The translations under genes and the position numbers were made by a program. The notes below the pieces were generated by a model, which saw nothing but the letters and a program-made list of their open reading frames with translations, made no database searches and had not been told where the DNA came from. From the NCBI RefSeq assembly GCF_006715175.1, contig NZ_VFMQ01000001.1, positions 1,612,001-1,676,000 of the forward strand: a stretch of DNA of 64,000 nt. Direction: 5' to 3'. Origin of the DNA: Curtobacterium citreum. Its GTDB lineage: Bacteria; Actinomycetota; Actinomycetes; Actinomycetales; Microbacteriaceae. This document shows positions 1-64,000 of the stretch, in pieces (the first letter of the stretch is position 1; each line of letters opens with the position of its first letter).

Positions 1-375
1 GTCATGTTCCTCGGCAAGACGTACGCCGAGTTCGGGCCCTCGCTCGTGGCCGACTCGATCGTCGTGCTGCGCGGCCGGGTGAACGTCCGCGACGACGGCA
101 AGGCGCTGCACGCGGTCAGCATGTTCCAGCCCAACGTCGGCGACGCGATGGGGTCCGGTCCGCTCACGCTGTCCCTGCCGGAGCGCCAGGCCACCACGAC
201 GACGGTCACCGAGCTCGCGGCGGTGCTCGGGCGGCACCAGGGCGAGACGGAGGTGCGGCTGCGGCTGCTGAAGGAGGACGTCGCGCGCACCTTCGAGCTG
301 CCGTTCCCGGTTAACCTGACGCCGGACCTCTTCGGCGAGCTGAAGAGCCTGCTCGGCCCGCGCTGCCTGGTCTAG
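1..375 (+). CDS. dnaE: DNA polymerase III alpha subunit, C-terminal end (partial)
   Basis: This is the last 124 codons of the replicative polymerase catalytic subunit; the gene enters from the left edge. The visible part has the C-terminal OB-fold character of bacterial DnaE (a stretch reading DSIVVLRGRVNVRDDG), followed by the poorly conserved tail that ends in GPRCLV before TAG. The polymerase core and PHP domain lie outside the window. The next gene begins 7 nt later on the same strand, so the two probably share a transcript. The identification rests on the tail only and on similarity to actinobacterial DnaE C-termini, so it is good but not certain. Confidence 0.82.
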   Translation, partial: VMFLGKTYAEFGPSLVADSIVVLRGRVNVRDDGKALHAVSMFQPNVGDAMGSGPLTLSLPERQATTTTVTELAAVLGRHQGETEVRLRLLKEDVARTFELPFPVNLTPDLFGELKSLLGPRCLV

Positions 376-382
376 GAGAGCG

Positions 383-1240
383 GTGACGACGCCCGGAGCA
401 CCACGGCCCTCGGCCGCGGTGCTCCGGGCGTTCCGTGTCGCGGGGCACGTCCCGGAGCGGCTCCCCGGCGGCCGGGGCACGACGTGGCGCGTCGGTGACG
501 TCGTCCTGCGTCCGGCGGGTGACGTCCAGGAGGCCCAGTGGCGGTCCGACGTGCTGGCCCGCCTCCCGCACACGGTCGCGTTCCGCACGCCGCGCCCCGT
601 CCCCGCGTCGGGCGGGGGCCGGGTCGGCGACCGCTGGGTCGTCGACGGCTGGGAGGCGTGGGAGTGGCTCGAGGGCACGCCCGATCCCGCTCGCGTCGAG
701 GACGTCGTCCGCGCCGGGACGGCGTTCCACCGAGCGGTCTCGGGCCTCGCCCGGCCGTCGTTCCTCGACCGCGTCGACGACCCGTGGAGCCGTGCCGAGC
801 GGCTCGTCTGGGCCGACGGACCCGCGGGCGCCGACCGGCTCCCGGACGACCCGCTCGTCCGACGCCTGACCGGCGCCCTGCGCCCGGTCCGGGGTCGGTG
901 CCAGCTCGTCCACCGCGACCTGCTCGGCAACGTGCTGTTCGCCGCCGGACGACCGCCGGCCGTGTTCGACTGGGCGCCGACCTGGCGACCCGCCGGCTAC
1001 GGTGCCGCGGTGGCGGTCGTCGACGCGGTCTGCTGGCACGGCACGCCGCTCGACCGGCTCGCGGCACTCCGCTCGCTCGCCGAGGCGCCCGAGTGGCCGC
1101 AGCTGCTCGTGCGGGCGCTCGCGTTCCGGATCGTCACGCTGCACCTGCTCGGCGCGTGGGACACGGAGCAGCACGTGCGGCACCGTCCCGTCGTGGACGC
1201 ACTGCTGTCGGGGAGCGCCGGTACGCTGGACGTCCCATGA
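383..1240 (+). CDS. TIGR02569-like protein with aminoglycoside-phosphotransferase fold
   Basis: A protein of 285 residues starting at GTG, with GGAGAG just upstream. Residues 174-186 (LVHRDLLGNVLF) carry the kinase-fold catalytic motif HxDx4N (H177, D179, N184), and a VFDWAP stretch follows at the position of the metal-binding Asp. This is the signature of the aminoglycoside phosphotransferase/choline kinase superfamily. An actinobacterial subgroup of that superfamily (TIGR02569) usually sits beside dnaE and hisD-like genes. The substrate is unknown, and nothing here says it is a resistance enzyme. Its TGA overlaps the hisD start (ATGATG), so the two genes are translationally coupled. Confidence 0.75.
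   Translation: MTTPGAPRPSAAVLRAFRVAGHVPERLPGGRGTTWRVGDVVLRPAGDVQEAQWRSDVLARLPHTVAFRTPRPVPASGGGRVGDRWVVDGWEAWEWLEGTPDPARVEDVVRAGTAFHRAVSGLARPSFLDRVDDPWSRAERLVWADGPAGADRLPDDPLVRRLTGALRPVRGRCQLVHRDLLGNVLFAAGRPPAVFDWAPTWRPAGYGAAVAVVDAVCWHGTPLDRLAALRSLAEAPEWPQLLVRALAFRIVTLHLLGAWDTEQHVRHRPVVDALLSGSAGTLDVP
1222..1227 (+). promoter_or_regulatory. Candidate -10 box (TACGCT) for a leaderless hisD transcript
   Basis: TACGCT ends 9 nt before the first ATG of hisD and lies inside the last codons of the preceding gene. The spacing fits a transcript that begins at or next to the start codon, so hisD may have its own start in addition to read-through. No clear -35 is visible. Confidence 0.4.
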
Positions 1241-2547
1241 TGCAGCGAATCGACCTCCGTGGCGGCCTGCCCGCCCGTGCCGACCTCCTCCGCCTGATGC
1301 CGCGTGCCGCCGGTGACGTCTCGTCCGCCGTCGCCGCCGCGCGGGAGCTCGTGGACGACGTGCGACGCCGCGGGGCCGATGCGCTGCACGAGCAGGCCGA
1401 GCGCTTCGACGGGGGAGCGCCCGAGCACGTCCGGGTCCCCGCGGACGAGATCGCCGCCGCGGTCGCCGGGCTCACCCCGGAGCTCCGCGCCGCGCTGGAC
1501 GAGGCGATCCGCCGCGTCCGTGCCGCGAGTGCGGCCCAGGTGCCGGCCGGTTCGGTGACGACGCTCGCCGACGGCGCCGAGGTGCACCAGCGCTGGCAGC
1601 CGATGCGCCGCGTGGGACTCTACGTCCCTGGCGGCAAGGCCGTGTACCCCTCGAGCGTCGTGATGAACGTCGTCCCCGCGCAGGTCGCCGGCGTCGGGTC
1701 CATCGCCCTCGTCTCCCCGCCGCAGCGGGACCACGGCGGGCGGGTGCACCCGACGATCCTCGCGGCGGCAGGGCTCCTCGGCATCGACGAGGTCTACGCG
1801 ATGGGCGGCGCCGGAGCGGTCGGCGCGCTGGCCTACGGCGTCGCGTCGATCGGCCTCGAGCCCGTCGACCTGGTCACCGGGCCCGGGAACAACTACGTCG
1901 CCGCGGCGAAGCGTCTCGTGCGCGGCGTCGTCGGCATCGACTCCGAGGCCGGAGCGACCGAGATCCTCGTCATCGCGGACGACAGCGCCGACGCGGGCTT
2001 CGTCGCGGCAGACCTGGTCAGCCAGGCCGAGCACGACGAGCAGGCCGGCAGCGTCCTCGTGACGACGTCGGCGTCGTTCGCCGATGCGGTGGAGGCGGCC
2101 ATCCCGGAACGGGTGGCTGCGCTCGGGACGGCCACGCGCCTCCAGGCCGCCCTGGACGGTCCGCAGTCGGCGGTCGTCCTGGTGGACTCGCTCGCCGACG
2201 CGGCAGCAGTCAGCAACGCGTACGGGCCGGAGCACCTCGAGATCCAGACCGCGGACGACGACGCTGTGCTCGCGGACATCGACGCCGCGGGTGCCGTGTT
2301 CGTCGGGCCGAGCACGCCCGTCAGCCTCGGCGACTACCTGGCGGGGTCGAACCACGTGCTGCCGACCGGCGGCCAGGCGCGCTTCGGCTCCGGACTCTCC
2401 GCGTCGACGTTCCTCCGCCCCCAGCAGGTCATCCGGTACTCCGCGACGGCCCTGACCGAGGTCGCACCGCACATCGTCGCGCTCGCGACCGAGGAGCAGC
2501 TGCCCGGCCACGGCGCCGCGGTCACCGAGCGGACCGGGCGCGCCTGA
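1237..2547 (+). CDS. hisD: Histidinol dehydrogenase
   Basis: HisD catalyses the last two steps of histidine synthesis, oxidising L-histidinol to L-histidine with two NAD+ and a catalytic zinc. The product is 436 residues, the usual length. Family blocks are visible: GPGNNYVAAAKR near residue 215, IDSEAGATEILVIAD next to it, and SLGDYLAGSNHVLPT near 365 followed by GGQARFGSGLS. The first of two adjacent ATG codons is used here; the second (1240) is equally possible. The usual hisC and hisB partners do not follow; nrdR does, after a 51-bp gap, so hisD stands apart from the rest of its pathway. Confidence 0.95.
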   Translation: MMQRIDLRGGLPARADLLRLMPRAAGDVSSAVAAARELVDDVRRRGADALHEQAERFDGGAPEHVRVPADEIAAAVAGLTPELRAALDEAIRRVRAASAAQVPAGSVTTLADGAEVHQRWQPMRRVGLYVPGGKAVYPSSVVMNVVPAQVAGVGSIALVSPPQRDHGGRVHPTILAAAGLLGIDEVYAMGGAGAVGALAYGVASIGLEPVDLVTGPGNNYVAAAKRLVRGVVGIDSEAGATEILVIADDSADAGFVAADLVSQAEHDEQAGSVLVTTSASFADAVEAAIPERVAALGTATRLQAALDGPQSAVVLVDSLADAAAVSNAYGPEHLEIQTADDDAVLADIDAAGAVFVGPSTPVSLGDYLAGSNHVLPTGGQARFGSGLSASTFLRPQQVIRYSATALTEVAPHIVALATEEQLPGHGAAVTERTGRA

Positions 2548-2598
2548 GCCGACCGCTCGCGCCTGGACGGACCGGGAAGCCGGTAGCCTGGGACGGAC

Positions 2599-3075
2599 AT
2601 GTTCTGCCCCTTCTGCCGCCACCCGGACTCCCGCGTCGTCGACTCCCGCACGAGTGACGACGGCACCTCGATCCGTCGCCGCCGCCAGTGCCCGAACTGC
2701 GGGCGTCGGTTCTCGACGACCGAGACCGCCTCGCTCAACGTGGTGAAGCGCAACGGCGTCACCGAGCCGTTCAGCCGCGACAAGATCGTCTCCGGCGTGC
2801 GCAAGGCGTGCCAGGGCCGCCCGGTCACCGACGGCGACCTGGCCGTGCTCGCGCAGCGCGTCGAGGAGACCGTGCGGTCCTCGGGCTCGAGCCAGATCGA
2901 TGCGAACGACATCGGGCTCGCGATCCTCGCGCCGCTTCGTGAGCTCGACGAGGTCGCGTTCCTGCGGTTCGCGAGCGTCTACCAGGCGTTCGAGTCGCTC
3001 GAGGACTTCGAGGACGCCATCGGACAGCTGCGCCTCGACCACCACGCGGCGGACCCTGCCGGCGGCGCGGCGTGA
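2599..3075 (+). CDS. nrdR: Transcriptional repressor NrdR
   Basis: NrdR is the zinc-ribbon/ATP-cone repressor of ribonucleotide reductase genes and senses ATP/dATP. The 158 residues match the family length. The zinc ribbon is CPFC at residues 3-6 plus CPNC at 31-34, and the ATP-cone follows from about residue 48 ([16 protein letters not shown]). A TAGCCT box ends 9 nt before the ATG with no Shine-Dalgarno sequence, so translation is probably leaderless. The stop overlaps the pyrD GTG (GTGA). No NrdR box pair was found inside this window, so its targets are elsewhere. Confidence 0.95.
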
Positions 3076-4148
3076 GCGGCGTCGCCGAGCGGATCGTCCG
3101 CGGCGGGTACGCCGTCGTGTTCCGTGCCGTGTTCGCGAACATGGACCCGGAACGGGCACACCACCTGGCCTTCGGGGTGATCAAGGCGCTGCCCGGGATC
3201 CCCGTCGTGAGCGGCATCGTCGAGCGGTACTCCCGCCCCGCGGCCGAGGACGGCGTGACGACGATGGGCATCCACTTCCCGTCGCGATTCGGGCTTGCGG
3301 CCGGCTTCGACAAGGACGCCCGCGGCATCGCCGGCCTCGGACTGCTCGGCTTCGGCCACGTCGAGGTCGGCACCATCACGGCGAAGCCGCAGCCCGGCAA
3401 CGACCGTCCGCGGCTGTTCCGCCTGATCGCCGACCGGGCGCTCGTCAACCGGATGGGCTTCAACAACCACGGTGCAGCCCGCGCCGCCCGTCGCCTCGAG
3501 CGCGCGCGACGGAACCCGGGGCGACCGGTGATCGGCGTCAACATCGGGAAGAGCCGCGTCGTCGCGGTCGAGGACGCCGTCGACGACTACCTGGAGTCGA
3601 CCCGGCTCCTCGCGCCGTTCGCGGACTACCTCGCGGTGAACGTCAGCTCCCCGAACACGCCCGGCCTCCGCGGCCTGCAGGAGGAGGACCAGCTCCGACC
3701 GCTCCTGACCGCCGTGCGGGACGCCGCCGGGAAGACCCCGGTACTGGTGAAGATCGCGCCGGACCTGACCGACGAGCAGATCGACGCCGTCGCCGGACTC
3801 GCGGTGGCGCTCGGGCTCGCGGGCATCATCGCGAACAACACGACGATCGAGCGGACCGGGCTCGTGACCCCGGCCGAGCAGGTCGCGGCGATGGGTGCCG
3901 GCGGTCTGTCCGGTGCGCCGATCGCTGCCCGGTCGCTCGAGGTCCTGCGGCGGGTGCGCGCCGCGGTGCCGTCGGACTTCTGCGTCGTGGCCGTCGGTGG
4001 GGTCACCACCGAGCAGGACGTGCAGGACCGCATCGATGCGGGGGCGACGCTCGTGCAGGGCTACACGGCGTTCCTCTACGAGGGGCCGACCTGGGCGACG
4101 CGGATCAATCGTCTCCGTCGTCGTCGGTTGCGGCGCGCCGCGCGCTGA
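3072..4148 (+). CDS. pyrD: Dihydroorotate dehydrogenase (quinone), class 2
   Basis: PyrD oxidises dihydroorotate to orotate in pyrimidine synthesis and passes electrons to membrane quinone through FMN. It has 358 residues, the class-2 length, with an N-terminal amphipathic membrane-association segment before the TIM barrel. Key blocks are [11 protein letters not shown] near 72, the catalytic loop [14 protein letters not shown] near 190, and the FMN phosphate region VGGVTTEQD near 308. The Ser in that loop is the class-2 catalytic base. It starts at GTG, overlapping the nrdR stop. A bidirectional hairpin at 4354-4385 ends this transcription unit. Confidence 0.95.
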
Positions 4149-4228
4149 GCTCCCGCGGGCGTCGAACTCGCGGCGTGGCGCCTCCGGCGGCGTTGGTCTC
4201 GTTGGGGCGCCGGTCTCGTTGCGCCGGC

Positions 4229-4283
4229 GATGGAGCAGGAACCGTCGGGTCCAGACCGGGACCCCGACGTCTTCTGCTCCATC
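4229..4283. repeat. Imperfect long hairpin in the pyrD/DUF3043 convergent gap
   Basis: The left arm begins GATGGAGCAG and the right arm ends CTGCTCCATC. A second paired block (GTCGGG with CCCGAC) lies nearer the loop, separated by a 5-nt internal mismatch. It lies upstream of the cleaner terminator at 4354-4385. Its role is unknown. Confidence 0.4.
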
Positions 4284-4353
4284 GACGTCCGGGGCGCCGA
4301 CACAACCTCGCGCCCAGCTCGGTGCGCAGCGCCCGCCGCGCCCTCGGAACGAC

Positions 4354-4385
4354 GAAGCGCCGTCCGGTGGACCGGACGGCGCTTC
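4354..4385. terminator. Bidirectional terminator, pyrD / DUF3043
   Basis: A perfect 15-bp stem (GAAGCGCCGTCCGGT paired with its complement) with a 2-nt loop lies between two convergent genes. There is no strong T tract, as is common for terminators in high-GC actinobacteria. Confidence 0.7.
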
Positions 4386-4403
4386 AGGGGAGCGGTTCGC
4401 GTG

Positions 4404-4982
4404 CTACAGCGCGGGGTACTGCCCGCGGCGCACCTGCGGCTTCGGCAGGCGCAGGAAGCGCAGCTGCCACGCCCGGGTCAGGATGTAGAGGAAGGTCCCG
4501 CGCTGCATCTCGCCGAACTTCGCGGTGAGCTTCTTGCGCAGGGACAGCCAGAGCACGATGCAGTCGAGCACGAACAGCGCCACGAACGCCCAGACCATCA
4601 GGAGCGCGTACGACGCGATCACGGTCTGCGCAGCGGCGAAGCCGAGGATCAGGAAGAGCACGAGCACGGGCATCATGACCTCGCCCACGTTCCAGCGCGC
4701 ATCGATCCAGTCGCGCACGAACCGGCGCTGCTCGCCCTTGTCCTTGGCGGGCAGGTACCGTTCCTCGCCGTTGGCCATGCCGACGCGGGCCTTCTCGCGC
4801 TCGGTGTTCAGCCGGGCGCGCGCGGCCTTCTTGTCCTGCGGGCTGTTGCCGACGAGGGGACGGCGGTTGGCTGCCTCACGCTCGCGACGCGACGGCGTCG
4901 GGCGACCCTTGCCCTGCTCGACGAGGAGTTCTTCCTCGGAGGGGTTGACGGTCGTGTTGGTCTTGGGGGCTGCCTTCGCCAC
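4404..4982 (-). CDS. DUF3043 domain membrane protein
   Basis: A protein of 192 residues with no known function. A highly charged, Lys/Arg-rich N-terminal half (about residues 1-95) precedes two hydrophobic segments (MMPVLVLFLILGFAAAQ and the stretch around LLMVWAFVALFVLDCIV), then a basic C-terminus ending RRGQYPAL. This is the DUF3043 architecture, found widely in actinobacteria. The GTG start was chosen because AGGA lies 8 nt upstream; a longer frame with an ATG at 5036 would collide with the divergent dipeptidase start. The topology suggests a small two-pass membrane protein with a cytoplasmic basic tail. Confidence 0.8.
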   Translation of the reverse strand: MAKAAPKTNTTVNPSEEELLVEQGKGRPTPSRREREAANRRPLVGNSPQDKKAARARLNTEREKARVGMANGEERYLPAKDKGEQRRFVRDWIDARWNVGEVMMPVLVLFLILGFAAAQTVIASYALLMVWAFVALFVLDCIVLWLSLRKKLTAKFGEMQRGTFLYILTRAWQLRFLRLPKPQVRRGQYPAL

Positions 4983-5034
4983 GGTGCGTTCCTGACTGCG
5001 GTTGCGTGCTGGATCGTCCTCTAGATTACGGGAC

Positions 5035-6531
5035 ATGACCGACACCGACCAGCACAGCACCGCGACCGACCCCGCGCTCCTCGACGCCCTGCGCGAACAC
5101 GTCCAGGGGGCGCTGCCGACCACGATCGCGGACCTCTCCGCCCTGGTCCGGCTGCCGTCGGTTTCCTGGTCGGCCTTCGACCCGGCGAACGTGCAGGCGA
5201 GCGCCGAGGCCGTCGCGGACCTGGCGCGCTCCACCGGGGTCTTCGCCGACGACGCCGTCCGCATCGTCCGCTCGGCCGTCGAGGGCGACACCCCGAGCGC
5301 GGACACCCCGACCACCGACAACGACGCCGCCACCGGCACCGCAGCCGCCGACGGCGCCGCAGACGTCGAACTCGGCCAGCCCGCGGTCCTCGCGGTCCGC
5401 CCGGCCCGGAACGGCAAGCCCACCGTGATGCTCTACGCGCACCACGACGTGCAGCCCCAGGGCGACGACGCACTCTGGGAGACCCCGCCCTTCGAGCCGA
5501 CCCTCCGCGGCGACCGCCTCTACGGCCGCGGCGCCTCGGACGACAAGGCCGGCGTGATGACCCACATCGCCTCGCTCCGGGCCCTGCACGCGCAGTTCGG
5601 CGACGACCTCGACCTCGGCGTCGTGCTGTTCGTCGAGGGCGAGGAGGAGTTCGGCTCCCGGTCGTTCCGCACGTTCCTGCGCGAGCAGAAGGAGCACCTC
5701 GCCGCCGACGTCATCGTCGTGGCGGACAGCGACAACTGGTCGGCCGAGGTCCCCTCCATCACGGTCTCGCTGCGCGGCAACGTCACGTTCAAGCTCACCC
5801 TGACGACGCTCGAGCACGCCAGCCACAGCGGCATGTTCGGGGGAGCGGCCCCGGACGCGATGATCCCGATGGCCCGCCTGCTCGCCTCGCTGCACGACGA
5901 CGCCGGCTCGGTCGCGGTCGAGGGGCTCACGGCGTACGAGGCCGACGTCCCCGAGCGCTCCGACGCCGAGCTCGCCTCCGACGCCGCGCTCCTCGAGGGC
6001 GTGCAGCCGGTCGGCACCGGCCCGGTGCTGTCCCGTATGTGGTTCCAGCCGTCGATCACGGTCACCGGCCTGGACGTCCCGAGCGTCGCGAACGCCTCGA
6101 ACACGCTGCTGCCGACGGTCGCCGCGCGGGTCTCGGTCCGCGTCGCCCCCGGGCAGGCCGCCACCGACGCGTTCGCCGCCGTCGAGCGTCACCTCCGCGC
6201 GCACGTGCCGTTCGGTGCGCGACTCGAGCTCACCGAGGTCGACACGGGCGACGGCTTCCTCGTCGACACCGCCGGCTGGGCCGTCCAGGAGGCCCGCACG
6301 GCCATGCACGAGGGCTGGGGCAACCCCGCCGTCGAGCAGGGCATCGGCGGCTCGATCCCGTTCGTGTCCGACCTGGCCGCGGAGTTCCCGGACGCGCAGA
6401 TCCTGGTGACCGGCGTCGAGGACCCGGACACCCGCGCGCACAGCCCGAACGAGTCGCAGCACCTGGGCGTCCTGCACCGCGCGATCGCGTCCGAGACGAT
6501 CCTGCTGGCACGACTGGCGTCGCGCGGCTGA
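5035..6531 (+). CDS. M20 family dipeptidase
   Basis: A metallopeptidase of 498 residues of the M20 (carboxypeptidase G2/PepV/CNDP-like) family, expected to hydrolyse dipeptides in the cytoplasm with two zinc ions. Visible metal and catalytic blocks are YAHHDVQPQGD near 135-143, GRGASDDKAGV near 165, EGEEEFGS near 201 (catalytic Glu and metal ligand) and a late EQGIGGSIPFV. Residues about 84-112 are a Ser/Thr/Asp/Ala-rich insertion between the first strands and the metal site, unusual for the family. The ATG follows a TAGATT box by 7 nt (leaderless-like). A GGAGGC-type palindrome closes the gene 9 nt after its stop. Confidence 0.88.
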   Translation: MTDTDQHSTATDPALLDALREHVQGALPTTIADLSALVRLPSVSWSAFDPANVQASAEAVADLARSTGVFADDAVRIVRSAVEGDTPSADTPTTDNDAATGTAAADGAADVELGQPAVLAVRPARNGKPTVMLYAHHDVQPQGDDALWETPPFEPTLRGDRLYGRGASDDKAGVMTHIASLRALHAQFGDDLDLGVVLFVEGEEEFGSRSFRTFLREQKEHLAADVIVVADSDNWSAEVPSITVSLRGNVTFKLTLTTLEHASHSGMFGGAAPDAMIPMARLLASLHDDAGSVAVEGLTAYEADVPERSDAELASDAALLEGVQPVGTGPVLSRMWFQPSITVTGLDVPSVANASNTLLPTVAARVSVRVAPGQAATDAFAAVERHLRAHVPFGARLELTEVDTGDGFLVDTAGWAVQEARTAMHEGWGNPAVEQGIGGSIPFVSDLAAEFPDAQILVTGVEDPDTRAHSPNESQHLGVLHRAIASETILLARLASRG

Positions 6532-6540
6532 CGCCGCACC

Positions 6541-6582
6541 GGACGGGAGGCACGTGGCGGGCCCGCCACGGGCCTCCCGTCC
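6541..6582 (+). terminator. GGAGGC-family palindromic terminator after the dipeptidase
   Basis: A 21-bp stem with no loop spacer and one mismatch; the left arm begins GGACGGGAGGCACG. It starts 9 nt after the stop codon and belongs to the five-member family described in the findings. Confidence 0.7.
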
Positions 6583-6643
6583 GTCCGTCGCCGGCTCGCG
6601 AGCCGGACTGTGGAGCGATGCTCGCGCTTTCGGCCGGCGTGCT

Positions 6644-6649
6644 TACAAT
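6644..6649 (+). promoter_or_regulatory. erpA -10 box (TACAAT)
   Basis: TACAAT is the closest match in this window to the sigma-70 consensus. A start near 6656 would give a leader of about 40 nt containing the palindrome at 6661-6677. No convincing -35 was identified. Confidence 0.5.
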
Positions 6650-6660
6650 CGTGACCAGGC

Positions 6661-6677
6661 GCGGTGATCGTCACCGC
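6661..6677 (+). promoter_or_regulatory. Inverted repeat in the erpA leader, possible operator
   Basis: GCGGTGA-TCG-TCACCGC is a perfect 7-3-7 dyad just after the expected transcription start and just before the Shine-Dalgarno GGAGGGA. Its position fits a repressor site or a small RNA hairpin. The regulator is not identifiable. Confidence 0.4.
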
Positions 6678-6694
6678 CCGGAGGGAGACGCGCG

Positions 6695-7069
6695 ATGAGC
6701 GACACCATCATCGACAACGCACCGGCGACGGACGCACGCTCGCACGGCGTCGCGCTCAGCGAGACGGCCGCGGCGAAGGTGGCGAGCCTGCTGGAGCAGG
6801 AGGGCCGCGACGACCTCCGCCTGCGCCTGGCGGTCCAGCCCGGCGGGTGCTCGGGCCTGATCTACCAGCTGTACTTCGACGAGCGCCTGCTCGACGGCGA
6901 CGCCACGGCCGAGTTCGGCAGCGGGGTCGAGGTCGTCGTCGACAAGATGAGCGTCCCGTACCTCGACGGCGCGACCATCGACTTCGAGGACACCATCCAG
7001 AAGCAGGGCTTCACCATCGACAACCCCAACGCGCAGGGCAGCTGCGCGTGCGGCGACAGCTTCCACTGA
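6695..7069 (+). CDS. erpA: Iron-sulfur cluster insertion protein ErpA (HesB/IscA family)
   Basis: An A-type carrier that accepts Fe-S clusters and delivers them to apo-proteins. The 124 residues contain the three invariant cysteines of the family: C52 in GGCSGL, and C117 and C119 in the C-terminal GSCACGDSFH. GGAGGGA lies 8 nt before the ATG. It stands just ahead of ctaC, as is common in actinobacteria, but a strong terminator at 7125-7161 separates the two, so it is probably monocistronic. The leader carries a dyad that could be an operator. Confidence 0.93.
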   Translation: MSDTIIDNAPATDARSHGVALSETAAAKVASLLEQEGRDDLRLRLAVQPGGCSGLIYQLYFDERLLDGDATAEFGSGVEVVVDKMSVPYLDGATIDFEDTIQKQGFTIDNPNAQGSCACGDSFH

Positions 7070-7124
7070 CGCTGTCAGGTTCGGCGTCGCCGGGTCCGGG
7101 TGTCCACCACCCGTGATCGACACG

Positions 7125-7161
7125 CGAGCGGGGAGCGACCGATCTGGTCGCTCCCCGCTCG
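7125..7161 (+). terminator. erpA terminator
   Basis: A perfect 16-bp stem (CGAGCGGGGAGCGACC and its complement) with the 5-nt loop GATCT. It occupies the first part of the 312-nt gap 7070-7381. The remainder of that gap shows only the ctaC promoter region. Confidence 0.85.
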
Positions 7162-7292
7162 TCGTCCGTGGGGGGCCCGGGCGCGCGCGACCGGGGGAAA
7201 GCCGTGCGGTCATCGGTGTCCGACGTGCGAGTCCGGCACCCGGATCGGCCGCCGAACGGGCCGCGTGTGCACGAGTGTCGGCGAGCTGCGAG

Positions 7293-7298
7293 TAAGCT
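7293..7298 (+). promoter_or_regulatory. Candidate ctaC -10 box (TAAGCT)
   Basis: TAAGCT lies about 84 nt upstream of the ctaC GTG and after the erpA terminator, so it is the likely start of the ctaC-ctaD-ctaF transcript. No clear -35. Confidence 0.35.
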
Positions 7299-7381
7299 AG
7301 GAGTGTTCCAACCAAGCTGGGAACCAGCAATGAGCCGCCTTGGCGTGCTCGGTTCCCCGCCACGTCTTCCGAGAGGTAACA

Positions 7382-8284
7382 GTGCGTTCGAATCGCCGTA
7401 TACGTTGGGCGGCCGTCCCGGTGGCCGTCGGTCTGGTCATCGCACTGGCTGGCTGCTCGCAGCAGCAGCTGAACGGGTGGCTCCCCGGCACGGAGGAGAC
7501 GAAGGACGTCACGAACCACACGAGCCGCGTCGTCGGCCTGTGGACCACCAGCTGGGTCGTCCTGCTCGCGGTGGGTCTCATCGTGTGGGGCCTCATCATC
7601 TGGGCCGCGATCGTCTACCGCCGCCGCAAGGGCCAGACCGGCCTCCCGGTGCAGATGCGGTACAACATGCCGCTCGAGATCTTCTACACGATCGTGCCGC
7701 TCATCCTGGTGCTCGGCTTCTTCGCCTTCACCGCCAAGGACCAGTCCGCGATCGAGAAGCCCTTCACGGACCCCGACGCGACGATCCACGTCTACGGCAA
7801 GCGCTGGGCGTGGGACTTCAACTACATCGACAAGGACAACCCCGAGGACAGCGTCTACTACCAGGGCATCCAGGCCCAGGAAGAAGAGAACGGGAACGGC
7901 TCGATCGACGAGTCCCAGCTGCCGACGCTGTACCTGCCGGTCGACAAGAAGGTCAAGATCGAGCTCAGCTCGCGCGACGTCGACCACTCGTTCTGGATCA
8001 TCGACTTCCTCTACAAGAAGGACATGCTCCCGGGCAAGACGAACTACGAGTACTTCATCCCGCAGAAGATCGGCACGTACCAGGGCAAGTGCGCGGAGCT
8101 CTGCGGTGAGTACCACTCGCTGATGCTCTTCCAGGTCAAGGTCGTGTCCGACTCGGACTACGAGAAGTACCTCGACACGCTGCGCGAGCAGGGCAAGGTC
8201 GGTCTGCTCGGCAACGAGTACGACACCAACACGAACGAACCGAACAACAAGGCGCCGGTCGAGGCGTCGAGCGAGAACAAGTAG
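7382..8284 (+). CDS. ctaC: Cytochrome c oxidase subunit II
   Basis: The CuA-bearing subunit of the aa3-type oxidase, which takes electrons from the cytochrome bcc complex. It has 300 residues. A lipoprotein signal ends LAGC with Cys25, then come two membrane segments (about 45-75 and 95-120) and an extracytoplasmic cupredoxin domain. The binuclear CuA motif is [13 protein letters not shown]237, E239, C241, H245 and M248. GTG was chosen because GAGAGG precedes it and it gives a proper signal peptide; an ATG 42 nt upstream would add an unlikely extension. ctaD starts 11 nt downstream. Confidence 0.96.
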
Positions 8285-8295
8285 GGGCTCGTCTG

Positions 8296-10032
8296 ATGAC
8301 AACGTCACTCGTCGGCCAGCCGACCAGGCCCTCGACGCCGGACTTCCAGGCGTCGAAGGTCGGGCGGAAGGGCAACATCATCGTCCGGTGGATCACCTCC
8401 ACCGACCACAAGACCATCGGGTACATGTACCTGATCGCCTCGTTCGTCTTCTTCCTGCTCGCGGGTGTGATGGCGCTGGTCATCCGTGCCCAGCTCTTCG
8501 AGCCCGGCCTGCACGTGGTCGCGACGAAGGAGCAGTACAACCAGCTCTTCACGATGCACGGCACGATCATGCTGCTGATGTTCGCGACGCCGCTCTTCTC
8601 GGGCTTCGCGAACGCGATCATGCCGCTGCAGATCGGTGCGCCGGACGTCGCCTTCCCGCGTCTGAACGGGTTCGCCTTCTGGCTGTACCTGTTCGGCTCG
8701 CTCATCGCGGTCGGTGGCTTCCTCACCCCGCAGGGCGCCGCGTCCTTCGGGTGGTTCGCCTACGCGCCACTGAGTGACACGACGTTCACACCGGGTCTCG
8801 GGGGCACGCTCTGGGTCTTCGGCCTCGGCATGACGGGCTTCTCGACGATCCTCGGCGCGGTGAACTTCATCACGACGATCATCACGATGCGTGCCCCCGG
8901 CATGACGATGTTCCGCATGTCGATCTTCACGTGGAACACCCTCGTGACCTCGCTGCTCGTGCTGATGGCCTTCCCGGTCCTCGCCGCCGCGCTGTTCGGC
9001 CTCGGTCTCGACCGTGTGTTCGACGCCCAGATCTACAACCCGGCCAACGGCGGGGCACTGCTGTGGCAGCACCTGTTCTGGTTCTTCGGGCACCCCGAGG
9101 TGTACATCATCGCGCTGCCGTTCTTCGGCATCGTGTCCGAGGTCTTCCCGGTCTTCAGCCGCAAGCCGATCTTCGGGTACAAGACCCTCGTCTACGCGAC
9201 CATCTCCATCGCGGCCCTCTCGGTCACGGTGTGGGCGCACCACATGTACGTCACCGGTGGCGTCCTGCTCCCGTGGTTCTCGCTCATGACGATGCTCATC
9301 GCGGTCCCGACCGGCGTGAAGATCTTCAACTGGGTCGGCACGATGTGGCGCGGTTCGGTCACGTTCGAGACGCCGCTCCTGTGGGCCGTCGGCTTCCTCA
9401 TCACCTTCACGTTCGGTGGTCTCACCGGTGTGATCCTGGCGTCGCCGCCGCTCGACTTCCACGTGTCCGACTCGTACTTCGTCGTCGCGCACTTCCACTA
9501 CGTGGTCTTCGGCACCGTCGTGTTCGCGATGTTCTCCGGCTTCTACTTCTGGTGGCCGAAGTGGACCGGCAAGATGCTCAACGAGCGCCTCGGCAAGATC
9601 CACTTCTGGCTCCTGTTCATCGGCTTCCACACGACGTTCCTCATCCAGCACTGGCTGGGCGTCATCGGCATGCCGCGTCGCTACGCGACCTACCTGCCGA
9701 ACGACGGGTTCACCTGGATGAACCAGCTGTCGACGATCGGCTCGATGATCCTCGCGATCTCGTTCCTGCCGTTCATCTTCAACGTCTACGTCACGGCCCG
9801 GAACGCGCCGAAGGTCGCCGTGAACGACCCGTGGGGCTACGGCCGCTCGCTCGAGTGGGCGACCAGCTGCCCGCCGCCCCGGCACAACTTCACGTCGATC
9901 CCGCGGATCCGTTCCGAGTCCCCGGCCTTCGACCTGAACCACCCCGAAGCGGGTGTGCCGATCGGTGTGGGTCCTGCGAAGGACGCACCGGACGCTCCGA
10001 CCTACGACGCCGCGAAGGGCGAGGTGAAGTAA
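8296..10032 (+). CDS. ctaD: Cytochrome c oxidase subunit I
   Basis: The catalytic core of the aa3 oxidase, reducing O2 to water and pumping protons. The 578 residues contain twelve predicted membrane helices. A heme a His lies in the MHGTIML block near residue 91. The CuB ligand and cross-linked Tyr are in HPEVY (H266, Y270), with the His pair HH at 315-316, and the heme ligands lie in HFHYV near 399-401. The sequence belongs to the heme-copper A family of actinobacteria. It lies between ctaC and ctaF in one operon; ctaE and the qcr genes are not here and are usually found together elsewhere in such genomes. Confidence 0.97.
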
Positions 10033-10036
10033 GGCG

Positions 10037-10453
10037 ATGCGCGCCAACGTCAACCTGTTCTGGATCCTCTTCGGGTTCTTCATCCTCGCGGACGCCACGT
10101 ACACCATCTGGGCGATGCTCTACTACGGGCACCCGGAGTGGGTGGGCACGGTCGCGATCGGCCTCACCGGCATCATGAGCGCGTTCATCGCGTTCTACCT
10201 CGGAAAGGTGATGTCGTCGCAGGGCGGGGTCCTCCCGGAGGACCGTGCCGACGCCAACATCGAGGACGGCGACGCCGAGCTCGGGCACTTCAGCCCGTGG
10301 TCGTGGTGGCCGATCCTCCTGGCCGGCTCCACCGCCGTCTGCTTCCTCGGTCTCGCCGCCGGCCTGTGGATCGTCCCGATCGGGCTCGCGCTCGTCACCG
10401 TGACGCTCGTCGGCTGGGTCTACGAGTACTACCGCGGCAACTTCGGGCACTGA
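10037..10453 (+). CDS. ctaF: Cytochrome c oxidase subunit IV (actinobacterial type)
   Basis: A small accessory subunit specific to actinobacterial aa3 oxidase. It has 138 residues with four hydrophobic segments (about 5-25, 35-57, 88-108 and 112-130) and a charged cytosolic loop between the second and third pairs. It starts 4 nt after the ctaD stop and is closed by the hairpin at 10488-10521, so it is the last gene of the operon. Its role in the complex is structural; no catalytic residues are expected. Confidence 0.92.
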   Translation: MRANVNLFWILFGFFILADATYTIWAMLYYGHPEWVGTVAIGLTGIMSAFIAFYLGKVMSSQGGVLPEDRADANIEDGDAELGHFSPWSWWPILLAGSTAVCFLGLAAGLWIVPIGLALVTVTLVGWVYEYYRGNFGH

Positions 10454-10487
10454 GTCCCGGCGGGCTGCGGCCCACCGCACCTGACAC

Positions 10488-10521
10488 CTTCGGGCGGCAC
10501 CACCACCGGTGCCGCCCGAAG
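10488..10521 (+). terminator. cta operon terminator
   Basis: A perfect 13-bp stem (CTTCGGGCGGCAC and its complement) with an 8-nt loop, 34 nt after the ctaF stop. Confidence 0.8.
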
Positions 10522-10695
10522 TGCGTCCGGGGCCAGCCGTACGCGAGCAAGCTGGTCCGAGCAGACTCGTACGTGCCCCCCACGACCTCCCGCATCGATC
10601 CGCGCAGAACCGGTACCGATCGGGAATCAACCGGCCCGCTCTCGGCTTGGCCTCGAGCGGACCCCTCTCCACCACAGCGAAAGGACTCACCTCCG

Positions 10696-12069
10696 GTGAC
10701 CGACAAGCGCACCCTCATCATCTTCGGCGCGACGGGCGACCTCGCCTCCCGCCTGCTGCTGCCGGGCCTCGGCACGTTCCTGCAGAGCGGTCGAGCGGTT
10801 CCCGTCCAGCTCATCGGTACCGGTCGCAGCGCCCGCAGCGAGGACCAGTGGAAGGACGTCGTCACGAAGTCCTTCGCATCGCAGGACGTCAAGGGCGAGG
10901 AGGTCGACGCCACCCTCGCGTCGACGCAGTTCATCCAGGGCGACCCGACCGACCCGAAGCACCTCGAGGCGCTCCTGGCCGCGGCCGACGCCGAGCCCAT
11001 CCTGTACTTCGCGCTGCCGCCGCAGATCGCGTCGGACATCTGCGAGGCGCTGCAGGAGGTCGAGCTCCCCGCGGGCACGACCCTGGCGTTCGAGAAGCCG
11101 TTCGGCACCGACGTCGCCAGCGCGAAGGCTCTGAACGAGACGGTGCTCAAGCTCGTCCCCGAGGAGCGCGTGCACCGCACCGACCACTTCCTCGGTCGCA
11201 CCACGGTCCTGAACATCATCGGTCTGCGCTTCGCGAACCGCCTGTTCGAGCCGATCTGGAACGCGGACAACATCGAGAAGGTCGACATCTTCTACGACGA
11301 GACCCTCGGTCTCGAGAACCGCGCGCAGTACTACGACGAGGCCGGCGCGATGGTCGACATGATCCAGTCGCACCTGCTCCAGATCCTCGGCATCGTGACG
11401 ATGGACGCCCCGGCGGACATCGACGCGGTCGAGTTCCGCTCGTCCCTGGCTCGTGTCCTCCGGTCGACCGAGCTCAAGGGTGGCGACGCGACGATCGCCT
11501 CCCGCCGCGCCGTCTACACGGCCGGCACCATCGACGGCAAGGAACTGCCGTCGTACCAGGACGAGGACGGCGTCGACAAGTCGCGCGGCACCGAGACCCT
11601 GGCTGAGATCGAGGTCGAGGTCGACACGGCGCGCTGGAAGGGCGTCCCGTTCACCCTCCGCTCCGGCAAGGCGCTCGGCGCCAGCCGCAAGGAGGTCCTC
11701 ATCACCTTCAAGCCCGTGACGCGCCTGCCCTCCGGCCTGTCCGGTCGCCCGAAGGCGGACACGCTGCGCATCGTCCTCAACCCGGACGAGATCGAGCTGT
11801 CGGTGTCGGCGAACGGCGGCGGCAACCCGTTCGAGATGGGGCAGGTCACGCTCTCGTCGACGTTCGACGACGGTGAGCTGACCCCCTACGGCGAGGTCCT
11901 CAACGGCATCTTCCACGACGACCCGCTGCTCTCCATCCGCGGCGACGTCGCGGAGCGCTGCTGGGAGATCGTGGAGCCGGTCGTCGAGGCCTGGAAGTCC
12001 GGTTCGGTCCCGCTCGAGGAGTACCGCGCGGGCTCGCGCGGCCCGGCGGAGTGGGTCTCGTCGTCCTGA
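10696..12069 (+). CDS. zwf: Glucose-6-phosphate dehydrogenase
   Basis: Oxidises glucose 6-phosphate to 6-phosphogluconolactone with NADP+, the entry to the oxidative pentose phosphate pathway. It has 457 residues, on the short side. The nucleotide-binding GATGDLASR lies at 11-19, EKPFGTD near 133, and the catalytic RTDHFLG near 161-167. The GTG start is supported by GAAAGG 10 nt upstream. The familiar actinobacterial tkt-tal-zwf-opcA cluster is absent: zwf stands alone between the cta operon and a convergent glycosidase, so it may be a second copy. The palindrome at 12101-12150 terminates it. Confidence 0.92.
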   Translation: MTDKRTLIIFGATGDLASRLLLPGLGTFLQSGRAVPVQLIGTGRSARSEDQWKDVVTKSFASQDVKGEEVDATLASTQFIQGDPTDPKHLEALLAAADAEPILYFALPPQIASDICEALQEVELPAGTTLAFEKPFGTDVASAKALNETVLKLVPEERVHRTDHFLGRTTVLNIIGLRFANRLFEPIWNADNIEKVDIFYDETLGLENRAQYYDEAGAMVDMIQSHLLQILGIVTMDAPADIDAVEFRSSLARVLRSTELKGGDATIASRRAVYTAGTIDGKELPSYQDEDGVDKSRGTETLAEIEVEVDTARWKGVPFTLRSGKALGASRKEVLITFKPVTRLPSGLSGRPKADTLRIVLNPDEIELSVSANGGGNPFEMGQVTLSSTFDDGELTPYGEVLNGIFHDDPLLSIRGDVAERCWEIVEPVVEAWKSGSVPLEEYRAGSRGPAEWVSSS

Positions 12070-12100
12070 CGGACCGAGCGTCCTGACGGACGTCACCCCC

Positions 12101-12150
12101 TGACGGACGGGAGGCGCGGTGCCAGCTGGCACCGCGCCTCCCGTCCGTCA
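12101..12150. terminator. GGAGGC-family palindrome after zwf (part of composite element 1)
   Basis: A perfect 25-bp-arm palindrome centred on AGCT; the left arm begins TGACGGACGGGAGGCGCG. It lies in the convergent zwf/GH15 gap and can terminate both. The composite repeat 12182-12336 follows it. Confidence 0.75.
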
Positions 12151-12181
12151 TGTGGTCGCGCCCACGGCACGACCGCGACGT

Positions 12182-12336
12182 TCCTGCCCATCGCGACCGA
12201 CATGGGAGACCGATCCGCGCATCGGAGGCCGGAAGGAACGGCATCCCACGCGCGGATCGGCATCCTGTGCGCGGATCGGCACACCATGCGCGGATCGGCA
12301 CCCCTTGCGCGGAACGGCATCACACGCGCGGATCCG
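12182..12336. repeat. Composite intergenic element 1: CCCAT/ATGGG dyad plus five 19-bp repeats
   Basis: CCCATCGCGACCGACATGGG lies at 12187-12206. Five head-to-tail units of 19 bp follow at 12242-12336, with consensus CATCCCACGCGCGGATCGG (core GCGCGGATCGG). Units differ mainly in their first eight bases. The same arrangement occurs at 53685-53816. The 19-bp period rotates the reading frame, and no start or ribosome site fits a gene, so this is read as non-coding DNA of unknown function. Confidence 0.8.
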
Positions 12337-12341
12337 CTGGG

Positions 12342-14228
12342 TCAGGAGGGGGAGCCGGCCCGGCGGCCGCCGCCCGTCCACGAGCGCGTGCCGCCGTCGT
12401 GCACGGCGAGCCGCGTGCGGTGCCCGGACGCCTCGCCGCGGGCCCGCGCGATCGCGTCCGCCGCGGACACGAGCGTCAGGTGGGACAGCACCTGCGGCGT
12501 GTTGCCGATGTGGTGGCCGGTGGCGACGTCGATCTCCTCGGAGAGCATGCCGACGTCGTTGGCGTACCCGACGAGCACGTCCATCAGGCGCTCGGCGTCC
12601 TCGACCCGACCGGAGGCCGCGTACTGCTCGACGAGCCAGAACGAGCACGCCAGGAACGGGTGCTCGCTGCCGGAGAGCCCGTCGAAGCCGGCGCTCGTCC
12701 GGTAGCGCAGGACGAGTCCGTGGTCGCCGACGCGCAGGTCCTGCTCGATCGCGGCGACCGTGCCCGTCATCCGGGGGTCGTCGGCGCGGCAGAACCCGAT
12801 CTGGGGCAGGACGAGCAGGCTCGCGTCGACCTCGTCGGTGTCGTAGTGCTGGCGGAAGGCGCCGCGGTCGGCGTTCCAGCCGTGCTCCTCGATCTCGGCG
12901 CGGACCTGGTCGCGGAGCGTCCGCCAGCGGTCGACGGGACCCTCGAGCCCGAACTCCTCGACGGCCGCGACGCCCCGGTCGAACGCGGCCCAGATCATCG
13001 CCCGCGAGTGCGTGAAGTGCCGTCGCGGACCGCGCATCTCCCAGATCCCGTTGTCGGGCTCCTGCCAGTGCTCCTCGACGTAGCCGAGCAGGGCACGCTG
13101 CAGCGCCCAGGAGTCCGCGTTCTCCTCGACGCCGAGCTCGCGGGCGTCGTGGAGCGCGGCGAGGACCTCGCCGAAGACGTCGCCCTGGTACTGGGTCGAG
13201 GCGCCGTTGCCGAGCCGGACCGGGGTCGAGTCGAGGTACCCGGGGAGCTCCTCGAGGGTGCGCTCCGGCAGCTCGCGCTCCCCGGCGATGCCGTACATGA
13301 TCTGGACGTCGGCGGGGTCCCCGGCGATCGCGCGGAGCAGCCAGCCGCGCCAGTGCGCGGCCTCGTCGCGGTACCCGTGGGCGATCAGGGACGCCAGGGC
13401 GAGCGACGCGTCGCGCAACCACACGTAGCGGTAGTCCCAGTTGCGTTCTCCGCCGGGGTCCTCCGGGAGGCTCGTGGTCGCGGCCGCCACGACGCCGCCG
13501 GTCTCGCCGTGGGTCATCGCGCGCAGGAGCAGCAGGGAGCGTCGGCTCGCCTCGGCGTACTTCCCCTCGGTGTGCGCGGTCCCCATCCAGTCCCGCCACC
13601 AGCGTTCGGTCCGGTGCAGGGCCGCGTCGACGTCGAGCGGCGCCGGCGGTTCGCGGTGGGACGGGTACCAGGTCAGGACGGTGTCGAGGACCTCGCCGTC
13701 GCGCACGGTGGTCGTGTTCGTGTGCCGGTGGTCGTCCGCGCGGAAACGGACGCCGCGGACGACGACCGACCCCGGGCCGGCGGTCGCCAGGAGGGCGGGG
13801 TCCTCGTCGCCGCCGATCTGCCGGACCCAGGGCAGCGCACGCGCGTAGTCGAAGCGGATGCGGAGGGTCTGCTCGACCTCGACCGATCCCTGCAGACCGC
13901 GGACACGGCGGACGATCGCGGCCCGGTGCGCCCCGACGGGCATGAACTCGGTGACCTCGACGACACCGGTCGCCGTGGTCCACACGGTCGAGAGCACGAG
14001 CGTGTCACGGTGGTGGTGCCGGACCGAGGTCGCGTGCGGGTCGCTCGGTCGCAGCGTCCAGTGTCCGTGGTCCTCGGTGCCCAGGAGGGACGCGAACGTG
14101 GACGGACTGTCGAAGCGGGGCAGGCACGCCCAGTCGATCGTCCCGTCGCGGCCGACGAGGGCTGCGGTGTACGTGTCGCCGATCAGGGCGTGGTCCTCGA
14201 TGCGGTTGCGCGGCGTCGCGGTGCTCAT
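12342..14228 (-). CDS. Glycoside hydrolase family 15 protein (trehalase/glucoamylase-like)
   Basis: A protein of 628 residues. The N-terminal trehalase-like domain (residues 1-200; RIEDHALIGDTYTAALVGRD near the start) is followed by the (alpha/alpha)6 barrel of GH15. The substrate-binding NWDYRYVWLRDASLAL stretch lies near 263-278, and the late EEIDVATGHHIGNTPQVLSH block near 560 carries the second catalytic Glu region. Actinobacterial GH15 proteins of this form include trehalases; maltose- or glucan-acting enzymes look alike, so the substrate is open. There is no signal peptide, so it acts in the cytoplasm. It follows the App1-like gene with an 82-nt gap on the same strand. Confidence 0.88.
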   Translation of the reverse strand: MSTATPRNRIEDHALIGDTYTAALVGRDGTIDWACLPRFDSPSTFASLLGTEDHGHWTLRPSDPHATSVRHHHRDTLVLSTVWTTATGVVEVTEFMPVGAHRAAIVRRVRGLQGSVEVEQTLRIRFDYARALPWVRQIGGDEDPALLATAGPGSVVVRGVRFRADDHRHTNTTTVRDGEVLDTVLTWYPSHREPPAPLDVDAALHRTERWWRDWMGTAHTEGKYAEASRRSLLLLRAMTHGETGGVVAAATTSLPEDPGGERNWDYRYVWLRDASLALASLIAHGYRDEAAHWRGWLLRAIAGDPADVQIMYGIAGERELPERTLEELPGYLDSTPVRLGNGASTQYQGDVFGEVLAALHDARELGVEENADSWALQRALLGYVEEHWQEPDNGIWEMRGPRRHFTHSRAMIWAAFDRGVAAVEEFGLEGPVDRWRTLRDQVRAEIEEHGWNADRGAFRQHYDTDEVDASLLVLPQIGFCRADDPRMTGTVAAIEQDLRVGDHGLVLRYRTSAGFDGLSGSEHPFLACSFWLVEQYAASGRVEDAERLMDVLVGYANDVGMLSEEIDVATGHHIGNTPQVLSHLTLVSAADAIARARGEASGHRTRLAVHDGGTRSWTGGGRRAGSPS

Positions 14229-14310
14229 GCGCACATCGAACCACCGCCACCAGTCCGCGGCGGGAGGGGCGCTGAAGGAGCGCTCAGGCGCCGGGCGCAG
14301 GGCACCGGGC

Positions 14311-15384
14311 TCAGGCGCCGGGTAGGGGAGCCTGGGGGTCCGCGTCGGCGACGCCCACCCGGGCGAGCTCGGTCCAGAGGCCGGCACCGTCCGGCGCGTA
14401 GACCCACGGCGCCGCCGAGTCGCGTGAGCGCTCCTGCGCACGGGAGCGGCCACCGGCGAGCACGGCCTCGCTCGTGGAGAGCTGCCGGATCGCCACGCCG
14501 GCGACGTTGTCCGGGTGCTCGCGGGCGAAGTCGCCGTACAGCGTCTCGTCGTGCTGCCCGTCGTCACCGACCAGCAGCCACTGCACGTCGGGGAAGTCCC
14601 GCGCCAGACGGCGGAGGTTGTCGCGCTTGTGCTGCTGACCACTGCGGAAGAAGCGGTCGTGGGTGGGACCCCAGTCGGTGAGCAGCATCGTGCCGTTCGG
14701 GTACATGTTGCGGGTCAGGAAACGCTGCAGGGTCGGCGCGACGTTCCACGCCCCGGTCGACAGGTAGACCGTGGGGGCACCGGGGTGCTGCGCGAGGATG
14801 CGCTCGTAGAGCACGGACATCCCCGGCACCGGGCGGCGGGCGTGCTCGGTGAGCACGAAGGAGTTCCACGCGGCGAGCATCGGGCGGGGGAGCGAGGTCA
14901 CCATCACCGTGTCGTCGATGTCGGAGAGGAGCCCGAAGCGCGTCGCCGGGTCGACGATGAACACGTCCGCCTCGACGTCGCGCATCCCACCGGCCGAAAG
15001 CCGCACGGTCTGCCACCCCGGTTCGAGGTCGATCGGGACCTTCACGTCGACGACGCCGCCGCGGTCGGACTGCACCACGTGGGTCGTGCCACCCGCGGTC
15101 ACCGTGACCTCGGCGTCGTCGACGGCGACGCTCGTGAAGCTCTTCCACCCGCGCACGCCGTAGTACGAGGCGTCCGAGGCGAGCCCGCGCCGGGTGAGCA
15201 GGACGCGGCAGAGGACGCGGATCCAGCCCGGAGCGCCGTACCCGGTGTACGGGATCACGGTCGGCACGAGCCCACGACGACGGGCACGGTGCTCCCGGAA
15301 CTCCTGCACGGCATCCTCGATGCGGGCGGCTCGGTGCAGGATCGGCTCGGCCAACGACGGCTCGTGGGGCGTCCAGTCGGGCAT
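14311..15384 (-). CDS. App1/DUF2183 family phosphatase-domain protein
   Basis: A protein of 357 residues with the DUF2183 (App1) domain, a HAD-like fold found in yeast phosphatidate phosphatase App1 and in many actinobacteria. The N-terminal half is a beta-rich region. The phosphatase signature LLSDIDDTVMVT (DxDxT) lies near 152-163, and GDDGQHDETLYGDF near 280 supplies the acidic motif. The bacterial substrate has not been settled; a lipid phosphate is the family expectation. The ATG follows a GATAGT box by 6 nt on the minus strand, suggesting a leaderless transcript that continues into the GH15 gene. Confidence 0.82.
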   Translation of the reverse strand: MPDWTPHEPSLAEPILHRAARIEDAVQEFREHRARRRGLVPTVIPYTGYGAPGWIRVLCRVLLTRRGLASDASYYGVRGWKSFTSVAVDDAEVTVTAGGTTHVVQSDRGGVVDVKVPIDLEPGWQTVRLSAGGMRDVEADVFIVDPATRFGLLSDIDDTVMVTSLPRPMLAAWNSFVLTEHARRPVPGMSVLYERILAQHPGAPTVYLSTGAWNVAPTLQRFLTRNMYPNGTMLLTDWGPTHDRFFRSGQQHKRDNLRRLARDFPDVQWLLVGDDGQHDETLYGDFAREHPDNVAGVAIRQLSTSEAVLAGGRSRAQERSRDSAAPWVYAPDGAGLWTELARVGVADADPQAPLPGA

Positions 15385-15508
15385 TCGTCCACTATCCCAC
15401 GCTGTCGGAGGCTGTGGTGAGTCGCAGCGATGTTCCAGCCGGTCTCTGCGAGAGTTGCCCCGTCACATCCCACATGACCGCGTCCGTCCGGGCGCAAGAG
15501 GAGAACAC

Positions 15509-16156
15509 GTGCTCGTCACCGAGGTATCGAACGCACTGCCGGGGGGATCATCACTGCTCAGGAACGAGCCGGTCCAAGCCCGCAGTTCGGCGCGCCTCGC
15601 GGGACTCCTCGACGCCGCTGCGGCCGTCATCGACGAGATCGGCTTCGAGCGCCTGACGACCGCCATGGTCGCGGAGCGCGCCGGTGCGTCCATCGGCACG
15701 GTCTACCGGTACTTCCCGGACCGCATCGCCGTGGTCGAGGCCCTCGCGATCCGGAGCACGCAGCGGCTCGCCGAGCGGTTCCTCACGGCGCTCGACGAGA
15801 GCGACGCGACGACCTGGCAGGACGCCTGCGACGCACTCATCGACGCGACCGTCGAGATGTACCGCACCGAGCCGGGCTTCCGGGCGATCCGCTTCGGTGA
15901 CCCGGCCGACACCGGGACCGGGGACGCCGAGGACCGGATGGCCGCGCTGGGGGCGGCCGTCGCGCAGGTCCTGCACGACCGGTTCGACTTCCCGACGGGG
16001 GAGCGCGTCGAGCGCACGTGGGTCGTCCTCGCGGAGTCCGCGCACGCCGTCATCGCGCGCGCCGTGCGTGACCGGGCGGAGCCCGACACCGCGCTGATCG
16101 AGGAGTACCGCACGATGAGCCGGGCGCACCTCGAAGCGGTGGCCGCCGCCTCCTGA
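15509..16156 (+). CDS. TetR/AcrR family transcriptional regulator
   Basis: A protein of 215 residues. The N-terminal TetR helix-turn-helix occupies about residues 28-75 (RLTTAMVAERAGASIGTVYRYFPDR); the remainder is a helical ligand and dimer domain. GTG was chosen because AAGAGGAG lies 5 nt upstream. It is divergent from the App1-GH15 pair and upstream of the osmoprotectant operon on the same strand, so either could be its target. The terminator at 16216-16251 separates it from the transporter. The ligand is unknown. Confidence 0.88.
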   Translation: MLVTEVSNALPGGSSLLRNEPVQARSSARLAGLLDAAAAVIDEIGFERLTTAMVAERAGASIGTVYRYFPDRIAVVEALAIRSTQRLAERFLTALDESDATTWQDACDALIDATVEMYRTEPGFRAIRFGDPADTGTGDAEDRMAALGAAVAQVLHDRFDFPTGERVERTWVVLAESAHAVIARAVRDRAEPDTALIEEYRTMSRAHLEAVAAAS

Positions 16157-16215
16157 TCGGATCCCGGCCCCGCCGCCGGGCGCGACCCGCCCGGCCGACC
16201 GGCCGACCCACCTGC

Positions 16216-16251
16216 CGACGCCCGCGCTCCGAAGAGGAGTCGCGGGCGTCG
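16216..16251 (+). terminator. Terminator after the TetR gene
   Basis: An 11-bp stem (CGACGCCCGCG and its complement) enclosing a second CTCC/GGAG pairing. Confidence 0.65.
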
Positions 16252-16341
16252 TCGCGATCGGGACCGCGCAGTCGGGGGGGGAGCGTTGTCCGCGAGCCGT
16301 CATGGGCCGTCACCACGCGGACCGGACGATGACCGCGTGTG

Positions 16342-16347
16342 TACGCT
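16342..16347 (+). promoter_or_regulatory. Candidate -10 box (TACGCT) of the osmoprotectant operon
   Basis: TACGCT lies 40 nt before the ATG of the first transporter gene. The leader then contains the Shine-Dalgarno AGAAGGG at 16374-16380. Confidence 0.4.
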
Positions 16348-16387
16348 CGGTCGGAGTCGGGCTACCTCCGGACAGAAGGGCACCCAC

Positions 16388-17302
16388 ATGATCGAGTTCC
16401 GCTCGGTGCGCAAGACGTACCCGGACGGTACGACGGCGGTCGACGACTTCAGCCTCGTCATCCCCTCCCGCACCACGACGGTCTTCGTCGGGTCCAGCGG
16501 CTGCGGCAAGACCACCCTCCTCCGCATGATCAACCGCATGGTCGACCCGAGCTCGGGCACCGTGTCGATCGACGACGAGGACGTCGCAGGTGTCGACCCC
16601 GTGCAGCTCCGGCGGCGCATCGGGTACGTGATGCAGAACGCCGGGCTCCTGCCGCACCGGAAGGTCGTCGACAACATCGCGACCGTCCCGCTCCTGACCG
16701 GTGTCTCGAAGGGCGAGGCCCGGGCGCGCGCGCTCGAGCTCATGGACACCGTCGGGCTCGACCGGGCCTTCGCGGACCGGTACCCGTCGCAGCTCTCCGG
16801 CGGCCAGCAGCAGCGCGTCGGTGTGGCCCGTGGCCTCGCGGTGGACCCGAACGTCCTGCTCATGGACGAGCCGTTCGGCGCCGTCGACCCGCTCGTCCGC
16901 AACGACCTGCAGGACGAGCTCATCCGGCTGCAGCGCGAGCTCGGCAAGACGGTGGTCTTCGTCACGCACGACATCGACGAGGCCTTCAAGCTCGGCGACC
17001 AGGTCGTCATCCTCAAGAAGGGCGGCGAGATCGCCCAGCTCGGGACCCCGGCCGAGATCCTCGCCGAGCCGGCGGACGAGTTCGTGGCGAACTTCATCGG
17101 CGTCGGCCGTGGTCGGCGGGCGCTCCGGGTGGAGCAGACCCCGACCGGGCCGATCGTGGTGGACGGCGACGGCCGGGCGGCCGGCGTGCTCACCGGTCCG
17201 GTGACGGTGGTGGACGCGGCAGCCGCCGTGCCGCAGGGTGCAGAGGCCGGGGCGCGTGACACCGCCCCGGGTGCTCCGGCGCAGGGTGGGGGACCCCGGT
17301 GA
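16388..17302 (+). CDS. Osmoprotectant (glycine betaine/choline-type) ABC transporter, ATP-binding protein
   Basis: A protein of 304 residues of the OpuCA/ProV type. Walker A is GSSGCGKT at 35-42, the signature LSGGQQQR begins at 136, and Walker B LLMDEP lies near 157-162. The switch His is in FVTHDIDEAF. After residue 240 the usual tandem CBS pair is missing; instead there is a short, low-complexity tail of about 65 residues. It powers import of a quaternary-amine osmolyte through the two permeases that follow. The GTGA overlap couples it to the next gene. Confidence 0.9.
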   Translation: MIEFRSVRKTYPDGTTAVDDFSLVIPSRTTTVFVGSSGCGKTTLLRMINRMVDPSSGTVSIDDEDVAGVDPVQLRRRIGYVMQNAGLLPHRKVVDNIATVPLLTGVSKGEARARALELMDTVGLDRAFADRYPSQLSGGQQQRVGVARGLAVDPNVLLMDEPFGAVDPLVRNDLQDELIRLQRELGKTVVFVTHDIDEAFKLGDQVVILKKGGEIAQLGTPAEILAEPADEFVANFIGVGRGRRALRVEQTPTGPIVVDGDGRAAGVLTGPVTVVDAAAAVPQGAEAGARDTAPGAPAQGGGPR

Positions 17303-18015
17303 AGTGGGTCCTGTCGAACCTCGACACGATCAGTGACGCCACGCTCGCGCACCTCGCGATCGCGATCCCACCGATCTTCATCGCGTTCCTGCTGTCGATC
17401 CCGGTCGGCTGGCTCGTCGTCCGGCTGCAGCGCCCCGGAGGTTCCCGCGTCGCCGCGGGTGTCGGCACCGGCATCGTGACCGTCGCCGGGCTCCTCTACG
17501 CGATCCCGTCCCTCGCGCTCTTCGTCGCCCTGCCCGCCGTCATCGGCACGGGGCTGCAGGACCCGGTCAACCTCATCATCAGCCTGACGCTCTACGGCCT
17601 CGCGCTCATGGTGCGCTCGACCGTCGACGCGCTCACCTCGGTCGACGCCGGGACGAAGGCCGCGGCGACCGCCATGGGGTACTCGGGCCTGCAGCGCTTC
17701 TTCCGCGTGGAGCTGCCGCTGGCCGGGCCCGTCCTGCTCGCGGGGCTGCGGGTCGTGGCGGTGTCGACGATCTCGCTCACGACCGTCGGCGCGGTGCTCG
17801 GCATCCAGAGCCTCGGGTCGCTCTTCACGGACGGTCTCGGTCGCGGCATCTACGAGGAGATCCTGTCGGGCATCGTGATGGTGCTCGTCCTGGCCTTCGC
17901 GCTCGACGGGCTGCTGGTGCTGCTCGGCCGGCTCGTCATGCCGTGGACCCGTCGTGCACCCCGGAGCCGCCGTGCGGTCCGGCGTGTGCTGCAGCGGGCG
18001 GAGGTGGCGTCGTGA
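17299..18015 (+). CDS. Osmoprotectant ABC transporter permease 1
   Basis: A protein of 238 residues with five to six hydrophobic segments and the cytoplasmic coupling loop typical of OpuCB/ProW permeases (ATAMGYSGLQRFFRVELPLAGP near 120-140). It forms a heterodimeric channel with the next gene product. The GTG start overlaps the ATPase stop by 4 nt, and its own stop overlaps the second permease in the same way. Confidence 0.9.
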   Translation: MKWVLSNLDTISDATLAHLAIAIPPIFIAFLLSIPVGWLVVRLQRPGGSRVAAGVGTGIVTVAGLLYAIPSLALFVALPAVIGTGLQDPVNLIISLTLYGLALMVRSTVDALTSVDAGTKAAATAMGYSGLQRFFRVELPLAGPVLLAGLRVVAVSTISLTTVGAVLGIQSLGSLFTDGLGRGIYEEILSGIVMVLVLAFALDGLLVLLGRLVMPWTRRAPRSRRAVRRVLQRAEVAS

Positions 18016-18740
18016 TCATCGCGCAGGCGTTCGGGTGGGTCTTCGACCCGCAGAACTACACGGGCTTCAACGCCATCCCGGGGCGGGTGTGGGAGCACGT
18101 CTGGATCACGCTGCTCGCCGTGCTCATCGCCGCGGTCGTCGCCGTCCCGATCGGGTACGCGATCGGTCACACCGGACGAGCCCGCGGGTTCTCCATCGCG
18201 CTGTCCGGCGGCATCCGGGCACTGCCCACGCTCGGCGTGCTCTCGCTGTTCGGACTCTTGCTCGGCATCGGCCTGCAGGCGCCGCTCCTGGCCCTCGTCA
18301 TCCTGGCGATCCCGTCGGTGCTCGCCGGCGCCTACTCGGGCATCGAGTCGGTGGACCCGGTGACGGTCGACGCGGCGAAGGCGCAGGGGATGACCGGGTG
18401 GCAGGTCCTGTGGAAGGTCGAGATCCCGCTCGGGCTGCCGCTCCTGATCGGCGGCCTCCGCGCCGCGGTCCTGCAGGTCGTCGCGACCGCCACGCTCGCC
18501 GCGTACGTCGGCGCCGGTGGTCTGGGCGGCTACTTCTTCCTCGGGCTCAAGACCCAGGACTACGCCGAGATGCTCGGCGCCTCCATCCTCGTGATCGCCC
18601 TCGCGATCGCGTTCGAGATCGTGTTCGCCGCTCTCCAGCGGGCGGCGGTGCCGAAGGGCACCGTCGACCCGTCGGCCCGGCGGCGCCAGGGGTCGCGCGA
18701 GCGCTCCCGCAATCCCATCCCGGAAGGAAATCCATCGTGA
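18012..18740 (+). CDS. Osmoprotectant ABC transporter permease 2
   Basis: A protein of 242 residues, the second membrane subunit, OpuCD-like. The coupling loop AKAQGMTGWQVLWKVEIPLG lies near 122-141 and hydrophobic helices lie on both sides. The last 25 residues are basic and Ser/Arg-rich. Start (GTGA with permease 1) and stop (GTGA with the binding protein) are both overlapped, so the operon is tightly coupled. Confidence 0.9.
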   Translation: MIIAQAFGWVFDPQNYTGFNAIPGRVWEHVWITLLAVLIAAVVAVPIGYAIGHTGRARGFSIALSGGIRALPTLGVLSLFGLLLGIGLQAPLLALVILAIPSVLAGAYSGIESVDPVTVDAAKAQGMTGWQVLWKVEIPLGLPLLIGGLRAAVLQVVATATLAAYVGAGGLGGYFFLGLKTQDYAEMLGASILVIALAIAFEIVFAALQRAAVPKGTVDPSARRRQGSRERSRNPIPEGNPS

Positions 18741-19657
18741 TCACAGCAAAGATCCGTGCCGGCGTCGCAGCAGCGCTGGCACTGGGCGTCGCCGCCGCCC
18801 TGACCGGCTGCGCGTCGAGCAACCCGCTCGACAGCGGCTCGAGTGCGTCGAGCGACTCGAAGACCATCGTCATCGGTTCGCAGCAGTACTACTCGAACGA
18901 GATCATCGCCGAGATGTACGCGCAGGTCCTCGAGAAGGACGGCTTCACGGTGAAGCGGAACTTCAACATCGGTCAGCGTGAGATCTACATCCCGCAGCTC
19001 GAGAAGGGCGCGATCGACGTCATGCCCGAGTACAGCGGCAACCTGCTGCAGTACTTCGACAAGGAGTCGACGGCGAAGACCGCCAGCCAGATCGACGAGG
19101 GCCTGTCCAAGGCGCTCCCGTCCGGCCTGCGGGTCCTCGACGCGGCCGAGGCCACCGACCAGGACAGCTACACCGTGACCAAGGAGTTCTCCGAGAAGAA
19201 CGACGTCACGAGCCTGGCCGACCTGAAGAACGTCAGCGAGAAGCTCACCGTCGGCGCGAACTCCGAGTTCCAGACCCGCCCGTACGGCCCCGACGGCCTG
19301 AAGTCGGTCTACGGCGTGGACGTCGACTTCAAGGCGATCGAGGACTCCGGCGGAGCCCTGACCGTCAAGGCGCTCAAGGACGGCACCGTCCAGCTCGCCG
19401 ACATCTACACCGCGGACCCGAGCATCAAGGCGAACGACCTCGTCTCGCTCAAGGACCCGGAGAACCTGATCCTGCCGCAGAACGTCATCCCGGTCGTCTC
19501 GAAGAAGGTCGACGACAAGGCCGCGGCGGACATCGACAAGGTGAACAAGGTGCTCACCGAGGCCGCGCTCATCGAGGTCAACTCGAAGAGCACCGTCGAC
19601 AAGGAGAAGGCGTCGCAGATCGCGAAGGACTTCCTCTCCTCGAAGGGCCTCCTGTAG
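18737..19657 (+). CDS. Osmoprotectant ABC transporter substrate-binding lipoprotein
   Basis: A protein of 306 residues of the OpuAC/OpuCC family. The signal peptide ends LTGC, with the lipid-modified Cys at 25, then a Ser-rich linker and the two-lobed binding domain (IVIGSQQYYSNEIIAEMYAQ near 47, MPEYSGNLLQYF near 97). The family binds glycine betaine, choline or carnitine through an aromatic cage; the exact ligand cannot be read here. GTG is preceded by GGAAGGA. The hairpin at 19677-19715 ends the operon. Confidence 0.92.
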   Translation: MITAKIRAGVAAALALGVAAALTGCASSNPLDSGSSASSDSKTIVIGSQQYYSNEIIAEMYAQVLEKDGFTVKRNFNIGQREIYIPQLEKGAIDVMPEYSGNLLQYFDKESTAKTASQIDEGLSKALPSGLRVLDAAEATDQDSYTVTKEFSEKNDVTSLADLKNVSEKLTVGANSEFQTRPYGPDGLKSVYGVDVDFKAIEDSGGALTVKALKDGTVQLADIYTADPSIKANDLVSLKDPENLILPQNVIPVVSKKVDDKAAADIDKVNKVLTEAALIEVNSKSTVDKEKASQIAKDFLSSKGLL

Positions 19658-19676
19658 GGGTTCCACAGCGTCAGGA

Positions 19677-19715
19677 GACGACAGGCGTCGGGCATCGAGC
19701 CCGGCGCCTGTCGTC
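19677..19715 (+). terminator. Osmoprotectant operon terminator
   Basis: A 17-bp stem (GACGACAGGCGTCGGGC with one mismatch) and the 5-nt loop ATCGA, followed by GTTCC. Confidence 0.8.
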
Positions 19716-19773
19716 GTTCCGGGAGGGGTCCGTCCAGCACCGATGTTCCGCACGGTTGTGCCGATCACAGGCC

Positions 19774-19789
19774 CTGCACGTTCGTGCAG
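19774..19789 (+). promoter_or_regulatory. Inverted repeat upstream of cydA, possible operator
   Basis: CTGCACG-TT-CGTGCAG is a 7-2-7 dyad 146 nt upstream of cydA. A weaker TGTG..CACA pair lies just before it. The dyad does not match the Rex consensus spacing, so the regulator is unassigned. Confidence 0.35.
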
Positions 19790-19934
19790 TTCTACCCTCT
19801 ACAACTTGTCGAAGCAGGTGTCCCGCCGGTAGCGTGAAGGTGTCCCAACGGCCAGTGACAGCAGAAGTCCCCCTTCCACAGGAAGCAACTGACGTGCAGC
19901 ACCAGCGCGCGGCGACCCGGCATGGACGCGCCGC

Positions 19935-21347
19935 ATGAACGACATCCTCGACCCCCTGATCCTGTCGCGGTGGCAGTTCGGCCTGACGACGATCTACCAC
20001 TTCCTCTTCGTCCCGCTGACGATCGGCATGGCCCTCGTCGTGGCCGTGTTCCAGTCCGCCTGGGTCCGCACCGGCCGGGCGCACTACCTGCAGCTCACGC
20101 GGTTCTTCGGGCGGATCTTCCTCATCAACTTCGCGATGGGTGTCGTCACGGGCATCGTGCAGGAGTTCCAGTTCGGCATGAACTGGTCGAACTACTCTCG
20201 GTTCGTCGGTGACGTCTTCGGCGCCCCGCTCGCCCTCGAGGGCATCCTGGCGTTCTTCTTCGAGGCCGCGTTCATCGGCATCTGGATCTTCGGGTGGGAC
20301 CGCCTGCCGAAGGCCGTGCACCTGGCGAGCATCTGGTGCGTCAGCGTCGGCACGATGCTGTCCGCGTACTTCATCCTCGCGGCGAACGCGTTCATGCAGC
20401 ACCCGGTCGGCTTCGCGATCAACGAGGCCAAGGGTCGCGCGGAGCTCACCGACATCTGGGCCGTCCTGACGAACAAGGTCGCCCTCGCCGCCTTCCCGCA
20501 CACGCTGTTCGGCGCGTTCATGGTCGCGGCCTCGGTCATCGTCGCGGTGGCGGCGTACCACCTGGCGCGGAACCAGCACCTCGAGACCATGCTGCCGGCG
20601 CTGAAGTTCGGCATGTGGACGATGCTCGCGTCGGGTGCGCTCACGGTGCTGTCGGGCGACCAGCTCGGGCTCACGATGGTCGACACGCAGCCGATGAAGA
20701 TGGCAGCGGCCGAGGCGCTCTACAACACCTCGACCGGCAAGGACGCCTCCTTCTCGATCTTCACGCTGGGGACGCCGGACGGCGTGCACGAGCTGTTCTC
20801 GATCCGCATCCCGTACCTGCTGTCGTTCCTGTCGACCCACACGTTCACCGGCACGGTCGAGGGCATCAACGACCTGCAGGCGCAGTACTCGCAGGTGTAC
20901 GGCCCAGGCGACTACAAGCCGATCATCTGGGTGACCTACTGGTCGTTCCGGTGGATGATCGCGCTCGGTGTCGGCGCGGTGCTCGTGTCCCTGGTCGGGC
21001 TCTGGCTGACCCGCAAGGGTCGGTTCCCGACGCAGCGGTGGGTGTGGCGCGTGGCGACCTGGTCGGTGCCGCTGCCGATGGCCGCGATGATCATGGGCTG
21101 GGTCTTCACCGAGATGGGCCGTCAGCCGTGGCTCGTGTTCGGGTTGCTCAAGACCGCCGACGGGGTCTCCCCGAACGTGACCGGGGTCGAGGTCCTCATC
21201 TCGCTCGTCGTGTTCACACTCATCTACGGCGCGCTCGCGGTCGTCGAGTTCCGCCTGATCAAGAAGGTCGCGCAGGAGGGCCCCGCCGCCCCGGCAGAGG
21301 TCGACGAGCAGACCGGCGCGGTCAAGCACGAAGTGACGGTCTACTAG
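19935..21347 (+). CDS. cydA: Cytochrome bd ubiquinol oxidase subunit I
   Basis: The heme-bearing subunit of the high-affinity bd quinol oxidase, used at low oxygen or when the aa3 oxidase is inhibited. The 470 residues have about nine membrane helices. The heme b595/d ligand His is H22 in TTIYHFLFVPLTIG, the second His is in FPHTLFGAF near 190, and the diagnostic GRQPW lies near 395. The Q-loop is short, as in actinobacteria and Firmicutes. It starts the cydABDC operon; cydB follows after 19 nt. Confidence 0.97.
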   Translation: MNDILDPLILSRWQFGLTTIYHFLFVPLTIGMALVVAVFQSAWVRTGRAHYLQLTRFFGRIFLINFAMGVVTGIVQEFQFGMNWSNYSRFVGDVFGAPLALEGILAFFFEAAFIGIWIFGWDRLPKAVHLASIWCVSVGTMLSAYFILAANAFMQHPVGFAINEAKGRAELTDIWAVLTNKVALAAFPHTLFGAFMVAASVIVAVAAYHLARNQHLETMLPALKFGMWTMLASGALTVLSGDQLGLTMVDTQPMKMAAAEALYNTSTGKDASFSIFTLGTPDGVHELFSIRIPYLLSFLSTHTFTGTVEGINDLQAQYSQVYGPGDYKPIIWVTYWSFRWMIALGVGAVLVSLVGLWLTRKGRFPTQRWVWRVATWSVPLPMAAMIMGWVFTEMGRQPWLVFGLLKTADGVSPNVTGVEVLISLVVFTLIYGALAVVEFRLIKKVAQEGPAAPAEVDEQTGAVKHEVTVY

Positions 21348-21366
21348 AAATGGAAACTGTCTGACC

Positions 21367-22371
21367 ATGGACCTCCCCGTTCTCTGGTTCGCGATCGTCG
21401 GTCTGTTCTTCGTCGGGTACTTCGTGCTCGACGGGTTCGACTTCGGCGTCGGGATGTCGCTGCCGTTCCTCGGCAGGGACGACACCGACCGTCGCGTGCT
21501 CATCAACACGATCGGCCCGGTCTGGGACCTCAACGAGACGTGGGTCATCGTCGCGGGGGCGTGCCTGTTCGCGGCGTTCCCCGAGTGGTACGCGACGATG
21601 TTCTCCGGGTTCTACCTGGCGTTGCTGCTCATCCTCGCGGCGCTCATCGCCCGCGGGGTCTCGTTCGAGTACCGGCACCAGGAGAAGCACCTGGCGTGGA
21701 AGCGCCGGTTCGACCTGATGATCGTCGTCGGCAGCGCGGTCCCGTCGTTCCTGTGGGGTGTCGCGTTCGGCAACGTCGTCCGGGGCATCCCGATGGACGC
21801 CGGGCACAACTACACCGGCACCTTCCTCGACCTGCTCAACCCCTTCGCGCTCCTGACCGGGCTCGCGACCCTGCTCGTGTTCTTCACACACGGCGTGGTG
21901 TTCGTCGCGCTGAAGACCGAGGGCGAGATCCGAGAGCGGGCGAAGCGCCTCGCGACGCGGGCGGGTGTGCTGACGATCGTCGTCGCCGCGGCGTTCCTCG
22001 TCGCGATGGCGTTCGTCCGCGCAACCCCGGCGAGCCTCGTGCTCTCGGTCGTCGCGGCGCTGGCCCTCGTGCTCGCGGTGCTCTGCTCGGCGTGGGGGAA
22101 GGAGGGCCGGGCGTTCGCGCTCATGGCCGTCACGATCGCCGCGGTCGTCCTGGCGATGTTCACCGCGATCTTCCCGGACGTCATGCCCGCGTCGAACGAC
22201 CCGGCGAACAGCCTGAACGTCGTCAACGCCGCGAGCGGGACCTACACGTTGACGGTGATGAGCTGGGTGGCGCTGATCTTCGTGCCGCTCGTGCTCGCCT
22301 ACCAGGCCTGGACGTACTGGGTGTTCCGCAAGCGGGTCTCCCGGGCCCACATCGCGCAGGCCGCGCACTAG
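21367..22371 (+). CDS. cydB: Cytochrome bd ubiquinol oxidase subunit II
   Basis: The partner subunit of CydA, with 334 residues and eight or so membrane helices. The N-terminal block FVGYFVLDGFDFGVGM is characteristic of CydB, and the GPVWDLNETWVI stretch near 50-61 is conserved. It stabilises the heme arrangement rather than binding most of the hemes. The ATG is 19 nt after the cydA stop; cydD starts 12 nt after its own stop with GGAGGA between. Confidence 0.96.
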   Translation: MDLPVLWFAIVGLFFVGYFVLDGFDFGVGMSLPFLGRDDTDRRVLINTIGPVWDLNETWVIVAGACLFAAFPEWYATMFSGFYLALLLILAALIARGVSFEYRHQEKHLAWKRRFDLMIVVGSAVPSFLWGVAFGNVVRGIPMDAGHNYTGTFLDLLNPFALLTGLATLLVFFTHGVVFVALKTEGEIRERAKRLATRAGVLTIVVAAAFLVAMAFVRATPASLVLSVVAALALVLAVLCSAWGKEGRAFALMAVTIAAVVLAMFTAIFPDVMPASNDPANSLNVVNAASGTYTLTVMSWVALIFVPLVLAYQAWTYWVFRKRVSRAHIAQAAH

Positions 22372-22383
22372 GAGGACACCGCC

Positions 22384-24102
22384 GTGAAGCCGCTCGACCC
22401 CCGACTGCTCCGCCTGTCGCGCACGGCGCGCGGGGCCGTCGCGGCGTCGGCGGCCACCGGCCTGGTCCGGACGCTCGCCACCGTCGCGATCGCCTGGGGC
22501 ATCGCCACCGCCGTCACCCTCGGCGTCGACGGGGTGCGCGACCGCGTCGTCCCCGCCGCGCTCACCCCGACGCTCGCCCTGCTCGGCGCGGCCTTCGTCG
22601 TGCGGGCCGTCGCCGCGTGGGCGACCGACGACCTCGCTGCCCGGGCGGGTGCGCGGGTGAAGAGCGAGCTCCGGGCCACCGTCCTGGCGCGTGCGGCGGA
22701 GCGCGGACCGGCGTGGCTGCAGGGGCGGTCGAGCGCCGCGTTCGCGACCACCCTCGGCCCCGGGCTCGACGCGCTCGACGCGTACTTCGGCCGGTTCCTG
22801 CCGCAGCTCGCCCTCACCGCCGTGGCGACCCCGGTCCTGCTGCTCGCGATCGGGGCCGGAGACCTGACGAGTGCGGTCGTCATCGTGCTCGCGATGCCGG
22901 TGATCCCGGTGTTCATGGTGCTCATCGGGCTCGCGACCCAGTCGCTGCAGCGCCGGCAGGCCGATGCCCTCGCCCGTCTCGGGAGCGCGTTCACCGAGGC
23001 CGTCGAGGGCCTGGCGACGCTCAAGGTGTTCGGCCGCGCCCGCCGCCAGGTCGGCCGGATCGGCGACGTCACCGACGAGTACCGTCGCGGCACCCTCGGC
23101 GTGCTGCGGCTGTCGTTCGTCAGCGGCTTCGCGCTCGAGCTCGCCGCGAGCCTGTCCGTCGCGCTCGTCGCGGTGTCGATCGGCGTCCGGCTCGTCGACG
23201 GCTCGCTCGGCCTCGGTGCCGCGATGTTCGTGCTCGTCCTCGCGCCGGAGGCCTTCGCGCCGATCCGGCAGGTCGGCGCCGACTTCCACGCCGCCCAGGA
23301 CGGCGTCGAAGCGTCCGCGGCCGTCCTCGACGTGCTCGACGACCGCGCTGGACACGACCGCGCAGGAGACGACCCCGCAGGCGACCACCGCGTCGTCCCG
23401 CGCGCACCCGACCACGACGGACCGACGGACCCCGGGACCGACCTGGTCCTCACCGGCCTCACGGTCACCCGCCCCGACACCGTCATCGGCCCGCTCGACG
23501 TGCGCGCCGCCCCCGGCACGGTCGTCGCGCTGGCCGGCCCGAGCGGCTCCGGCAAGTCGAGCCTCATCGCCGCGATCCGCGGCGTCCTCCCGCACGACGG
23601 CACGGTCACCGTCCCGTCCGGGACCGGCCGGGCGGACCCGGCGACGCGGTCGGTCGCCGAGCGCACCACGTGGGCCGACCAGCGGCCGCGCCTCGTCCGC
23701 GGCACGGTCGCCGAGAACGTCGCCCTGCACTCCCGACCCGACACGGCCGACGTGCGGCGCGCCCTTGGCGACGCGGGGCTGGGACTCGACCCGGGCCTCC
23801 CGGTCGGACCCGGCGGAGCCGGCCTCTCCGGCGGCCAGGCGCAGCGGGTCGCGGTGGCCCGCGCGCTGTACCGCGCCCGGCGCGAGCGGACACCGCTCGT
23901 CCTGCTCGACGAACCGACGTCGGCCCTCGACGCCGAGGCCGAGCAGACCGTCGTGCGCGCCCTGCGCGCCCTCGCGGACGACGGCGCGGTCGTCGTGGTC
24001 GCCAGCCACCGCCCGGCCGTGCTCGACGCGGCCGACGTGCGCGTCGACCTGCACGCGGACGGCGCGACGAGCGTGACGGCCCGACGGGCGGTGCGGGCAT
24101 GA
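22384..24102 (+). CDS. cydD: Thiol reductant ABC exporter subunit CydD
   Basis: Half of the CydDC heterodimeric exporter (cysteine/glutathione class) needed to assemble cytochrome bd. The 572 residues comprise a six-helix membrane domain (about 20-310) and a nucleotide-binding domain with Walker A GPSGSGKSS near 385-393, signature LSGGQAQR and Walker B LVLLDEPTSALD. Between them is an Asp/His-rich linker near 315-345. The GTG follows GGAGGA by 6 nt. It overlaps cydC by ATGA. Confidence 0.94.
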   Translation: MKPLDPRLLRLSRTARGAVAASAATGLVRTLATVAIAWGIATAVTLGVDGVRDRVVPAALTPTLALLGAAFVVRAVAAWATDDLAARAGARVKSELRATVLARAAERGPAWLQGRSSAAFATTLGPGLDALDAYFGRFLPQLALTAVATPVLLLAIGAGDLTSAVVIVLAMPVIPVFMVLIGLATQSLQRRQADALARLGSAFTEAVEGLATLKVFGRARRQVGRIGDVTDEYRRGTLGVLRLSFVSGFALELAASLSVALVAVSIGVRLVDGSLGLGAAMFVLVLAPEAFAPIRQVGADFHAAQDGVEASAAVLDVLDDRAGHDRAGDDPAGDHRVVPRAPDHDGPTDPGTDLVLTGLTVTRPDTVIGPLDVRAAPGTVVALAGPSGSGKSSLIAAIRGVLPHDGTVTVPSGTGRADPATRSVAERTTWADQRPRLVRGTVAENVALHSRPDTADVRRALGDAGLGLDPGLPVGPGGAGLSGGQAQRVAVARALYRARRERTPLVLLDEPTSALDAEAEQTVVRALRALADDGAVVVVASHRPAVLDAADVRVDLHADGATSVTARRAVRA

Positions 24103-25787
24103 GCCGGGAGGCACGGCGCACGTCGGTCCTGCGGCTCGCCCTGCCGCACGGTGCGGGTTGGGCGAAGGCGGTCGCCGCCGGCACGACCAGCGCGCTCTGC
24201 GCGGTCGCGCTCCTCGCGGCGAGCGGCTACCTGATCACGCGAGCGGCCGAGCAGCCGCCCATCCTGTACCTGACGCTCGTGATGGTCGGCGTCCGGGCGT
24301 TCGCCCTCGGTCGGGCCGCCCTGCGCTACGTCGACCGGCTCGCCGGGCACGACGCGTCCTTCCGGCAGCTCGCCGTCGTCCGGACGGAGATGTACCGCCG
24401 GCTCGCGTCGATCGCCCCGGCCGGGCTCGGCCGCACCGGTCGCGGCGACCTGCTCACGCGGCTCGTGACCGACACCGACCGCCTGCAGGACCTGCCGATC
24501 CGCGTCGTCGGGCCGCTGGTGTCGGCGGGGGTCGTCGCGGTGCTGTCCGTGGTCGCCGTCGCGCTCGTCTGGTGGCCGGCCGCGCTCGTGCTGCTCCTCG
24601 CCCTCGGTGCCGCCGCGGTGCTCGGGACGGTCGTGACGCTCGCGGTCGCCCGGCGGTCCGACCGCGAGACCGCCGCGGAGCGCGGCCGGGTCGCGGACCT
24701 GGTGCTCGACACCGTGCGCACGCTCGACGTCTTCGCCGCGTACGGCACGCTGCCGGACCGGCTCGCGACGATCGCGGCGCTCGACGACCGGGTCACGCGG
24801 GCGGTGCGGCGTCGCGCGACCGTCGAGTCGCTCGTCGGGGCGCTCGTCGGGCTGCTCGGCGGCGGCGCGGTCGTCGGCGTCCTTGCCGTCGGCGCACCCG
24901 CCGTCGTCCGTGGTGCGCTGGACGGACCGCTGTGGGCGCTCGCGGTGTTCGTGCCGCTGGCCCTGTTCGAGGTCGTCGGCGGTGTGCCGCTCGCCGTCCT
25001 GACGCTCCGTCGGGTCCGGGCCGCCGCCGAGCGGGTGGAGCAGGTCGTCCCGGCAGCGGTGCCGGCCGGGATCGTCCCCGAGCCGGACGAGCCCGCGACC
25101 GCCGATGAGCTCGCCGTCGACGGGCCGGTGACCGTGGCCCTCCGCGACCTCACCGTCCGGTGGCCCGGCGCCGGGACACCCGCGGTCGACCGGGTCGACC
25201 TCGACCTGCGACCCGGCGAGGTCGTCGTCCTCACGGGGCCGAGCGGCGCGGGGAAGTCCACGCTCGTCGACGCCCTGGTCCGGTTCGTCGACCACGAGGG
25301 CTCGTACACGCTCGACGGCGTCGAGGCGCGACGGCTGCACCCGGACGCCGTGCGCGCCCGGGTCGGACTCGTCGAGCAGGACCCGTTCGTGTTCGACCAG
25401 ACCGTGCGGCAGAACCTGCTCTTCGCCCGCGACACCGCGACCGACGCCGAGCTCGTCGACGCCCTCGAACGGGTCGGCCTGGGCGGCTGGCTCGCCCGAC
25501 GCGGCGGACTCGACGCACCCGCGGGGGAGCGCGGCACGCTGCTGTCCGGCGGCCAGGCGCACCGGCTCGCCCTGGCGCGGGCGTTGCTCCACGCGTTCCC
25601 GGTGCTCGTGCTCGACGAGCCGACCGCGGACGTCGACCCGGACCTCGGCGACGCCGTGCTGCGCGACCTCGTCGGGGCGGCGCGGTCGGCCGGACGGACG
25701 GTGCTCGTCGTGTCGCACGTACCGGTGCCGGCCGACCTCGTGGACCGGACGCTGCGGATGCGGGACGGGCGGCTCGTCTCGGCGTGA
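24099..25787 (+). CDS. cydC: Thiol reductant ABC exporter subunit CydC
   Basis: The second half of the CydDC exporter, 562 residues: an N-terminal membrane domain (LLAASGYLITRAAEQPPILY near 32-51 is typical of CydC) and a nucleotide-binding domain with Walker A GPSGAGKST near 380-389, signature LSGGQAHRLALARALL and Walker B VLVLDEPTADVD. The His in VVSHVP is the switch. It completes cydABDC, and a weak GC-rich stem follows. The four genes together make and mature one oxidase. Confidence 0.94.
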   Translation: MSREARRTSVLRLALPHGAGWAKAVAAGTTSALCAVALLAASGYLITRAAEQPPILYLTLVMVGVRAFALGRAALRYVDRLAGHDASFRQLAVVRTEMYRRLASIAPAGLGRTGRGDLLTRLVTDTDRLQDLPIRVVGPLVSAGVVAVLSVVAVALVWWPAALVLLLALGAAAVLGTVVTLAVARRSDRETAAERGRVADLVLDTVRTLDVFAAYGTLPDRLATIAALDDRVTRAVRRRATVESLVGALVGLLGGGAVVGVLAVGAPAVVRGALDGPLWALAVFVPLALFEVVGGVPLAVLTLRRVRAAAERVEQVVPAAVPAGIVPEPDEPATADELAVDGPVTVALRDLTVRWPGAGTPAVDRVDLDLRPGEVVVLTGPSGAGKSTLVDALVRFVDHEGSYTLDGVEARRLHPDAVRARVGLVEQDPFVFDQTVRQNLLFARDTATDAELVDALERVGLGGWLARRGGLDAPAGERGTLLSGGQAHRLALARALLHAFPVLVLDEPTADVDPDLGDAVLRDLVGAARSAGRTVLVVSHVPVPADLVDRTLRMRDGRLVSA

Positions 25788-25788
25788 G

Positions 25789-25840
25789 CCGCGGGCCGGA
25801 GGCGGGGCCGGACGGGCGTCGTGACGGATGTGGCCCGCGG
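25789..25840 (+). terminator. Possible terminator after cydC
   Basis: A 9-bp stem CCGCGGGCC/GGCCCGCGG with a long 34-nt loop directly after the stop; weaker than the other hairpins in this window. Confidence 0.35.
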
Positions 25841-25911
25841 TCCGGGGTGGGCGTGACCCGGTGGCGGGAGCGACGGTGCGGGGCGGGGCCGAGCCGTGCC
25901 TCCAGGCCTTG

Positions 25912-25917
25912 TACGCT
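25912..25917 (+). promoter_or_regulatory. Candidate -10 box (TACGCT) of leuS
   Basis: TACGCT ends 8 nt before the GTG at 25926 and no Shine-Dalgarno sequence is present, so leuS is probably translated from a leaderless message. Confidence 0.45.
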
Positions 25918-25925
25918 GGGTGACC

Positions 25926-28487
25926 GTGACCACCGAGCACCCCACCGAGCAGGCACCCGTCGACCCCGACGCCTACGACTTCCGGCGCATCCAGGAGAAG
26001 TGGCAGCCGCGGTGGGAGGAGCTCGGACTCTTCACCACCGACCTCGACGACAGCCGCCCGCGCAAGTACATCCTCGAGATGTTCCCGTACCCGTCCGGCG
26101 ACCTGCACATGGGCCACGCCGAGAACTGGGCGCTGGGCGACTTCGTGGCGCGCTACTGGCGGCAGCAGGGCTTCAACGTGCTGCACCCGATCGGCTGGGA
26201 CTCGTTCGGGCTGCCCGCCGAGAACGCCGCCATCAAGCGCGGGGTCGACCCGCGTGAGTGGACCTACGCGAACATCGAGCAGCAGAAGGCGTCGTTCAAG
26301 CGCTACGCGCCGTCCTTCGACTGGACGACCGAGATCCACACCTCGGACCCCGAGTACTACAAGTGGAACCAGTGGCTGTTCCTCAAGATGTACGAGAAGG
26401 GCCTGGCGTACCGGAAGGACAGCTGGGTCAACTGGGACCCGGTGGACCAGACCGTGCTCGCGAACGAGCAGGTGCTGCCCGACGGCACCTCGGACCGCTC
26501 CGGCGCCGTCGTCGTCAAGAAGAAGCTGACGCAGTGGTACTTCGCGATCACGAAGTACGCCGACCGCCTGCTCGACGACCTCAACCAGCTCGAGGGCCGC
26601 TGGCCGGCGAAGGTCATCGCCCAGCAGCGCAACTGGATCGGCCGCTCGGTCGGTGCCGACGTCGACTTCGTCATCGAGGGTCGCGACGAGCCGGTCACCG
26701 TCTTCACCACGCGCCCGGACACGATCCACGGCGTGACGTTCCTGGTCGTGTCGCCGGACTCCGACCTGGCGGCGTCGCTGGTCTCCTCCGCTGAGCCCGC
26801 GGTGCGCGACGCGTTCGACGAGTACCTGACGGCGACGCAGAAGACCTCCGAGATCGACCGGCAGAACGCTGACCGTCCGAAGACGGGCGTCCCGCTCGGC
26901 CGCTTCGCGATCCACCCGCTGACGGGCGAGCGTCTGCCGATCTGGGCCGCCGACTACGTGCTCGCCGACTACGGCCACGGTGCGGTCATGGCCGTCCCGG
27001 CGCACGACCAGCGCGACCTCGACTTCGCGCGGGCGTTCGACCTGCCCGTCAAGGTCGTCGTCGACACGAACGCCGCCGTCACCGGCGCGATCCCGGTGAT
27101 CCCCGAGGGCGCGACGCTCGAGGACCTGCCCGCCCTCGACCCCGTCTCCACCGGCGAGGCGCTGACCGGCCAGGGACGGATGATCAACTCCGGCCCGCTC
27201 GACGGCATGTCGAAGCAGCACGCGATCACCGCGGCGATCGGCCTGCTCGAGGAGCGCGGCACCGGTCGTGCCGCGAAGACCTACCGCCTGCGCGACTGGC
27301 TCATCTCGCGGCAGCGCTTCTGGGGCACCCCGATCCCGATCATCCACGGCGCCGACGGCACCGAGCACCCGGTGCCGTTCGACCAGCTGCCGGTGCGCCT
27401 GCCGTCGACCGAGGGCCTCGACCTCAAGCCGAAGGGCACCTCGCCCCTCGGCGGCGCCACTGACTGGGTGAACGTGCCGAACCCGGTTGACGGCTCGCCG
27501 GCGCTGCGCGACACCGACACGATGGACACGTTCGTCGACTCGTCGTGGTACTTCCTGCGCTTCCTCGCCGCGAACGACGACACGCAGGCGTTCGACCCGG
27601 CCATCGCGCGCAAGTGGGCTCCGGTCGACCAGTACATCGGCGGCATCGAGCACGCGATCCTGCACCTGCTGTACGCCCGCTTCGTCACGAAGGTCCTGTT
27701 CGACCTCGGGTACCTCGACTTCACCGAGCCGTTCTCGGCGCTGCTCAACCAGGGCATGGTGCTGTCCGGCGGTTCGAAGATGTCGAAGTCGAAGGGCGGC
27801 GTCTCGCTCGGCGACGAGCTCGACGCGAACGGTGTCGACGCGATCCGCCTGGTGATGGGCTTCGCCGGCCCGCCGGAGGACGACATCAACTGGGAGGACG
27901 TCTCTCCGTCGGCGTCCGCGCGCTTCCTCGCCCGTGCCTACCGCCTGGCGACCGACGTCACGTCGTCGCCCGACGCCGTGTGGGCCGACGGCGACCGTGC
28001 ACTCCGGCAGGTCACGCACCGCTTCCTGGCGGACGCCCCCGGCCTCATGGAGTCGTTCAAGTTCAACGTCGTGATCGCGCGGCTCATGGACCTGGTGAAC
28101 GTCACCCGCAAGGCCATCGACAGCGGCCCCGGCGCCGGTGACCCCGCCGTGCGCGAGGCCGCCGAGACCGTCGCACTGGCCCTCGCCGTGTTCGCGCCGT
28201 ACACCGGCGAGGAGATGTGGGAGAAGCTGGGCTACGAGGCCACCGTCGCCACGTACGGCTGGCGGAAGGCCGACCCGACGCTGCTCGTGCAGGACACCCT
28301 GACGGCGGTCGTGCAGGTCAACGGCAAGGTCCGGGACTCGTTCGAGGTGTCGAAGTCGATCGAAGCGGACGAGCTCGAGCAGCTCGCGCGTGCGTCGGCG
28401 AACGTGCAGCGGTACATCGGCGAGCGCGAGATCGTGAAGGTCATCGTGCGGGCGCCGAAGCTCGTGAACATCGCGATCAAGGGCTGA
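25926..28487 (+). CDS. leuS: Leucyl-tRNA synthetase
   Basis: Charges tRNA-Leu. The 853 residues are class I and bacterial type. The HIGH-equivalent HMGH lies at 61-64 in [17 protein letters not shown], the editing (CP1) domain inserts between about 225 and 420, and KMSKS lies near 618 in [11 protein letters not shown]. The C-terminal anticodon domain ends near 853. Two in-frame GTG codons (25920, 25926) are possible; the second gives the better spacing from the TACGCT box. Confidence 0.96.
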
Positions 28488-28507
28488 GGCCCTCCTCCAC
28501 AGGCATC

Positions 28508-28545
28508 GGCCCGGCGTCGCCCTCCACAGGGGCGGACGCCGGGCC
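28508..28545 (+). terminator. leuS terminator
   Basis: An 11-bp stem GGCCCGGCGTC/GACGCCGGGCC with further inner pairing. Its loop contains a TCCACAGG octamer. Confidence 0.65.
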
Positions 28546-28579
28546 GTCGTCGTCGGTCCGGCGTTCCTAACGTGCCGGC

Positions 28580-29368
28580 ATGGCTCCTGTTGACCCGGTC
28601 CCCGACGCCCGCTGGCGACGCTGGACGCTGACGCCGCGGACGGCGGTGGCGCTCGGGGCGGTGGTCGTCGCGGTCGCGCTCGCGATCGTCGGCGTGGGTG
28701 CCGTGGGGGAGCGCTCGACGGGGCAGGTCACGGTGTCCGGTGGGCCGGCCGGGTCGGTCGCGGGGTCTGGGTCGGCGTCCGGGGCCGCGTCCGCCGGGAC
28801 GGACGGTCGGCCTGGAGGCACGGGGGCGCCCCGGTCGCTCGACGCGCGTCCGACAGGTGGGCCGGCTCCGTCACCGACGGCGGCGCTCGTCTCCGTGTAC
28901 GTGGTCGGCGCGGTCGCTCGCGCGGGGGTCGTCGAGCTGCCGGACGGCTCCCGCGTGCAGGCCGCGATCGAACGAGCGGGCGGGGCGACCGACGTCGCGG
29001 ACCTGACGCGGGTGAACCTGGCGCGCCCGGTGGTCGACGGTGAGCGGCTGTACGTGCCCGCGGTGGGCGAGACCGAGGTGCCGGCGGCGCTCGGTCCGGA
29101 CGTGGCGGGCGGCGCCGGCGGTGGTGCCGGGGCTGGCGCCGGTGGCGGCTCGGCTGCCGGTGCCGGCGGCGCGGGGGACGTCGTCGACCTGAACCGGGCG
29201 GACCAGGCGACGCTCGAGACCCTGCCCGGGATCGGGCCGGCCCTCGCCGCGCGGATCATCTCCTGGCGGGACGAGCACGGCGGCTTCACCACGGTCGAGG
29301 ACCTGCTCGACGTCAGCGGCATCGGCGACACCCGGTTCGCGGAGCTCCGGGAGCGGGTCCGGGTGTGA
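28580..29368 (+). CDS. comEA: ComEA-like DNA-binding competence protein
   Basis: A protein of 262 residues. One N-terminal membrane anchor (about 20-43) is followed by a Gly/Ser/Ala-rich linker, an SLBB/SOS-like domain near 100-155 (VSVYVVGAVARAGVVELPDG), a second Gly/Ala-rich linker, and a C-terminal helix-hairpin-helix pair (195-262; DLNRADQATLETLPGIG). ComEA binds incoming DNA outside the membrane and hands it to ComEC, which is encoded next with a GTGA overlap. A TAACGT box ends 6 nt before the ATG. Whether these bacteria are transformable is not known from sequence. Confidence 0.9.
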   Translation: MAPVDPVPDARWRRWTLTPRTAVALGAVVVAVALAIVGVGAVGERSTGQVTVSGGPAGSVAGSGSASGAASAGTDGRPGGTGAPRSLDARPTGGPAPSPTAALVSVYVVGAVARAGVVELPDGSRVQAAIERAGGATDVADLTRVNLARPVVDGERLYVPAVGETEVPAALGPDVAGGAGGGAGAGAGGGSAAGAGGAGDVVDLNRADQATLETLPGIGPALAARIISWRDEHGGFTTVEDLLDVSGIGDTRFAELRERVRV

Positions 29369-32300
29369 GGGCCGTCGACCTCCGTCCGGTCCTCACGGAC
29401 CTGCGGTTCGCCGGCCCGGTCGCCGTGGCGTGGGTGGTCGCGGTGCTCCTGGTCGCGCAGCCCGGGTCCGCGATCGTCGTCGCAGCGGTCGCGGCCGGCG
29501 TCGCCGTGCTCGGCGGAGTCGTCACCGGGCACCAGACGTTCCGTCCGCGGGTGCGCGCCGTCGGCGCCGTCGTGCTGACCGCGGGGGCGTGCTGCGTGCT
29601 CGTCGCGGTGTCGATCGCGGTCGGGCATGTGCACCGCGACCCCGAGGCCCTGCGGCGTGCCGTCGGCCACAGCGCCACGGTCGTTGTCGACCTGCGCCGC
29701 GACCTCGCGCCGGCCGACCGATCGGTGCTCGGAGCGCTCCGCGCGGTGGACGGGCACGGTGTCGGGGCCGTGCCGGTGCGGGTGGTCACGACCTCCGACA
29801 CGGTGCTGCCAGCGGGGAGCGTGCTCACCGGGCGCGCGACCGTCGAGCGGGACGACCCGGGATCGCCGACCGCGGCGGTGCTCTTCCTGCGCGGCGAGCC
29901 CGAGCGGGAGCCACCGACCGGCGCACTGGCGGCGACGGCCGAGGTCCGCCGGGCCTTCGTCGCAGTCACGGCGGACCTGCCGGAACCGGGCGCCGCCCTC
30001 CTCCGCGGTCTCGCGATCGGCGACCGCAGCGGGCTCGACCCCAGGACGGAAGCCGCGATGGAGACGTCGGCGCTCACCCACCTGACGGCGGTGTCCGGCT
30101 CGAACTGCGCGGTGGTGGTCGCACTCGTGGTGGCGGTCGGCCGCGGGCTCGGCGCGCCCAGGTGCATGCGCGCCGTCGCGGCGGTGGCGCTCCTCGTCGC
30201 CTTCGTCGTGCTCGTCCGCCCGGACCCGTCCATCCTGCGGGCGACCGTGATGGCCGTCGTCGTGCTCGTCGTCCGCCTGACCGGGCGGCCGGTCCGCGGC
30301 GTGCCCCTCGTCGCCCTGGCCGTGCTCGGGATGCTCGTCGTCGACCCCTGGACCGGGCGGGCGATCGCGTTCGCGCTCTCGGTGCTCGCGACCGGCGGCA
30401 TCCTCGTGCTCGGGCCACCGCTCACCGAGCTGCTCGCGCGGCGGCTCTGGCCACCGGTGGCAGCCGCGGTGGCGGTCCCGGTCGCGGCGCAGGCGGCCTG
30501 CTGGCCGGTGACGATCGTGCTCGCCCCGGTGTTCCCGACCTACGCGGTGCCGGCCAACCTGCTCACCGAGCCGCTCGCGCCGGTCGTCACGGTCCTCGGC
30601 CTCGCTGCGTGCACGGTGGCACCGGTGTGGCCCGCAGCGGCGGAGGTCCTCGCCGGCGTCGCCTGGGCACCGGCCGCCGCGATCGGGTGGGTGGCGCACG
30701 CCGCGGCCGCGCTCCCCGCAGCGTCGATCGGGTGGCCCGCCGGCGGGACGGGGATCGTCGCCGCGGTCGTCGTGAGCGGAGCCGTCGCGGCGGCCGTGCT
30801 CGTCCGCGAGCGCCAGCGGGTCCCGGTGCTCCTCGTCGGTGCGGTGGCACTCGCGCTGGGTGTCGGCGCGGTCGCGGTACCCCGTGCGGTCCTGCGGTCG
30901 AGCGTGCCGGCGGACTGGTCGGTGGCGATGTGCGACGTCGGACAAGGGGACGCGGTGCTCGTCCGGGCGCCGGACGGCCCGATCGCACTCGTCGACACCG
31001 GGGACGACGGACCACGCCTGCTCGCGTGCCTCGACCTGCTCGGGGTGGAGCGGGTGGCGCTGCTCGTCCTGACGCACTTCGACCGGGACCACGTCGGCGC
31101 ACTGCCCGCCGTCGCGGGGCTGGTCGACCGTGCGCTCATCGGACCGGTCGGGCGCGCCGAGGACGCCCAGGTCGTCGAGGACCTGCGCCGTGCCGAGGTG
31201 CAGGTCGGGACGGCCGACGACACGACTGAGGGCACGCTGGGTGCCCTCGGGTGGCGGGCGGTGTGGCCGCCGTCGGGGTCCGGCGACGCGGGCAACGACG
31301 CGAGCGTCGTGCTCGCCACGACCGCGGGCGCCGGGTGCGGGACCTGCGTGTCCGGCGTCTTCCTCGGGGACCTCGGTGAGCGGGCGCAGCGGCGGCTCCG
31401 CCCGCACCTGGACGTGCACCCCGACGTCGTCAAGGTCGCGCACCACGGGTCGGCCGACCAGGACCCGGGGCTCTACCGGCAGTTGGCGGCGCCGGTGGGG
31501 CTGATCGGCGTCGGGGCGGACAACACGTACGGGCACCCCACGCAGCGGACGCTCGATCTGCTCCGGGCCGCGGGGACGACGGCGTTCCGGACCGATGTGC
31601 AGGGGACGGTCGTCGTCTCACGGGGCCGCTCCGGGGCGCTCCGGGTCTGGACGGAACACCCGGACGGCGCATCTCCGGGGCCGACCGGGGGAGTGCGGGC
31701 CGAGCCGTCGGCGGCCGGCCGTAGGATCGTCGCGGGCCACGATCGACCCCGGAGCCGACCCCGGCGCCGACCTCGGCGACGTCCACGACCCCGCCCGCGA
31801 CGGAAGGACCGCATGCCCGCCAAGAAGCCCTCGCGCGCCGCCGCCGCGATCGACCAGGTGCCGTGGTCGGGGATCCGTCCCGCGCCCGTGGTGCTCGTCA
31901 CCGGGCCGGAGGCGTTCCTCGCCGACCGTGCGATCGGCGTCCTGCGCGACCTGCTCGTGGGCGAGGACCCCGCGCTCGAGGTGCACGACCTCGAAGCCGA
32001 CCAGTACGCACCGGGCCTGCTCGCGACCCTCGCGAGTCCGTCGCTCTTCGGCGAGCCCCGACTCGTGCGGGTCACCAACGTCGAGAAGTGCACGGACGCC
32101 TTCATCACCGAGACCATCGCGTACCTGCAGGGTCCGGCGGACGACGTCACGCTCGTCCTGCGGCACGGCGGTGGGGTCCGCGGCAAGAAGCTCCTCGACA
32201 CGATCCGCAGCGGGGTCGGCGGCGGCGTCGAGGTCCAGTGCGACGAGCTCAAGCGCGACACCGACAAGATCGACTTCGTCAACGCGGAGTTCCGAGCCGC

Positions 32301-32832
32301 CCGTCGCAAGGTCGTCCCCTCGGCCGTGCGCACGCTCGTGGCGGCGTTCTCCGACGACCTGGCCGAGCTCGCGGCCGCGTGCCGGCAGCTCCTGGCGGAC
32401 GAGGCCGAGGAGATCACCGACAAGGTCGTCGACAAGTACTACGGCGGGCGCGTCGAGACGAACGCGTTCAAGGTCGCCGACATCGCACTCGCGGGGCGCT
32501 CGGCCCCGGCGATCCTCGAGCTGCGGCACGCCCTGGCGACGGGGGAGGCCCCGGTCCCGATCGTCGCCGCGTTCGCGAGCAAGATCCGCACGATGGCGAA
32601 GGTCAGCTCCTTCCGTGGCACGAGCGGCCAGGCGGCGTCCGCCCTCGGCATGGCGCCGTGGCAGGTCCAGCGTGCACAGCGGGACGTCGCCGGGTGGAGC
32701 GAGGCCGGGTTGGCGAACGCGATCACGAGCATCGCCGAGGCGGACACCGCGGTGAAGGGCGGCTCGCGGGACGCGCACTACGCGCTCGAGGTCATGGTCC
32801 GCACGATCGCCCGGCGCGGCGAGGCCCGCTGA
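29365..32832 (+). CDS. comEC: ComEC/Rec2 DNA-uptake channel protein, open reading frame continuing in-frame through holA
   Basis: ComEC forms the membrane channel for transforming DNA. The first ~760 codons are a complete ComEC: N-terminal membrane region with DUF4131-like segment, the Competence domain with helices to about 500, and a metallo-beta-lactamase domain with GQGDAVLV near 529 and THFDRDHVGAL near 569. No stop codon follows. The frame runs through an Arg/Pro-rich stretch of about 55 codons (31650-31812) straight into holA and ends at the holA stop. Either the ComEC stop was lost, giving a ComEC-HolA fusion, or a sequencing indel hides it: a TAG exists in another frame at 31722. holA has its own start signals and is listed separately. 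Confidence 0.75.
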   Translation: MRAVDLRPVLTDLRFAGPVAVAWVVAVLLVAQPGSAIVVAAVAAGVAVLGGVVTGHQTFRPRVRAVGAVVLTAGACCVLVAVSIAVGHVHRDPEALRRAVGHSATVVVDLRRDLAPADRSVLGALRAVDGHGVGAVPVRVVTTSDTVLPAGSVLTGRATVERDDPGSPTAAVLFLRGEPEREPPTGALAATAEVRRAFVAVTADLPEPGAALLRGLAIGDRSGLDPRTEAAMETSALTHLTAVSGSNCAVVVALVVAVGRGLGAPRCMRAVAAVALLVAFVVLVRPDPSILRATVMAVVVLVVRLTGRPVRGVPLVALAVLGMLVVDPWTGRAIAFALSVLATGGILVLGPPLTELLARRLWPPVAAAVAVPVAAQAACWPVTIVLAPVFPTYAVPANLLTEPLAPVVTVLGLAACTVAPVWPAAAEVLAGVAWAPAAAIGWVAHAAAALPAASIGWPAGGTGIVAAVVVSGAVAAAVLVRERQRVPVLLVGAVALALGVGAVAVPRAVLRSSVPADWSVAMCDVGQGDAVLVRAPDGPIALVDTGDDGPRLLACLDLLGVERVALLVLTHFDRDHVGALPAVAGLVDRALIGPVGRAEDAQVVEDLRRAEVQVGTADDTTEGTLGALGWRAVWPPSGSGDAGNDASVVLATTAGAGCGTCVSGVFLGDLGERAQRRLRPHLDVHPDVVKVAHHGSADQDPGLYRQLAAPVGLIGVGADNTYGHPTQRTLDLLRAAGTTAFRTDVQGTVVVSRGRSGALRVWTEHPDGASPGPTGGVRAEPSAAGRRIVAGHDRPRSRPRRRPRRRPRPRPRRKDRMPAKKPSRAAAAIDQVPWSGIRPAPVVLVTGPEAFLADRAIGVLRDLLVGEDPALEVHDLEADQYAPGLLATLASPSLFGEPRLVRVTNVEKCTDAFITETIAYLQGPADDVTLVLRHGGGVRGKKLLDTIRSGVGGGVEVQCDELKRDTDKIDFVNAEFRAARRKVVPSAVRTLVAAFSDDLAELAAACRQLLADEAEEITDKVVDKYYGGRVETNAFKVADIALAGRSAPAILELRHALATGEAPVPIVAAFASKIRTMAKVSSFRGTSGQAASALGMAPWQVQRAQRDVAGWSEAGLANAITSIAEADTAVKGGSRDAHYALEVMVRTIARRGEAR
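31722..31727 (+). promoter_or_regulatory. Candidate holA -10 box (TAGGAT)
   Basis: TAGGAT lies 85 nt before the holA ATG at the junction between the ComEC-like and HolA-like parts of the open frame. It supports separate expression of HolA. Confidence 0.4.
31813..32832 (+). CDS. holA: DNA polymerase III delta subunit
   Basis: HolA is the clamp-loader subunit that opens the beta clamp. It has 339 residues from this ATG, the normal length. The N-terminal domain begins VVLVTGPEAFLADRAI, and the AAA+-like and C-terminal collar domains follow without a Walker motif, as in the family. The ATG is preceded by GGAAGGA at 31802-31808, a good ribosome site. The upstream comEC frame is open into this gene, so the same codons would also be read as the C-terminal third of a 1155-residue protein. 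The order comEA-comEC-holA-rpsT is standard in actinobacteria. Confidence 0.93.
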   Translation: MPAKKPSRAAAAIDQVPWSGIRPAPVVLVTGPEAFLADRAIGVLRDLLVGEDPALEVHDLEADQYAPGLLATLASPSLFGEPRLVRVTNVEKCTDAFITETIAYLQGPADDVTLVLRHGGGVRGKKLLDTIRSGVGGGVEVQCDELKRDTDKIDFVNAEFRAARRKVVPSAVRTLVAAFSDDLAELAAACRQLLADEAEEITDKVVDKYYGGRVETNAFKVADIALAGRSAPAILELRHALATGEAPVPIVAAFASKIRTMAKVSSFRGTSGQAASALGMAPWQVQRAQRDVAGWSEAGLANAITSIAEADTAVKGGSRDAHYALEVMVRTIARRGEAR

Positions 32833-32892
32833 CGCGACGGCGCCCGTGCTGCCGCGCGGTGCTGGCGCTCGTGCGTGGCGCGTCGTGCGATC

Positions 32893-32952
32893 GCACAACC
32901 GGAAGCACGCCGAACCACGCACTTCCGCGGCGCGTCGTGCTTCCGGTTGTGC
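32893..32952. repeat. Large intergenic hairpin between holA and rpsT
   Basis: Perfect 17-nt arms (GCACAACCGGAAGCACG and its complement) flank a 26-nt loop. GCGCGTCGTGC occurs just before the left arm and again overlapping the right arm. It occupies the first part of the 318-nt gap 32833-33150. The middle of the gap has a short CCGGCA repeat (near 33013-33033) and nothing else recognisable before the terminator. Confidence 0.7.
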
Positions 32953-33070
32953 CGCGTCGTGCCCGCCCGCGGCTCGCATACACGCCCCGGCGCCGGCCCT
33001 TGGCGACCATGCCGGCACCGGCACCGGCACCGGCGCCGGGCCTCCCGGCCGCCGTCGGCTCCGACAACGA

Positions 33071-33104
33071 CGAAGGCCCCGCACCGATCGGTGCGGGGCC
33101 TTCG
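33071..33104. terminator. Bidirectional terminator, holA / rpsT
   Basis: A perfect 34-nt palindrome (arm CGAAGGCCCCGCACCGA) between convergent genes. Confidence 0.85.
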
Positions 33105-33150
33105 TGCGGCACTCAGTGGATCAGAGAACCCGATCTCAGAGGGCAGGATC

Positions 33151-33411
33151 TCAGAGGGCAGAGACCTTCTTGGCGATGGCCGACTTGCGGTTCGCCGCCT
33201 GGTTCTTGTGGATGACGCCCTTGCTCACGGCCTTGTCGAGCTTCTTCGAGGCGAGGACGAGGGCCGCGGTGGCCTTGTCCTTGTCGCCGGCGGCGACGGC
33301 CTCGTTGGTGTGACGGATGACCGTCTTGAGCTCCGAGCGGTAGGCCTTGTTGCGCTCCTGGGCCTTCAGGTTGGTCTTGATGCGCTTGATCTGCGACTTG
33401 ATGTTCGCCAT
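33151..33411 (-). CDS. rpsT: 30S ribosomal protein S20
   Basis: S20 binds the 5' domain of 16S rRNA early in 30S assembly. It has 86 residues, Lys/Ala-rich and helical throughout ([14 protein letters not shown] at the N-terminus). The ATG follows AAGGAG on the minus strand. A TAGAGT box near 33520-33525 (minus strand) would give a leader of roughly 100 nt, long enough for autoregulation, though no specific structure was found. Confidence 0.97.
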
Positions 33412-33606
33412 GCGTGTTGCTCCTTGTCGTCTCTCCGGGTGGTCGCGACGTCTGGGTAGAGGGGCCCTCCGTCGCATCGCGTTCCACCCGTGGGCGGGGA
33501 ACGCGGAAGCCAGCCACCAACTCTACCAGCAGGACGGGGTCCCACCAAAGACCGGAGCGTCGCGGTCGGAAACCGCCCGGCAACACGCAGCCGCTACCGT
33601 GACGGC

Positions 33607-34773
33607 ATGCCCTCCCTCGCGCCCCGGATCGACACCGTCCCCGCCTCCGGCATCCGCCGGGTGTACGAGCAGGCCGCCCTGCTCCAGGCCGACGGCACCG
33701 ACGTGGCGATGCTCGTGATCGGCGAGCCGGACGTCCCGGTGGCCCCGCACGTCGGCGAGGCGGCGCGCCGTGCCTGGTCCGAGGACCGCACCGACTACAC
33801 GCCGAACGGCGGGATCGCCCCGCTGCGTGCTGCGATCCAGGAGAAGCTGCGCCGCGAGAACCGGATCGAGGTCGACCTCGAGCAGGTCTGGATGACGATC
33901 GGCGCGACGCAGGCCCTGTTCCAGGCGATGACCCTCGTCCTCAGCCCGGGCGACGAGGTGCTCGTGCCGGACCCCGGGTACACGACCTTCACGATGAACG
34001 CGCACATCCTCGGCGCGACCCCGGTGCCGTACCGGCTCGAGCCGCAGCACGGCTTCGAGCCGGACCTCGACGCGCTCGAGGCGAGCATCACCGAGCGGAC
34101 CCGGGCGCTCGTCGTGAACTCCCCGTCCAACCCGCTCGGCTCGGTGTTCGGCGAGGACACCCTGCGCGCCCTGCTCGCCCTCGCGAAGCGGCACGACCTC
34201 TGGGTGATCAGCGACGAGGTCTACGAGTACTTCACCTACGGCACCCGACACGTCAGCATCGCCGCCCTCGACGAGGACGACCGCGTCTTCAGTGCCTTCT
34301 CCCTGAGCAAGACCTACGCGATGACCGGTGTCCGCGTCGGCTACCTCGTGACACCGAAGGGCCTCGGCCCGACGATGCGCACCACGCAGGAGGCGATGAT
34401 CAGCTGCGTCGCCGAGCCGGACCAGTGGGCGGCGCTGGCCGCGATCGTCGGTGACCACCAGTCCGTGCAGGACGCCCGCGAGCACTACCGCGCGAACCTC
34501 GCCGTCGCGAAGGAGGTCCTCGACGCCGCCGGGATCCGCTACCTCGACCCCCGCGGGGCGTTCTACCTGTGGGTCGACGTGTCGCACGCCGCCGCCGGCG
34601 ACGTCGCGGAGTGGGCCCTCGCGTTCCTGCACCGCGAGCACGTCGCGGTCGCGCCCGGCAGCGCCTTCGGTCGCTCCGGCGAGGGCTGGATCCGTGTCTG
34701 CCTCGCCGCCACCGCGGACGACCTCCGCCGCGGCCTCGGCGCGCTGCCCGCCCCCGCAACGGTGGCCGTCTGA
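33607..34773 (+). CDS. Pyridoxal phosphate-dependent aminotransferase (class I/II)
   Basis: A fold-type I aminotransferase of 388 residues. The PLP lysine is K235 in FSLSKTYAMTGVRVGY, the Asp that contacts the pyridine nitrogen is in VISDEVYEYF near 202, and the phosphate-binding GATQALFQAM block lies near 99-108. The family covers aspartate and aromatic transaminases, and the substrate cannot be settled from sequence. The ATG lies 6 nt after a TACCGT box. It is closed by a palindrome that begins inside its stop codon. Confidence 0.88.
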   Translation: MPSLAPRIDTVPASGIRRVYEQAALLQADGTDVAMLVIGEPDVPVAPHVGEAARRAWSEDRTDYTPNGGIAPLRAAIQEKLRRENRIEVDLEQVWMTIGATQALFQAMTLVLSPGDEVLVPDPGYTTFTMNAHILGATPVPYRLEPQHGFEPDLDALEASITERTRALVVNSPSNPLGSVFGEDTLRALLALAKRHDLWVISDEVYEYFTYGTRHVSIAALDEDDRVFSAFSLSKTYAMTGVRVGYLVTPKGLGPTMRTTQEAMISCVAEPDQWAALAAIVGDHQSVQDAREHYRANLAVAKEVLDAAGIRYLDPRGAFYLWVDVSHAAAGDVAEWALAFLHREHVAVAPGSAFGRSGEGWIRVCLAATADDLRRGLGALPAPATVAV

Positions 34774-34818
34774 CGGACTGGAGGCGCGGGGCGGCCCCGC
34801 CACGCGCCTCCAGTCCGT
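34772..34818 (+). terminator. GGAGGC-family palindromic terminator after the aminotransferase
   Basis: Arms of about 23 bp with one mismatch; the left arm begins GACGGACTGGAGGCGCG and overlaps the TGA stop codon. Confidence 0.7.
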
Positions 34819-34928
34819 CCTCCACACCACCTGGTGCGGCGCCCGCCGTCCACAGGTGTGCCGGCGCTGCGCGCTCCGCGCGCACAACCGTGGGACAATC
34901 GTTCGACCGTCCCGACCCCTGAGGAACC

Positions 34929-36776
34929 GTGAGCCCACAAGCATCCGCGCCACTCGAGCCCGCCGCGACCCCGGCCGGGTCGATCCGCAACTTCTGCATC
35001 ATCGCGCACATCGACCACGGGAAGTCGACGCTGGCCGACCGCATGCTGCAGATCACCGGCATCGTCGAGGACCGTGCGATGCGCGCGCAGTACCTCGACC
35101 GCATGGACATCGAGCGCGAGCGCGGCATCACGATCAAGTCGCAGGCCGTCCGCATGCCGTGGGAGCTCGACGGGCAGACCTTCGCGCTCAACATGATCGA
35201 CACCCCGGGGCACGTCGACTTCTCGTACGAGGTCTCCCGGTCCCTCGCCGCGTGCGAAGGTGCGATCCTGCTCGTCGACGCCGCCCAGGGGATCGAGGCG
35301 CAGACGCTCGCCAACCTGTACCTGGCGCTCGAGAACGACCTCGAGATCATCCCGGTCCTCAACAAGATCGACCTGCCCGCCGCGGATCCGGACAAGTACG
35401 CCGCGGAGCTCGCGCAGCTCATCGGCGGCAAGCCGGAGGACGTCCTGCGCGTCTCCGGCAAGACCGGCGTCGGCGTGCCCGAGCTGCTCGACCGTGTCGT
35501 CGGCTCCGTGCCCCCGCCCGTCGGGACCGTCGACGCATCGCCCCGCGCGATGATCTTCGACTCCGTCTACGACAGCTACCGCGGCGTCGTCACCTACGTC
35601 CGGATGGTCGACGGCACGATCAAGCCGCGCGAGAAGGTCCAGATGATGTCGACGGGGACGACGCACGAGATCCTCGAGATCGGGGTGTCCTCGCCCGAGC
35701 CGAAGCCGACGAAGGGCCTCAGCGTCGGCGAGGTCGGCTACCTGATCACCGGCGTGAAGGACGTCCGCCAGTCGAAGGTCGGCGACACCGTCACGACCGC
35801 GCAGAAGCCCGCGACCGAAGCGCTCGCGGGCTACACCGACCCGAAGCCGATGGTGTTCTCGGGCCTGTACCCGATCGACGGCTCCGACTACCCGGACCTC
35901 CGCGAAGCGCTCGACAAGCTCAAGCTGTCCGACGCGGCGCTCGTCTACGAGCCGGAGACCTCGGTCGCGCTCGGCTTCGGCTTCCGCTGCGGCTTCCTCG
36001 GTCTGCTCCACCTCGAGATCATCACCGAGCGCCTGTCCCGCGAGTTCGGGCTCGACCTCATCACCACCGCGCCGAGCGTGATCTACGAGGTCACGAACGA
36101 GGACAACACCGTGACCGAGGTCACGAACCCGTCCGAGTTCCCCGGCGGCCGCATCGTCGAGGTCCGCGAGCCGATGGTCCGTGCCGCGATCCTCGCGCCG
36201 AAGGACTACGTCGGCGCGATCATGGAGCTCTGCCAGTCGCGTCGCGGCTCCCTGCTCGGCATGGAGTACCTCGGCGAGGACCGCGTGGAGATCCGCTACG
36301 AGATGCCCCTCGGCGAGATCGTCTTCGACTTCTTCGACCAGCTCAAGAGCAAGACGCAGGGCTACGCCTCCCTCGACTACGAGCCCACCGGCGACCAGGC
36401 TGCCGACCTCGTGAAGGTCGACATCCTGCTGCAGGGCGAGCAGGTCGACGCGTTCAGCGCGATCGTGCACCGCGACAAGGCGTACGCGTACGGCACGCTC
36501 ATGACCGAACGCCTCCGCAAGCTCATCCCGCGCCAGCAGTTCGAGGTCCCGATCCAGGCGGCGATCGGTGCGCGCATCATCGCCCGCGAGAGCATCCGGG
36601 CGATGCGCAAGGACGTCCTCGCGAAGTGCTACGGCGGTGACATCACCCGCAAGCGCAAGCTCCTCGAGAAGCAGAAGGAGGGCAAGAAGCGCATGAAGAT
36701 GGTGGGTCGCGTCGAGGTTCCGCAGGAAGCCTTCATCGCCGCGCTCTCGGGTGACGTCGAAGAGAAGAAGAAGTAG
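34929..36776 (+). CDS. lepA: Elongation factor 4
   Basis: LepA/EF4 is a translational GTPase that acts on stalled or mis-translocated ribosomes and on 30S maturation. The 615 residues have G1 AHIDHGKST at 26-34, G3 DTPGHVDFS near 93, G4 [10 protein letters not shown] near 147, then EF-G-like domains and the LepA-specific C-terminal domain. The N-terminus has a short non-conserved extension of about 18 residues. The GTG follows GAGGAA; a GACAAT box at 34894-34899 is a plausible -10. Confidence 0.97.
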
Positions 36777-36828
36777 CGCGGAGCCCGGGCGGGCGGGTGC
36801 GCCCGAGCCGCCCGGGTAGGCTTGCCGC

Positions 36829-37476
36829 ATGAGTTCCCGCGGCAGCTACCGGACCGCCCTGACGTACGGCGCCGTGGGCGCGACCCAGGCGGCGGACCTC
36901 ATGACCTACCCGCCCGAGGGCTTCGTCCCGGCGGAGTCGCGGGCCCGGATCGGGCACGGCGACCAGCGCTTCGAGACCGCCGTCACGCAGACGCTGTCCT
37001 GGCAGATCCAGGAGCGCAGCGGCATCCGGGTGCGCGTCGAGGACCAGCCCGACGACGACGAGGTGCGCTACAACCCGGTGACCTTCGACGAACGGGGCGT
37101 GCCGATCGCGCCGGCGTCGATCGGGACCCCGCGCGTCGAGAAGTTCGCGGCCGACGGCACACCGCTCCTGACGGCCGGCACGACGGCCACGCTCGAGATG
37201 CACGCGTTCGGGCGGACCGTGCACGCGCCGGTCCGGGTCGTGTCGATCATCGACGAGACCGACCGCAAGGGCTTCGCCTACGGCACGCTCGAGGGACACC
37301 CGCTGTCGGGCGAGGAGTCGTTCGTGGTCGAGCGCACCGCCGACGGGTCGGTCTGGCTGCAGGTCCGGCAGTTCTCGCAGCCGGCGAGCCCGAAGTGGCG
37401 CTTCCTGTCGCCGCTGCTCAAGCGGCAGCAGAAGGTCATGGCGGCGAAGTACCTCGAGGCGCTGCGCGGCGACTGA
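36829..37476 (+). CDS. DUF1990 domain protein
   Basis: A protein of 215 residues with the DUF1990 pattern: LTYGAVGATQ near the start, a central RVEDQPDDDEVRYNPVTF region, and a C-terminal block (GYGTLEGHPLSGEESF-like, near 145-165). Family members occur in actinobacteria and plants and have no established biochemical role. There are no membrane segments and no signal peptide. A TAGGCT box ends 6 nt before the ATG. The last codons and stop are tandemly repeated in the short convergent gap that follows. Confidence 0.8.
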   Translation: MSSRGSYRTALTYGAVGATQAADLMTYPPEGFVPAESRARIGHGDQRFETAVTQTLSWQIQERSGIRVRVEDQPDDDEVRYNPVTFDERGVPIAPASIGTPRVEKFAADGTPLLTAGTTATLEMHAFGRTVHAPVRVVSIIDETDRKGFAYGTLEGHPLSGEESFVVERTADGSVWLQVRQFSQPASPKWRFLSPLLKRQQKVMAAKYLEALRGD

Positions 37477-37517
37477 CCCTGCGCTGCGCGACGACTGACG
37501 CCGCGCTCCGCGACGGG
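37459..37517. repeat. Tandem repeat spanning the DUF1990 stop codon
   Basis: GCGCTGCGCGGCGACTGAC (37459-37477) recurs as GCGCTGCGCGACGACTGAC at 37481-37499 (one difference), with a third degenerate copy at 37503-37517. The unit contains the gene's own TGA. Confidence 0.7.
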
Positions 37518-37521
37518 TGCG

Positions 37522-38226
37522 CTACCGCAGCGGGGGGAGCGCGGCGATCGCGTCCTCGATGAGCCCCGCGTCCTGCACGCAGTCCCGCGCGACCGTGACG
37601 GCGTTGGTCGTGCGGAGGGCGTCGACGTCGTAGACCCCGGTCGCGACGGCGAGGAACGGAATCCCCGCGGTGTCCGCGGCCTCGCCGTCCCGCGGGGTGT
37701 CCCCGACGATCACGGCGCGGGTGCCCGCCAGTGCGGCGGCGGCCCTCGCGGTCACGCCGGACCGGTCGACCTCCTCGTCGCCGAAGAACGAGTGCTCCCA
37801 GTCGAAGGCGTCCACGGCGAACCCGGCGCCGGCGAGCTTCACGCGCGCCCGGTGCTCGGAGTTGCCGGTGAGCAGCCCGTTCCGCCAGCCCAGGGCGGCG
37901 AACCGCTGCACGAGCGCGGTCGCCCCCGGTGCGGGCGAACGACGGTCACCCCGCCGGTGCCGCTCGTCGGTCAGGTCCCGCAGGTGCCCGGTGACGGTGG
38001 GGATGAGCGCGTCGTCGAGGTGGTGCGCCCGGACGTGCTCGGCGATGAGCCCCGCGTCGGTGCGCCCGTGCTGGTGCCCGACGCGCAGGGCGAGGTCGCG
38101 ACCGACGGCCCGTTCGAGCGCGAGGTGGTAGAGGTTGCCGGGCGAGACGGCGTTCAACACGAGGGTGCCGTCGATGTCCCACAGCACCGTGGTGGGGACG
38201 GTGTGGTGCTCCATGCCCTCCATCAT
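37522..38226 (-). CDS. HAD family hydrolase (phosphoglycolate phosphatase-like)
   Basis: A protein of 234 residues. HAD motif I is LWDIDGTLV near 15-23 (nucleophile and acid Asp), motif II is LLTGN near 119, and motif III/IV is VIVGDTPRDGEAA near 192 with a helical cap domain between. The family includes phosphoglycolate and small sugar-phosphate phosphatases; the substrate is not determined. The first ATG of a close pair is used, and a later in-frame ATG (38214) is also possible. It is divergent from hemW with 17 nt between the start codons. Confidence 0.82.
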   Translation of the reverse strand: MMEGMEHHTVPTTVLWDIDGTLVLNAVSPGNLYHLALERAVGRDLALRVGHQHGRTDAGLIAEHVRAHHLDDALIPTVTGHLRDLTDERHRRGDRRSPAPGATALVQRFAALGWRNGLLTGNSEHRARVKLAGAGFAVDAFDWEHSFFGDEEVDRSGVTARAAAALAGTRAVIVGDTPRDGEAADTAGIPFLAVATGVYDVDALRTTNAVTVARDCVQDAGLIEDAIAALPPLR

Positions 38227-38243
38227 GACCGAGAATGGAGTCC

Positions 38244-39479
38244 ATGCCGAGTGCTCTGCCGATCGCCGACCCCGCGCCGTCGGACGGCCTGATCATCCCC
38301 GGCCCCGGAGCGGGCGACGTCCCCTTCGGCGTGTACGTGCACGTGCCGTTCTGCCGGGTGCGCTGCGGCTACTGCGACTTCAACACCTACACGGCGTCCG
38401 AGCTCCGCGGGGTCCGCCGCGACGACTACGCCGGCCACGCGGTGCAGGAGATCGCCTGGGCGGCCGAGGTGCTCGACCGCTCCGGTGTCCCGCGCCGACC
38501 GGTCTCCACGGTGTTCTTCGGCGGCGGCACCCCGACGATGCTCCCTGCGTCGGACCTCGCGATGATCCTGCGGGCGATCGACGACACGTGGGGGATCCTG
38601 CTCGGGGCAGAGGTCACGACCGAGGCGAACCCGGACTCCGTCGACGCGGACGCGATCGGCACCCTGCAGCGCGCGGGCTTCACGCGGATGAGCTACGGCA
38701 TGCAGTCCGCGGTGCCGCACGTCCTCGCGACGCTCGACCGCACGCACGACCCCGAACGGGTGCCCGTCGTCGTCGACCTCGCGAAGCAGCACGGGCTCGA
38801 CGTCTCGCTCGACCTCATCTACTCGACGCCCGGCGAGTCCCTGGACGACTGGCGGACGTCACTCGACGCGGCGTTGGCGTGCCGGCCCGACCACGTCTCG
38901 GCGTACTCGCTCATCGTCGAGGAGGGCACGGCGATGGGCCGCGCGGTGTCCCGCGGCGAGCTCCCGGCCCCGGACGACGACCTCGCCGCCGACATGTACG
39001 AGCTGGCGGACCGGGTCCTCGGCGACGCCGGCTACACCTGGTACGAGGTCTCGAACTGGGCCCGGGCGGACGCGGACGGCAGTCCGGCGCAGCACGCGAG
39101 CCGGCACAACCTGTCGTACTGGAAGGGACACGACTGGTGGGGGATCGGACCTGGCGCGCACTCCGCGGTGGCCGGCACCCGCTGGTGGAACGTGAAGCAC
39201 CCGGCCGCGTACGCGAACCGGGTGCTCGCGGGGGAGTCACCCGCCGCCGGCCGCGAGACGCTCGACGACGAGACCCGGTACGTCGAGCGCGTCCTGCTCG
39301 CCGCGCGGGTCCGCGGCGAGCTCACCACGGCGGAGCTCCGACCGTCGGCACGCGAGCGGGTCGCCGGGCTCATCGCACGCGGACTCGTGGACGGTCCGGC
39401 CGCGGTGCGGGGGCGGCTCGAGCTGACCCTGCAGGGTCGGCTGCTCGCGGACGCGGTGGTCCGCGAGCTGCTCGACTGA
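38244..39479 (+). CDS. hemW: Radical SAM heme chaperone HemW
   Basis: HemW, related to oxygen-independent coproporphyrinogen oxidase, is a heme-trafficking radical SAM protein. The Fe-S/SAM motif CRVRCGYC supplies C37, C41 and C44 from this start; the GGGTPTML block follows near 90 and the HemN_C domain is at the end. The fourth Cys typical of true HemN is absent. The ATG at 38244 was preferred because a GAGAAT box ends 7 nt before it; an in-frame ATG at 38235 lies inside that box. It would serve the heme proteins of the cyd and cta oxidases. Confidence 0.92.
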   Translation: MPSALPIADPAPSDGLIIPGPGAGDVPFGVYVHVPFCRVRCGYCDFNTYTASELRGVRRDDYAGHAVQEIAWAAEVLDRSGVPRRPVSTVFFGGGTPTMLPASDLAMILRAIDDTWGILLGAEVTTEANPDSVDADAIGTLQRAGFTRMSYGMQSAVPHVLATLDRTHDPERVPVVVDLAKQHGLDVSLDLIYSTPGESLDDWRTSLDAALACRPDHVSAYSLIVEEGTAMGRAVSRGELPAPDDDLAADMYELADRVLGDAGYTWYEVSNWARADADGSPAQHASRHNLSYWKGHDWWGIGPGAHSAVAGTRWWNVKHPAAYANRVLAGESPAAGRETLDDETRYVERVLLAARVRGELTTAELRPSARERVAGLIARGLVDGPAAVRGRLELTLQGRLLADAVVRELLD

Positions 39480-39499
39480 CCTGGTCCTGCTCGAGCGGC

Positions 39500-39931
39500 C
39501 TAGTTCTTGATGAACTCGATCGTGAGCGGGTACTTGTAGAGGTCGCCACGGTTCGCTGCGATGGCCGCCATGATCGCGAAGACGATGACGAGCACCCCGA
39601 TGATCGGGAGCAGCACGAAGCCGATCAGGACGATGCAGAGCAGCCCCGCGACGATGTACGCGATGGCCGCGGTGATGTGGAAGTTCAGCGCCGTGCGGGT
39701 GTGCTCCTTGATGAACGACCCGCGGTCGCGGAGCACCAGGTAGGCGATCAACGGCACGAGGAAGTTGAAGAAAATGCCGCCGACGTGCGTCAGGGTCGCC
39801 CACAGCCGCTGGTCCTCCGGCGACATCGGCTGCGGGACCTGGTACCCCTGCGGGTACTGCGGTCCGCCGGGGTTCGCCGGCCCCCCGGGCTGCTGGTCGT
39901 AGGGCCCTCCGGGCTGCTGTCCGTAGCTCAT
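39500..39931 (-). CDS. DUF4870 domain membrane protein
   Basis: A protein of 143 residues. A Gly/Pro/Gln/Tyr-rich disordered N-terminus (residues 1-36) precedes three hydrophobic segments with the DUF4870 pattern (LWATLTHVGGIFFNFLVPLI, then FHITAAIAYIVAGLLCIVLI, then VLVIVFAIMAAIAA). No function is known; the family is widespread in bacteria. The ATG lies 6 nt after a TACGCT box on the minus strand, so it is probably leaderless. It ends only 20 nt from the convergent hemW stop, with no hairpin between. Confidence 0.83.
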   Translation of the reverse strand: MSYGQQPGGPYDQQPGGPANPGGPQYPQGYQVPQPMSPEDQRLWATLTHVGGIFFNFLVPLIAYLVLRDRGSFIKEHTRTALNFHITAAIAYIVAGLLCIVLIGFVLLPIIGVLVIVFAIMAAIAANRGDLYKYPLTIEFIKN

Positions 39932-39987
39932 GCCCAGAGCGTAGCGGGAGGGGCCCGCCCGGGTCCCGGTCCGTCGGCGGTCGGGCG

Positions 39988-39993
39988 TAGGAT
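39988..39993 (+). promoter_or_regulatory. Candidate hrcA -10 box (TAGGAT)
   Basis: TAGGAT lies 47 nt before the hrcA ATG and directly precedes the CIRCE-like dyad, which would then overlap the transcription start. Confidence 0.4.
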
Positions 39994-40019
39994 CAGCAGT
40001 CGAGACGTCCGAGTGCCAG
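39993..40019 (+). promoter_or_regulatory. CIRCE-like operator of the hrcA-dnaJ operon
   Basis: TCAGCAGTC-N9-GAGTGCCAG. The right half and the 9-nt spacing match CIRCE (CTGGCACTC-N9-GAGTGCCAG in GC-rich form); the left half matches at 5 of 9 positions. The placement at the expected start site fits HrcA autoregulation. Confidence 0.5.
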
Positions 40020-40040
40020 CATCGAACGGAAGGGGTCCGG

Positions 40041-41063
40041 ATGGTCAGCGAACGCTCCCTCGAGGTCCTCAAGGCCATCGTGCGGGACTACGTCGCGTCG
40101 CGCGAGCCCGTCGGCTCGAAGTCGATCGTCGACCGGCACGCCTTCGGGGTGAGCGCCGCGACGATCCGGAACGACATGGCCCTGCTCGAGGACGAACAGC
40201 TCATCGTGGCCCCGCACACCTCGTCGGGCCGGGTGCCGACCGACAAGGGGTACCGGGTCTTCGTCGACCACCTCGCGGCCGCCCGCCCGCTTTCCAGCGC
40301 GCAGCGCCACGCGATCGAGACGTTCCTCGGCACCCCGAACGACCTCGACGAGGTCCTCGGCCGCACCGTCCGGCTGCTCAGCCAGCTCACGAACCAGGTC
40401 GCACTCGTCCAGTACCCGTCCATGGTGCGCGCGCGGGTGCAGCACATCGAACTCGTCCGCCTCGGCGACACGCGGCTCATGGTGGTGCTCATCACCGACA
40501 CAGCCCGGGTCGAGCAGCGCGTCGTCGAGACCGACGTCCCGCTCGACGAAGCAGCTCTCGGTGAACTGCGTTCGGTGCTCAACGGCGCGTCCGTCGGGTT
40601 GCTCCTGCACGACGTACCCCGGGCGCTCCGGGCGGTCCCGCAGCAGCTCCGCCCCGACGCCCAGACGCTCGCCGGTGTCGTCGTCGCGACGCTCATCGAG
40701 CAGGTCGCGGCCAACCGACAGGACCGCCTGGTGATGGCGGGGGCGGCGAACCTCGCGAAGAGCGAACGCGACTTCTCCGGCGGATTGTTCCCCGTGCTCG
40801 AGGCGATCGAGGAGCAGGTCACCCTGCTCCGGCTCTTCGGGGAGATGCAGGTGGACGACGTCGCGGTCGCCGCGAGCATCGGCGCCGAGAACGCCGAGTA
40901 CGGGCTCGACGCCACGAGCATCGTCGCGGGCGGCTACCTGGCCGGCGGCGGCGAGGTCGCGCGGCTCGGGGTGCTCGGGCCGACGCGGATGGACTACGGC
41001 ACGAACATGGCCGCGGTGCGCGCCGTCGCACGGTACCTGTCCAAGCTCCTGGGCGAACATTGA
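40041..41063 (+). CDS. hrcA: Heat-inducible transcription repressor HrcA
   Basis: HrcA represses heat-shock genes by binding CIRCE and depends on GroEL. The 340 residues have an N-terminal winged helix (about 1-75; VRDYVASREPVGSKSIVDRH and AATIRNDMALLE) and a GAF-like dimer domain. The ATG follows GGAAGGGG. A degenerate CIRCE lies 22 nt upstream. In actinobacteria hrcA is normally followed by dnaJ, as here (108-nt gap). Confidence 0.95.
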   Translation: MVSERSLEVLKAIVRDYVASREPVGSKSIVDRHAFGVSAATIRNDMALLEDEQLIVAPHTSSGRVPTDKGYRVFVDHLAAARPLSSAQRHAIETFLGTPNDLDEVLGRTVRLLSQLTNQVALVQYPSMVRARVQHIELVRLGDTRLMVVLITDTARVEQRVVETDVPLDEAALGELRSVLNGASVGLLLHDVPRALRAVPQQLRPDAQTLAGVVVATLIEQVAANRQDRLVMAGAANLAKSERDFSGGLFPVLEAIEEQVTLLRLFGEMQVDDVAVAASIGAENAEYGLDATSIVAGGYLAGGGEVARLGVLGPTRMDYGTNMAAVRAVARYLSKLLGEH

Positions 41064-41171
41064 CGGACCCGGCCCCCGACGGGCACAGGCCGCCCCGCCC
41101 GGGTGATCCGTGCCTCCAGACCGACCTGACCGGCGGCGAACGCCGCACCGACCGAACCGACTGAGGGATAC

Positions 41172-42281
41172 GTGGCAGACCACTACGACGTCCTCGGCGT
41201 CCAGCAGGACGCCTCCGATGCCGACATCAAGAAGGCGTACCGCCGGCTCGCGCGCGAGCTGCACCCGGACGTGAACCCGAGCCCGGACGCGGCCGAGCGC
41301 TTCAAGGACGTGACGCACGCGTACGACGTGCTGAGCGACCCCGAGCAGCGGCGGCGGTACGACGCCGGACCGCAGGCGGACAGCCCCTTCGGTGGCGGCG
41401 CCGGCGGGTTCAGCGACATCTTCGACGCGTTCTTCGGCGGCGGCGGTGGCGGGCGGGGCAGCGGCCCGCGCAGCCGGGCCGAGCGTGGACAGGACGCCCT
41501 GCTGCGCATCGAGGTCGACCTCGACGAGGTCGTCTTCGGCACCCACAAGGACGTCGAGGTCGACACGGCCGTCGTCTGCGAGACCTGCAACGGCTCGTGC
41601 TGTGCACCCGGCACGAGCCCGCGCACGTGCGACATCTGCGCCGGCAGCGGCCACATCCAGCGTCAGGTCCGGTCGCTCCTCGGCAACGTGGTGACGAGCG
41701 CCCCGTGCGGCACCTGCCGCGGCTACGGCACCGTCATCCCGAGCCCCTGCCCGACCTGCCAGGGCCAGGGCCGCGTCCGTGCGCGCCGCACGATCCCGGT
41801 GGACGTCCCCGCCGGCGTCGAGACCGGGCTCCGACTGCAGATGCCCGGTCAGGGCGAGGTCGGTCCGGCCGGTGGCCCCTCGGGTGACCTCTACCTCGAG
41901 GTGAAGGTCCGCCACCACGACGTCTTCAGCCGCGACGGCGACGACCTGCTCGCGACGCTCGAGGTCCAGATGACCGACGCGATCCTCGGCGCGCACACGA
42001 CCATCGACGGTCTGGACGGCCCGGTCGAGCTCGAGCTGCGCCCGGGCGTGCAGAGCGCCGACGTGCTCGTGATCAAGGACCGCGGTGTCACCAAGCTCCG
42101 CGGCAACGGTCGCGGCGACCTGCGCGTCGGCGTGCAGGTCGTCACCCCGACCAAGCTCTCGCACAAGGAGCGCCAGCTCGTCGAGCAGCTCGCGAAGTCG
42201 CACAAGGCCGCGAAGCCGCAGCTCGCCCGGTTCCAGCAGGGCATGTTCGGCAAGCTGCGCGACCGCTTCCTGCACTTCTGA
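41172..42281 (+). CDS. dnaJ: Molecular chaperone DnaJ
   Basis: A DnaK co-chaperone of 369 residues: J-domain with HPD at 31-33, Gly/Phe linker, four zinc motifs, and the C-terminal substrate domains. The first zinc repeat reads CETCNGSC (C136, C139 present) with Cys143 replacing the usual Gly of CxxCxGxG; the other three (CDICAGSG, CGTCRGYG, CPTCQGQG) are normal. It is the hrcA-linked copy (often called DnaJ2); dnaK and grpE are not here. It starts at GTG with GAGGGA upstream. Confidence 0.96.
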   Translation: MADHYDVLGVQQDASDADIKKAYRRLARELHPDVNPSPDAAERFKDVTHAYDVLSDPEQRRRYDAGPQADSPFGGGAGGFSDIFDAFFGGGGGGRGSGPRSRAERGQDALLRIEVDLDEVVFGTHKDVEVDTAVVCETCNGSCCAPGTSPRTCDICAGSGHIQRQVRSLLGNVVTSAPCGTCRGYGTVIPSPCPTCQGQGRVRARRTIPVDVPAGVETGLRLQMPGQGEVGPAGGPSGDLYLEVKVRHHDVFSRDGDDLLATLEVQMTDAILGAHTTIDGLDGPVELELRPGVQSADVLVIKDRGVTKLRGNGRGDLRVGVQVVTPTKLSHKERQLVEQLAKSHKAAKPQLARFQQGMFGKLRDRFLHF

Positions 42282-43054
42282 TGGCTTCCCTCCACCTGGT
42301 CGACCCCGGCACGCTCGACGGCGTCGGGGTCGGTGACGCCGTCACCCTCGACGGTCCAGAGGGCCGGCACGCCGTGTCGGTCGCGCGGGTCCGGGTCGGC
42401 GAGGCCCTGCGCATCGCCGACGGCCGCGGCACGGTGGTGGCCGGGACGGTCACCGCGACGGGCCGCGACGAGCTGACGCTCACCGTCGACGCCGTCACGG
42501 TCGAGTCGGCGCCCCGACCGGCGCTCGTGCTCGTGCAGGCGCTCGCGAAGGGCGGCCGCGACGAGATGGCGGTGCAGGCCGCGACCGAGATCGGGGTCGA
42601 CCGCATCGTCCCGTGGGCGGCGACGCGCAGCGTGTCGCGGTGGGACGGCGCGAAGGTCGAGAAGGGTCGGGCCCGATGGGCCGCGATCGCGCAGGAAGCC
42701 GCGAAGCAGGCCGTCCGGTCCCGCGTCCCCGAGGTGGACGCACCGGTGACGACGGCGCAGCTGGCATCGTCGTCGGGTGTCGGCCCGTCGTCCGGTGTCG
42801 GCCAGGAGGTTCGGCGTGCGCTGGTCGTGCTGGACCCGGTGGGCGCGGTGCGGCTGTCGGCGTGGGAACCGCCGTCGGACGTCGACGAGATCGTCCTGGT
42901 GGTCGGCCCGGAGGGCGGGATCGACAGCGCCGAGTTCGACCGGCTCGAGCACGCCGGTGCGGTGCGGGTACGGCTCGGCGACACGGTGCTGCGCACCTCC
43001 ACCGCGGGCCCGGCGGCCCTGGCCGTCCTCCAGACGCGGCTCGGACGCTGGTAG
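42281..43054 (+). CDS. rsmE: 16S rRNA (uracil-1498-N3)-methyltransferase
   Basis: A SPOUT-class methyltransferase of 257 residues that methylates U1498 in the decoding region. An N-terminal PUA-like domain (about 1-75) is followed by a knotted SAM domain with VLVQALAKGGRDEMAVQAATEIGV near 86-109, and GPEGGIDSAEF and LGDTVLRTSTA near the end, as expected. A short insertion around residues 164-176 is an 18-bp tandem duplication (SSGVGP/SSGVGQ) absent from typical family members. The ATG overlaps the dnaJ stop by one base. Confidence 0.93.
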   Translation: MASLHLVDPGTLDGVGVGDAVTLDGPEGRHAVSVARVRVGEALRIADGRGTVVAGTVTATGRDELTLTVDAVTVESAPRPALVLVQALAKGGRDEMAVQAATEIGVDRIVPWAATRSVSRWDGAKVEKGRARWAAIAQEAAKQAVRSRVPEVDAPVTTAQLASSSGVGPSSGVGQEVRRALVVLDPVGAVRLSAWEPPSDVDEIVLVVGPEGGIDSAEFDRLEHAGAVRVRLGDTVLRTSTAGPAALAVLQTRLGRW

Positions 43055-43091
43055 CGGTGGACCGGGAAGGCCCGGCGTCGGACCCGCGTTC

Positions 43092-43097
43092 TACGAT
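43092..43097 (+). promoter_or_regulatory. -10 box (TACGAT) of a leaderless HIT gene
   Basis: TACGAT ends exactly 6 nt before the ATG at 43104 with no ribosome site between. It is one of the clearest leaderless-type starts in the window. Confidence 0.5.
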
Positions 43098-43103
43098 GGA
43101 CCA

Positions 43104-43460
43104 ATGAGCACCAGCACCCCGAGCGTCTTCTCGAAGATCATCGCGCGCGAGATCCCCGCCACCGTCGTGGCCGAGGACGACCGCGTGATCGCGATCGAGG
43201 ACATCGCGCCGCAGGCCCCGGTGCACGTGCTCGTGATCCCGAAGACCGAGCAGTACCGCGACGTCGGCGCCCTCGCCGCGGGCGACCCGGACCTGTTGGC
43301 CCACGTCGTCGCCACCGCCCAGCGCATCGCCGACGAGCGCGCGGGTGGGCAGTACCGACTCGTCTTCAACACCGGCGAAGCCGCCGGCCAGACCGTCTTC
43401 CACGTGCACGCGCACGTGCTCGCGGGCGAACTGCACGAAGGGAACCTCCTTGCCGGTTGA
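43104..43460 (+). CDS. HIT family protein (histidine triad hydrolase)
   Basis: A protein of 118 residues of the Hint/HinT branch, which hydrolyses nucleoside phosphoramidates and AMP-lysine type substrates. The triad HVHAHV supplies H100, H102 and H104; the N-terminal SVFSKIIAREIP and DIAPQAPVHVLVIPK blocks are typical. It precedes phoH, which begins with TTG 11 nt before this stop, so the two are coupled. Confidence 0.94.
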   Translation: MSTSTPSVFSKIIAREIPATVVAEDDRVIAIEDIAPQAPVHVLVIPKTEQYRDVGALAAGDPDLLAHVVATAQRIADERAGGQYRLVFNTGEAAGQTVFHVHAHVLAGELHEGNLLAG

Positions 43461-44589
43461 CACGACCGCCCACCACGACGCCGAACCGTCGGACGTCACC
43501 GTCGACATCCAGGTCGACGGCATCGCGATGGTCCAGCTCCTCGGCCCCCAGGACCGCCTGCTCAAGACCGTCGAACGGCAGTACCCGGGCGTGCGGGTCC
43601 TGGTCCGCGGCAACGAGGTGACACTGACCGGCCCGGAGCGGGACGTCGCCCGCGCCCACGCGCTCGTCGACGAGCTCGTGGGGATGGTCCGGCGCGGCCA
43701 GGACATCGGGCCGTCCGACATCCCGGTCTCCGCCCGGATGCTCGACGACGACCGCAAGCCCTCGGACACGTTCGGCACCCCGATCGTCTCGAGCCGCGGC
43801 AAGTCGGTGCGTCCGAAGACGGACGGGCAGCGTGCCTACGTCGACGCCATCGACGAGCACACCATCACGTTCGGCATCGGTCCGGCCGGTACCGGCAAGA
43901 CCTACCTGGCGATGGCCAAGGCGGTCCAGGCCCTGCAGCGGCGCGAGGTGAACCGGATCATCCTGACCCGCCCCGCGGTCGAGGCCGGCGAGCGGCTCGG
44001 GTTCCTGCCGGGCACGCTGACCGACAAGATCGACCCCTACCTGCGCCCGCTGTACGACGCGCTGAACGAGATGATGGACCCGGAGCTGGTCCCGAAGCTC
44101 CTCGCCGCCGGCACGGTCGAGGTCGCTCCGCTCGCCTACATGCGCGGCCGGACGCTCAACGACTCGTTCGTGATCCTCGACGAGGCGCAGAACACCACGC
44201 CCGAGCAGATGAAGATGTTCCTCACGCGCCTGGGCTTCGGCTCGAAGATGGTCGTCACGGGCGACATCACCCAGGTCGACCTGCCCGGCAACCTGTCCGG
44301 GCTCCGGCTCGTGACGCGGATCCTCGGCGACGTCGAGGACATCCACTTCGCCCGGCTCGGCAGCGAGGACGTCGTCCGCCACACGCTCGTCGGCCGGATC
44401 GTCGACGCCTACACCGTCTACGACGAGGAACGTCTCGCCGAGCAGGCCGGACACCGCCCCGGCGGTCGGGGCACCGCGCCCGCCGGCAACCCCGCCGGAG
44501 CGAACCGCGCCGAGCGTCGGGGACGGCCGCCGCAGGACCGCCAGCAGTCCCCGTACCCCCAGAACGACGCCCGAGGAGGCAACCGGTGA
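43450..44589 (+). CDS. phoH: PhoH family ATPase
   Basis: A cytoplasmic nucleotide-binding protein of 379 residues. A KH-like N-terminal region is followed by Walker A GPAGTGKT at 144-151, the Walker B-like FVILDEAQN near 238, and a disordered Gly/Pro/Gln/Arg-rich C-terminal tail of about 50 residues. Its link to RNA turnover fits its neighbours ybeY and era. A TTG start is proposed because AAGGAA lies 6 nt upstream and no ATG or GTG suits; it overlaps the HIT gene by 11 nt. Confidence 0.92.
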   Translation: MPVDTTAHHDAEPSDVTVDIQVDGIAMVQLLGPQDRLLKTVERQYPGVRVLVRGNEVTLTGPERDVARAHALVDELVGMVRRGQDIGPSDIPVSARMLDDDRKPSDTFGTPIVSSRGKSVRPKTDGQRAYVDAIDEHTITFGIGPAGTGKTYLAMAKAVQALQRREVNRIILTRPAVEAGERLGFLPGTLTDKIDPYLRPLYDALNEMMDPELVPKLLAAGTVEVAPLAYMRGRTLNDSFVILDEAQNTTPEQMKMFLTRLGFGSKMVVTGDITQVDLPGNLSGLRLVTRILGDVEDIHFARLGSEDVVRHTLVGRIVDAYTVYDEERLAEQAGHRPGGRGTAPAGNPAGANRAERRGRPPQDRQQSPYPQNDARGGNR

Positions 44590-45047
44590 GCATCGAGCTC
44601 AACAACGAGTCCGGCGTCGAGGTCGACGAGGCAGCCATCCAGCGCCTCGCCGCCTTCGCGCTCGACGCGATGCACGTCCACGCGGACGCGGAGCTCGCGA
44701 TCGTGCTCGTCGACGAGGGCGCCATGGAGCAGCTCCACGTCCGGTGGATGGACGAGCCCGGACCGACCGACGTGCTGAGCTTCCCGATGGACGAGCTTCG
44801 TCCAGGGACCGAGGACGAGCCGACGCCCGCCGGACTCCTCGGCGACATCGTCGTCTGCCCGCAGGTCGCGGCGGAGCAGGCGAAGACCGCCGGGCACACG
44901 AGCACCGACGAGATGCTGCTCCTCACCTGCCACGGCATCCTGCACCTGCTCGGGTTCGACCACGCCGAGCCGGAGGAGAAGGCCGAGATGTTCGGACTCC
45001 AGGGCGAGATCCTCTCCGCGTTCGCCGCCCAGCAGCGCGGGCGGTGA
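44586..45047 (+). CDS. ybeY: Endoribonuclease YbeY (rRNA maturation factor)
   Basis: A single-strand RNase for 16S 3'-end processing and ribosome quality control. It has 153 residues. The zinc motif HGILHLLGFDH supplies H116, H120 and H126, and the DVLSFPMDE block near 59 is conserved. The start overlaps phoH by 4 nt (GTGA), and the CNNM gene follows after 4 nt, so HIT-phoH-ybeY-CNNM-era reads as one operon. Confidence 0.96.
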   Translation: MSIELNNESGVEVDEAAIQRLAAFALDAMHVHADAELAIVLVDEGAMEQLHVRWMDEPGPTDVLSFPMDELRPGTEDEPTPAGLLGDIVVCPQVAAEQAKTAGHTSTDEMLLLTCHGILHLLGFDHAEPEEKAEMFGLQGEILSAFAAQQRGR

Positions 45048-45051
45048 CCTG

Positions 45052-46374
45052 ATGGTGCTCGTCGCCGTCCTGCTCGCGGTGGCGTTCGTGCTCGTCGTCG
45101 TCGGTGGTCTGCTGGCCGCGTCCGACGCAGCGCTCACGGTGCTGTCCCGCGCCGACCTCGACGAGATCGCGAAGGACAGCAGCCGCCGTCGGGCGATCGA
45201 GGCGATCGCGGACGACGTCGGCGCGCACGTCAACGCCCTGAACTTCGTCCGGGTCCTGGCCGAGACCGCCGCCGCGGTGCTCGTGACGATCGCACTCGTC
45301 ACGGTGTTCGACACCTGGTGGGTGGCGCTCATCGTGTCCGCGGCGATCATGACCGCTGTCTCGTTCGTGCTCGTCGGGTCCAGTCCGCGCAGCGTCGGGC
45401 GGGCGCACGCCGAGCGCTTCATCGCCGCGACCGGCGGGCTCGTCCGCGGTGTCCGGATCGTGCTCGGTCCGCTCGCCGGGCTGCTCGTCGCGATCGGTGA
45501 CCGGGTCACGCCCGGACGCGGTCGCAGCGCGTCGACGGTGTCGAGCGAGGAGCAGCTGCTGTCGCTCGTCGACGAGGCGACCGAGAGCAACGTGCTCGAG
45601 CAGGACGACCGGGAGCTCATCCACTCGGTGTTCGAGTTCAGCGACACCCTCGTGCGTGAGGTCATGGTGCCGCGCACCGACATGCTGACCGTCGACGGGG
45701 ACGACACCCTCGCGGCCGGGATGGAGCAGTTCCTCGTCGCCGGAGTGTCGCGCATGCCCGTGACCGGCAAGGACAGCGACGACGTCCTCGGGGTGCTGTA
45801 CCTGCGCGACGTGTCCCGCGCGCTGTACGAGCGGCAGGGCGCCGGGCAGGAACCCGTGACGACGCTGCTGCGTCCGGCCGAGTTCGTGCCGGAGTCGAAG
45901 CACGCCGACGACACCCTCCGGCACATGCAGCTCGCGAAGAACCACCTGGTCCTGGTCGTGGACGAGTACGGCGGGGTCGCCGGGCTCGTCACGATGGAGG
46001 ACCTCATCGAGGAGCTCGTCGGGGACATCTCCGACGAGTACGACCGCACCGTCGTCGACCGCACCGAGGTCGAGCCCGGCGTCTGGCGCATCGCGGCCCG
46101 GCTGCCGATCGACGAGCTCGGCGACCTGTTCGGCATCGAGCTCGAGGACGACGACGTCGACACCGCCGGCGGACTCCTCACCAAGGAACTCGGCCGACTG
46201 CCGGCCAGCGGCGAGCAGGTCAGCGTGTCCGGTCTGCTGCTCACCGCCGACCGGGTGGAGGGCAAGCGCCGCCACCTGGTCACCGTCCTCGCGGAGCGGA
46301 CCGCCGCGCTGCAGGACGCCGAGGACGCCCTCGACGACACGACACCGACCACGACGGGAACCACGAACGCATGA
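45052..46374 (+). CDS. CNNM/CorC-type hemolysin family protein
   Basis: A protein of 440 residues. A three- to four-helix DUF21 membrane domain (about 1-115) precedes two CBS domains (about 205-325; EVMVPRTDMLTVDGDD and LVLVVDEYGGVAGLVTMEDL), then a CorC/HlyC C-terminal domain (about 345-425). The family is implicated in magnesium or cobalt efflux. A Thr-rich tail ends the protein. It lies between ybeY and era, its usual place in many bacteria. The stop overlaps the era ATG. Confidence 0.9.
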   Translation: MVLVAVLLAVAFVLVVVGGLLAASDAALTVLSRADLDEIAKDSSRRRAIEAIADDVGAHVNALNFVRVLAETAAAVLVTIALVTVFDTWWVALIVSAAIMTAVSFVLVGSSPRSVGRAHAERFIAATGGLVRGVRIVLGPLAGLLVAIGDRVTPGRGRSASTVSSEEQLLSLVDEATESNVLEQDDRELIHSVFEFSDTLVREVMVPRTDMLTVDGDDTLAAGMEQFLVAGVSRMPVTGKDSDDVLGVLYLRDVSRALYERQGAGQEPVTTLLRPAEFVPESKHADDTLRHMQLAKNHLVLVVDEYGGVAGLVTMEDLIEELVGDISDEYDRTVVDRTEVEPGVWRIAARLPIDELGDLFGIELEDDDVDTAGGLLTKELGRLPASGEQVSVSGLLLTADRVEGKRRHLVTVLAERTAALQDAEDALDDTTPTTTGTTNA

Positions 46375-47309
46375 CCGACACCGAGACCGGACCGACGACC
46401 CCCGAGCGCCCCTACCGCGCCGGCTTCGTGTCGTTCGTCGGTCGCCCGAACGTCGGCAAGTCGACGCTCACCAACGCGCTCGTCGGCGAGAAGGTGGCGA
46501 TCACGTCGTCGAAGCCGCAGACCACGCGGCGCGCGATCCGCGGCATCGTGCACCGACCCGACGGCCAGGTCATCATCGTCGACACCCCCGGCGTGCACCG
46601 GCCGCGGACGCTCCTCGGCGAGCGGCTGAACGACCTGGTGCAGTCGACGCTCGGCGACGTCGACGTGATCGGGTTCTGCGTGCCGGCGAACGAACCGATC
46701 GGCCCCGGTGACCGCTGGATCAACGAGTCGCTCGACCAGTACCCGCGCGCGAAGAAGATCGCGATCGTGACGAAGATCGACCGCACCGCGAAGGACACCG
46801 TGGGGGAGCAACTCCTGGCGGTCTCGAAGCTGCGCGACTGGGACGCCATCGTCCCGACCTCGGGCACGAAGGGCCTGCAGCTCGAGGCGCTCCTCGGGGA
46901 GATCACCTCGCTGCTGCCCGAGTCGCCGCAGCTCTACGACGACGCGACCGTCACCGAGGAGACCGACGAGGACCGCATCGCCGAGCTCATCCGGGAAGCC
47001 GCGCTCGAGGGCGTCCGCGACGAGCTCCCGCACTCGCTGGCCGTCGTGGTCGAGGACGTCGTCGAACCCGACGACGAGGACGACCCGGACGGGCCGCTGC
47101 GCATCTTCGCGAACCTGTTCGTCGAGCGGGACAGCCAGAAGGCGATCGTGATCGGCCGGGGCGGCGAGCGGCTCAAGGACGTCGGGTCGCGTGCCCGGGC
47201 CGAGATCGAGTCCCTGCTGGGCGGCCGGCACGTGTACCTGAACATCCGGGTGAAGGTCGCGAAGGAGTGGCAGCGCGACCCGAAGCAGCTCGGGCGCCTG
47301 GGGTTCTGA
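46371..47309 (+). CDS. era: GTPase Era
   Basis: A GTPase that binds the 3' end of 16S rRNA during 30S maturation. The 312 residues have G1 GRPNVGKS at 24-31, G2 in SSKPQTTRR, G3 DTPGVH near 65, and a KH domain in the last third (VIGRGGERLKDVGSRARAEI). The G4 element reads VTKIDR rather than NKxD, a substitution common in actinobacterial Era. It is the last gene of the coupled group that begins at HIT. Confidence 0.96.
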   Translation: MTDTETGPTTPERPYRAGFVSFVGRPNVGKSTLTNALVGEKVAITSSKPQTTRRAIRGIVHRPDGQVIIVDTPGVHRPRTLLGERLNDLVQSTLGDVDVIGFCVPANEPIGPGDRWINESLDQYPRAKKIAIVTKIDRTAKDTVGEQLLAVSKLRDWDAIVPTSGTKGLQLEALLGEITSLLPESPQLYDDATVTEETDEDRIAELIREAALEGVRDELPHSLAVVVEDVVEPDDEDDPDGPLRIFANLFVERDSQKAIVIGRGGERLKDVGSRARAEIESLLGGRHVYLNIRVKVAKEWQRDPKQLGRLGF

Positions 47310-47365
47310 CCCGCGTCATCCGCCGGACGGACGCGCTCGTGGCCGGCCGGACGTACCGTGGGGTG

Positions 47366-48604
47366 GTGTTCCGTCCCATGCTGCGCTCGCAGATCGTCAC
47401 CGACGTCGTCACGGCGTCGGTGCTCGGGCTGCTCGTGCTCGTGGTGTCGACGCGCGGGGTGGACGGCCCGGTCAGCTGGCTGACGGTGGTCGGACTGACC
47501 GCCGCGCTGGCGTTCCGCCGACTCTCCCCGGGGCTCGCCCTCGGTATCGCATGGGTCTTCGCGGCGTTCCAGATGGTCACGGGCCAGACGCCGAGCATCG
47601 CGAACCTGTTCATCGCGCCGATCATGTACACGACGAGCGCGTACGGCAGTCCGCGGGTCCGGGGCCTCGGGCTGGCGTCCGCGATCGGCGGGTCGGTCAC
47701 GGCCGCGCTCTACGAGGGGGTCACGGACTACGGGGTGCGGGTCGGCGAGGCCACTGCGACGACGCCGCTGCAGGAGTCCCTGCAGGTGACGATCTCGTTC
47801 TTCGCCGTCACGCTCCTGCTCCTCCTGCTGCCGTGGCTCGCCGGCCTCGTGGTCCGGACGCGCCGGTCCGCCAGCATGAGCCGCGAAGCGCAGCTCGTCG
47901 CCGAGCGGGACGCAGCCCGGGCCGACCGCGCCGTCGCCGTCGAGCAGGAGCGGGTCCGGATCGCCCGGGACATGCACGACATCGTGGCGCACTCGCTCGC
48001 GGTGGTGATCGCCCAGGCGGACGGGGCGCGGTACGCGCTCAAGGCCGACCCCGCGATCGCGGACCAGGCCCTCGGCACCATCTCGAGCACGGCGCGCGGA
48101 GCCCTCGGCGACGTCCGTGAGCTCCTCGGGGCACTCCGGCACGAGCAGGGGACCGCCCCGACGCCGGAGGTCGACGACATCGAGAAGCTCGTCGGCGAGA
48201 TGCGCGACGTCGGGCTGGACGTCCGCGTCGACCGCGAGGGCGACCCCGGACGGCTCCCCACCACCACGCAGCTCGCGGTCTACCGCATCGTCCAGGAGAG
48301 CCTGACGAACGCGTGGAAGCACGGCCAGCCCGGAGCCCCCGTGCACGCGTCGCTGACGTACCGTCCGGACACCGTCGAGATCACCGTGGTGAACCGGCGC
48401 GCCGACGACGGCACCCGCGGCCCGGGCACCGGGCACGGGCTCGTCGGGATGCGCGAACGGGCGACGATGACCGGCGGCACGATGACCGCGGGACCCCGCG
48501 GCGACGACTTCACGGTTGCGGTCCGGATGCCCGCCGTCCCGGCCAGCGGGCAGATGCCCCGCGACCGGATCACCTCGACCCAGCAGGAGCGCACCACCCG
48601 ATGA
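47366..48604 (+). CDS. Two-component sensor histidine kinase (NarL-type partner)
   Basis: A protein of 412 residues from this start. Five to six hydrophobic segments in the first 170 residues form a membrane sensor without a large extracellular loop; a short coiled coil then leads to HisKA_3 with the phosphoacceptor H204 in RIARDMHDIVAHSLAVVI. The HATPase domain has the N box QESLTNAWKHG near 312-322 and a GHGLVGMRER glycine box. GTG at 47366 lies 6 nt after TACCGT. The response regulator follows with an ATGA overlap and an ABC exporter lies beyond it, a layout typical of envelope-stress or peptide-sensing systems. Confidence 0.9.
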   Translation: MFRPMLRSQIVTDVVTASVLGLLVLVVSTRGVDGPVSWLTVVGLTAALAFRRLSPGLALGIAWVFAAFQMVTGQTPSIANLFIAPIMYTTSAYGSPRVRGLGLASAIGGSVTAALYEGVTDYGVRVGEATATTPLQESLQVTISFFAVTLLLLLLPWLAGLVVRTRRSASMSREAQLVAERDAARADRAVAVEQERVRIARDMHDIVAHSLAVVIAQADGARYALKADPAIADQALGTISSTARGALGDVRELLGALRHEQGTAPTPEVDDIEKLVGEMRDVGLDVRVDREGDPGRLPTTTQLAVYRIVQESLTNAWKHGQPGAPVHASLTYRPDTVEITVVNRRADDGTRGPGTGHGLVGMRERATMTGGTMTAGPRGDDFTVAVRMPAVPASGQMPRDRITSTQQERTTR

Positions 48605-49290
48605 CCACCACCGCGGCCACCGCCCCCCAGATCCGTGTCGCGCTCGTCGACGACCAGGCGCTCTTCCGCACGGGCATCCGGATGCTCGTCGACTCGCAGC
48701 CGGACCTCCTCTTCGTCGGCGAGGCGGGCGACGGAGCAGCGGGTGTCGAGCTCGTCCGCCGGACCCGGGCGGACGTCGTGCTCATGGACGTCCGGATGCC
48801 CGTGATGGACGGCATCACCGCGACGTCCCGCATCGTCGAGCAGAGTGGTCCGGACGCCGCGAAGGTCCTCGTCCTGACCACGTTCGACTTCGACGAGGCC
48901 GCGGCGAAGGCGATCCGCGCGGGGGCCAGCGGCTTCGTCCTGAAGGACGCCGACCCCGAGTTCCTGCTCGCCGCCGTCCGCACGGTGCACGCCGGCACCG
49001 CGGTGTTCGCCGCGTCGGCCACCCGCGAGCTCCTGCGCCGGTACGACGACACCGCCGGACAGTCCGCGCCGGTCCCGCCGTCGTTCGCCGAGCTGACCCC
49101 GCGCGAGCGCGAGATCTTCGACCTCGCGGCCCGTGGGTTCAGCAACAGCGAGATCGCCCAGCACGAGTACGTCAGCGAGGCGACCGTGAAGACGCACATC
49201 TCGCGGGTGCTGACGAAGCTCGACCTCCGGGACCGCGTGCGGCTCGTGGTGTTCGCGCACGAGCACGGGCTCGTGCCGAAGGCGGAGTGA
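48601..49290 (+). CDS. LuxR/NarL family response regulator
   Basis: A protein of 229 residues. The receiver domain has the phosphorylated D63 in VVLMDVRMPVMDG, the conserved Thr in VLTTFDFDE, and Lys in FVLKDADPE. The C-terminal LuxR helix-turn-helix (LTPREREIFDLAARGFSNSEIA) lies near 157-178. It is coupled to the kinase gene and probably acts on the ABC exporter genes 112 nt downstream; no repeat operator was recognised in that gap. Confidence 0.93.
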   Translation: MTTTAATAPQIRVALVDDQALFRTGIRMLVDSQPDLLFVGEAGDGAAGVELVRRTRADVVLMDVRMPVMDGITATSRIVEQSGPDAAKVLVLTTFDFDEAAAKAIRAGASGFVLKDADPEFLLAAVRTVHAGTAVFAASATRELLRRYDDTAGQSAPVPPSFAELTPREREIFDLAARGFSNSEIAQHEYVSEATVKTHISRVLTKLDLRDRVRLVVFAHEHGLVPKAE

Positions 49291-49402
49291 CCGACCGTCA
49301 TCCGACAGGATGACCCCTCCACAGGGAACCGAGCCGAGCGGACGATCCACAGGAGACGACGGACCGACGCGGGGCGTGCCTCCCGACCGGGAGGGTGGTG
49401 CC

Positions 49403-50155
49403 ATGACCACCAACCAGACGCCGATCATCCGACTCGACCACGTCTCCAAGCACTACGGCGACGCCGCGCGCCGGGTCACCGCCCTCGACGACGTCAGCGT
49501 CGACATCGGTGCGGGGGAGTTCACCGCCGTGATGGGTCCGTCCGGCTCAGGCAAGTCGACACTGATGCACGTCGCCGCCGGACTCGACGTGGTGTCGTCG
49601 GGGCGGATCAGCATCGACGGGGTCGAGATCACCGGGCTGGCGGACCGCGAGCTCACCGAGCTGCGTCGGCGCCGTCTCGGCTTCGTGTTCCAGTCGTTCA
49701 ACCTCGTGCCCACCCTGGACGTCGCCGAGAACATCCGCCTGCCGTTCCTGCTCGGTGGGCAGAAGCCCACGCGGGACGAGTCGGCGTGGATCGACCGGCT
49801 GGTCGAGATGCTCGGCCTCGGGAACCGCCTGGGCCACCGTCCCCACCAGCTCTCCGGCGGACAGCAGCAGCGCGTCGCGATCGCGCGGGCGCTGGCCTCG
49901 CGTCCGGCCGTCGTCGTCGCCGACGAGCCGACCGGAGCCCTCGACTCGCGGACCGGGCGCGACGTGCTCGGGATCCTCCGTGGCGCCGTGCAGGAGTGGG
50001 GGCAGAGCGTCGTCATGGTCACGCACGACCCCGTCGCGGCGGCGAACGCCGACCGCATCCTGTTCCTCGCCGACGGCCGCATCGTGGACGACCGTCCGGC
50101 GATGACCGCGTCGGACATCTCCGCCACGATGCTCGGGATGGAGGCGGCAGCATGA
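49403..50155 (+). CDS. MacB/LolD-type ABC transporter ATP-binding protein
   Basis: A protein of 250 residues. Walker A is GPSGSGKST near 45-53, the Q-loop is FVFQSFNLVPTLDVAENI, the signature is LSGGQQQRVAIARAL near 150 and Walker B is VVVADEPTGALD. This MacB/LolD/SalX subgroup pairs with FtsX-like permeases for peptide or antibiotic export or sensing. GGAGGG lies 10 nt before the ATG. It overlaps the permease by ATGA. Confidence 0.93.
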   Translation: MTTNQTPIIRLDHVSKHYGDAARRVTALDDVSVDIGAGEFTAVMGPSGSGKSTLMHVAAGLDVVSSGRISIDGVEITGLADRELTELRRRRLGFVFQSFNLVPTLDVAENIRLPFLLGGQKPTRDESAWIDRLVEMLGLGNRLGHRPHQLSGGQQQRVAIARALASRPAVVVADEPTGALDSRTGRDVLGILRGAVQEWGQSVVMVTHDPVAAANADRILFLADGRIVDDRPAMTASDISATMLGMEAAA

Positions 50156-51552
50156 GCGGCCTCCGCGCCTTCGCGCCCACCGTGCTCGTCGCGGCGCTCG
50201 GCACCACCTTCGGCTCGGCGCTCGTGATCGCACCGGGCGTCGTGACCCAGGCGATGGCCGCGGCGGGGTTGAGCGACCTCGGTCCGGTCAAGGCGATCCT
50301 CGCGGTGATCGGCTGGCTCTTCCTCGGCATCGCCCTGTACGTCGGGGCGATCGTCACGGCCAACACCTGCGCCACCCTCATCGCCGGCCAGACGCGCATC
50401 ATCGCGCTGCAGCGGCTCGTCGGTGCCACGGGCGCCACGCTCCGCGCCCGCATCACCCGGACCGGGCTGCTCGTCGGCGCGCTCGGCGGTGCGATCGGTG
50501 TCGTCGTGGGGACCGGGCTGTCGGTCGTGTTCGTCGCGGTGCTGCGCGGGAACGGCTTCCTGCCGGACACGGCGTACACCCTCGTCCCGTGGGAGCTCGT
50601 CCTGCCGCTCGTCGCCGTCGTCCTCGCGACCTGGGGTGCCTTCGCCGCCGGGTCGCGGCGCGTCCTGACGATGACCCCGCTCCAGGCGCTGTCGTCGAGT
50701 GTCGAACCCGCGCACGAGGACGTCCGGTCCGGCACTGCGCGGAAGGTGTGGGCGATCCTGCTCATGGCCGCGGGCGCGCTGCTGATGCTGCTCGGGCTGG
50801 GCGTCAGCGTGAGCTCGCCGTTCGCGGTCCTGCCTGCTGCCCTCGGCGGCTTCGTGTCCTTCGCGGGCGTCGCCGTCGGAGCGACCATCGTGATGCCGCC
50901 GGTCCTGCAGCTGATCGGACGGATCGGCTCCCGCGACCCCGTGGTGCTCCTCGCCGGTCGGAACGCGATGCGGGCGCCCGGGCGGGCCTCGCGTGCCACG
51001 ATCGGACTCGTCATCGGCGTGACGCTCCTCGTGACGTTCGCGGTCGCGCTCGGGATCATGCAGCACGTGCTCGAGCAGCAGCTCTCCGCGATGGACGACG
51101 GCACGATGACGCCCGAGGTCCTGCAGGCGCAGCGCGACTTCTTCGTGCAGCTCAACGCTGTCGTCAGCGTGATCGTCGGGTTCTCCGCCGTGATCGCCGC
51201 GGTCGGGGTCGTGAACGCCCTCGCCCTCGGCGTGCTCCAGCGTCGCCGTGAGCTCGGTCTGCTCCGTGTGCTCGGGCTCACCGGGGCGCAGGTCCGGCGG
51301 ATGATCGTGACCGAGGCCGTGCAGATGGTCGTCGCGGCGGTCGTGACCGGACTCGTGCTCGGCACCTGCTACGGCTGGGTCGGCGGGCAGACGCTCCTCG
51401 GCTCGATCGGCACCGTCGTGCCGCCCGTGCTGCCGCTCGGTACCGTCGCCGTGGTCGTCGTCGGGGCACTCGTCCTGGCGGTGGTCGCGACCGTCGCGCC
51501 GGTCCGACGGGCGATGCGGGTCCCGCCGACCGAGGCGCTCGCCGTCGACTGA
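50152..51552 (+). CDS. FtsX-like permease of the ABC exporter
   Basis: A protein of 466 residues with about eight hydrophobic segments arranged as two FtsX-type blocks; the second FtsX domain (about 330-460) contains VLQRRRELGLLRVLGLTGAQ. Unlike MacB or BceB there is no large extracellular domain between the blocks, so it resembles the small two-block permeases near actinobacterial NarL-type systems. With the ATPase and the upstream two-component pair it forms one functional cassette. The substrate is unknown. Confidence 0.87.
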   Translation: MSGLRAFAPTVLVAALGTTFGSALVIAPGVVTQAMAAAGLSDLGPVKAILAVIGWLFLGIALYVGAIVTANTCATLIAGQTRIIALQRLVGATGATLRARITRTGLLVGALGGAIGVVVGTGLSVVFVAVLRGNGFLPDTAYTLVPWELVLPLVAVVLATWGAFAAGSRRVLTMTPLQALSSSVEPAHEDVRSGTARKVWAILLMAAGALLMLLGLGVSVSSPFAVLPAALGGFVSFAGVAVGATIVMPPVLQLIGRIGSRDPVVLLAGRNAMRAPGRASRATIGLVIGVTLLVTFAVALGIMQHVLEQQLSAMDDGTMTPEVLQAQRDFFVQLNAVVSVIVGFSAVIAAVGVVNALALGVLQRRRELGLLRVLGLTGAQVRRMIVTEAVQMVVAAVVTGLVLGTCYGWVGGQTLLGSIGTVVPPVLPLGTVAVVVVGALVLAVVATVAPVRRAMRVPPTEALAVD

Positions 51553-51560
51553 GCACGGCA

Positions 51561-51604
51561 CCTGGCCCGGGCAGCAGTGCCCGGACAGCAGCGCCCGGGC
51601 CAGG
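51561..51604 (+). terminator. Terminator after the ABC permease
   Basis: A 12-bp stem CCTGGCCCGGGC/GCCCGGGCCAGG with a 20-nt loop, 8 nt after the stop codon. Confidence 0.65.
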
Positions 51605-51644
51605 ACTGCAGCACCCAGGCCCGGGCGCCGGCAGCGTCACGCAC

Positions 51645-51675
51645 TTGCACCGCGCTGGTGTACCAGTGCTACGGT
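51645..51675 (+). promoter_or_regulatory. Candidate leuA promoter
   Basis: TTGCAC at 51645-51650 and TACGGT at 51670-51675 with a 19-nt spacer. A small CTGGT-GT-ACCAG dyad lies between the two boxes and could be an operator. The start of transcription would fall just before the leader peptide. Confidence 0.45.
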
Positions 51676-51682
51676 GGCGGTG

Positions 51683-51711
51683 ATGTATCCGGCACTCCTC
51701 CTCCTTCGCTG

Positions 51712-51727
<16 letters not shown>
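51683..51727 (+). CDS. leuL: leuA leader peptide (attenuator control peptide)
   Basis: A 14-residue open frame, MYPALLLLRCRDEA, with four consecutive Leu codons (CTC CTC CTC CTT at 51695-51706) and a TGA inside the left arm of the first leader hairpin plus its loop. This is the layout of leucine-dependent transcription attenuation: when Leu-tRNA is short, ribosomes stall at the Leu run and change which downstream hairpin forms. GGTGG upstream of the ATG is a weak ribosome site. The call rests on codon content, position and hairpin geometry. Confidence 0.75.
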
Positions 51728-53567
<1,840 letters not shown>

Positions 53568-53590
53568 CCGCGCGCTCAGCGCGACCACCT

Positions 53591-53635
53591 GACGGGAGGC
53601 GCGGTGCGGGTCCGACCCGCACCGCGCCTCCCGTC
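53591..53635 (+). terminator. GGAGGC-family palindromic terminator after leuA (part of composite element 2)
   Basis: A perfect 21-bp stem with loop CCG; the left arm begins GACGGGAGGCGCGGTGCG. It starts 23 nt after the leuA stop. Confidence 0.75.
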
Positions 53636-53684
53636 CGTGGTGCCGTCCCGACCCGTCGCGCTCGCCGTCGCGTGGTGCGTTCCG

Positions 53685-53816
53685 TCCCATCGCAACCGAC
53701 ATGGGACGACGGATCGCTCACAGGAGGACGGAACTCGCGGTCTCCGACGCGCGGATCGGTCTCCGACGCGCGGATCGGTCTCCGACGCGCGGATCGGTCT
53801 CCCACGCACGGAACGG
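53685..53816. repeat. Composite intergenic element 2: CCCAT/ATGGG dyad plus four 19-bp repeats
   Basis: CCCATCGCAACCGACATGGG at 53686-53705 matches element 1 at 19 of 20 positions. Four 19-bp units follow at 53741-53816: three identical (TCTCCGACGCGCGGATCGG) and one variant (TCTCCCACGCACGGAACGG). It lies between the leuA palindrome and the recO start. No coding potential is convincing. Confidence 0.85.
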
Positions 53817-53864
53817 GCAGCGCCCCCGCACCCGGCTGTCGGCGGGGCGGGGGATACTGGTGCG

Positions 53865-54713
53865 ATGCCGCTGTACCGGGACGAGTGCGTCGTGTTGCGC
53901 ACCCACAAGCTCGGTGAAGCCGACCGCATCGTCACGATGCTCTCCCGGCAGCACGGCAAGATCCGGGCCGTCGCGAAGGGCGTCCGGCGTACCGCGTCGA
54001 AGTTCGGGTCTCGGCTCGAGCCGTTCATGGTCGTCGACGCGCAGTTCTACGAGGGCCGCACGCTCGACATCGTCACGCAGGCCGAGAGCCTCGGGTCGTA
54101 CGGTGCCCAGATCGTCGCCGACTACGGCGCGTACACGGCCGCGAGTGCGATGGTCGAGACCGCCGACCGCCTGAGCGAGGCGGACGCCGGGCTGCAGCAG
54201 TACCTGCTGCTCGTCGGGGCGCTGCGCTCGCTGTCCCGTCGCGAGCACGTCACGAGCGCGACGCTCGACTCCTACCTGCTTCGGGCGATGAGCATCGCGG
54301 GTTGGGCGCCCTCGTTCGGCGACTGCGCGGTGACCGGGGAGCCCGGGCCGCACACCGCCTTCGTCGTGCAACTCGGCGGCGTCGTGGCCGACCGGGCGGC
54401 GCCGCCCGGCACCCCGCGCCTGGACATCGACACGCTCGGCCTGCTCGGAGCCCTGCTCGCGGGCGACTGGGCGACCGTGGACGTCGCGGACGAACGGACG
54501 CGCTCCCGGGCCTCCGGCGTGGTGGCGGCGTACGCCCAGTGGCACCTGGAACGATCGCTCCGGTCCCTGCCGCACGTCGACCGCAGCGAGCACCCGGCAC
54601 CGGTCGCACCGACGCCGGGTGGGGTCCCCGCCGCGGTCTCCGCGACACCGGCACCCACGGTCCCCGTGCCGACCGACACCGTGCCGTCCGATCCCGAAGG
54701 AGCCCCTGCATGA
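53865..54713 (+). CDS. recO: DNA repair protein RecO
   Basis: RecO loads RecA onto SSB-coated gaps with RecR. The 282 residues have an N-terminal OB-fold ([20 protein letters not shown]) and a helical C-terminal domain. The cysteine cluster that binds zinc in many RecO proteins is reduced to one Cys (in [11 protein letters not shown] near 147-157). A Pro/Thr/Val-rich tail of about 45 residues follows. A GATACT box ends 6 nt before the ATG. The stop overlaps the uppS ATG. Confidence 0.93.
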
Positions 54714-55507
54714 GCCCACGCCGGTCAGCAGCGTCCGAGCCGATGAAGCCCGTCGACTGGACGGGGGAGCAGCCGCCCGCGATCCCCGCGCAGTTCGTGC
54801 CCGAGCACGTCGCGATCGTGATGGACGGCAACGGCCGGTGGGCGAACCAGCGCGGACTGACGCGGGTCGAGGGGCACAAGGCGGGCGAGGCCTCGCTCCT
54901 CGACGTCGTCGCCGGCGCCATCCAGATCGGCGTCAAGCACGTCTCGGCGTACGCGTTCTCGACCGAGAACTGGAAGCGCTCCCCGGACGAGGTCCGCTTC
55001 CTGATGGGCTTCAACCGCGAGGTCATCCACCGCCGACGGGACCAGCTCCACGCCTGGGGCGTCCGGGTCCGGTGGGCCGGACGGCGCCCGCGGCTCTGGC
55101 GGAGCGTGGTCGACGAGCTGCAGACCGCCGAGCGCATGACGGCCGACAACGCTCGTCTCACGCTGACGATGTGCGTGAACTACGGCGGCCGGAACGAGAT
55201 CGTCGACGCGGTCCGCGGCATGGCCGAGGACGTCGCCGCCGGGCGGATGAAGCCGAGCCAGGTCACCGAGAAGGCCCTGGCGAAGCGGCTGTACGTGCCG
55301 GAGCTGCCGGACGTCGACCTGTTCCTCCGGAGCTCGGGGGAACAGCGCACCTCGAACTTCATGCTCTGGCAGTCGGCCTACGCCGAGATGGTGTTCCTCG
55401 ACCGGCTCTGGCCGGACTTCCGGCGGACGGACCTCTGGGGCGCGATCGAGGAGTACGCGAGCCGGGACCGCCGGTACGGCGGCGCCGTCGACGCACCCAC
55501 CGCCTGA
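54710..55507 (+). CDS. uppS: Isoprenyl (undecaprenyl-type) diphosphate synthase
   Basis: A cis-prenyltransferase that makes the long-chain lipid carrier for peptidoglycan and other wall polymers. The 265 residues have the diphosphate-binding VMDGNGRWA motif with catalytic D39, the [13 protein letters not shown] block near 82-94, and [20 protein letters not shown] near 202-221. GAAGGAG lies 7 nt before the ATG. Adjacency to recO is normal in actinobacteria. A weak GGAGGC-type hairpin follows. Confidence 0.95.
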
Positions 55508-55509
55508 CC

Positions 55510-55542
55510 GGAGGCGCGTGGCGGGCGCCGCCACGATCCTCC
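55510..55542. terminator. GGAGGC-family hairpin between uppS and the LysR gene
   Basis: A 15-bp stem with two mismatches (GGAGGCGCGTGGCGG against its partner) and loop GCG; the least perfect member of the family. It lies in a 57-nt convergent gap. Confidence 0.55.
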
Positions 55543-55564
55543 CGTCCGACACCGACCAGCCCCG

Positions 55565-56605
55565 TCAGTCGAGCAGGTGCGCCGCCCCACGGACCGCGTC
55601 GAGCGCGGCGCGGACGCTCGGCACCCGGTCCGCCCCGCGCGCGACGACCACCTCGACCCGCCTGGCCAGGTCGTCCTCGGCGGGGGTGACGGCGACGCCG
55701 GCCGGGATGACGGTCGACACGAGCGCGAGCCGGGGCAGGAGCGCCACCCCGAGGCCGGCCGCGACGAGCCCGACGACCGCCGCAGCGTTGTCGGTCTCGA
55801 GCACGATCTCCGGGGTGAACCCGGAGGCGGCGCACGAGGCGAGCAGGTGTCCCCGGCAGCGCGGGCAGCCGCCGATCCAGCGCGCCTCGCGGTGGTCGGC
55901 GAGGTCCGCGACGCTCCCGCCGGACCAATCGACCGGAAGTGTTCCGTCGCCACCGCCCGGGCCCGGCGTCACGAGTGCGAGCGGGTCGCGTCCGAGCGCC
56001 CGGGTGCGGAGCATCGGGTCCGTGGTGGTGTCGTCGGCGGGCTCGACGAAGGCGTGCGAGAAGACCAGGGCGACGTCGACCTCGCCGCGGCGGACGAGCT
56101 CGACGGCCTCGGGCGGTTCGGCCTCCACGTACGAGGTCACGACCCCGGGGTGGTCCGCCGCGAGCGTGGCGAGCACGGCGGGCACCAGGGTGGACGAGGC
56201 ACTCGGGAACCCGGCGAACCGCACCCGTCCGCGTGCGAGTCCGCCGACGGCGTCCAGGTCCTCGCGTGCGGCGGCCAGCGCGGACTCGACCGCCTGCGCG
56301 TGGCCGGCGAGCACCGCACCGGCCTCGGTGAGGGTGGCGCCGCGCCCACCACGACCCGCGGGCCCGCCGCGACCGCCGACGCCGGTGCCGGCGCTGCCAC
56401 CGGGCCCGGCGCTCCCGCCGGGCCCGGCGCTCCCGCCGGTTCCCCCGCGCAGCACGAGCTCGTGGCCCAGCCGACGCTCGGCCCGCGCCAGGAGCTGGCT
56501 GACGGCCGGCTGGCTGTACCCGAGGACGTTCGCGGCGCGGCTGATCGACCCGGCGTCGCGGACGGCACGGAGCACACGGAGCAGCTGGGGGTCGAGGTCG
56601 TCCAC
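55565..56605 (-). CDS. LysR family transcriptional regulator with Gly-rich insertion
   Basis: A protein of 346 residues. The LysR winged helix (residues 1-53; SISRAANVLGYSQPAVSQLL) is interrupted by a Gly/Ser/Ala/Pro-rich insertion at about 54-89, after which the wing resumes at LTEAG; the effector domain follows from 105. The insertion is built from an imperfect 18-bp repeat (GGSAGP units) and would sit in the wing. The GTG start lies 6 nt after TAACAT on the minus strand. It is divergent from the aminotransferase gene, with an imperfect dyad over its own start. Confidence 0.87.
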   Translation of the reverse strand: MDDLDPQLLRVLRAVRDAGSISRAANVLGYSQPAVSQLLARAERRLGHELVLRGGTGGSAGPGGSAGPGGSAGTGVGGRGGPAGRGGRGATLTEAGAVLAGHAQAVESALAAAREDLDAVGGLARGRVRFAGFPSASSTLVPAVLATLAADHPGVVTSYVEAEPPEAVELVRRGEVDVALVFSHAFVEPADDTTTDPMLRTRALGRDPLALVTPGPGGGDGTLPVDWSGGSVADLADHREARWIGGCPRCRGHLLASCAASGFTPEIVLETDNAAAVVGLVAAGLGVALLPRLALVSTVIPAGVAVTPAEDDLARRVEVVVARGADRVPSVRAALDAVRGAAHLLD

Positions 56606-56618
56606 AACACGATGTTAT
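56604..56618. promoter_or_regulatory. Possible LysR operator in the divergent gap
   Basis: ACAACA-CGA-TGTTAT is an imperfect inverted repeat (one mismatch) overlapping the GTG start and the -10 box of the LysR gene. This is a position suited to autoregulation. Confidence 0.4.
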
Positions 56619-56675
56619 GGGGTGCCGAAGAAAGCTGCCCTGGTGTGATGGCCGCCCGCCGTCGACGCTGGACGC

Positions 56676-57749
56676 ATGGACTCCTTCGTCGACGGCACCG
56701 GGTACCTCGCCGCCTGCACCGCCGGGCTGCCGACGCTCGGCACGCTCACCGCCCAGCGCGCGGACCTCGACGCGTGGTCCCGGGCGGCGACGACCCCGAC
56801 CGGCTACGGCGCACTCGTCGAACAGGGCCGCGAACTGTTCGCGGGGATCGTCGGCGTCGACCGGGCGCGGGTCGCCACCGGCTCGCAGACGTCGGCGATG
56901 GTCGCCGTCGTGGCCGCCTCGCTGCCCGACGGCGCCGAGGTCGTCGTCCCCGACGGGGACTTCAGCTCCGTCGTCTTCCCGTTCCTCGCCCAGGCCCACC
57001 GCGGGGTCCGGGTGCGGAGCGTCCCGCTCGCGGACCTCGCCGACGCCGTGCGCCCGGGCACCCGACTCGTCGCGTGGTCCGCCGTGCAGTCCGCCTCCGG
57101 CGTGGTGACCGACCCGGCGCCCGTGCTCGCCGCGGCCCGGGCGGTCGGCGCCCTGACGCTGTGCGACCTCACGCAGGCAGCCGGAGTGCTCCCCGTCGAC
57201 GCGGCACCCTTCGACGTCACCGTGACGCACGCCTACAAGTGGCTCTGCGCGCCGCGCGGGGTCGCGTTCGCGACGTTCTCGGACCGCGCGCTCGCGGAGC
57301 TCCGGCCCGTGCAGGCGGGCTGGTACGCGGGCGCCGACGTGTGGTCCTCGTGCTACGGACCCGACATGCGGCTCGCCGACGACGCCCGTCGCTTCGACGT
57401 CTCCCCGGCCTGGCAGGCCTGGCCCGGGGCGGTCGCCGCCCTGCGGCACCTCGCGTCCGTCGACGCGGCCTCGGCCTGGAGGCACGCCACCGGTCTCGCG
57501 GACCGGCTCGCCGACGCGCTCGGGAGGCCCCGACCCGGGCAGGCGATCACGACGTTCCCGGACCCTGACGGCACGGCGCTCCGCGCACTGGCGGACGCCG
57601 GGGTCACCGCGAGCGGCCGGGCCGGGCGGCTGCGGCTCGCCTTCCACCTGTGGAACGACGCCGAGGACGTCGATCGCGTCGTCGCGGTGCTCGGGGGACT
57701 TGGCAGCTTCCGACCGGTGGAGCGGCCGCTCGTCCACAGCGTGCGGTAG
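56676..57749 (+). CDS. Class V aminotransferase-fold PLP enzyme
   Basis: A protein of 357 residues related to cysteine desulfurase/kynureninase-type enzymes. The PLP lysine is K188 in VTHAYKWLCAPRG, and the pyridine-contacting Asp lies in LTLCDLTQAAGVLPVD near 160-165. The active-site Cys loop of true desulfurases is not evident. It is probably the target of the divergent LysR regulator. A GACGCT box ends 6 nt before the ATG. The substrate cannot be assigned. Confidence 0.85.
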   Translation: MDSFVDGTGYLAACTAGLPTLGTLTAQRADLDAWSRAATTPTGYGALVEQGRELFAGIVGVDRARVATGSQTSAMVAVVAASLPDGAEVVVPDGDFSSVVFPFLAQAHRGVRVRSVPLADLADAVRPGTRLVAWSAVQSASGVVTDPAPVLAAARAVGALTLCDLTQAAGVLPVDAAPFDVTVTHAYKWLCAPRGVAFATFSDRALAELRPVQAGWYAGADVWSSCYGPDMRLADDARRFDVSPAWQAWPGAVAALRHLASVDAASAWRHATGLADRLADALGRPRPGQAITTFPDPDGTALRALADAGVTASGRAGRLRLAFHLWNDAEDVDRVVAVLGGLGSFRPVERPLVHSVR

Positions 57750-57776
57750 CCCGTCCGCCCCCGCTCGACGGGCCGG

Positions 57777-57782
57777 TACGCT
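57777..57782 (+). promoter_or_regulatory. Candidate glyS -10 box (TACGCT)
   Basis: TACGCT lies 54 nt before the TTG start, leaving a leader of roughly 48 nt that carries the Shine-Dalgarno AGGAG. Confidence 0.4.
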
Positions 57783-57836
57783 TGCCGGGTACCGTTCCGA
57801 CCCGGGCACCCAGTCCGGCGACCACAGGAGTCCCTC

Positions 57837-59222
57837 TTGGCACCGTCCTCCCGTCTCGACAGCGTCATCGCCCTGGCCAAGGGCCGCGGCTTCGTCTTCC
57901 AGTCGGGGGAGATCTACGGCGGATCGCGCTCCGCGTGGGACTACGGGCCCCTCGGTGTCGAACTCAAGGAGAACATCAAGCGCCAGTGGTGGCAGCGGTT
58001 CGTCCGCGGCCGTGGCGACATGGTCGGCCTGGACTCGGCCGTCATCCTGCCGCGCAAGGTGTGGGAGGCCTCCGGCCACGTCGCGACCTTCACCGACCCG
58101 CTCGTCGAGTGCCTGCACTGCCACCACCGCTTCCGCGAGGACCACCTGGTCGAGGCCTTCGTCGCCAAGAAGGGCCGCGACCCCGAGGGTGGCATGGCGG
58201 AGATCGCCTGCCCGAACTGCGGCACCCGCGGCGAGTGGACCGAGCCCCGTGAGTTCTCCGGGATGCTCAAGACGTACCTCGGCCCGGTCGAGTCCGAAGA
58301 AGGCCTGAACTTCCTGCGCCCCGAGACCGCGCAGGGCATCTTCGTCGACTTCGCGCAGGTCGTCACGACGAGCCGCATGAAGCCCCCGTTCGGCATCGGC
58401 CAGGTCGGCAAGGCGTTCCGCAACGAGATCACGCCCGGCAACTTCATCTTCCGGACCCGCGAGTTCGAGCAGATGGAGATCGAGTACTTCGTGCCGCCGG
58501 CCGACGTCGACACCCACTACGAGCAGTGGATCGCCGACTCGGTCGCGTTCTTCACCGACCTCGGCATCGACCCGGAGAACCTCCGCCGGTTCGACGTGCC
58601 GGACGGGGAGCGCGCACACTACTCCGACGCCACGGCCGACATCGAGTACCGCTTCGGCTTCGCCGGGTCCGAGTGGGGCGAGCTCATGGGCGTCGCGAAC
58701 CGCACCGACTTCGACCTCAACAACCACATCGAGTCCTCGGGCAAGGACCTCCGGTTCTTCGACCAGGCCGCCAACGAGAAGTACGTGCCGTACGTCATCG
58801 AGCCGTCGTTCGGGCTCACCCGTGCGCTCATGGCGTTCCTGCTCGACGCCTACCACGAGGACGAGGCCCCGAACGCGAAGGGCGGCGTCGACAAGCGCAC
58901 CGTCCTGCGCCTGGACCCGCGGCTCGCCCCGGTCAAGGCCGCGGTCCTGCCGCTGTCGCGCAACGAGCAGCTCTCGCCGGTCGCCCGTGGGCTCGCCGAC
59001 GACCTCCGCAAGCACTGGAACGTCGACTTCGACGACGCCGGTGCGATCGGTCGTCGCTACCGTCGCCACGACGAGATCGGTACGCCGTTCTGCATCACGG
59101 TCGACTTCGACACGCTCGACGACCGGGCCGTGACGGTCCGCGAGCGCGACACCATGGCACAGGAGCGCGTGTCCCTCGACCAGCTGCAGGGCTACCTGGC
59201 GCAGCGGCTGCTCGGCGCGTAG
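57837..59222 (+). CDS. glyS: Glycyl-tRNA synthetase (dimeric alpha2 type)
   Basis: Charges tRNA-Gly. The 461 residues are class II, homodimeric type, with [20 protein letters not shown] near 15-34, motif 2 around [20 protein letters not shown] near 196-215, and motif 3 [14 protein letters not shown] near 324-337. A zinc-like cluster CLHCHHRF near 95 and CPNCGT near 124 is present. A TTG start is chosen because AGGAG lies 6 nt upstream and the N-terminus aligns with the family. A strong terminator follows. Confidence 0.96.
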
Positions 59223-59252
59223 CACCGACCGCCCGACCGACGGACAGACACA

Positions 59253-59290
59253 CGCGGCCACGGCCCGGGAATACCCGGGCTGTGGCCGCG
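59253..59290 (+). terminator. glyS terminator
   Basis: A 17-bp stem with one wobble (left arm CGCGGCCACGGCCCGGG), loop AATA, followed by TTGTCGTCC. Confidence 0.8.
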
Positions 59291-59301
59291 TTGTCGTCCG
59301 C

Positions 59302-60036
59302 GTGAACGACTCCGTGAAGGTCGATGTCTGGTCCGACATCGCGTGCCCCTGGTGCTACATCGGCAAGCGCAAGTTCGAGGCGGGAGCCGCGGCGTTCGGC
59401 GCCGGCCCCGACGCCGCGCCCGTCGAGGTCGAGTACCACTCGTTCGAGCTCAGCCCGGACACCCCGGTCGACTTCGAGGGAACCGAGGCCGAGTTCCTGT
59501 CCGGCCACAAGGGCATGCCCGTCGAGCAAGCGCAGCAGATGCTCGAGCACGTCGCCGGCATCGCAGAGGGTGTCGGCCTGGACTACGACTTCGACGCGAT
59601 GCACCACACCAACACTGTGAAGGCGCACCAGGTCATCCACCTCGCCAAGCAGCACGGCAAGCAGCTCGACATGGTCGAGCGGCTCTTCACCGCGTACTTC
59701 GAGCGGGGCGAGCACGTCGGGCAGGACGAGTCCCTCGCGGACCTGGCCGCCGAGGTCGGCCTGGACCGCGACGAGGTCCTGACGACCCTGCGCGACGACG
59801 GGCAGCTCGCCGCCGTCCGTGCCGACCAGGCCCAGGCACAGGCGTTCGGCATCAACGGCGTCCCGTTCTTCGTCATCGACGGCAAGTACGGCGTCTCCGG
59901 CGCCCAGGACCCGGCGGCCTTCGAGCAGGTGCTCCGCCAGGTCGTGGCGCTGCGCTCGTCCACACCCGAGGAGCTCGCAGCTGAGCAGCAGCGCGCCGAG
60001 GACGACGCGGCAGCGGATGCGGCGGCGGCCCGGTGA
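59302..60036 (+). CDS. DsbA family oxidoreductase (FrnE-like)
   Basis: A cytoplasmic thioredoxin-fold protein of 244 residues, FrnE subgroup. The redox motif CPWC is at C15-C18 in SDIACPWCYIGKRKFE, and the helical insertion and the cis-Pro block GINGVPFFVIDGKYGVSGAQ near 183-202 are typical. The tail is Ala/Glu-rich. It starts at GTG just 11 nt after the glyS terminator. Its stop overlaps a 57-residue gene with two cysteines, which may be a partner or substrate. Confidence 0.9.
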   Translation: MNDSVKVDVWSDIACPWCYIGKRKFEAGAAAFGAGPDAAPVEVEYHSFELSPDTPVDFEGTEAEFLSGHKGMPVEQAQQMLEHVAGIAEGVGLDYDFDAMHHTNTVKAHQVIHLAKQHGKQLDMVERLFTAYFERGEHVGQDESLADLAAEVGLDRDEVLTTLRDDGQLAAVRADQAQAQAFGINGVPFFVIDGKYGVSGAQDPAAFEQVLRQVVALRSSTPEELAAEQQRAEDDAAADAAAAR

Positions 60037-60206
60037 GCGACGTGACGACGACCGGCGGGGCCGCACCGGGCCTCCAGGCCGGGTCGAACCCGTCCGCCGG
60101 ACCCGCACTGCTGACGTTCCCCGTGACCGGCGGCGCGCCGGTCTGCGAGGGCGACAGCTGCTTCGTGCCCGGCGCCGAGGGGAGCTGGACCGAGGTCCCG
60201 GACTGA
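60033..60206 (+). CDS. Small Cys-containing protein (57 aa) coupled to the FrnE-like gene
   Basis: A 57-residue open frame starting at GTG in a GTGA overlap with the preceding stop and ending at TGA 60204. It reads through a Gly/Ala-rich first half, then PVTGGAPVCEGDSCFVPGAEG near 30-50 with two cysteines four apart (C38, C43). There is no signal peptide or membrane segment. The codon use matches neighbouring genes, and overlap coupling supports expression. I do not recognise a named family; short actinobacterial proteins with a VCEGDxC-type motif beside DsbA-like genes seem familiar, but that is recollection, not proof. Confidence 0.65.
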   Translation: MSDVTTTGGAAPGLQAGSNPSAGPALLTFPVTGGAPVCEGDSCFVPGAEGSWTEVPD

Positions 60207-60222
60207 CGGACCCGCGCCCGGG

Positions 60223-60708
60223 TCAGCCCCGGACGGGTTCCTCGTCCGTGATGTCCGCGACCGTCGCGTCGTAGGCGGCGACCAGGGCGTCCGCGTCGAC
60301 GAACGCGCTCGCGCCGTGCCGTCCCGCGCCGAGCGCGATCCGTCGGCCGAGCACGCGCTCGTCGGCGACGACCGGCAGGTCACCCGTCGCACCGATCGGG
60401 GTGATCGTGCCGCGCTCGTAGCCCGAGGCCTCGAGCGCGGTGGCCGCGTCGGGCATCGAGAGCTTGTTGACCCCGACGACCGTGCGGAGCTTCTTCCACG
60501 CGATGCTCCGCCCTCCCGGTACGAGCGCGAGCAGGAAGCCGCCGTCGTGCCGCTTGACGACGAGGGTCTTGACGATGTCGCCCGGGATGATCCCGAGCAG
60601 TGCGGCGGCCTGCTCGAGCGAGTCGGCCGCGGGGCGTTCGACGACCTCGACGTCGAGCCCCCTGGCTGCTGCGTCGGCGTCGAAGCGGGCGATGGCGGTG
60701 TCGGACAT
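60223..60708 (-). CDS. YbaK/EbsC family aminoacyl-tRNA deacylase
   Basis: A protein of 161 residues of the YbaK/ProX editing superfamily, which hydrolyses mischarged aminoacyl-tRNA in trans. The catalytic Lys region IVKTLVVKRHDGGFLLALVPG lies near 46-66, and a GATGDLPVV block near 110 and the Gly-rich GAGRHGASAF near 132 complete the pocket. Which mischarged pair it corrects is not readable. On the minus strand a TAGCGT box ends 7 nt before the ATG. It is convergent with the FrnE/57-aa pair, with a 16-nt gap. Confidence 0.88.
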   Translation of the reverse strand: MSDTAIARFDADAAARGLDVEVVERPAADSLEQAAALLGIIPGDIVKTLVVKRHDGGFLLALVPGGRSIAWKKLRTVVGVNKLSMPDAATALEASGYERGTITPIGATGDLPVVADERVLGRRIALGAGRHGASAFVDADALVAAYDATVADITDEEPVRG

Positions 60709-60756
60709 GTGGAGAACGCTACCGGCGCGGAACGGGCATGGGAGAATGGACGACGT

Positions 60757-61929
60757 ATGACGATCACTGACGCGCCCCGGACGGCGACCCGACCGGCGAA
60801 GCCCCTGCGCATCGGCCCCATCGAGGTCGACGCGCCCGTGGTGCTCGCTCCGATGGCGGGCATCACGAACATGGCCTACCGCCGACTCTGCCGCGAGTAC
60901 GGCGCGGGTCTCTACGTCTGCGAGATGATCACCTCGCGCGCCCTGGTCGAGCGGACCCCGGTCTCGATGCAGCTCATCCAGCACCACGAGTCGGAGACGC
61001 CCCGGTCGATCCAGCTGTACGGCGTCGAGCCGAACACCGTGGCCGAGGCCGCGACGATCCTGGTGGGCGAGGACCGGGCCGACCACATCGACCTGAACTT
61101 CGGGTGCCCGGTGCCCAAGGTCACGCGGAAGGGCGGGGGAGCGGCCCTGCCGTGGAAGCTCGACCTGTTCAAGGACCTGGTCGAGAAGACCGTCAAGGCC
61201 GCCGGTGACGTCCCGGTGACCGTCAAGATGCGCAAGGGCATCGACGCGGACCACCTCACGTACCTCGACGCGGCGCGCATCGCCCGGGACGCGGGTGTGG
61301 CCGCGATCTCGCTGCACGCCCGCACCGCGAACGAGCACTACTCCGGGCACGCGGACTGGTCGGCGATCGCGACGCTGAAGGAAGCGATCACCGACATCCC
61401 GGTGCTCGGCAACGGCGACATCTGGTCCGCCGCCGACGCGCTGCGCATGGTCGACGAGACCGGCTGCGACGGCGTGGTCGTCGGCCGCGGGTGCCTGGGG
61501 CGTCCGTGGCTGTTCGGCGACCTCGCGGCGGCGTTCCGCGGCGAGGACGTCCGTGCGATGCCGTCCCTCGGCGACGTCGCGAACGCGTTCCGCCGGCACG
61601 CCGAGCTGCTCGTCGAGTTCTTCGGGTCCGAGGACCACGGCTGCCGTGACGCCCGCAAGCACGTCTCCTGGTACTTCAAGGGCTACCCGATCGGCGGCGA
61701 CGTCCGCTCGGCTCTGTCGATGGCGTCGAGCCTGCAGGAGATCGACGACCTGCTCGGGCAGCTCGACTGGTCGGCCCCGTACCCGGGCGCCGACGTCGAG
61801 GGGCCGCGCGGTCGCGCTGGGCACCCGAAGCGCACGGCCCTTCCGGACCGCTGGCTCGAGTCCCGCGACGTCGACGAGGCGTTCCGGAAGGTCCTCGCCG
61901 CCGCCGAGCTGCACCACAGCGGCGGATGA
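60757..61929 (+). CDS. dusB: tRNA-dihydrouridine synthase (DusB family)
   Basis: An FMN enzyme that reduces uridines in the tRNA D-loop. It has 390 residues. The FMN-binding VVLAPMAGITNMAYRRLCRE lies near 28-47, the catalytic Cys is C117 in NFGCPVPKVTRKGGG, and HARTANEHYSGHADW and GNGDIWSA follow. A C-terminal helical domain completes it. A GAGAAT box ends 9 nt before the ATG. The stop overlaps dgt by ATGA, the usual actinobacterial dus-dgt-dnaG order. Confidence 0.95.
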   Translation: MTITDAPRTATRPAKPLRIGPIEVDAPVVLAPMAGITNMAYRRLCREYGAGLYVCEMITSRALVERTPVSMQLIQHHESETPRSIQLYGVEPNTVAEAATILVGEDRADHIDLNFGCPVPKVTRKGGGAALPWKLDLFKDLVEKTVKAAGDVPVTVKMRKGIDADHLTYLDAARIARDAGVAAISLHARTANEHYSGHADWSAIATLKEAITDIPVLGNGDIWSAADALRMVDETGCDGVVVGRGCLGRPWLFGDLAAAFRGEDVRAMPSLGDVANAFRRHAELLVEFFGSEDHGCRDARKHVSWYFKGYPIGGDVRSALSMASSLQEIDDLLGQLDWSAPYPGADVEGPRGRAGHPKRTALPDRWLESRDVDEAFRKVLAAAELHHSGG

Positions 61930-63215
61930 GCGCCACCGCCTCGTACGGGCCCGCCGACGCCGAGCGCTGGCTGCCCGAGACCCACGGCAACCGTCGGTCC
62001 GACTTCGCCCGCGACCGTGCCCGACTGCTGCACTCGAGCGCGCTCCGGCGGCTCGCCGCGAAGACCCAGGTGCTCAGCCCGACCACGGGGCTCGACTTCG
62101 CGCGGAACCGCCTGACGCACTCGCTCGAGGTCGCGCAGGTCGGCCGCGAGCTCGCCGACTCGCTCGGGCTCGACCCCGACGTCGTCGACACGGCCTGCTT
62201 GGCGCACGACATCGGCCACCCGCCGTTCGGCCACAACGGCGAGACGGCCGTGAACGCCTGGGCTGCCGGGATCGGCGGGTTCGAGGGCAACGCGCAGACC
62301 CTGCGTCTGCTCACGCGACTCGAGCCGAAGGTCTACGGCGTCGGTCCGGACGACGACCGTCCGTACGGGCTCAACCTCACCCGGGCCTCCCTCGACGCGA
62401 GCTGCAAGTACCCGTGGCCGGCGGCGCAGGGTGTGGCCGAGGCGTCGTCCGGGCGCACGAAGTTCGGCTTCTACGACGACGACCACGACGCCTTCGAGTG
62501 GCTCCGTGCGGGGGCTCCCCGCCGGCAGCGGTGCATCGAGGCGCAGGTCATGGACCTGTCCGACGACATCGCGTACTCGGTGCACGACTTCGAGGACGCG
62601 GTCGTCGCGGGCTTCATCGACGTGGCGGCGCTCGGCGACCGGGTCGGCGAGAACGACATCGTCACGGCGATGCACGCGTGGGTGGGGTCCGACCTCAGCC
62701 GCGACGAGCTGCTCGAGGCCTTCGACCGGCTGCGTTCCCTGCCGCTGTGGATGACCTCGTACGACGGGTCGCGGCGGGACATGGCGCGGCTGAAGAACCT
62801 GACGTCGCAGCTCATCGGGCGCTTCGCGCGCACGGCGACGGCGGCGACACGGGAGTCCTACGCGTCCGGGTCGCTCGTGCGGTTCGCGGCGTCCGTCGTC
62901 ACCCCGCCCGAGATCATCGGGGAGATCGCGGTGCTCAAGGGCATCGTCGCGGCGTTCGTGATGACCCAGGGGGACCGGCAGCCGGTGTACGAGGACCAGC
63001 GTCGCGTCCTCACCGAGCTGCTCGACGCCCTCGCGGCGACGGGGAGCGCGGACCTCGAGCCGGGCTTCGCGGCGGACTGGCGAGCGGCGTCCGACGACGC
63101 CGGGCGGCTGCGGGCCGTGGTCGACCAGGTGGCGAGCCTGACCGACCAGGGGGCACTGGCGTGGCACAGGCGGCTCGTCGTCGGTGAGCGGGAGACGACG
63201 CACATCCCGGTCTGA
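61926..63215 (+). CDS. dgt: Deoxyguanosinetriphosphate triphosphohydrolase-like protein
   Basis: An HD-domain dNTPase that cleaves dNTP to deoxynucleoside and triphosphate. The 429 residues have the metal motif in CLAHDIGHPPFGHNGE with H94 and D95, the upstream HSLEVAQVGREL supplying another His, and the later DLSDDIAYSVHDFED. The actinobacterial form is longer than E. coli-type minimal homologues at its C-terminus. It is coupled to dusB and precedes dnaG by a 293-nt gap. It may adjust dNTP pools at replication. Confidence 0.93.
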   Translation: MSATASYGPADAERWLPETHGNRRSDFARDRARLLHSSALRRLAAKTQVLSPTTGLDFARNRLTHSLEVAQVGRELADSLGLDPDVVDTACLAHDIGHPPFGHNGETAVNAWAAGIGGFEGNAQTLRLLTRLEPKVYGVGPDDDRPYGLNLTRASLDASCKYPWPAAQGVAEASSGRTKFGFYDDDHDAFEWLRAGAPRRQRCIEAQVMDLSDDIAYSVHDFEDAVVAGFIDVAALGDRVGENDIVTAMHAWVGSDLSRDELLEAFDRLRSLPLWMTSYDGSRRDMARLKNLTSQLIGRFARTATAATRESYASGSLVRFAASVVTPPEIIGEIAVLKGIVAAFVMTQGDRQPVYEDQRRVLTELLDALAATGSADLEPGFAADWRAASDDAGRLRAVVDQVASLTDQGALAWHRRLVVGERETTHIPV

Positions 63216-63283
63216 GCCGGGTGCCGGTGCCGGTCCCGGACCCGCGAGACGCCCTCGTGCGCGCGGGACGCCGCCGGTTCCGG

Positions 63284-63460
63284 GACCGTCTCGGTGGGAG
63301 GTGACGGTCTCGGCGCGACCGGACCGTCTCGGCGGGACCGGGCGCGGACGCGGACGTGGACGCCTCCGGCCCGGACCTCTCCGCGACCGCAGTCGACGTG
63401 CCGGACGTGCCCCGCTCCTCCAGGCCGTCACCCGTCCACAGGCGGACGCTCGTCCACAGG
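63284..63460 (+). repeat. Short direct repeats in the dgt-dnaG gap
   Basis: Two repeat types: ACCGTCTCGG/GACGGTCTCGG copies between about 63284 and 63340, and CGTCCACAGGCGG at 63433-63445 with a second copy at 63451-63463 differing at the end. No gene or hairpin terminator is convincing in the 293-nt gap. Confidence 0.5.
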
Positions 63461-63496
63461 CGGGCGCGACCGTCCGCCGGGGTCACCGGCACGAAC

Positions 63497-63502
63497 TAGG
63501 AT
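63497..63502 (+). promoter_or_regulatory. -10 box (TAGGAT) of a leaderless dnaG transcript
   Basis: TAGGAT ends exactly 6 nt before the GTG of dnaG with no ribosome site between. Confidence 0.5.
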
Positions 63503-63508
63503 CGAAGG

Positions 63509-64000
63509 GTGGCTGGCAGGATCGCGCGGAACGACATCGACGAGGTCCGCTCGCGTGTCAACATCGCCGACGTCGTCGGCGACTACGTCACGCTGAAGTC
63601 CGCCGGTGTCGGGTCGCTCAAGGGCCTCTGCCCCTTCCACGACGAGCGATCCCCGTCCTTCCACGTGCGGCCCCAGGTCGGTCGGTACCACTGCTTCGGG
63701 TGCGGTGAGGACGGCGACGTCTTCGAGTTCATCATCAAGCAGGACCACACGACCTTCCAGGAAGCCGTCGAGCGGATGGCGGCGAAGATCGGCTTCACCC
63801 TCCACTACGAAGAAGGCGACGGACCCCGCACCGACTACAACCAGCGCGCGCGGCTGATCGCCGTGAACGAAGCCGCGCTGGCGTTCTACCAGGCGCAGCT
63901 CACGACCGTGGGCGCGGAACCCGCCCGCCGGTTCCTCGGGGAGCGCGGGTTCGATCCCGCCGCCGCGCAGCACTTCGGGGTCGGCTTCGCGCCGCAGTCG
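63509..64000 (+). CDS. dnaG: DNA primase, N-terminal part (runs off the right edge)
   Basis: Synthesises RNA primers at the replication fork. 164 codons are visible from GTG. The CHC2 zinc domain is complete: C41, H44, C62 and C65 (CPFHDERSPSF and CFGCGEDGDVFEF). The start of the linker to the TOPRIM catalytic core follows (RRFLGERGFDP near 145). The catalytic and helicase-binding domains are beyond the window. GTG is chosen from the zinc-domain alignment and the TAGGAT box 6 nt upstream. Confidence 0.95.
   Translation, partial: MAGRIARNDIDEVRSRVNIADVVGDYVTLKSAGVGSLKGLCPFHDERSPSFHVRPQVGRYHCFGCGEDGDVFEFIIKQDHTTFQEAVERMAAKIGFTLHYEEGDGPRTDYNQRARLIAVNEAALAFYQAQLTTVGAEPARRFLGERGFDPAAAQHFGVGFAPQS

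What the first reader, a model, noticed from the sequence alone, without database searches (positions are those of the whole stretch)
12101..12336. Composite intergenic element 1 (palindrome + 20-nt dyad + five 19-bp repeats), homologous to 53591-53816
Seen: a GGAGGC palindrome, then CCCATCGCGACCGACATGGG, then five 19-bp units with core GCGCGGATCGG. The order and sequence are repeated 41 kb away with a different unit count. The homology covers the ~100 nt from the dyad into the first repeat units. Inference: this is a mobile or copy-number-variable non-coding element in this lineage, possibly a protein-binding array (iteron-like) or a transcribed structured RNA behind gene terminators. I cannot name it.
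Basis: partly seen in the sequence, partly recalled or inferred. Interest (0 to 1): 0.7.

Follow-up and report, generated by a model that had tools for sequence, protein, structure and literature searches.

The report
Curtobacterium dispersed 19-bp site-array element
Curtobacterium bacteria carry up to dozens of copies of a small intergenic DNA element, a short hairpin plus one inverted and several direct 19-bp units, and in some species the copies examined share their own sequence dialect, as if one unknown protein reads them.

Summary
The element proper is an 82-nt core (CGTTCC, dyad, inverted unit, loop, first direct unit) plus 0-8 further 19-bp units. This genome has 45 places, 42 of exactly 82 nt; 27 of 39 genus genomes, own included, match. 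The genus is Curtobacterium. The arms covary, but G.U pairs are about as frequent as A.C mismatches: DNA-level constraint, not single-strand RNA. Units outside the hairpin keep the core ACG[C/A][G/C]CG-N3-C. Some genomes show one dialect in every copy examined (33 of 33 in G329), others mix. Sites are shared across species yet often lost. No Y1 transposase in 39 genomes; none seen among 80 flanking proteins. Best reading: a new BOX/REP-class interspersed repeat whose units are binding sites of an unidentified protein. The protein and the means of spread are inferred.

The parts
12109..12142 (.). GGAGGC palindrome: zwf terminator-like hairpin, separate family, NOT part of the element
   Evidence: 115 places in the genome; present after zwf in 29 of 30 species, most of them without the element
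12179..12260 (+). element 1, 82-nt core
   Evidence: R1 match 94.3 bits, E 1.1e-13, at G000:C1:1624179-1624260 (this copy is in the model's own alignment)
12187..12206 (+). 20-nt dyad (hairpin 1) of element 1
12210..12230 (-). inverted unit (5' arm of hairpin 2)
   Evidence: exact inverted core; columns 32-52 of the helix counted
12231..12239 (+). apical loop GAAGGAACG region (alignment columns 53-61)
12242..12336 (+). five direct 19-bp units (unit 1 is inside the core)
   Evidence: tandem repeat finder period 19, 5.3 copies
53678..53759 (+). element 2, 82-nt core (between leuA and recO)
   Evidence: R1 match 73 bits, E 7.2e-10, at G000:C1:1665678-1665759 (this copy is in the model's own alignment)
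53686..53705 (+). 20-nt dyad of element 2
53709..53729 (-). inverted unit of element 2 (diverged)
   Evidence: alignment columns 32-52
53741..53816 (+). four direct 19-bp units of element 2
   Evidence: tandem repeat finder period 19, 4.2 copies
10528..12069 (+). zwf, glucose-6-phosphate dehydrogenase, upstream neighbour of element 1 (start uncertain)
   Evidence: Pfam G6PD_N, G6PD_C
12342..14642 (-). GH15 glycoside hydrolase, convergent neighbour of element 1; array ends 5 nt before its stop codon (start uncertain)
   Evidence: Pfam Glyco_hydro_15, TREH_N
51798..53567 (+). leuA, upstream neighbour of element 2
   Evidence: Pfam HMGL-like, LeuA_dimer
53865..54713 (+). recO, downstream neighbour of element 2
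   Evidence: Pfam RecO_N, RecO_C

Best explanation
A small interspersed DNA repeat of Curtobacterium, roughly 100-230 bp with its units, that works as an array of binding sites. Each 19-bp unit is one site (core ACG[C/A][G/C]CG-N3-C); the first two face each other around a short loop and can pair into a hairpin or cruciform, the others follow head to tail. Shown here: the anatomy, the copy number, the restriction of dyad-bearing copies to the genus in the samples searched, arm covariation without G.U bias, core conservation in unpaired units, a uniform dialect in the copies examined of some genomes, site sharing with frequent loss. Inferred: that one sequence-specific DNA-binding protein, most likely a recombinase or transposase acting in trans, reads the units, and that copying or conversion among copies keeps a genome's copies alike. 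Unit number probably changes by slippage (inferred from variable counts).
For: 45 places in this genome, 42 of exactly 82 nt; 27 of 39 genus genomes, own included. Two-sided changes in 199 pair cells against 77.7 shuffled; slid controls at most 75. Own arm pairs better with own unit 1 than with unit 1 of other copies of its genome (0.830 against at most 0.822 in 1000 shuffles) and than with unit 2 (89 against 28 of 145). G.U 174 and A.C 158 cells, shuffled 189 and 167: DNA-level. In G000 units 2 and 3, outside the hairpin, hold 1.2-2.0 bits at core positions 9-13 while positions 2-4 and 6 hold 0.5-1.0: a recognition motif rather than fresh duplication. Dialects with matched change in arm and unit: 33 of 33 copies examined GCTC/GAGC in G329, 16 of 16 GCGC/GCGC in G321, 7 of 8 GGGC/GCCC in G257; the G329 copies at the zwf and leuA sites carry GAGC units while G000 and G214 have GCGC units there.
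Against: No candidate protein: Y1_Tnp in 0 of 39 genomes, no transposase or recombinase family among 80 flanking proteins, of which 9 had no family at all. No target-site duplication seen. Two of the covariation measures do not exceed shuffles (pairs with a two-sided change 18 against 16.2, 66 of 500; pair types 47 against 42.6, 32 of 500), much of the rest comes from the A/B switch, and the inner pairs of the dyad are mostly unpaired. Some genomes mix dialects (G031, G331; A and B types both in G326), so one strict reader is not required. G000 itself is poorly homogenised (arm identity 0.67 within, 0.52-0.68 to others), and there unit 2 pairs with the arm nearly as well as unit 1 (0.774 against 0.781). 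Copies studied were mostly top model hits.
Confidence: 0.45

Rival explanations
1. Chromosome-structuring or regulatory sites: the arrays bind a resident nucleoid-associated or regulatory protein and are kept for that job, not as mobile DNA.
For: Core conserved in units outside the hairpin; sites empty in G326 are occupied in 7 of 13 regions of the more distant G331 and G323.
Against: 0 of 5 such regions occupied in G328 and 0 of 2 in G315; 8 of 16 sites differ between sister species; 12 of 39 genus genomes have no R1 match at E 1e-4 (R1 is built on type A, and at least G308 among them has a type B copy); scanned neighbours are of unrelated functions.
Confidence: 0.2
2. Passive product of replication: quasi-palindromes are perfected by template switching and units multiply by slippage; no reader and no function.
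For: DNA-level covariation without strand bias; weak copy-level arm pairing; variable unit number. The template-switch mechanism is recalled, not from a call.
Against: Does not explain 42 places with the same 82-nt core, its sharing by many species, the conserved core in units 2-5, or one dialect at unlinked loci.
Confidence: 0.15
3. Bidirectional transcription terminator or 3'-UTR RNA structure for the genes that it abuts.
For: 18 of 43 lie between convergent genes against 6 of 53 gene pairs in the window (Fisher p 0.0008; against 3 of 19 gaps of 100 nt or more p 0.08); long hairpin; the element 1 array ends 5 nt from a stop codon. If both strands were transcribed, G.U would not be favoured either.
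Against: zwf keeps its own palindrome with or without the element; no T run after the hairpins in the two window copies by eye; fold z only -0.22 in element 2; RNA from one strand is disfavoured by the G.U test; the array side faces a gene start in 11 of 43.
Confidence: 0.13
4. A REP/BIME family moved by a RAYT (Y1 tyrosine) transposase.
For: Imperfect palindromes, dozens of copies, intergenic, lineage-specific variants, as REPs are described in PMC2817692 (abstract and passages).
Against: No Y1_Tnp match in 39 genomes, while the same search rings in 5 of 14 controls. No GT(A/G)G head in the consensus.
Confidence: 0.04

Closest known systems
BOX elements of Streptococcus pneumoniae (PMC3049150; abstract and two Results sections seen)
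   Same: Modular small interspersed repeat with a variable number of repeated modules, stem-loop forming, over-represented between convergent genes, about half of the insertions shared by all strains compared, nearly confined to one lineage
   Different: Here the repeated module is 19 bp (recalled: boxB about 45 bp), it is also the hairpin arm, and arm and units show dialects; BOX has terminal inverted repeats and target duplications, here neither was established
REP/BIME with RAYT (PMC2817692; abstract and passages seen)
   Same: Intergenic imperfect palindromes in tens of copies, species-specific variants
   Different: No GT(A/G)G head, no Y1 transposase in the genus sample, regular 19-bp direct arrays
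Iteron arrays of plasmid and phage origins (recalled)
   Same: Direct repeats of about 17-22 bp, an inverted repeat beside them, conserved core with variable flank
   Different: 45 chromosomal places, no initiator gene seen beside them, no match of element 1 in plasmid or phage collections
MITEs with subterminal transposase-binding repeats (recalled)
   Same: Small, non-coding, hairpin-forming, binding-site arrays plausible
   Different: No parent transposon found, no clear terminal inverted repeat or target duplication

Membership tests
REP/BIME-RAYT | Imperfect palindrome able to form a stem-loop | tested here: met
   Helix 32-52/62-82 with 87% of cells paired
REP/BIME-RAYT | GT(A/G)G head 5' of the palindrome (PMC2817692, passage) | tested here: not met
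   Consensus 5' part is CGTTCCTTCCCATC
REP/BIME-RAYT | Y1 tyrosine transposase (PF01797) in the genome | tested here: not met
   0 of 39 genomes, own included
BOX | Modular repeat with a variable number of repeated modules | tested here: met
   82-nt core (42 of 45 places), 1-9 units
BOX | boxA/boxB/boxC sequence | not tested
   No BOX sequence was fetched; compared by anatomy only
BOX / MITE | Terminal inverted repeats and target-site duplication | tested here: inconclusive
   In 16 sister-species site pairs some left junctions fall at CG/TTCC and some right ends at GGAACG, but no duplication is clear
Iteron array | Tandem 17-22 bp direct repeats with a conserved core | tested here: met
   19-bp period, conserved core in units 1-5
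Iteron array | Cognate initiator gene alongside | tested here: not met
   None recognised among 80 flanking proteins scanned with Pfam, 9 of them without any family
Known structured RNA (Rfam 15) | Match at gathering score | tested here: not met
   0 matches in the window

The most novel reading that the evidence does not exclude
Curtobacterium chromosomes hold an undescribed two-part system: dozens of dispersed 19-bp site arrays and one trans-acting protein that reads them, with protein and sites changing together to give lineages their own dialect; further sequence-unrelated arrays with the same 19-bp step (GAGACG arrays here, GTGTGAGGACG palindromes in another genus) would be sister systems of the same kind.
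Probability: 0.25. Interest if true: 0.75.

Novelty: new variant of a known kind. Interest (0 to 1): 0.52.

Why it matters
It is a well-defined family of chromosomal site arrays in one genus, without a match in Rfam, and the listings of seven library searches did not point to a description (of the listed papers only two were opened, and subscription papers are not held). Because congeners share sites but differ in dialect and presence, it offers a natural experiment on how dispersed non-coding elements change together, and a ready bait for finding the protein behind them.

Tried and rejected
RNA from one strand: disfavoured by the G.U/A.C balance, no Rfam match and weak fold scores. RAYT-mobilised REP: rejected. 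GGAGGC palindrome as a part: rejected. Phage or plasmid origin: exact pattern scan of viral contigs 0; distant blastn of element 1 against plasmids and phages no match. Array polarity towards gene 3' ends: 14 of 23 tandem cases, p 0.40, not significant. Avoidance of divergent gaps: 2 of 43 against 6 of 53, p 0.29, not significant. Regulon: scanned neighbours are unrelated. First view that each genome has one strict dialect: withdrawn, G031, G331 and G326 are mixed. Simple recent insertion as the cause of all eight G214/G326 differences: five of the eight sites are occupied in G331 or G323, though none in G328, so loss in G326 is likelier at those five if sites are not hot spots; gain remains possible at the other three.

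Matches outside the genus: G029 (another genus) with R1 at E 6.6e-6, 9 matches, and G029, G399 and G423 with R2 at 2.5e-4 to 9.5e-4. The copies read lack the dyad and were not counted as members; the G029 palindromes may be distant kin.

Limits: A2 was cut to 82 nt per copy and A4 and the 154 cores were chosen at exactly 82 nt, so their lack of gaps is partly by choice; the unbiased figure is 42 of 45 R1 matches of 82 nt (others 81, 83, 101). Match counts per genome include reverse-strand shadows of the hairpin, and only the best-scoring candidates per genome were scored. The context count uses 43 of 45 places (two tandem neighbours left out; two others share one gap). Gene calls are from my own codon-usage script. 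States at the zwf and leuA sites on the tree were read by eye; R2 finds the element in 7 of 29 zwf loci, own locus not included, and 12 of 30 leuA loci. Model R2 was built with helix 1 shifted by one column on its 3' side, my typing error; helix 2 is unaffected. The tree is a quick one on two genes with seven rows under half filled. G214 sites: 20 queried, two had one flank missing, 18 regions fetched, 16 aligned; the two with large inserts, L312 without and L320 with R2 matches, were left out. The flank scan used E limits of 1e-8 and 1e-10, covers 80 pieces of which at least two are the same gene, and 6 to 8 of the 86 flanks were not scanned.

Full report
1. Observation. The two stretches are as described and align at 80% mean column identity. 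The dyad pattern occurs twice in the window against 0.07 in shuffles. Two features were missed: an exact inverted core at 12210-12220 and a conserved CGTTCC before the dyad. There is no Rfam match in the window.

2. Family in the own genome. The dyad pattern with up to 3 mismatches gives 23 places, 22 real on reading. A covariance model from these 22 (A2, R1) gives 47 matches at E up to 7.2e-5, two of them reverse-strand shadows, so 45 places; 42 of the 45 are exactly 82 nt long. Order of parts: CGTTCC-N2, dyad, 3-nt spacer, inverted unit, 9-nt loop, unit 1, further units at exact 19-bp steps; 1-9 units in all by my count.

3. The palindrome is separate. GGGAGGC...GCCTCCC has 115 places in the genome against 3 for the reversed control; 16 of 43 elements have one within 160 nt upstream. 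Behind zwf it is present in 29 of 30 species, although R2 finds the element in only 7 of 29 of those loci, own locus not counted. Behind leuA it is present in 22 of 30 by my pattern. It is best read as a terminator hairpin (inference).

4. Distribution. R1 matches 27 of 39 genus genomes, own included, with 1-68 matches each. In a family-wide sample R2 matches 8 of the 10 genus members listed, and 3 of the remaining 388 genomes marginally; an earlier R1 search of 299 genomes matched five genus members and G029 at E 6.6e-6. The copies outside the genus that I read lack the dyad. A pattern scan of named genomes gave 42 stretches: 40 Curtobacterium, one 'Microbacteriaceae bacterium', one Chthoniobacter MAG taken as chance. 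The genus is therefore Curtobacterium. No viral match to the exact pattern, and no plasmid or phage match to element 1.

5. Structure and level. In 64 copies from many genomes the 21-pair helix has 17 pairs with two-sided changes; over both helices two-sided cells are 199 against 77.7 shuffled and at most 75 when slid, but the number of pairs with such a change (18 against 16.2) and of pair types (47 against 42.6) do not clearly exceed shuffles. Much comes from the switch between types A (GCGCG) and B (GGGCG/CGCCC); other pairs vary on their own (37-77, 45-69, 48-66). The inner pairs of the dyad are mostly unpaired. Within a genome the arm fits its own unit 1 slightly better than those of other copies (0.830 against 0.808 shuffled, 0 of 1000 reach it). 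G.U 174 and A.C 158 cells are both near their shuffled values, 189 and 167. A transcript of one strand should favour one over the other; DNA, or transcripts of both strands, would not.

6. Units are sites. In G000 units 2 and 3, which lie outside the hairpin, hold the core as well as unit 1 does (mean information 1.31 and 1.33 against 1.25 bits), while positions 3, 4 and 6 drift; similarly in G329 (1.40, 1.36 against 1.42) and G331 (1.53, 1.43 against 1.43), less so in G321 (1.29 against 1.70). This is what a recognition motif looks like, and the main ground for the site-array reading.

7. Dialects. Arm/unit cores of the copies examined: G329 33 of 33 GCTC/GAGC; G257 GGGC/GCCC 7 and GGGC/TCCC 1; G321 16 of 16 GCGC/GCGC; G000 35 of 43 GCGC on both sides, the rest single-sided variants; G031 and G331 mixed. 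The G329 copies at the zwf and leuA sites carry GAGC units, while the same sites in G000 and G214 have GCGC units. A copy in G031 has A units near the hairpin and B units at the far end (L076).

8. Turnover. Presence and type are scattered over a quick two-gene tree. Between sister species G214 and G326, 16 sites with an element in G214 could be aligned: 8 carry one in G326 (one of them of type B instead of A) and 8 do not. In 20 outgroup regions for those eight sites, elements are found in 3 of 7 in G331, 4 of 6 in G323, 0 of 5 in G328 and 0 of 2 in G315; five of the eight sites are occupied in G331 or G323. So many sites look old and copies are lost repeatedly, or sites are hot; fresh insertion was not proved and no target duplication was seen. 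Length differences of unit arrays are visible at shared sites (L297, L301).

9. Context. By my gene of 43 lie between convergent genes, 23 in tandem, 2 between divergent genes; in the window 6 of 53 gene pairs are convergent (Fisher p 0.0008; against gaps of 100 nt or more p 0.08; divergent p 0.29). Neighbours are ordinary: phosphofructokinase, glutamine synthetase, DNA polymerase A, ribosomal L13, DAHP synthase and so on. Of 80 proteins scanned (4 of the window, 76 pieces beside other copies) none matched a transposase or recombinase family and 9 matched nothing. PF01797 was not found in 39 genomes.

10. Reading. Closest in behaviour are the BOX elements of pneumococcus: modular, stem-loop forming, enriched between convergent genes, about half of the insertions in all strains compared (PMC3049150, abstract and two sections). 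REPs fail two defining features. I file the element as a new family of small interspersed repeats whose units are binding sites; the protein and the way of copying are inferred. Seven library searches listed no paper that pointed to it; apart from PMC3049150 and PMC2817692 the listed papers were not opened.

Noticed in passing
window 63283-63341, L004 1617-1660, L013 1559-1600: A second, sequence-unrelated array family (GAGACG/CGTCTC) in the same genome also steps by 19 bp: 6 of 16 spacings up to 60 nt are 19, and the window array shows 38; in loci of other genomes the commonest GAGACG spacing is 57 and 19 is not among the listed ones.
   Followed up: partly
L058, L063, L068, L073, L077 (G029, another genus of the family): Long palindromes built of the 19-mer GTGTGAGGACGTTCTGCGC or close variants; its complement, rotated, resembles the Curtobacterium unit (by eye).
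   Followed up: partly
leuA-recO gap in L120, L125, L138, L140, L145-L147, L128: Other species carry quite different hairpin arrays in this same gap, e.g. GAACACCGGTGTTC, GAGGTCGC, GCAAAACGCAACG.
   Followed up: no
genome-wide, e.g. window 12109-12142: GGAGGC palindrome family of 115 near-identical terminator-like hairpins, up to 3 mismatches.
   Followed up: partly
L310 (G326): Three elements in tandem, at least two of type B, each of these two after a GGAGGC hairpin, at a site where G214 has type A.
   Followed up: partly
L159 (G214), L167 (G323): The array runs up to the GH15 gene: a CTA inside the last unit appears to supply its stop codon (by eye).
   Followed up: no
L055, L059, L079, L081: These draft contigs end within a few hundred bases of an element, so draft assemblies may under-count them.
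   Followed up: no
window 37459-37515 and 63433-63467: Further short tandem repeats of 22 and 18 bp.
   Followed up: no
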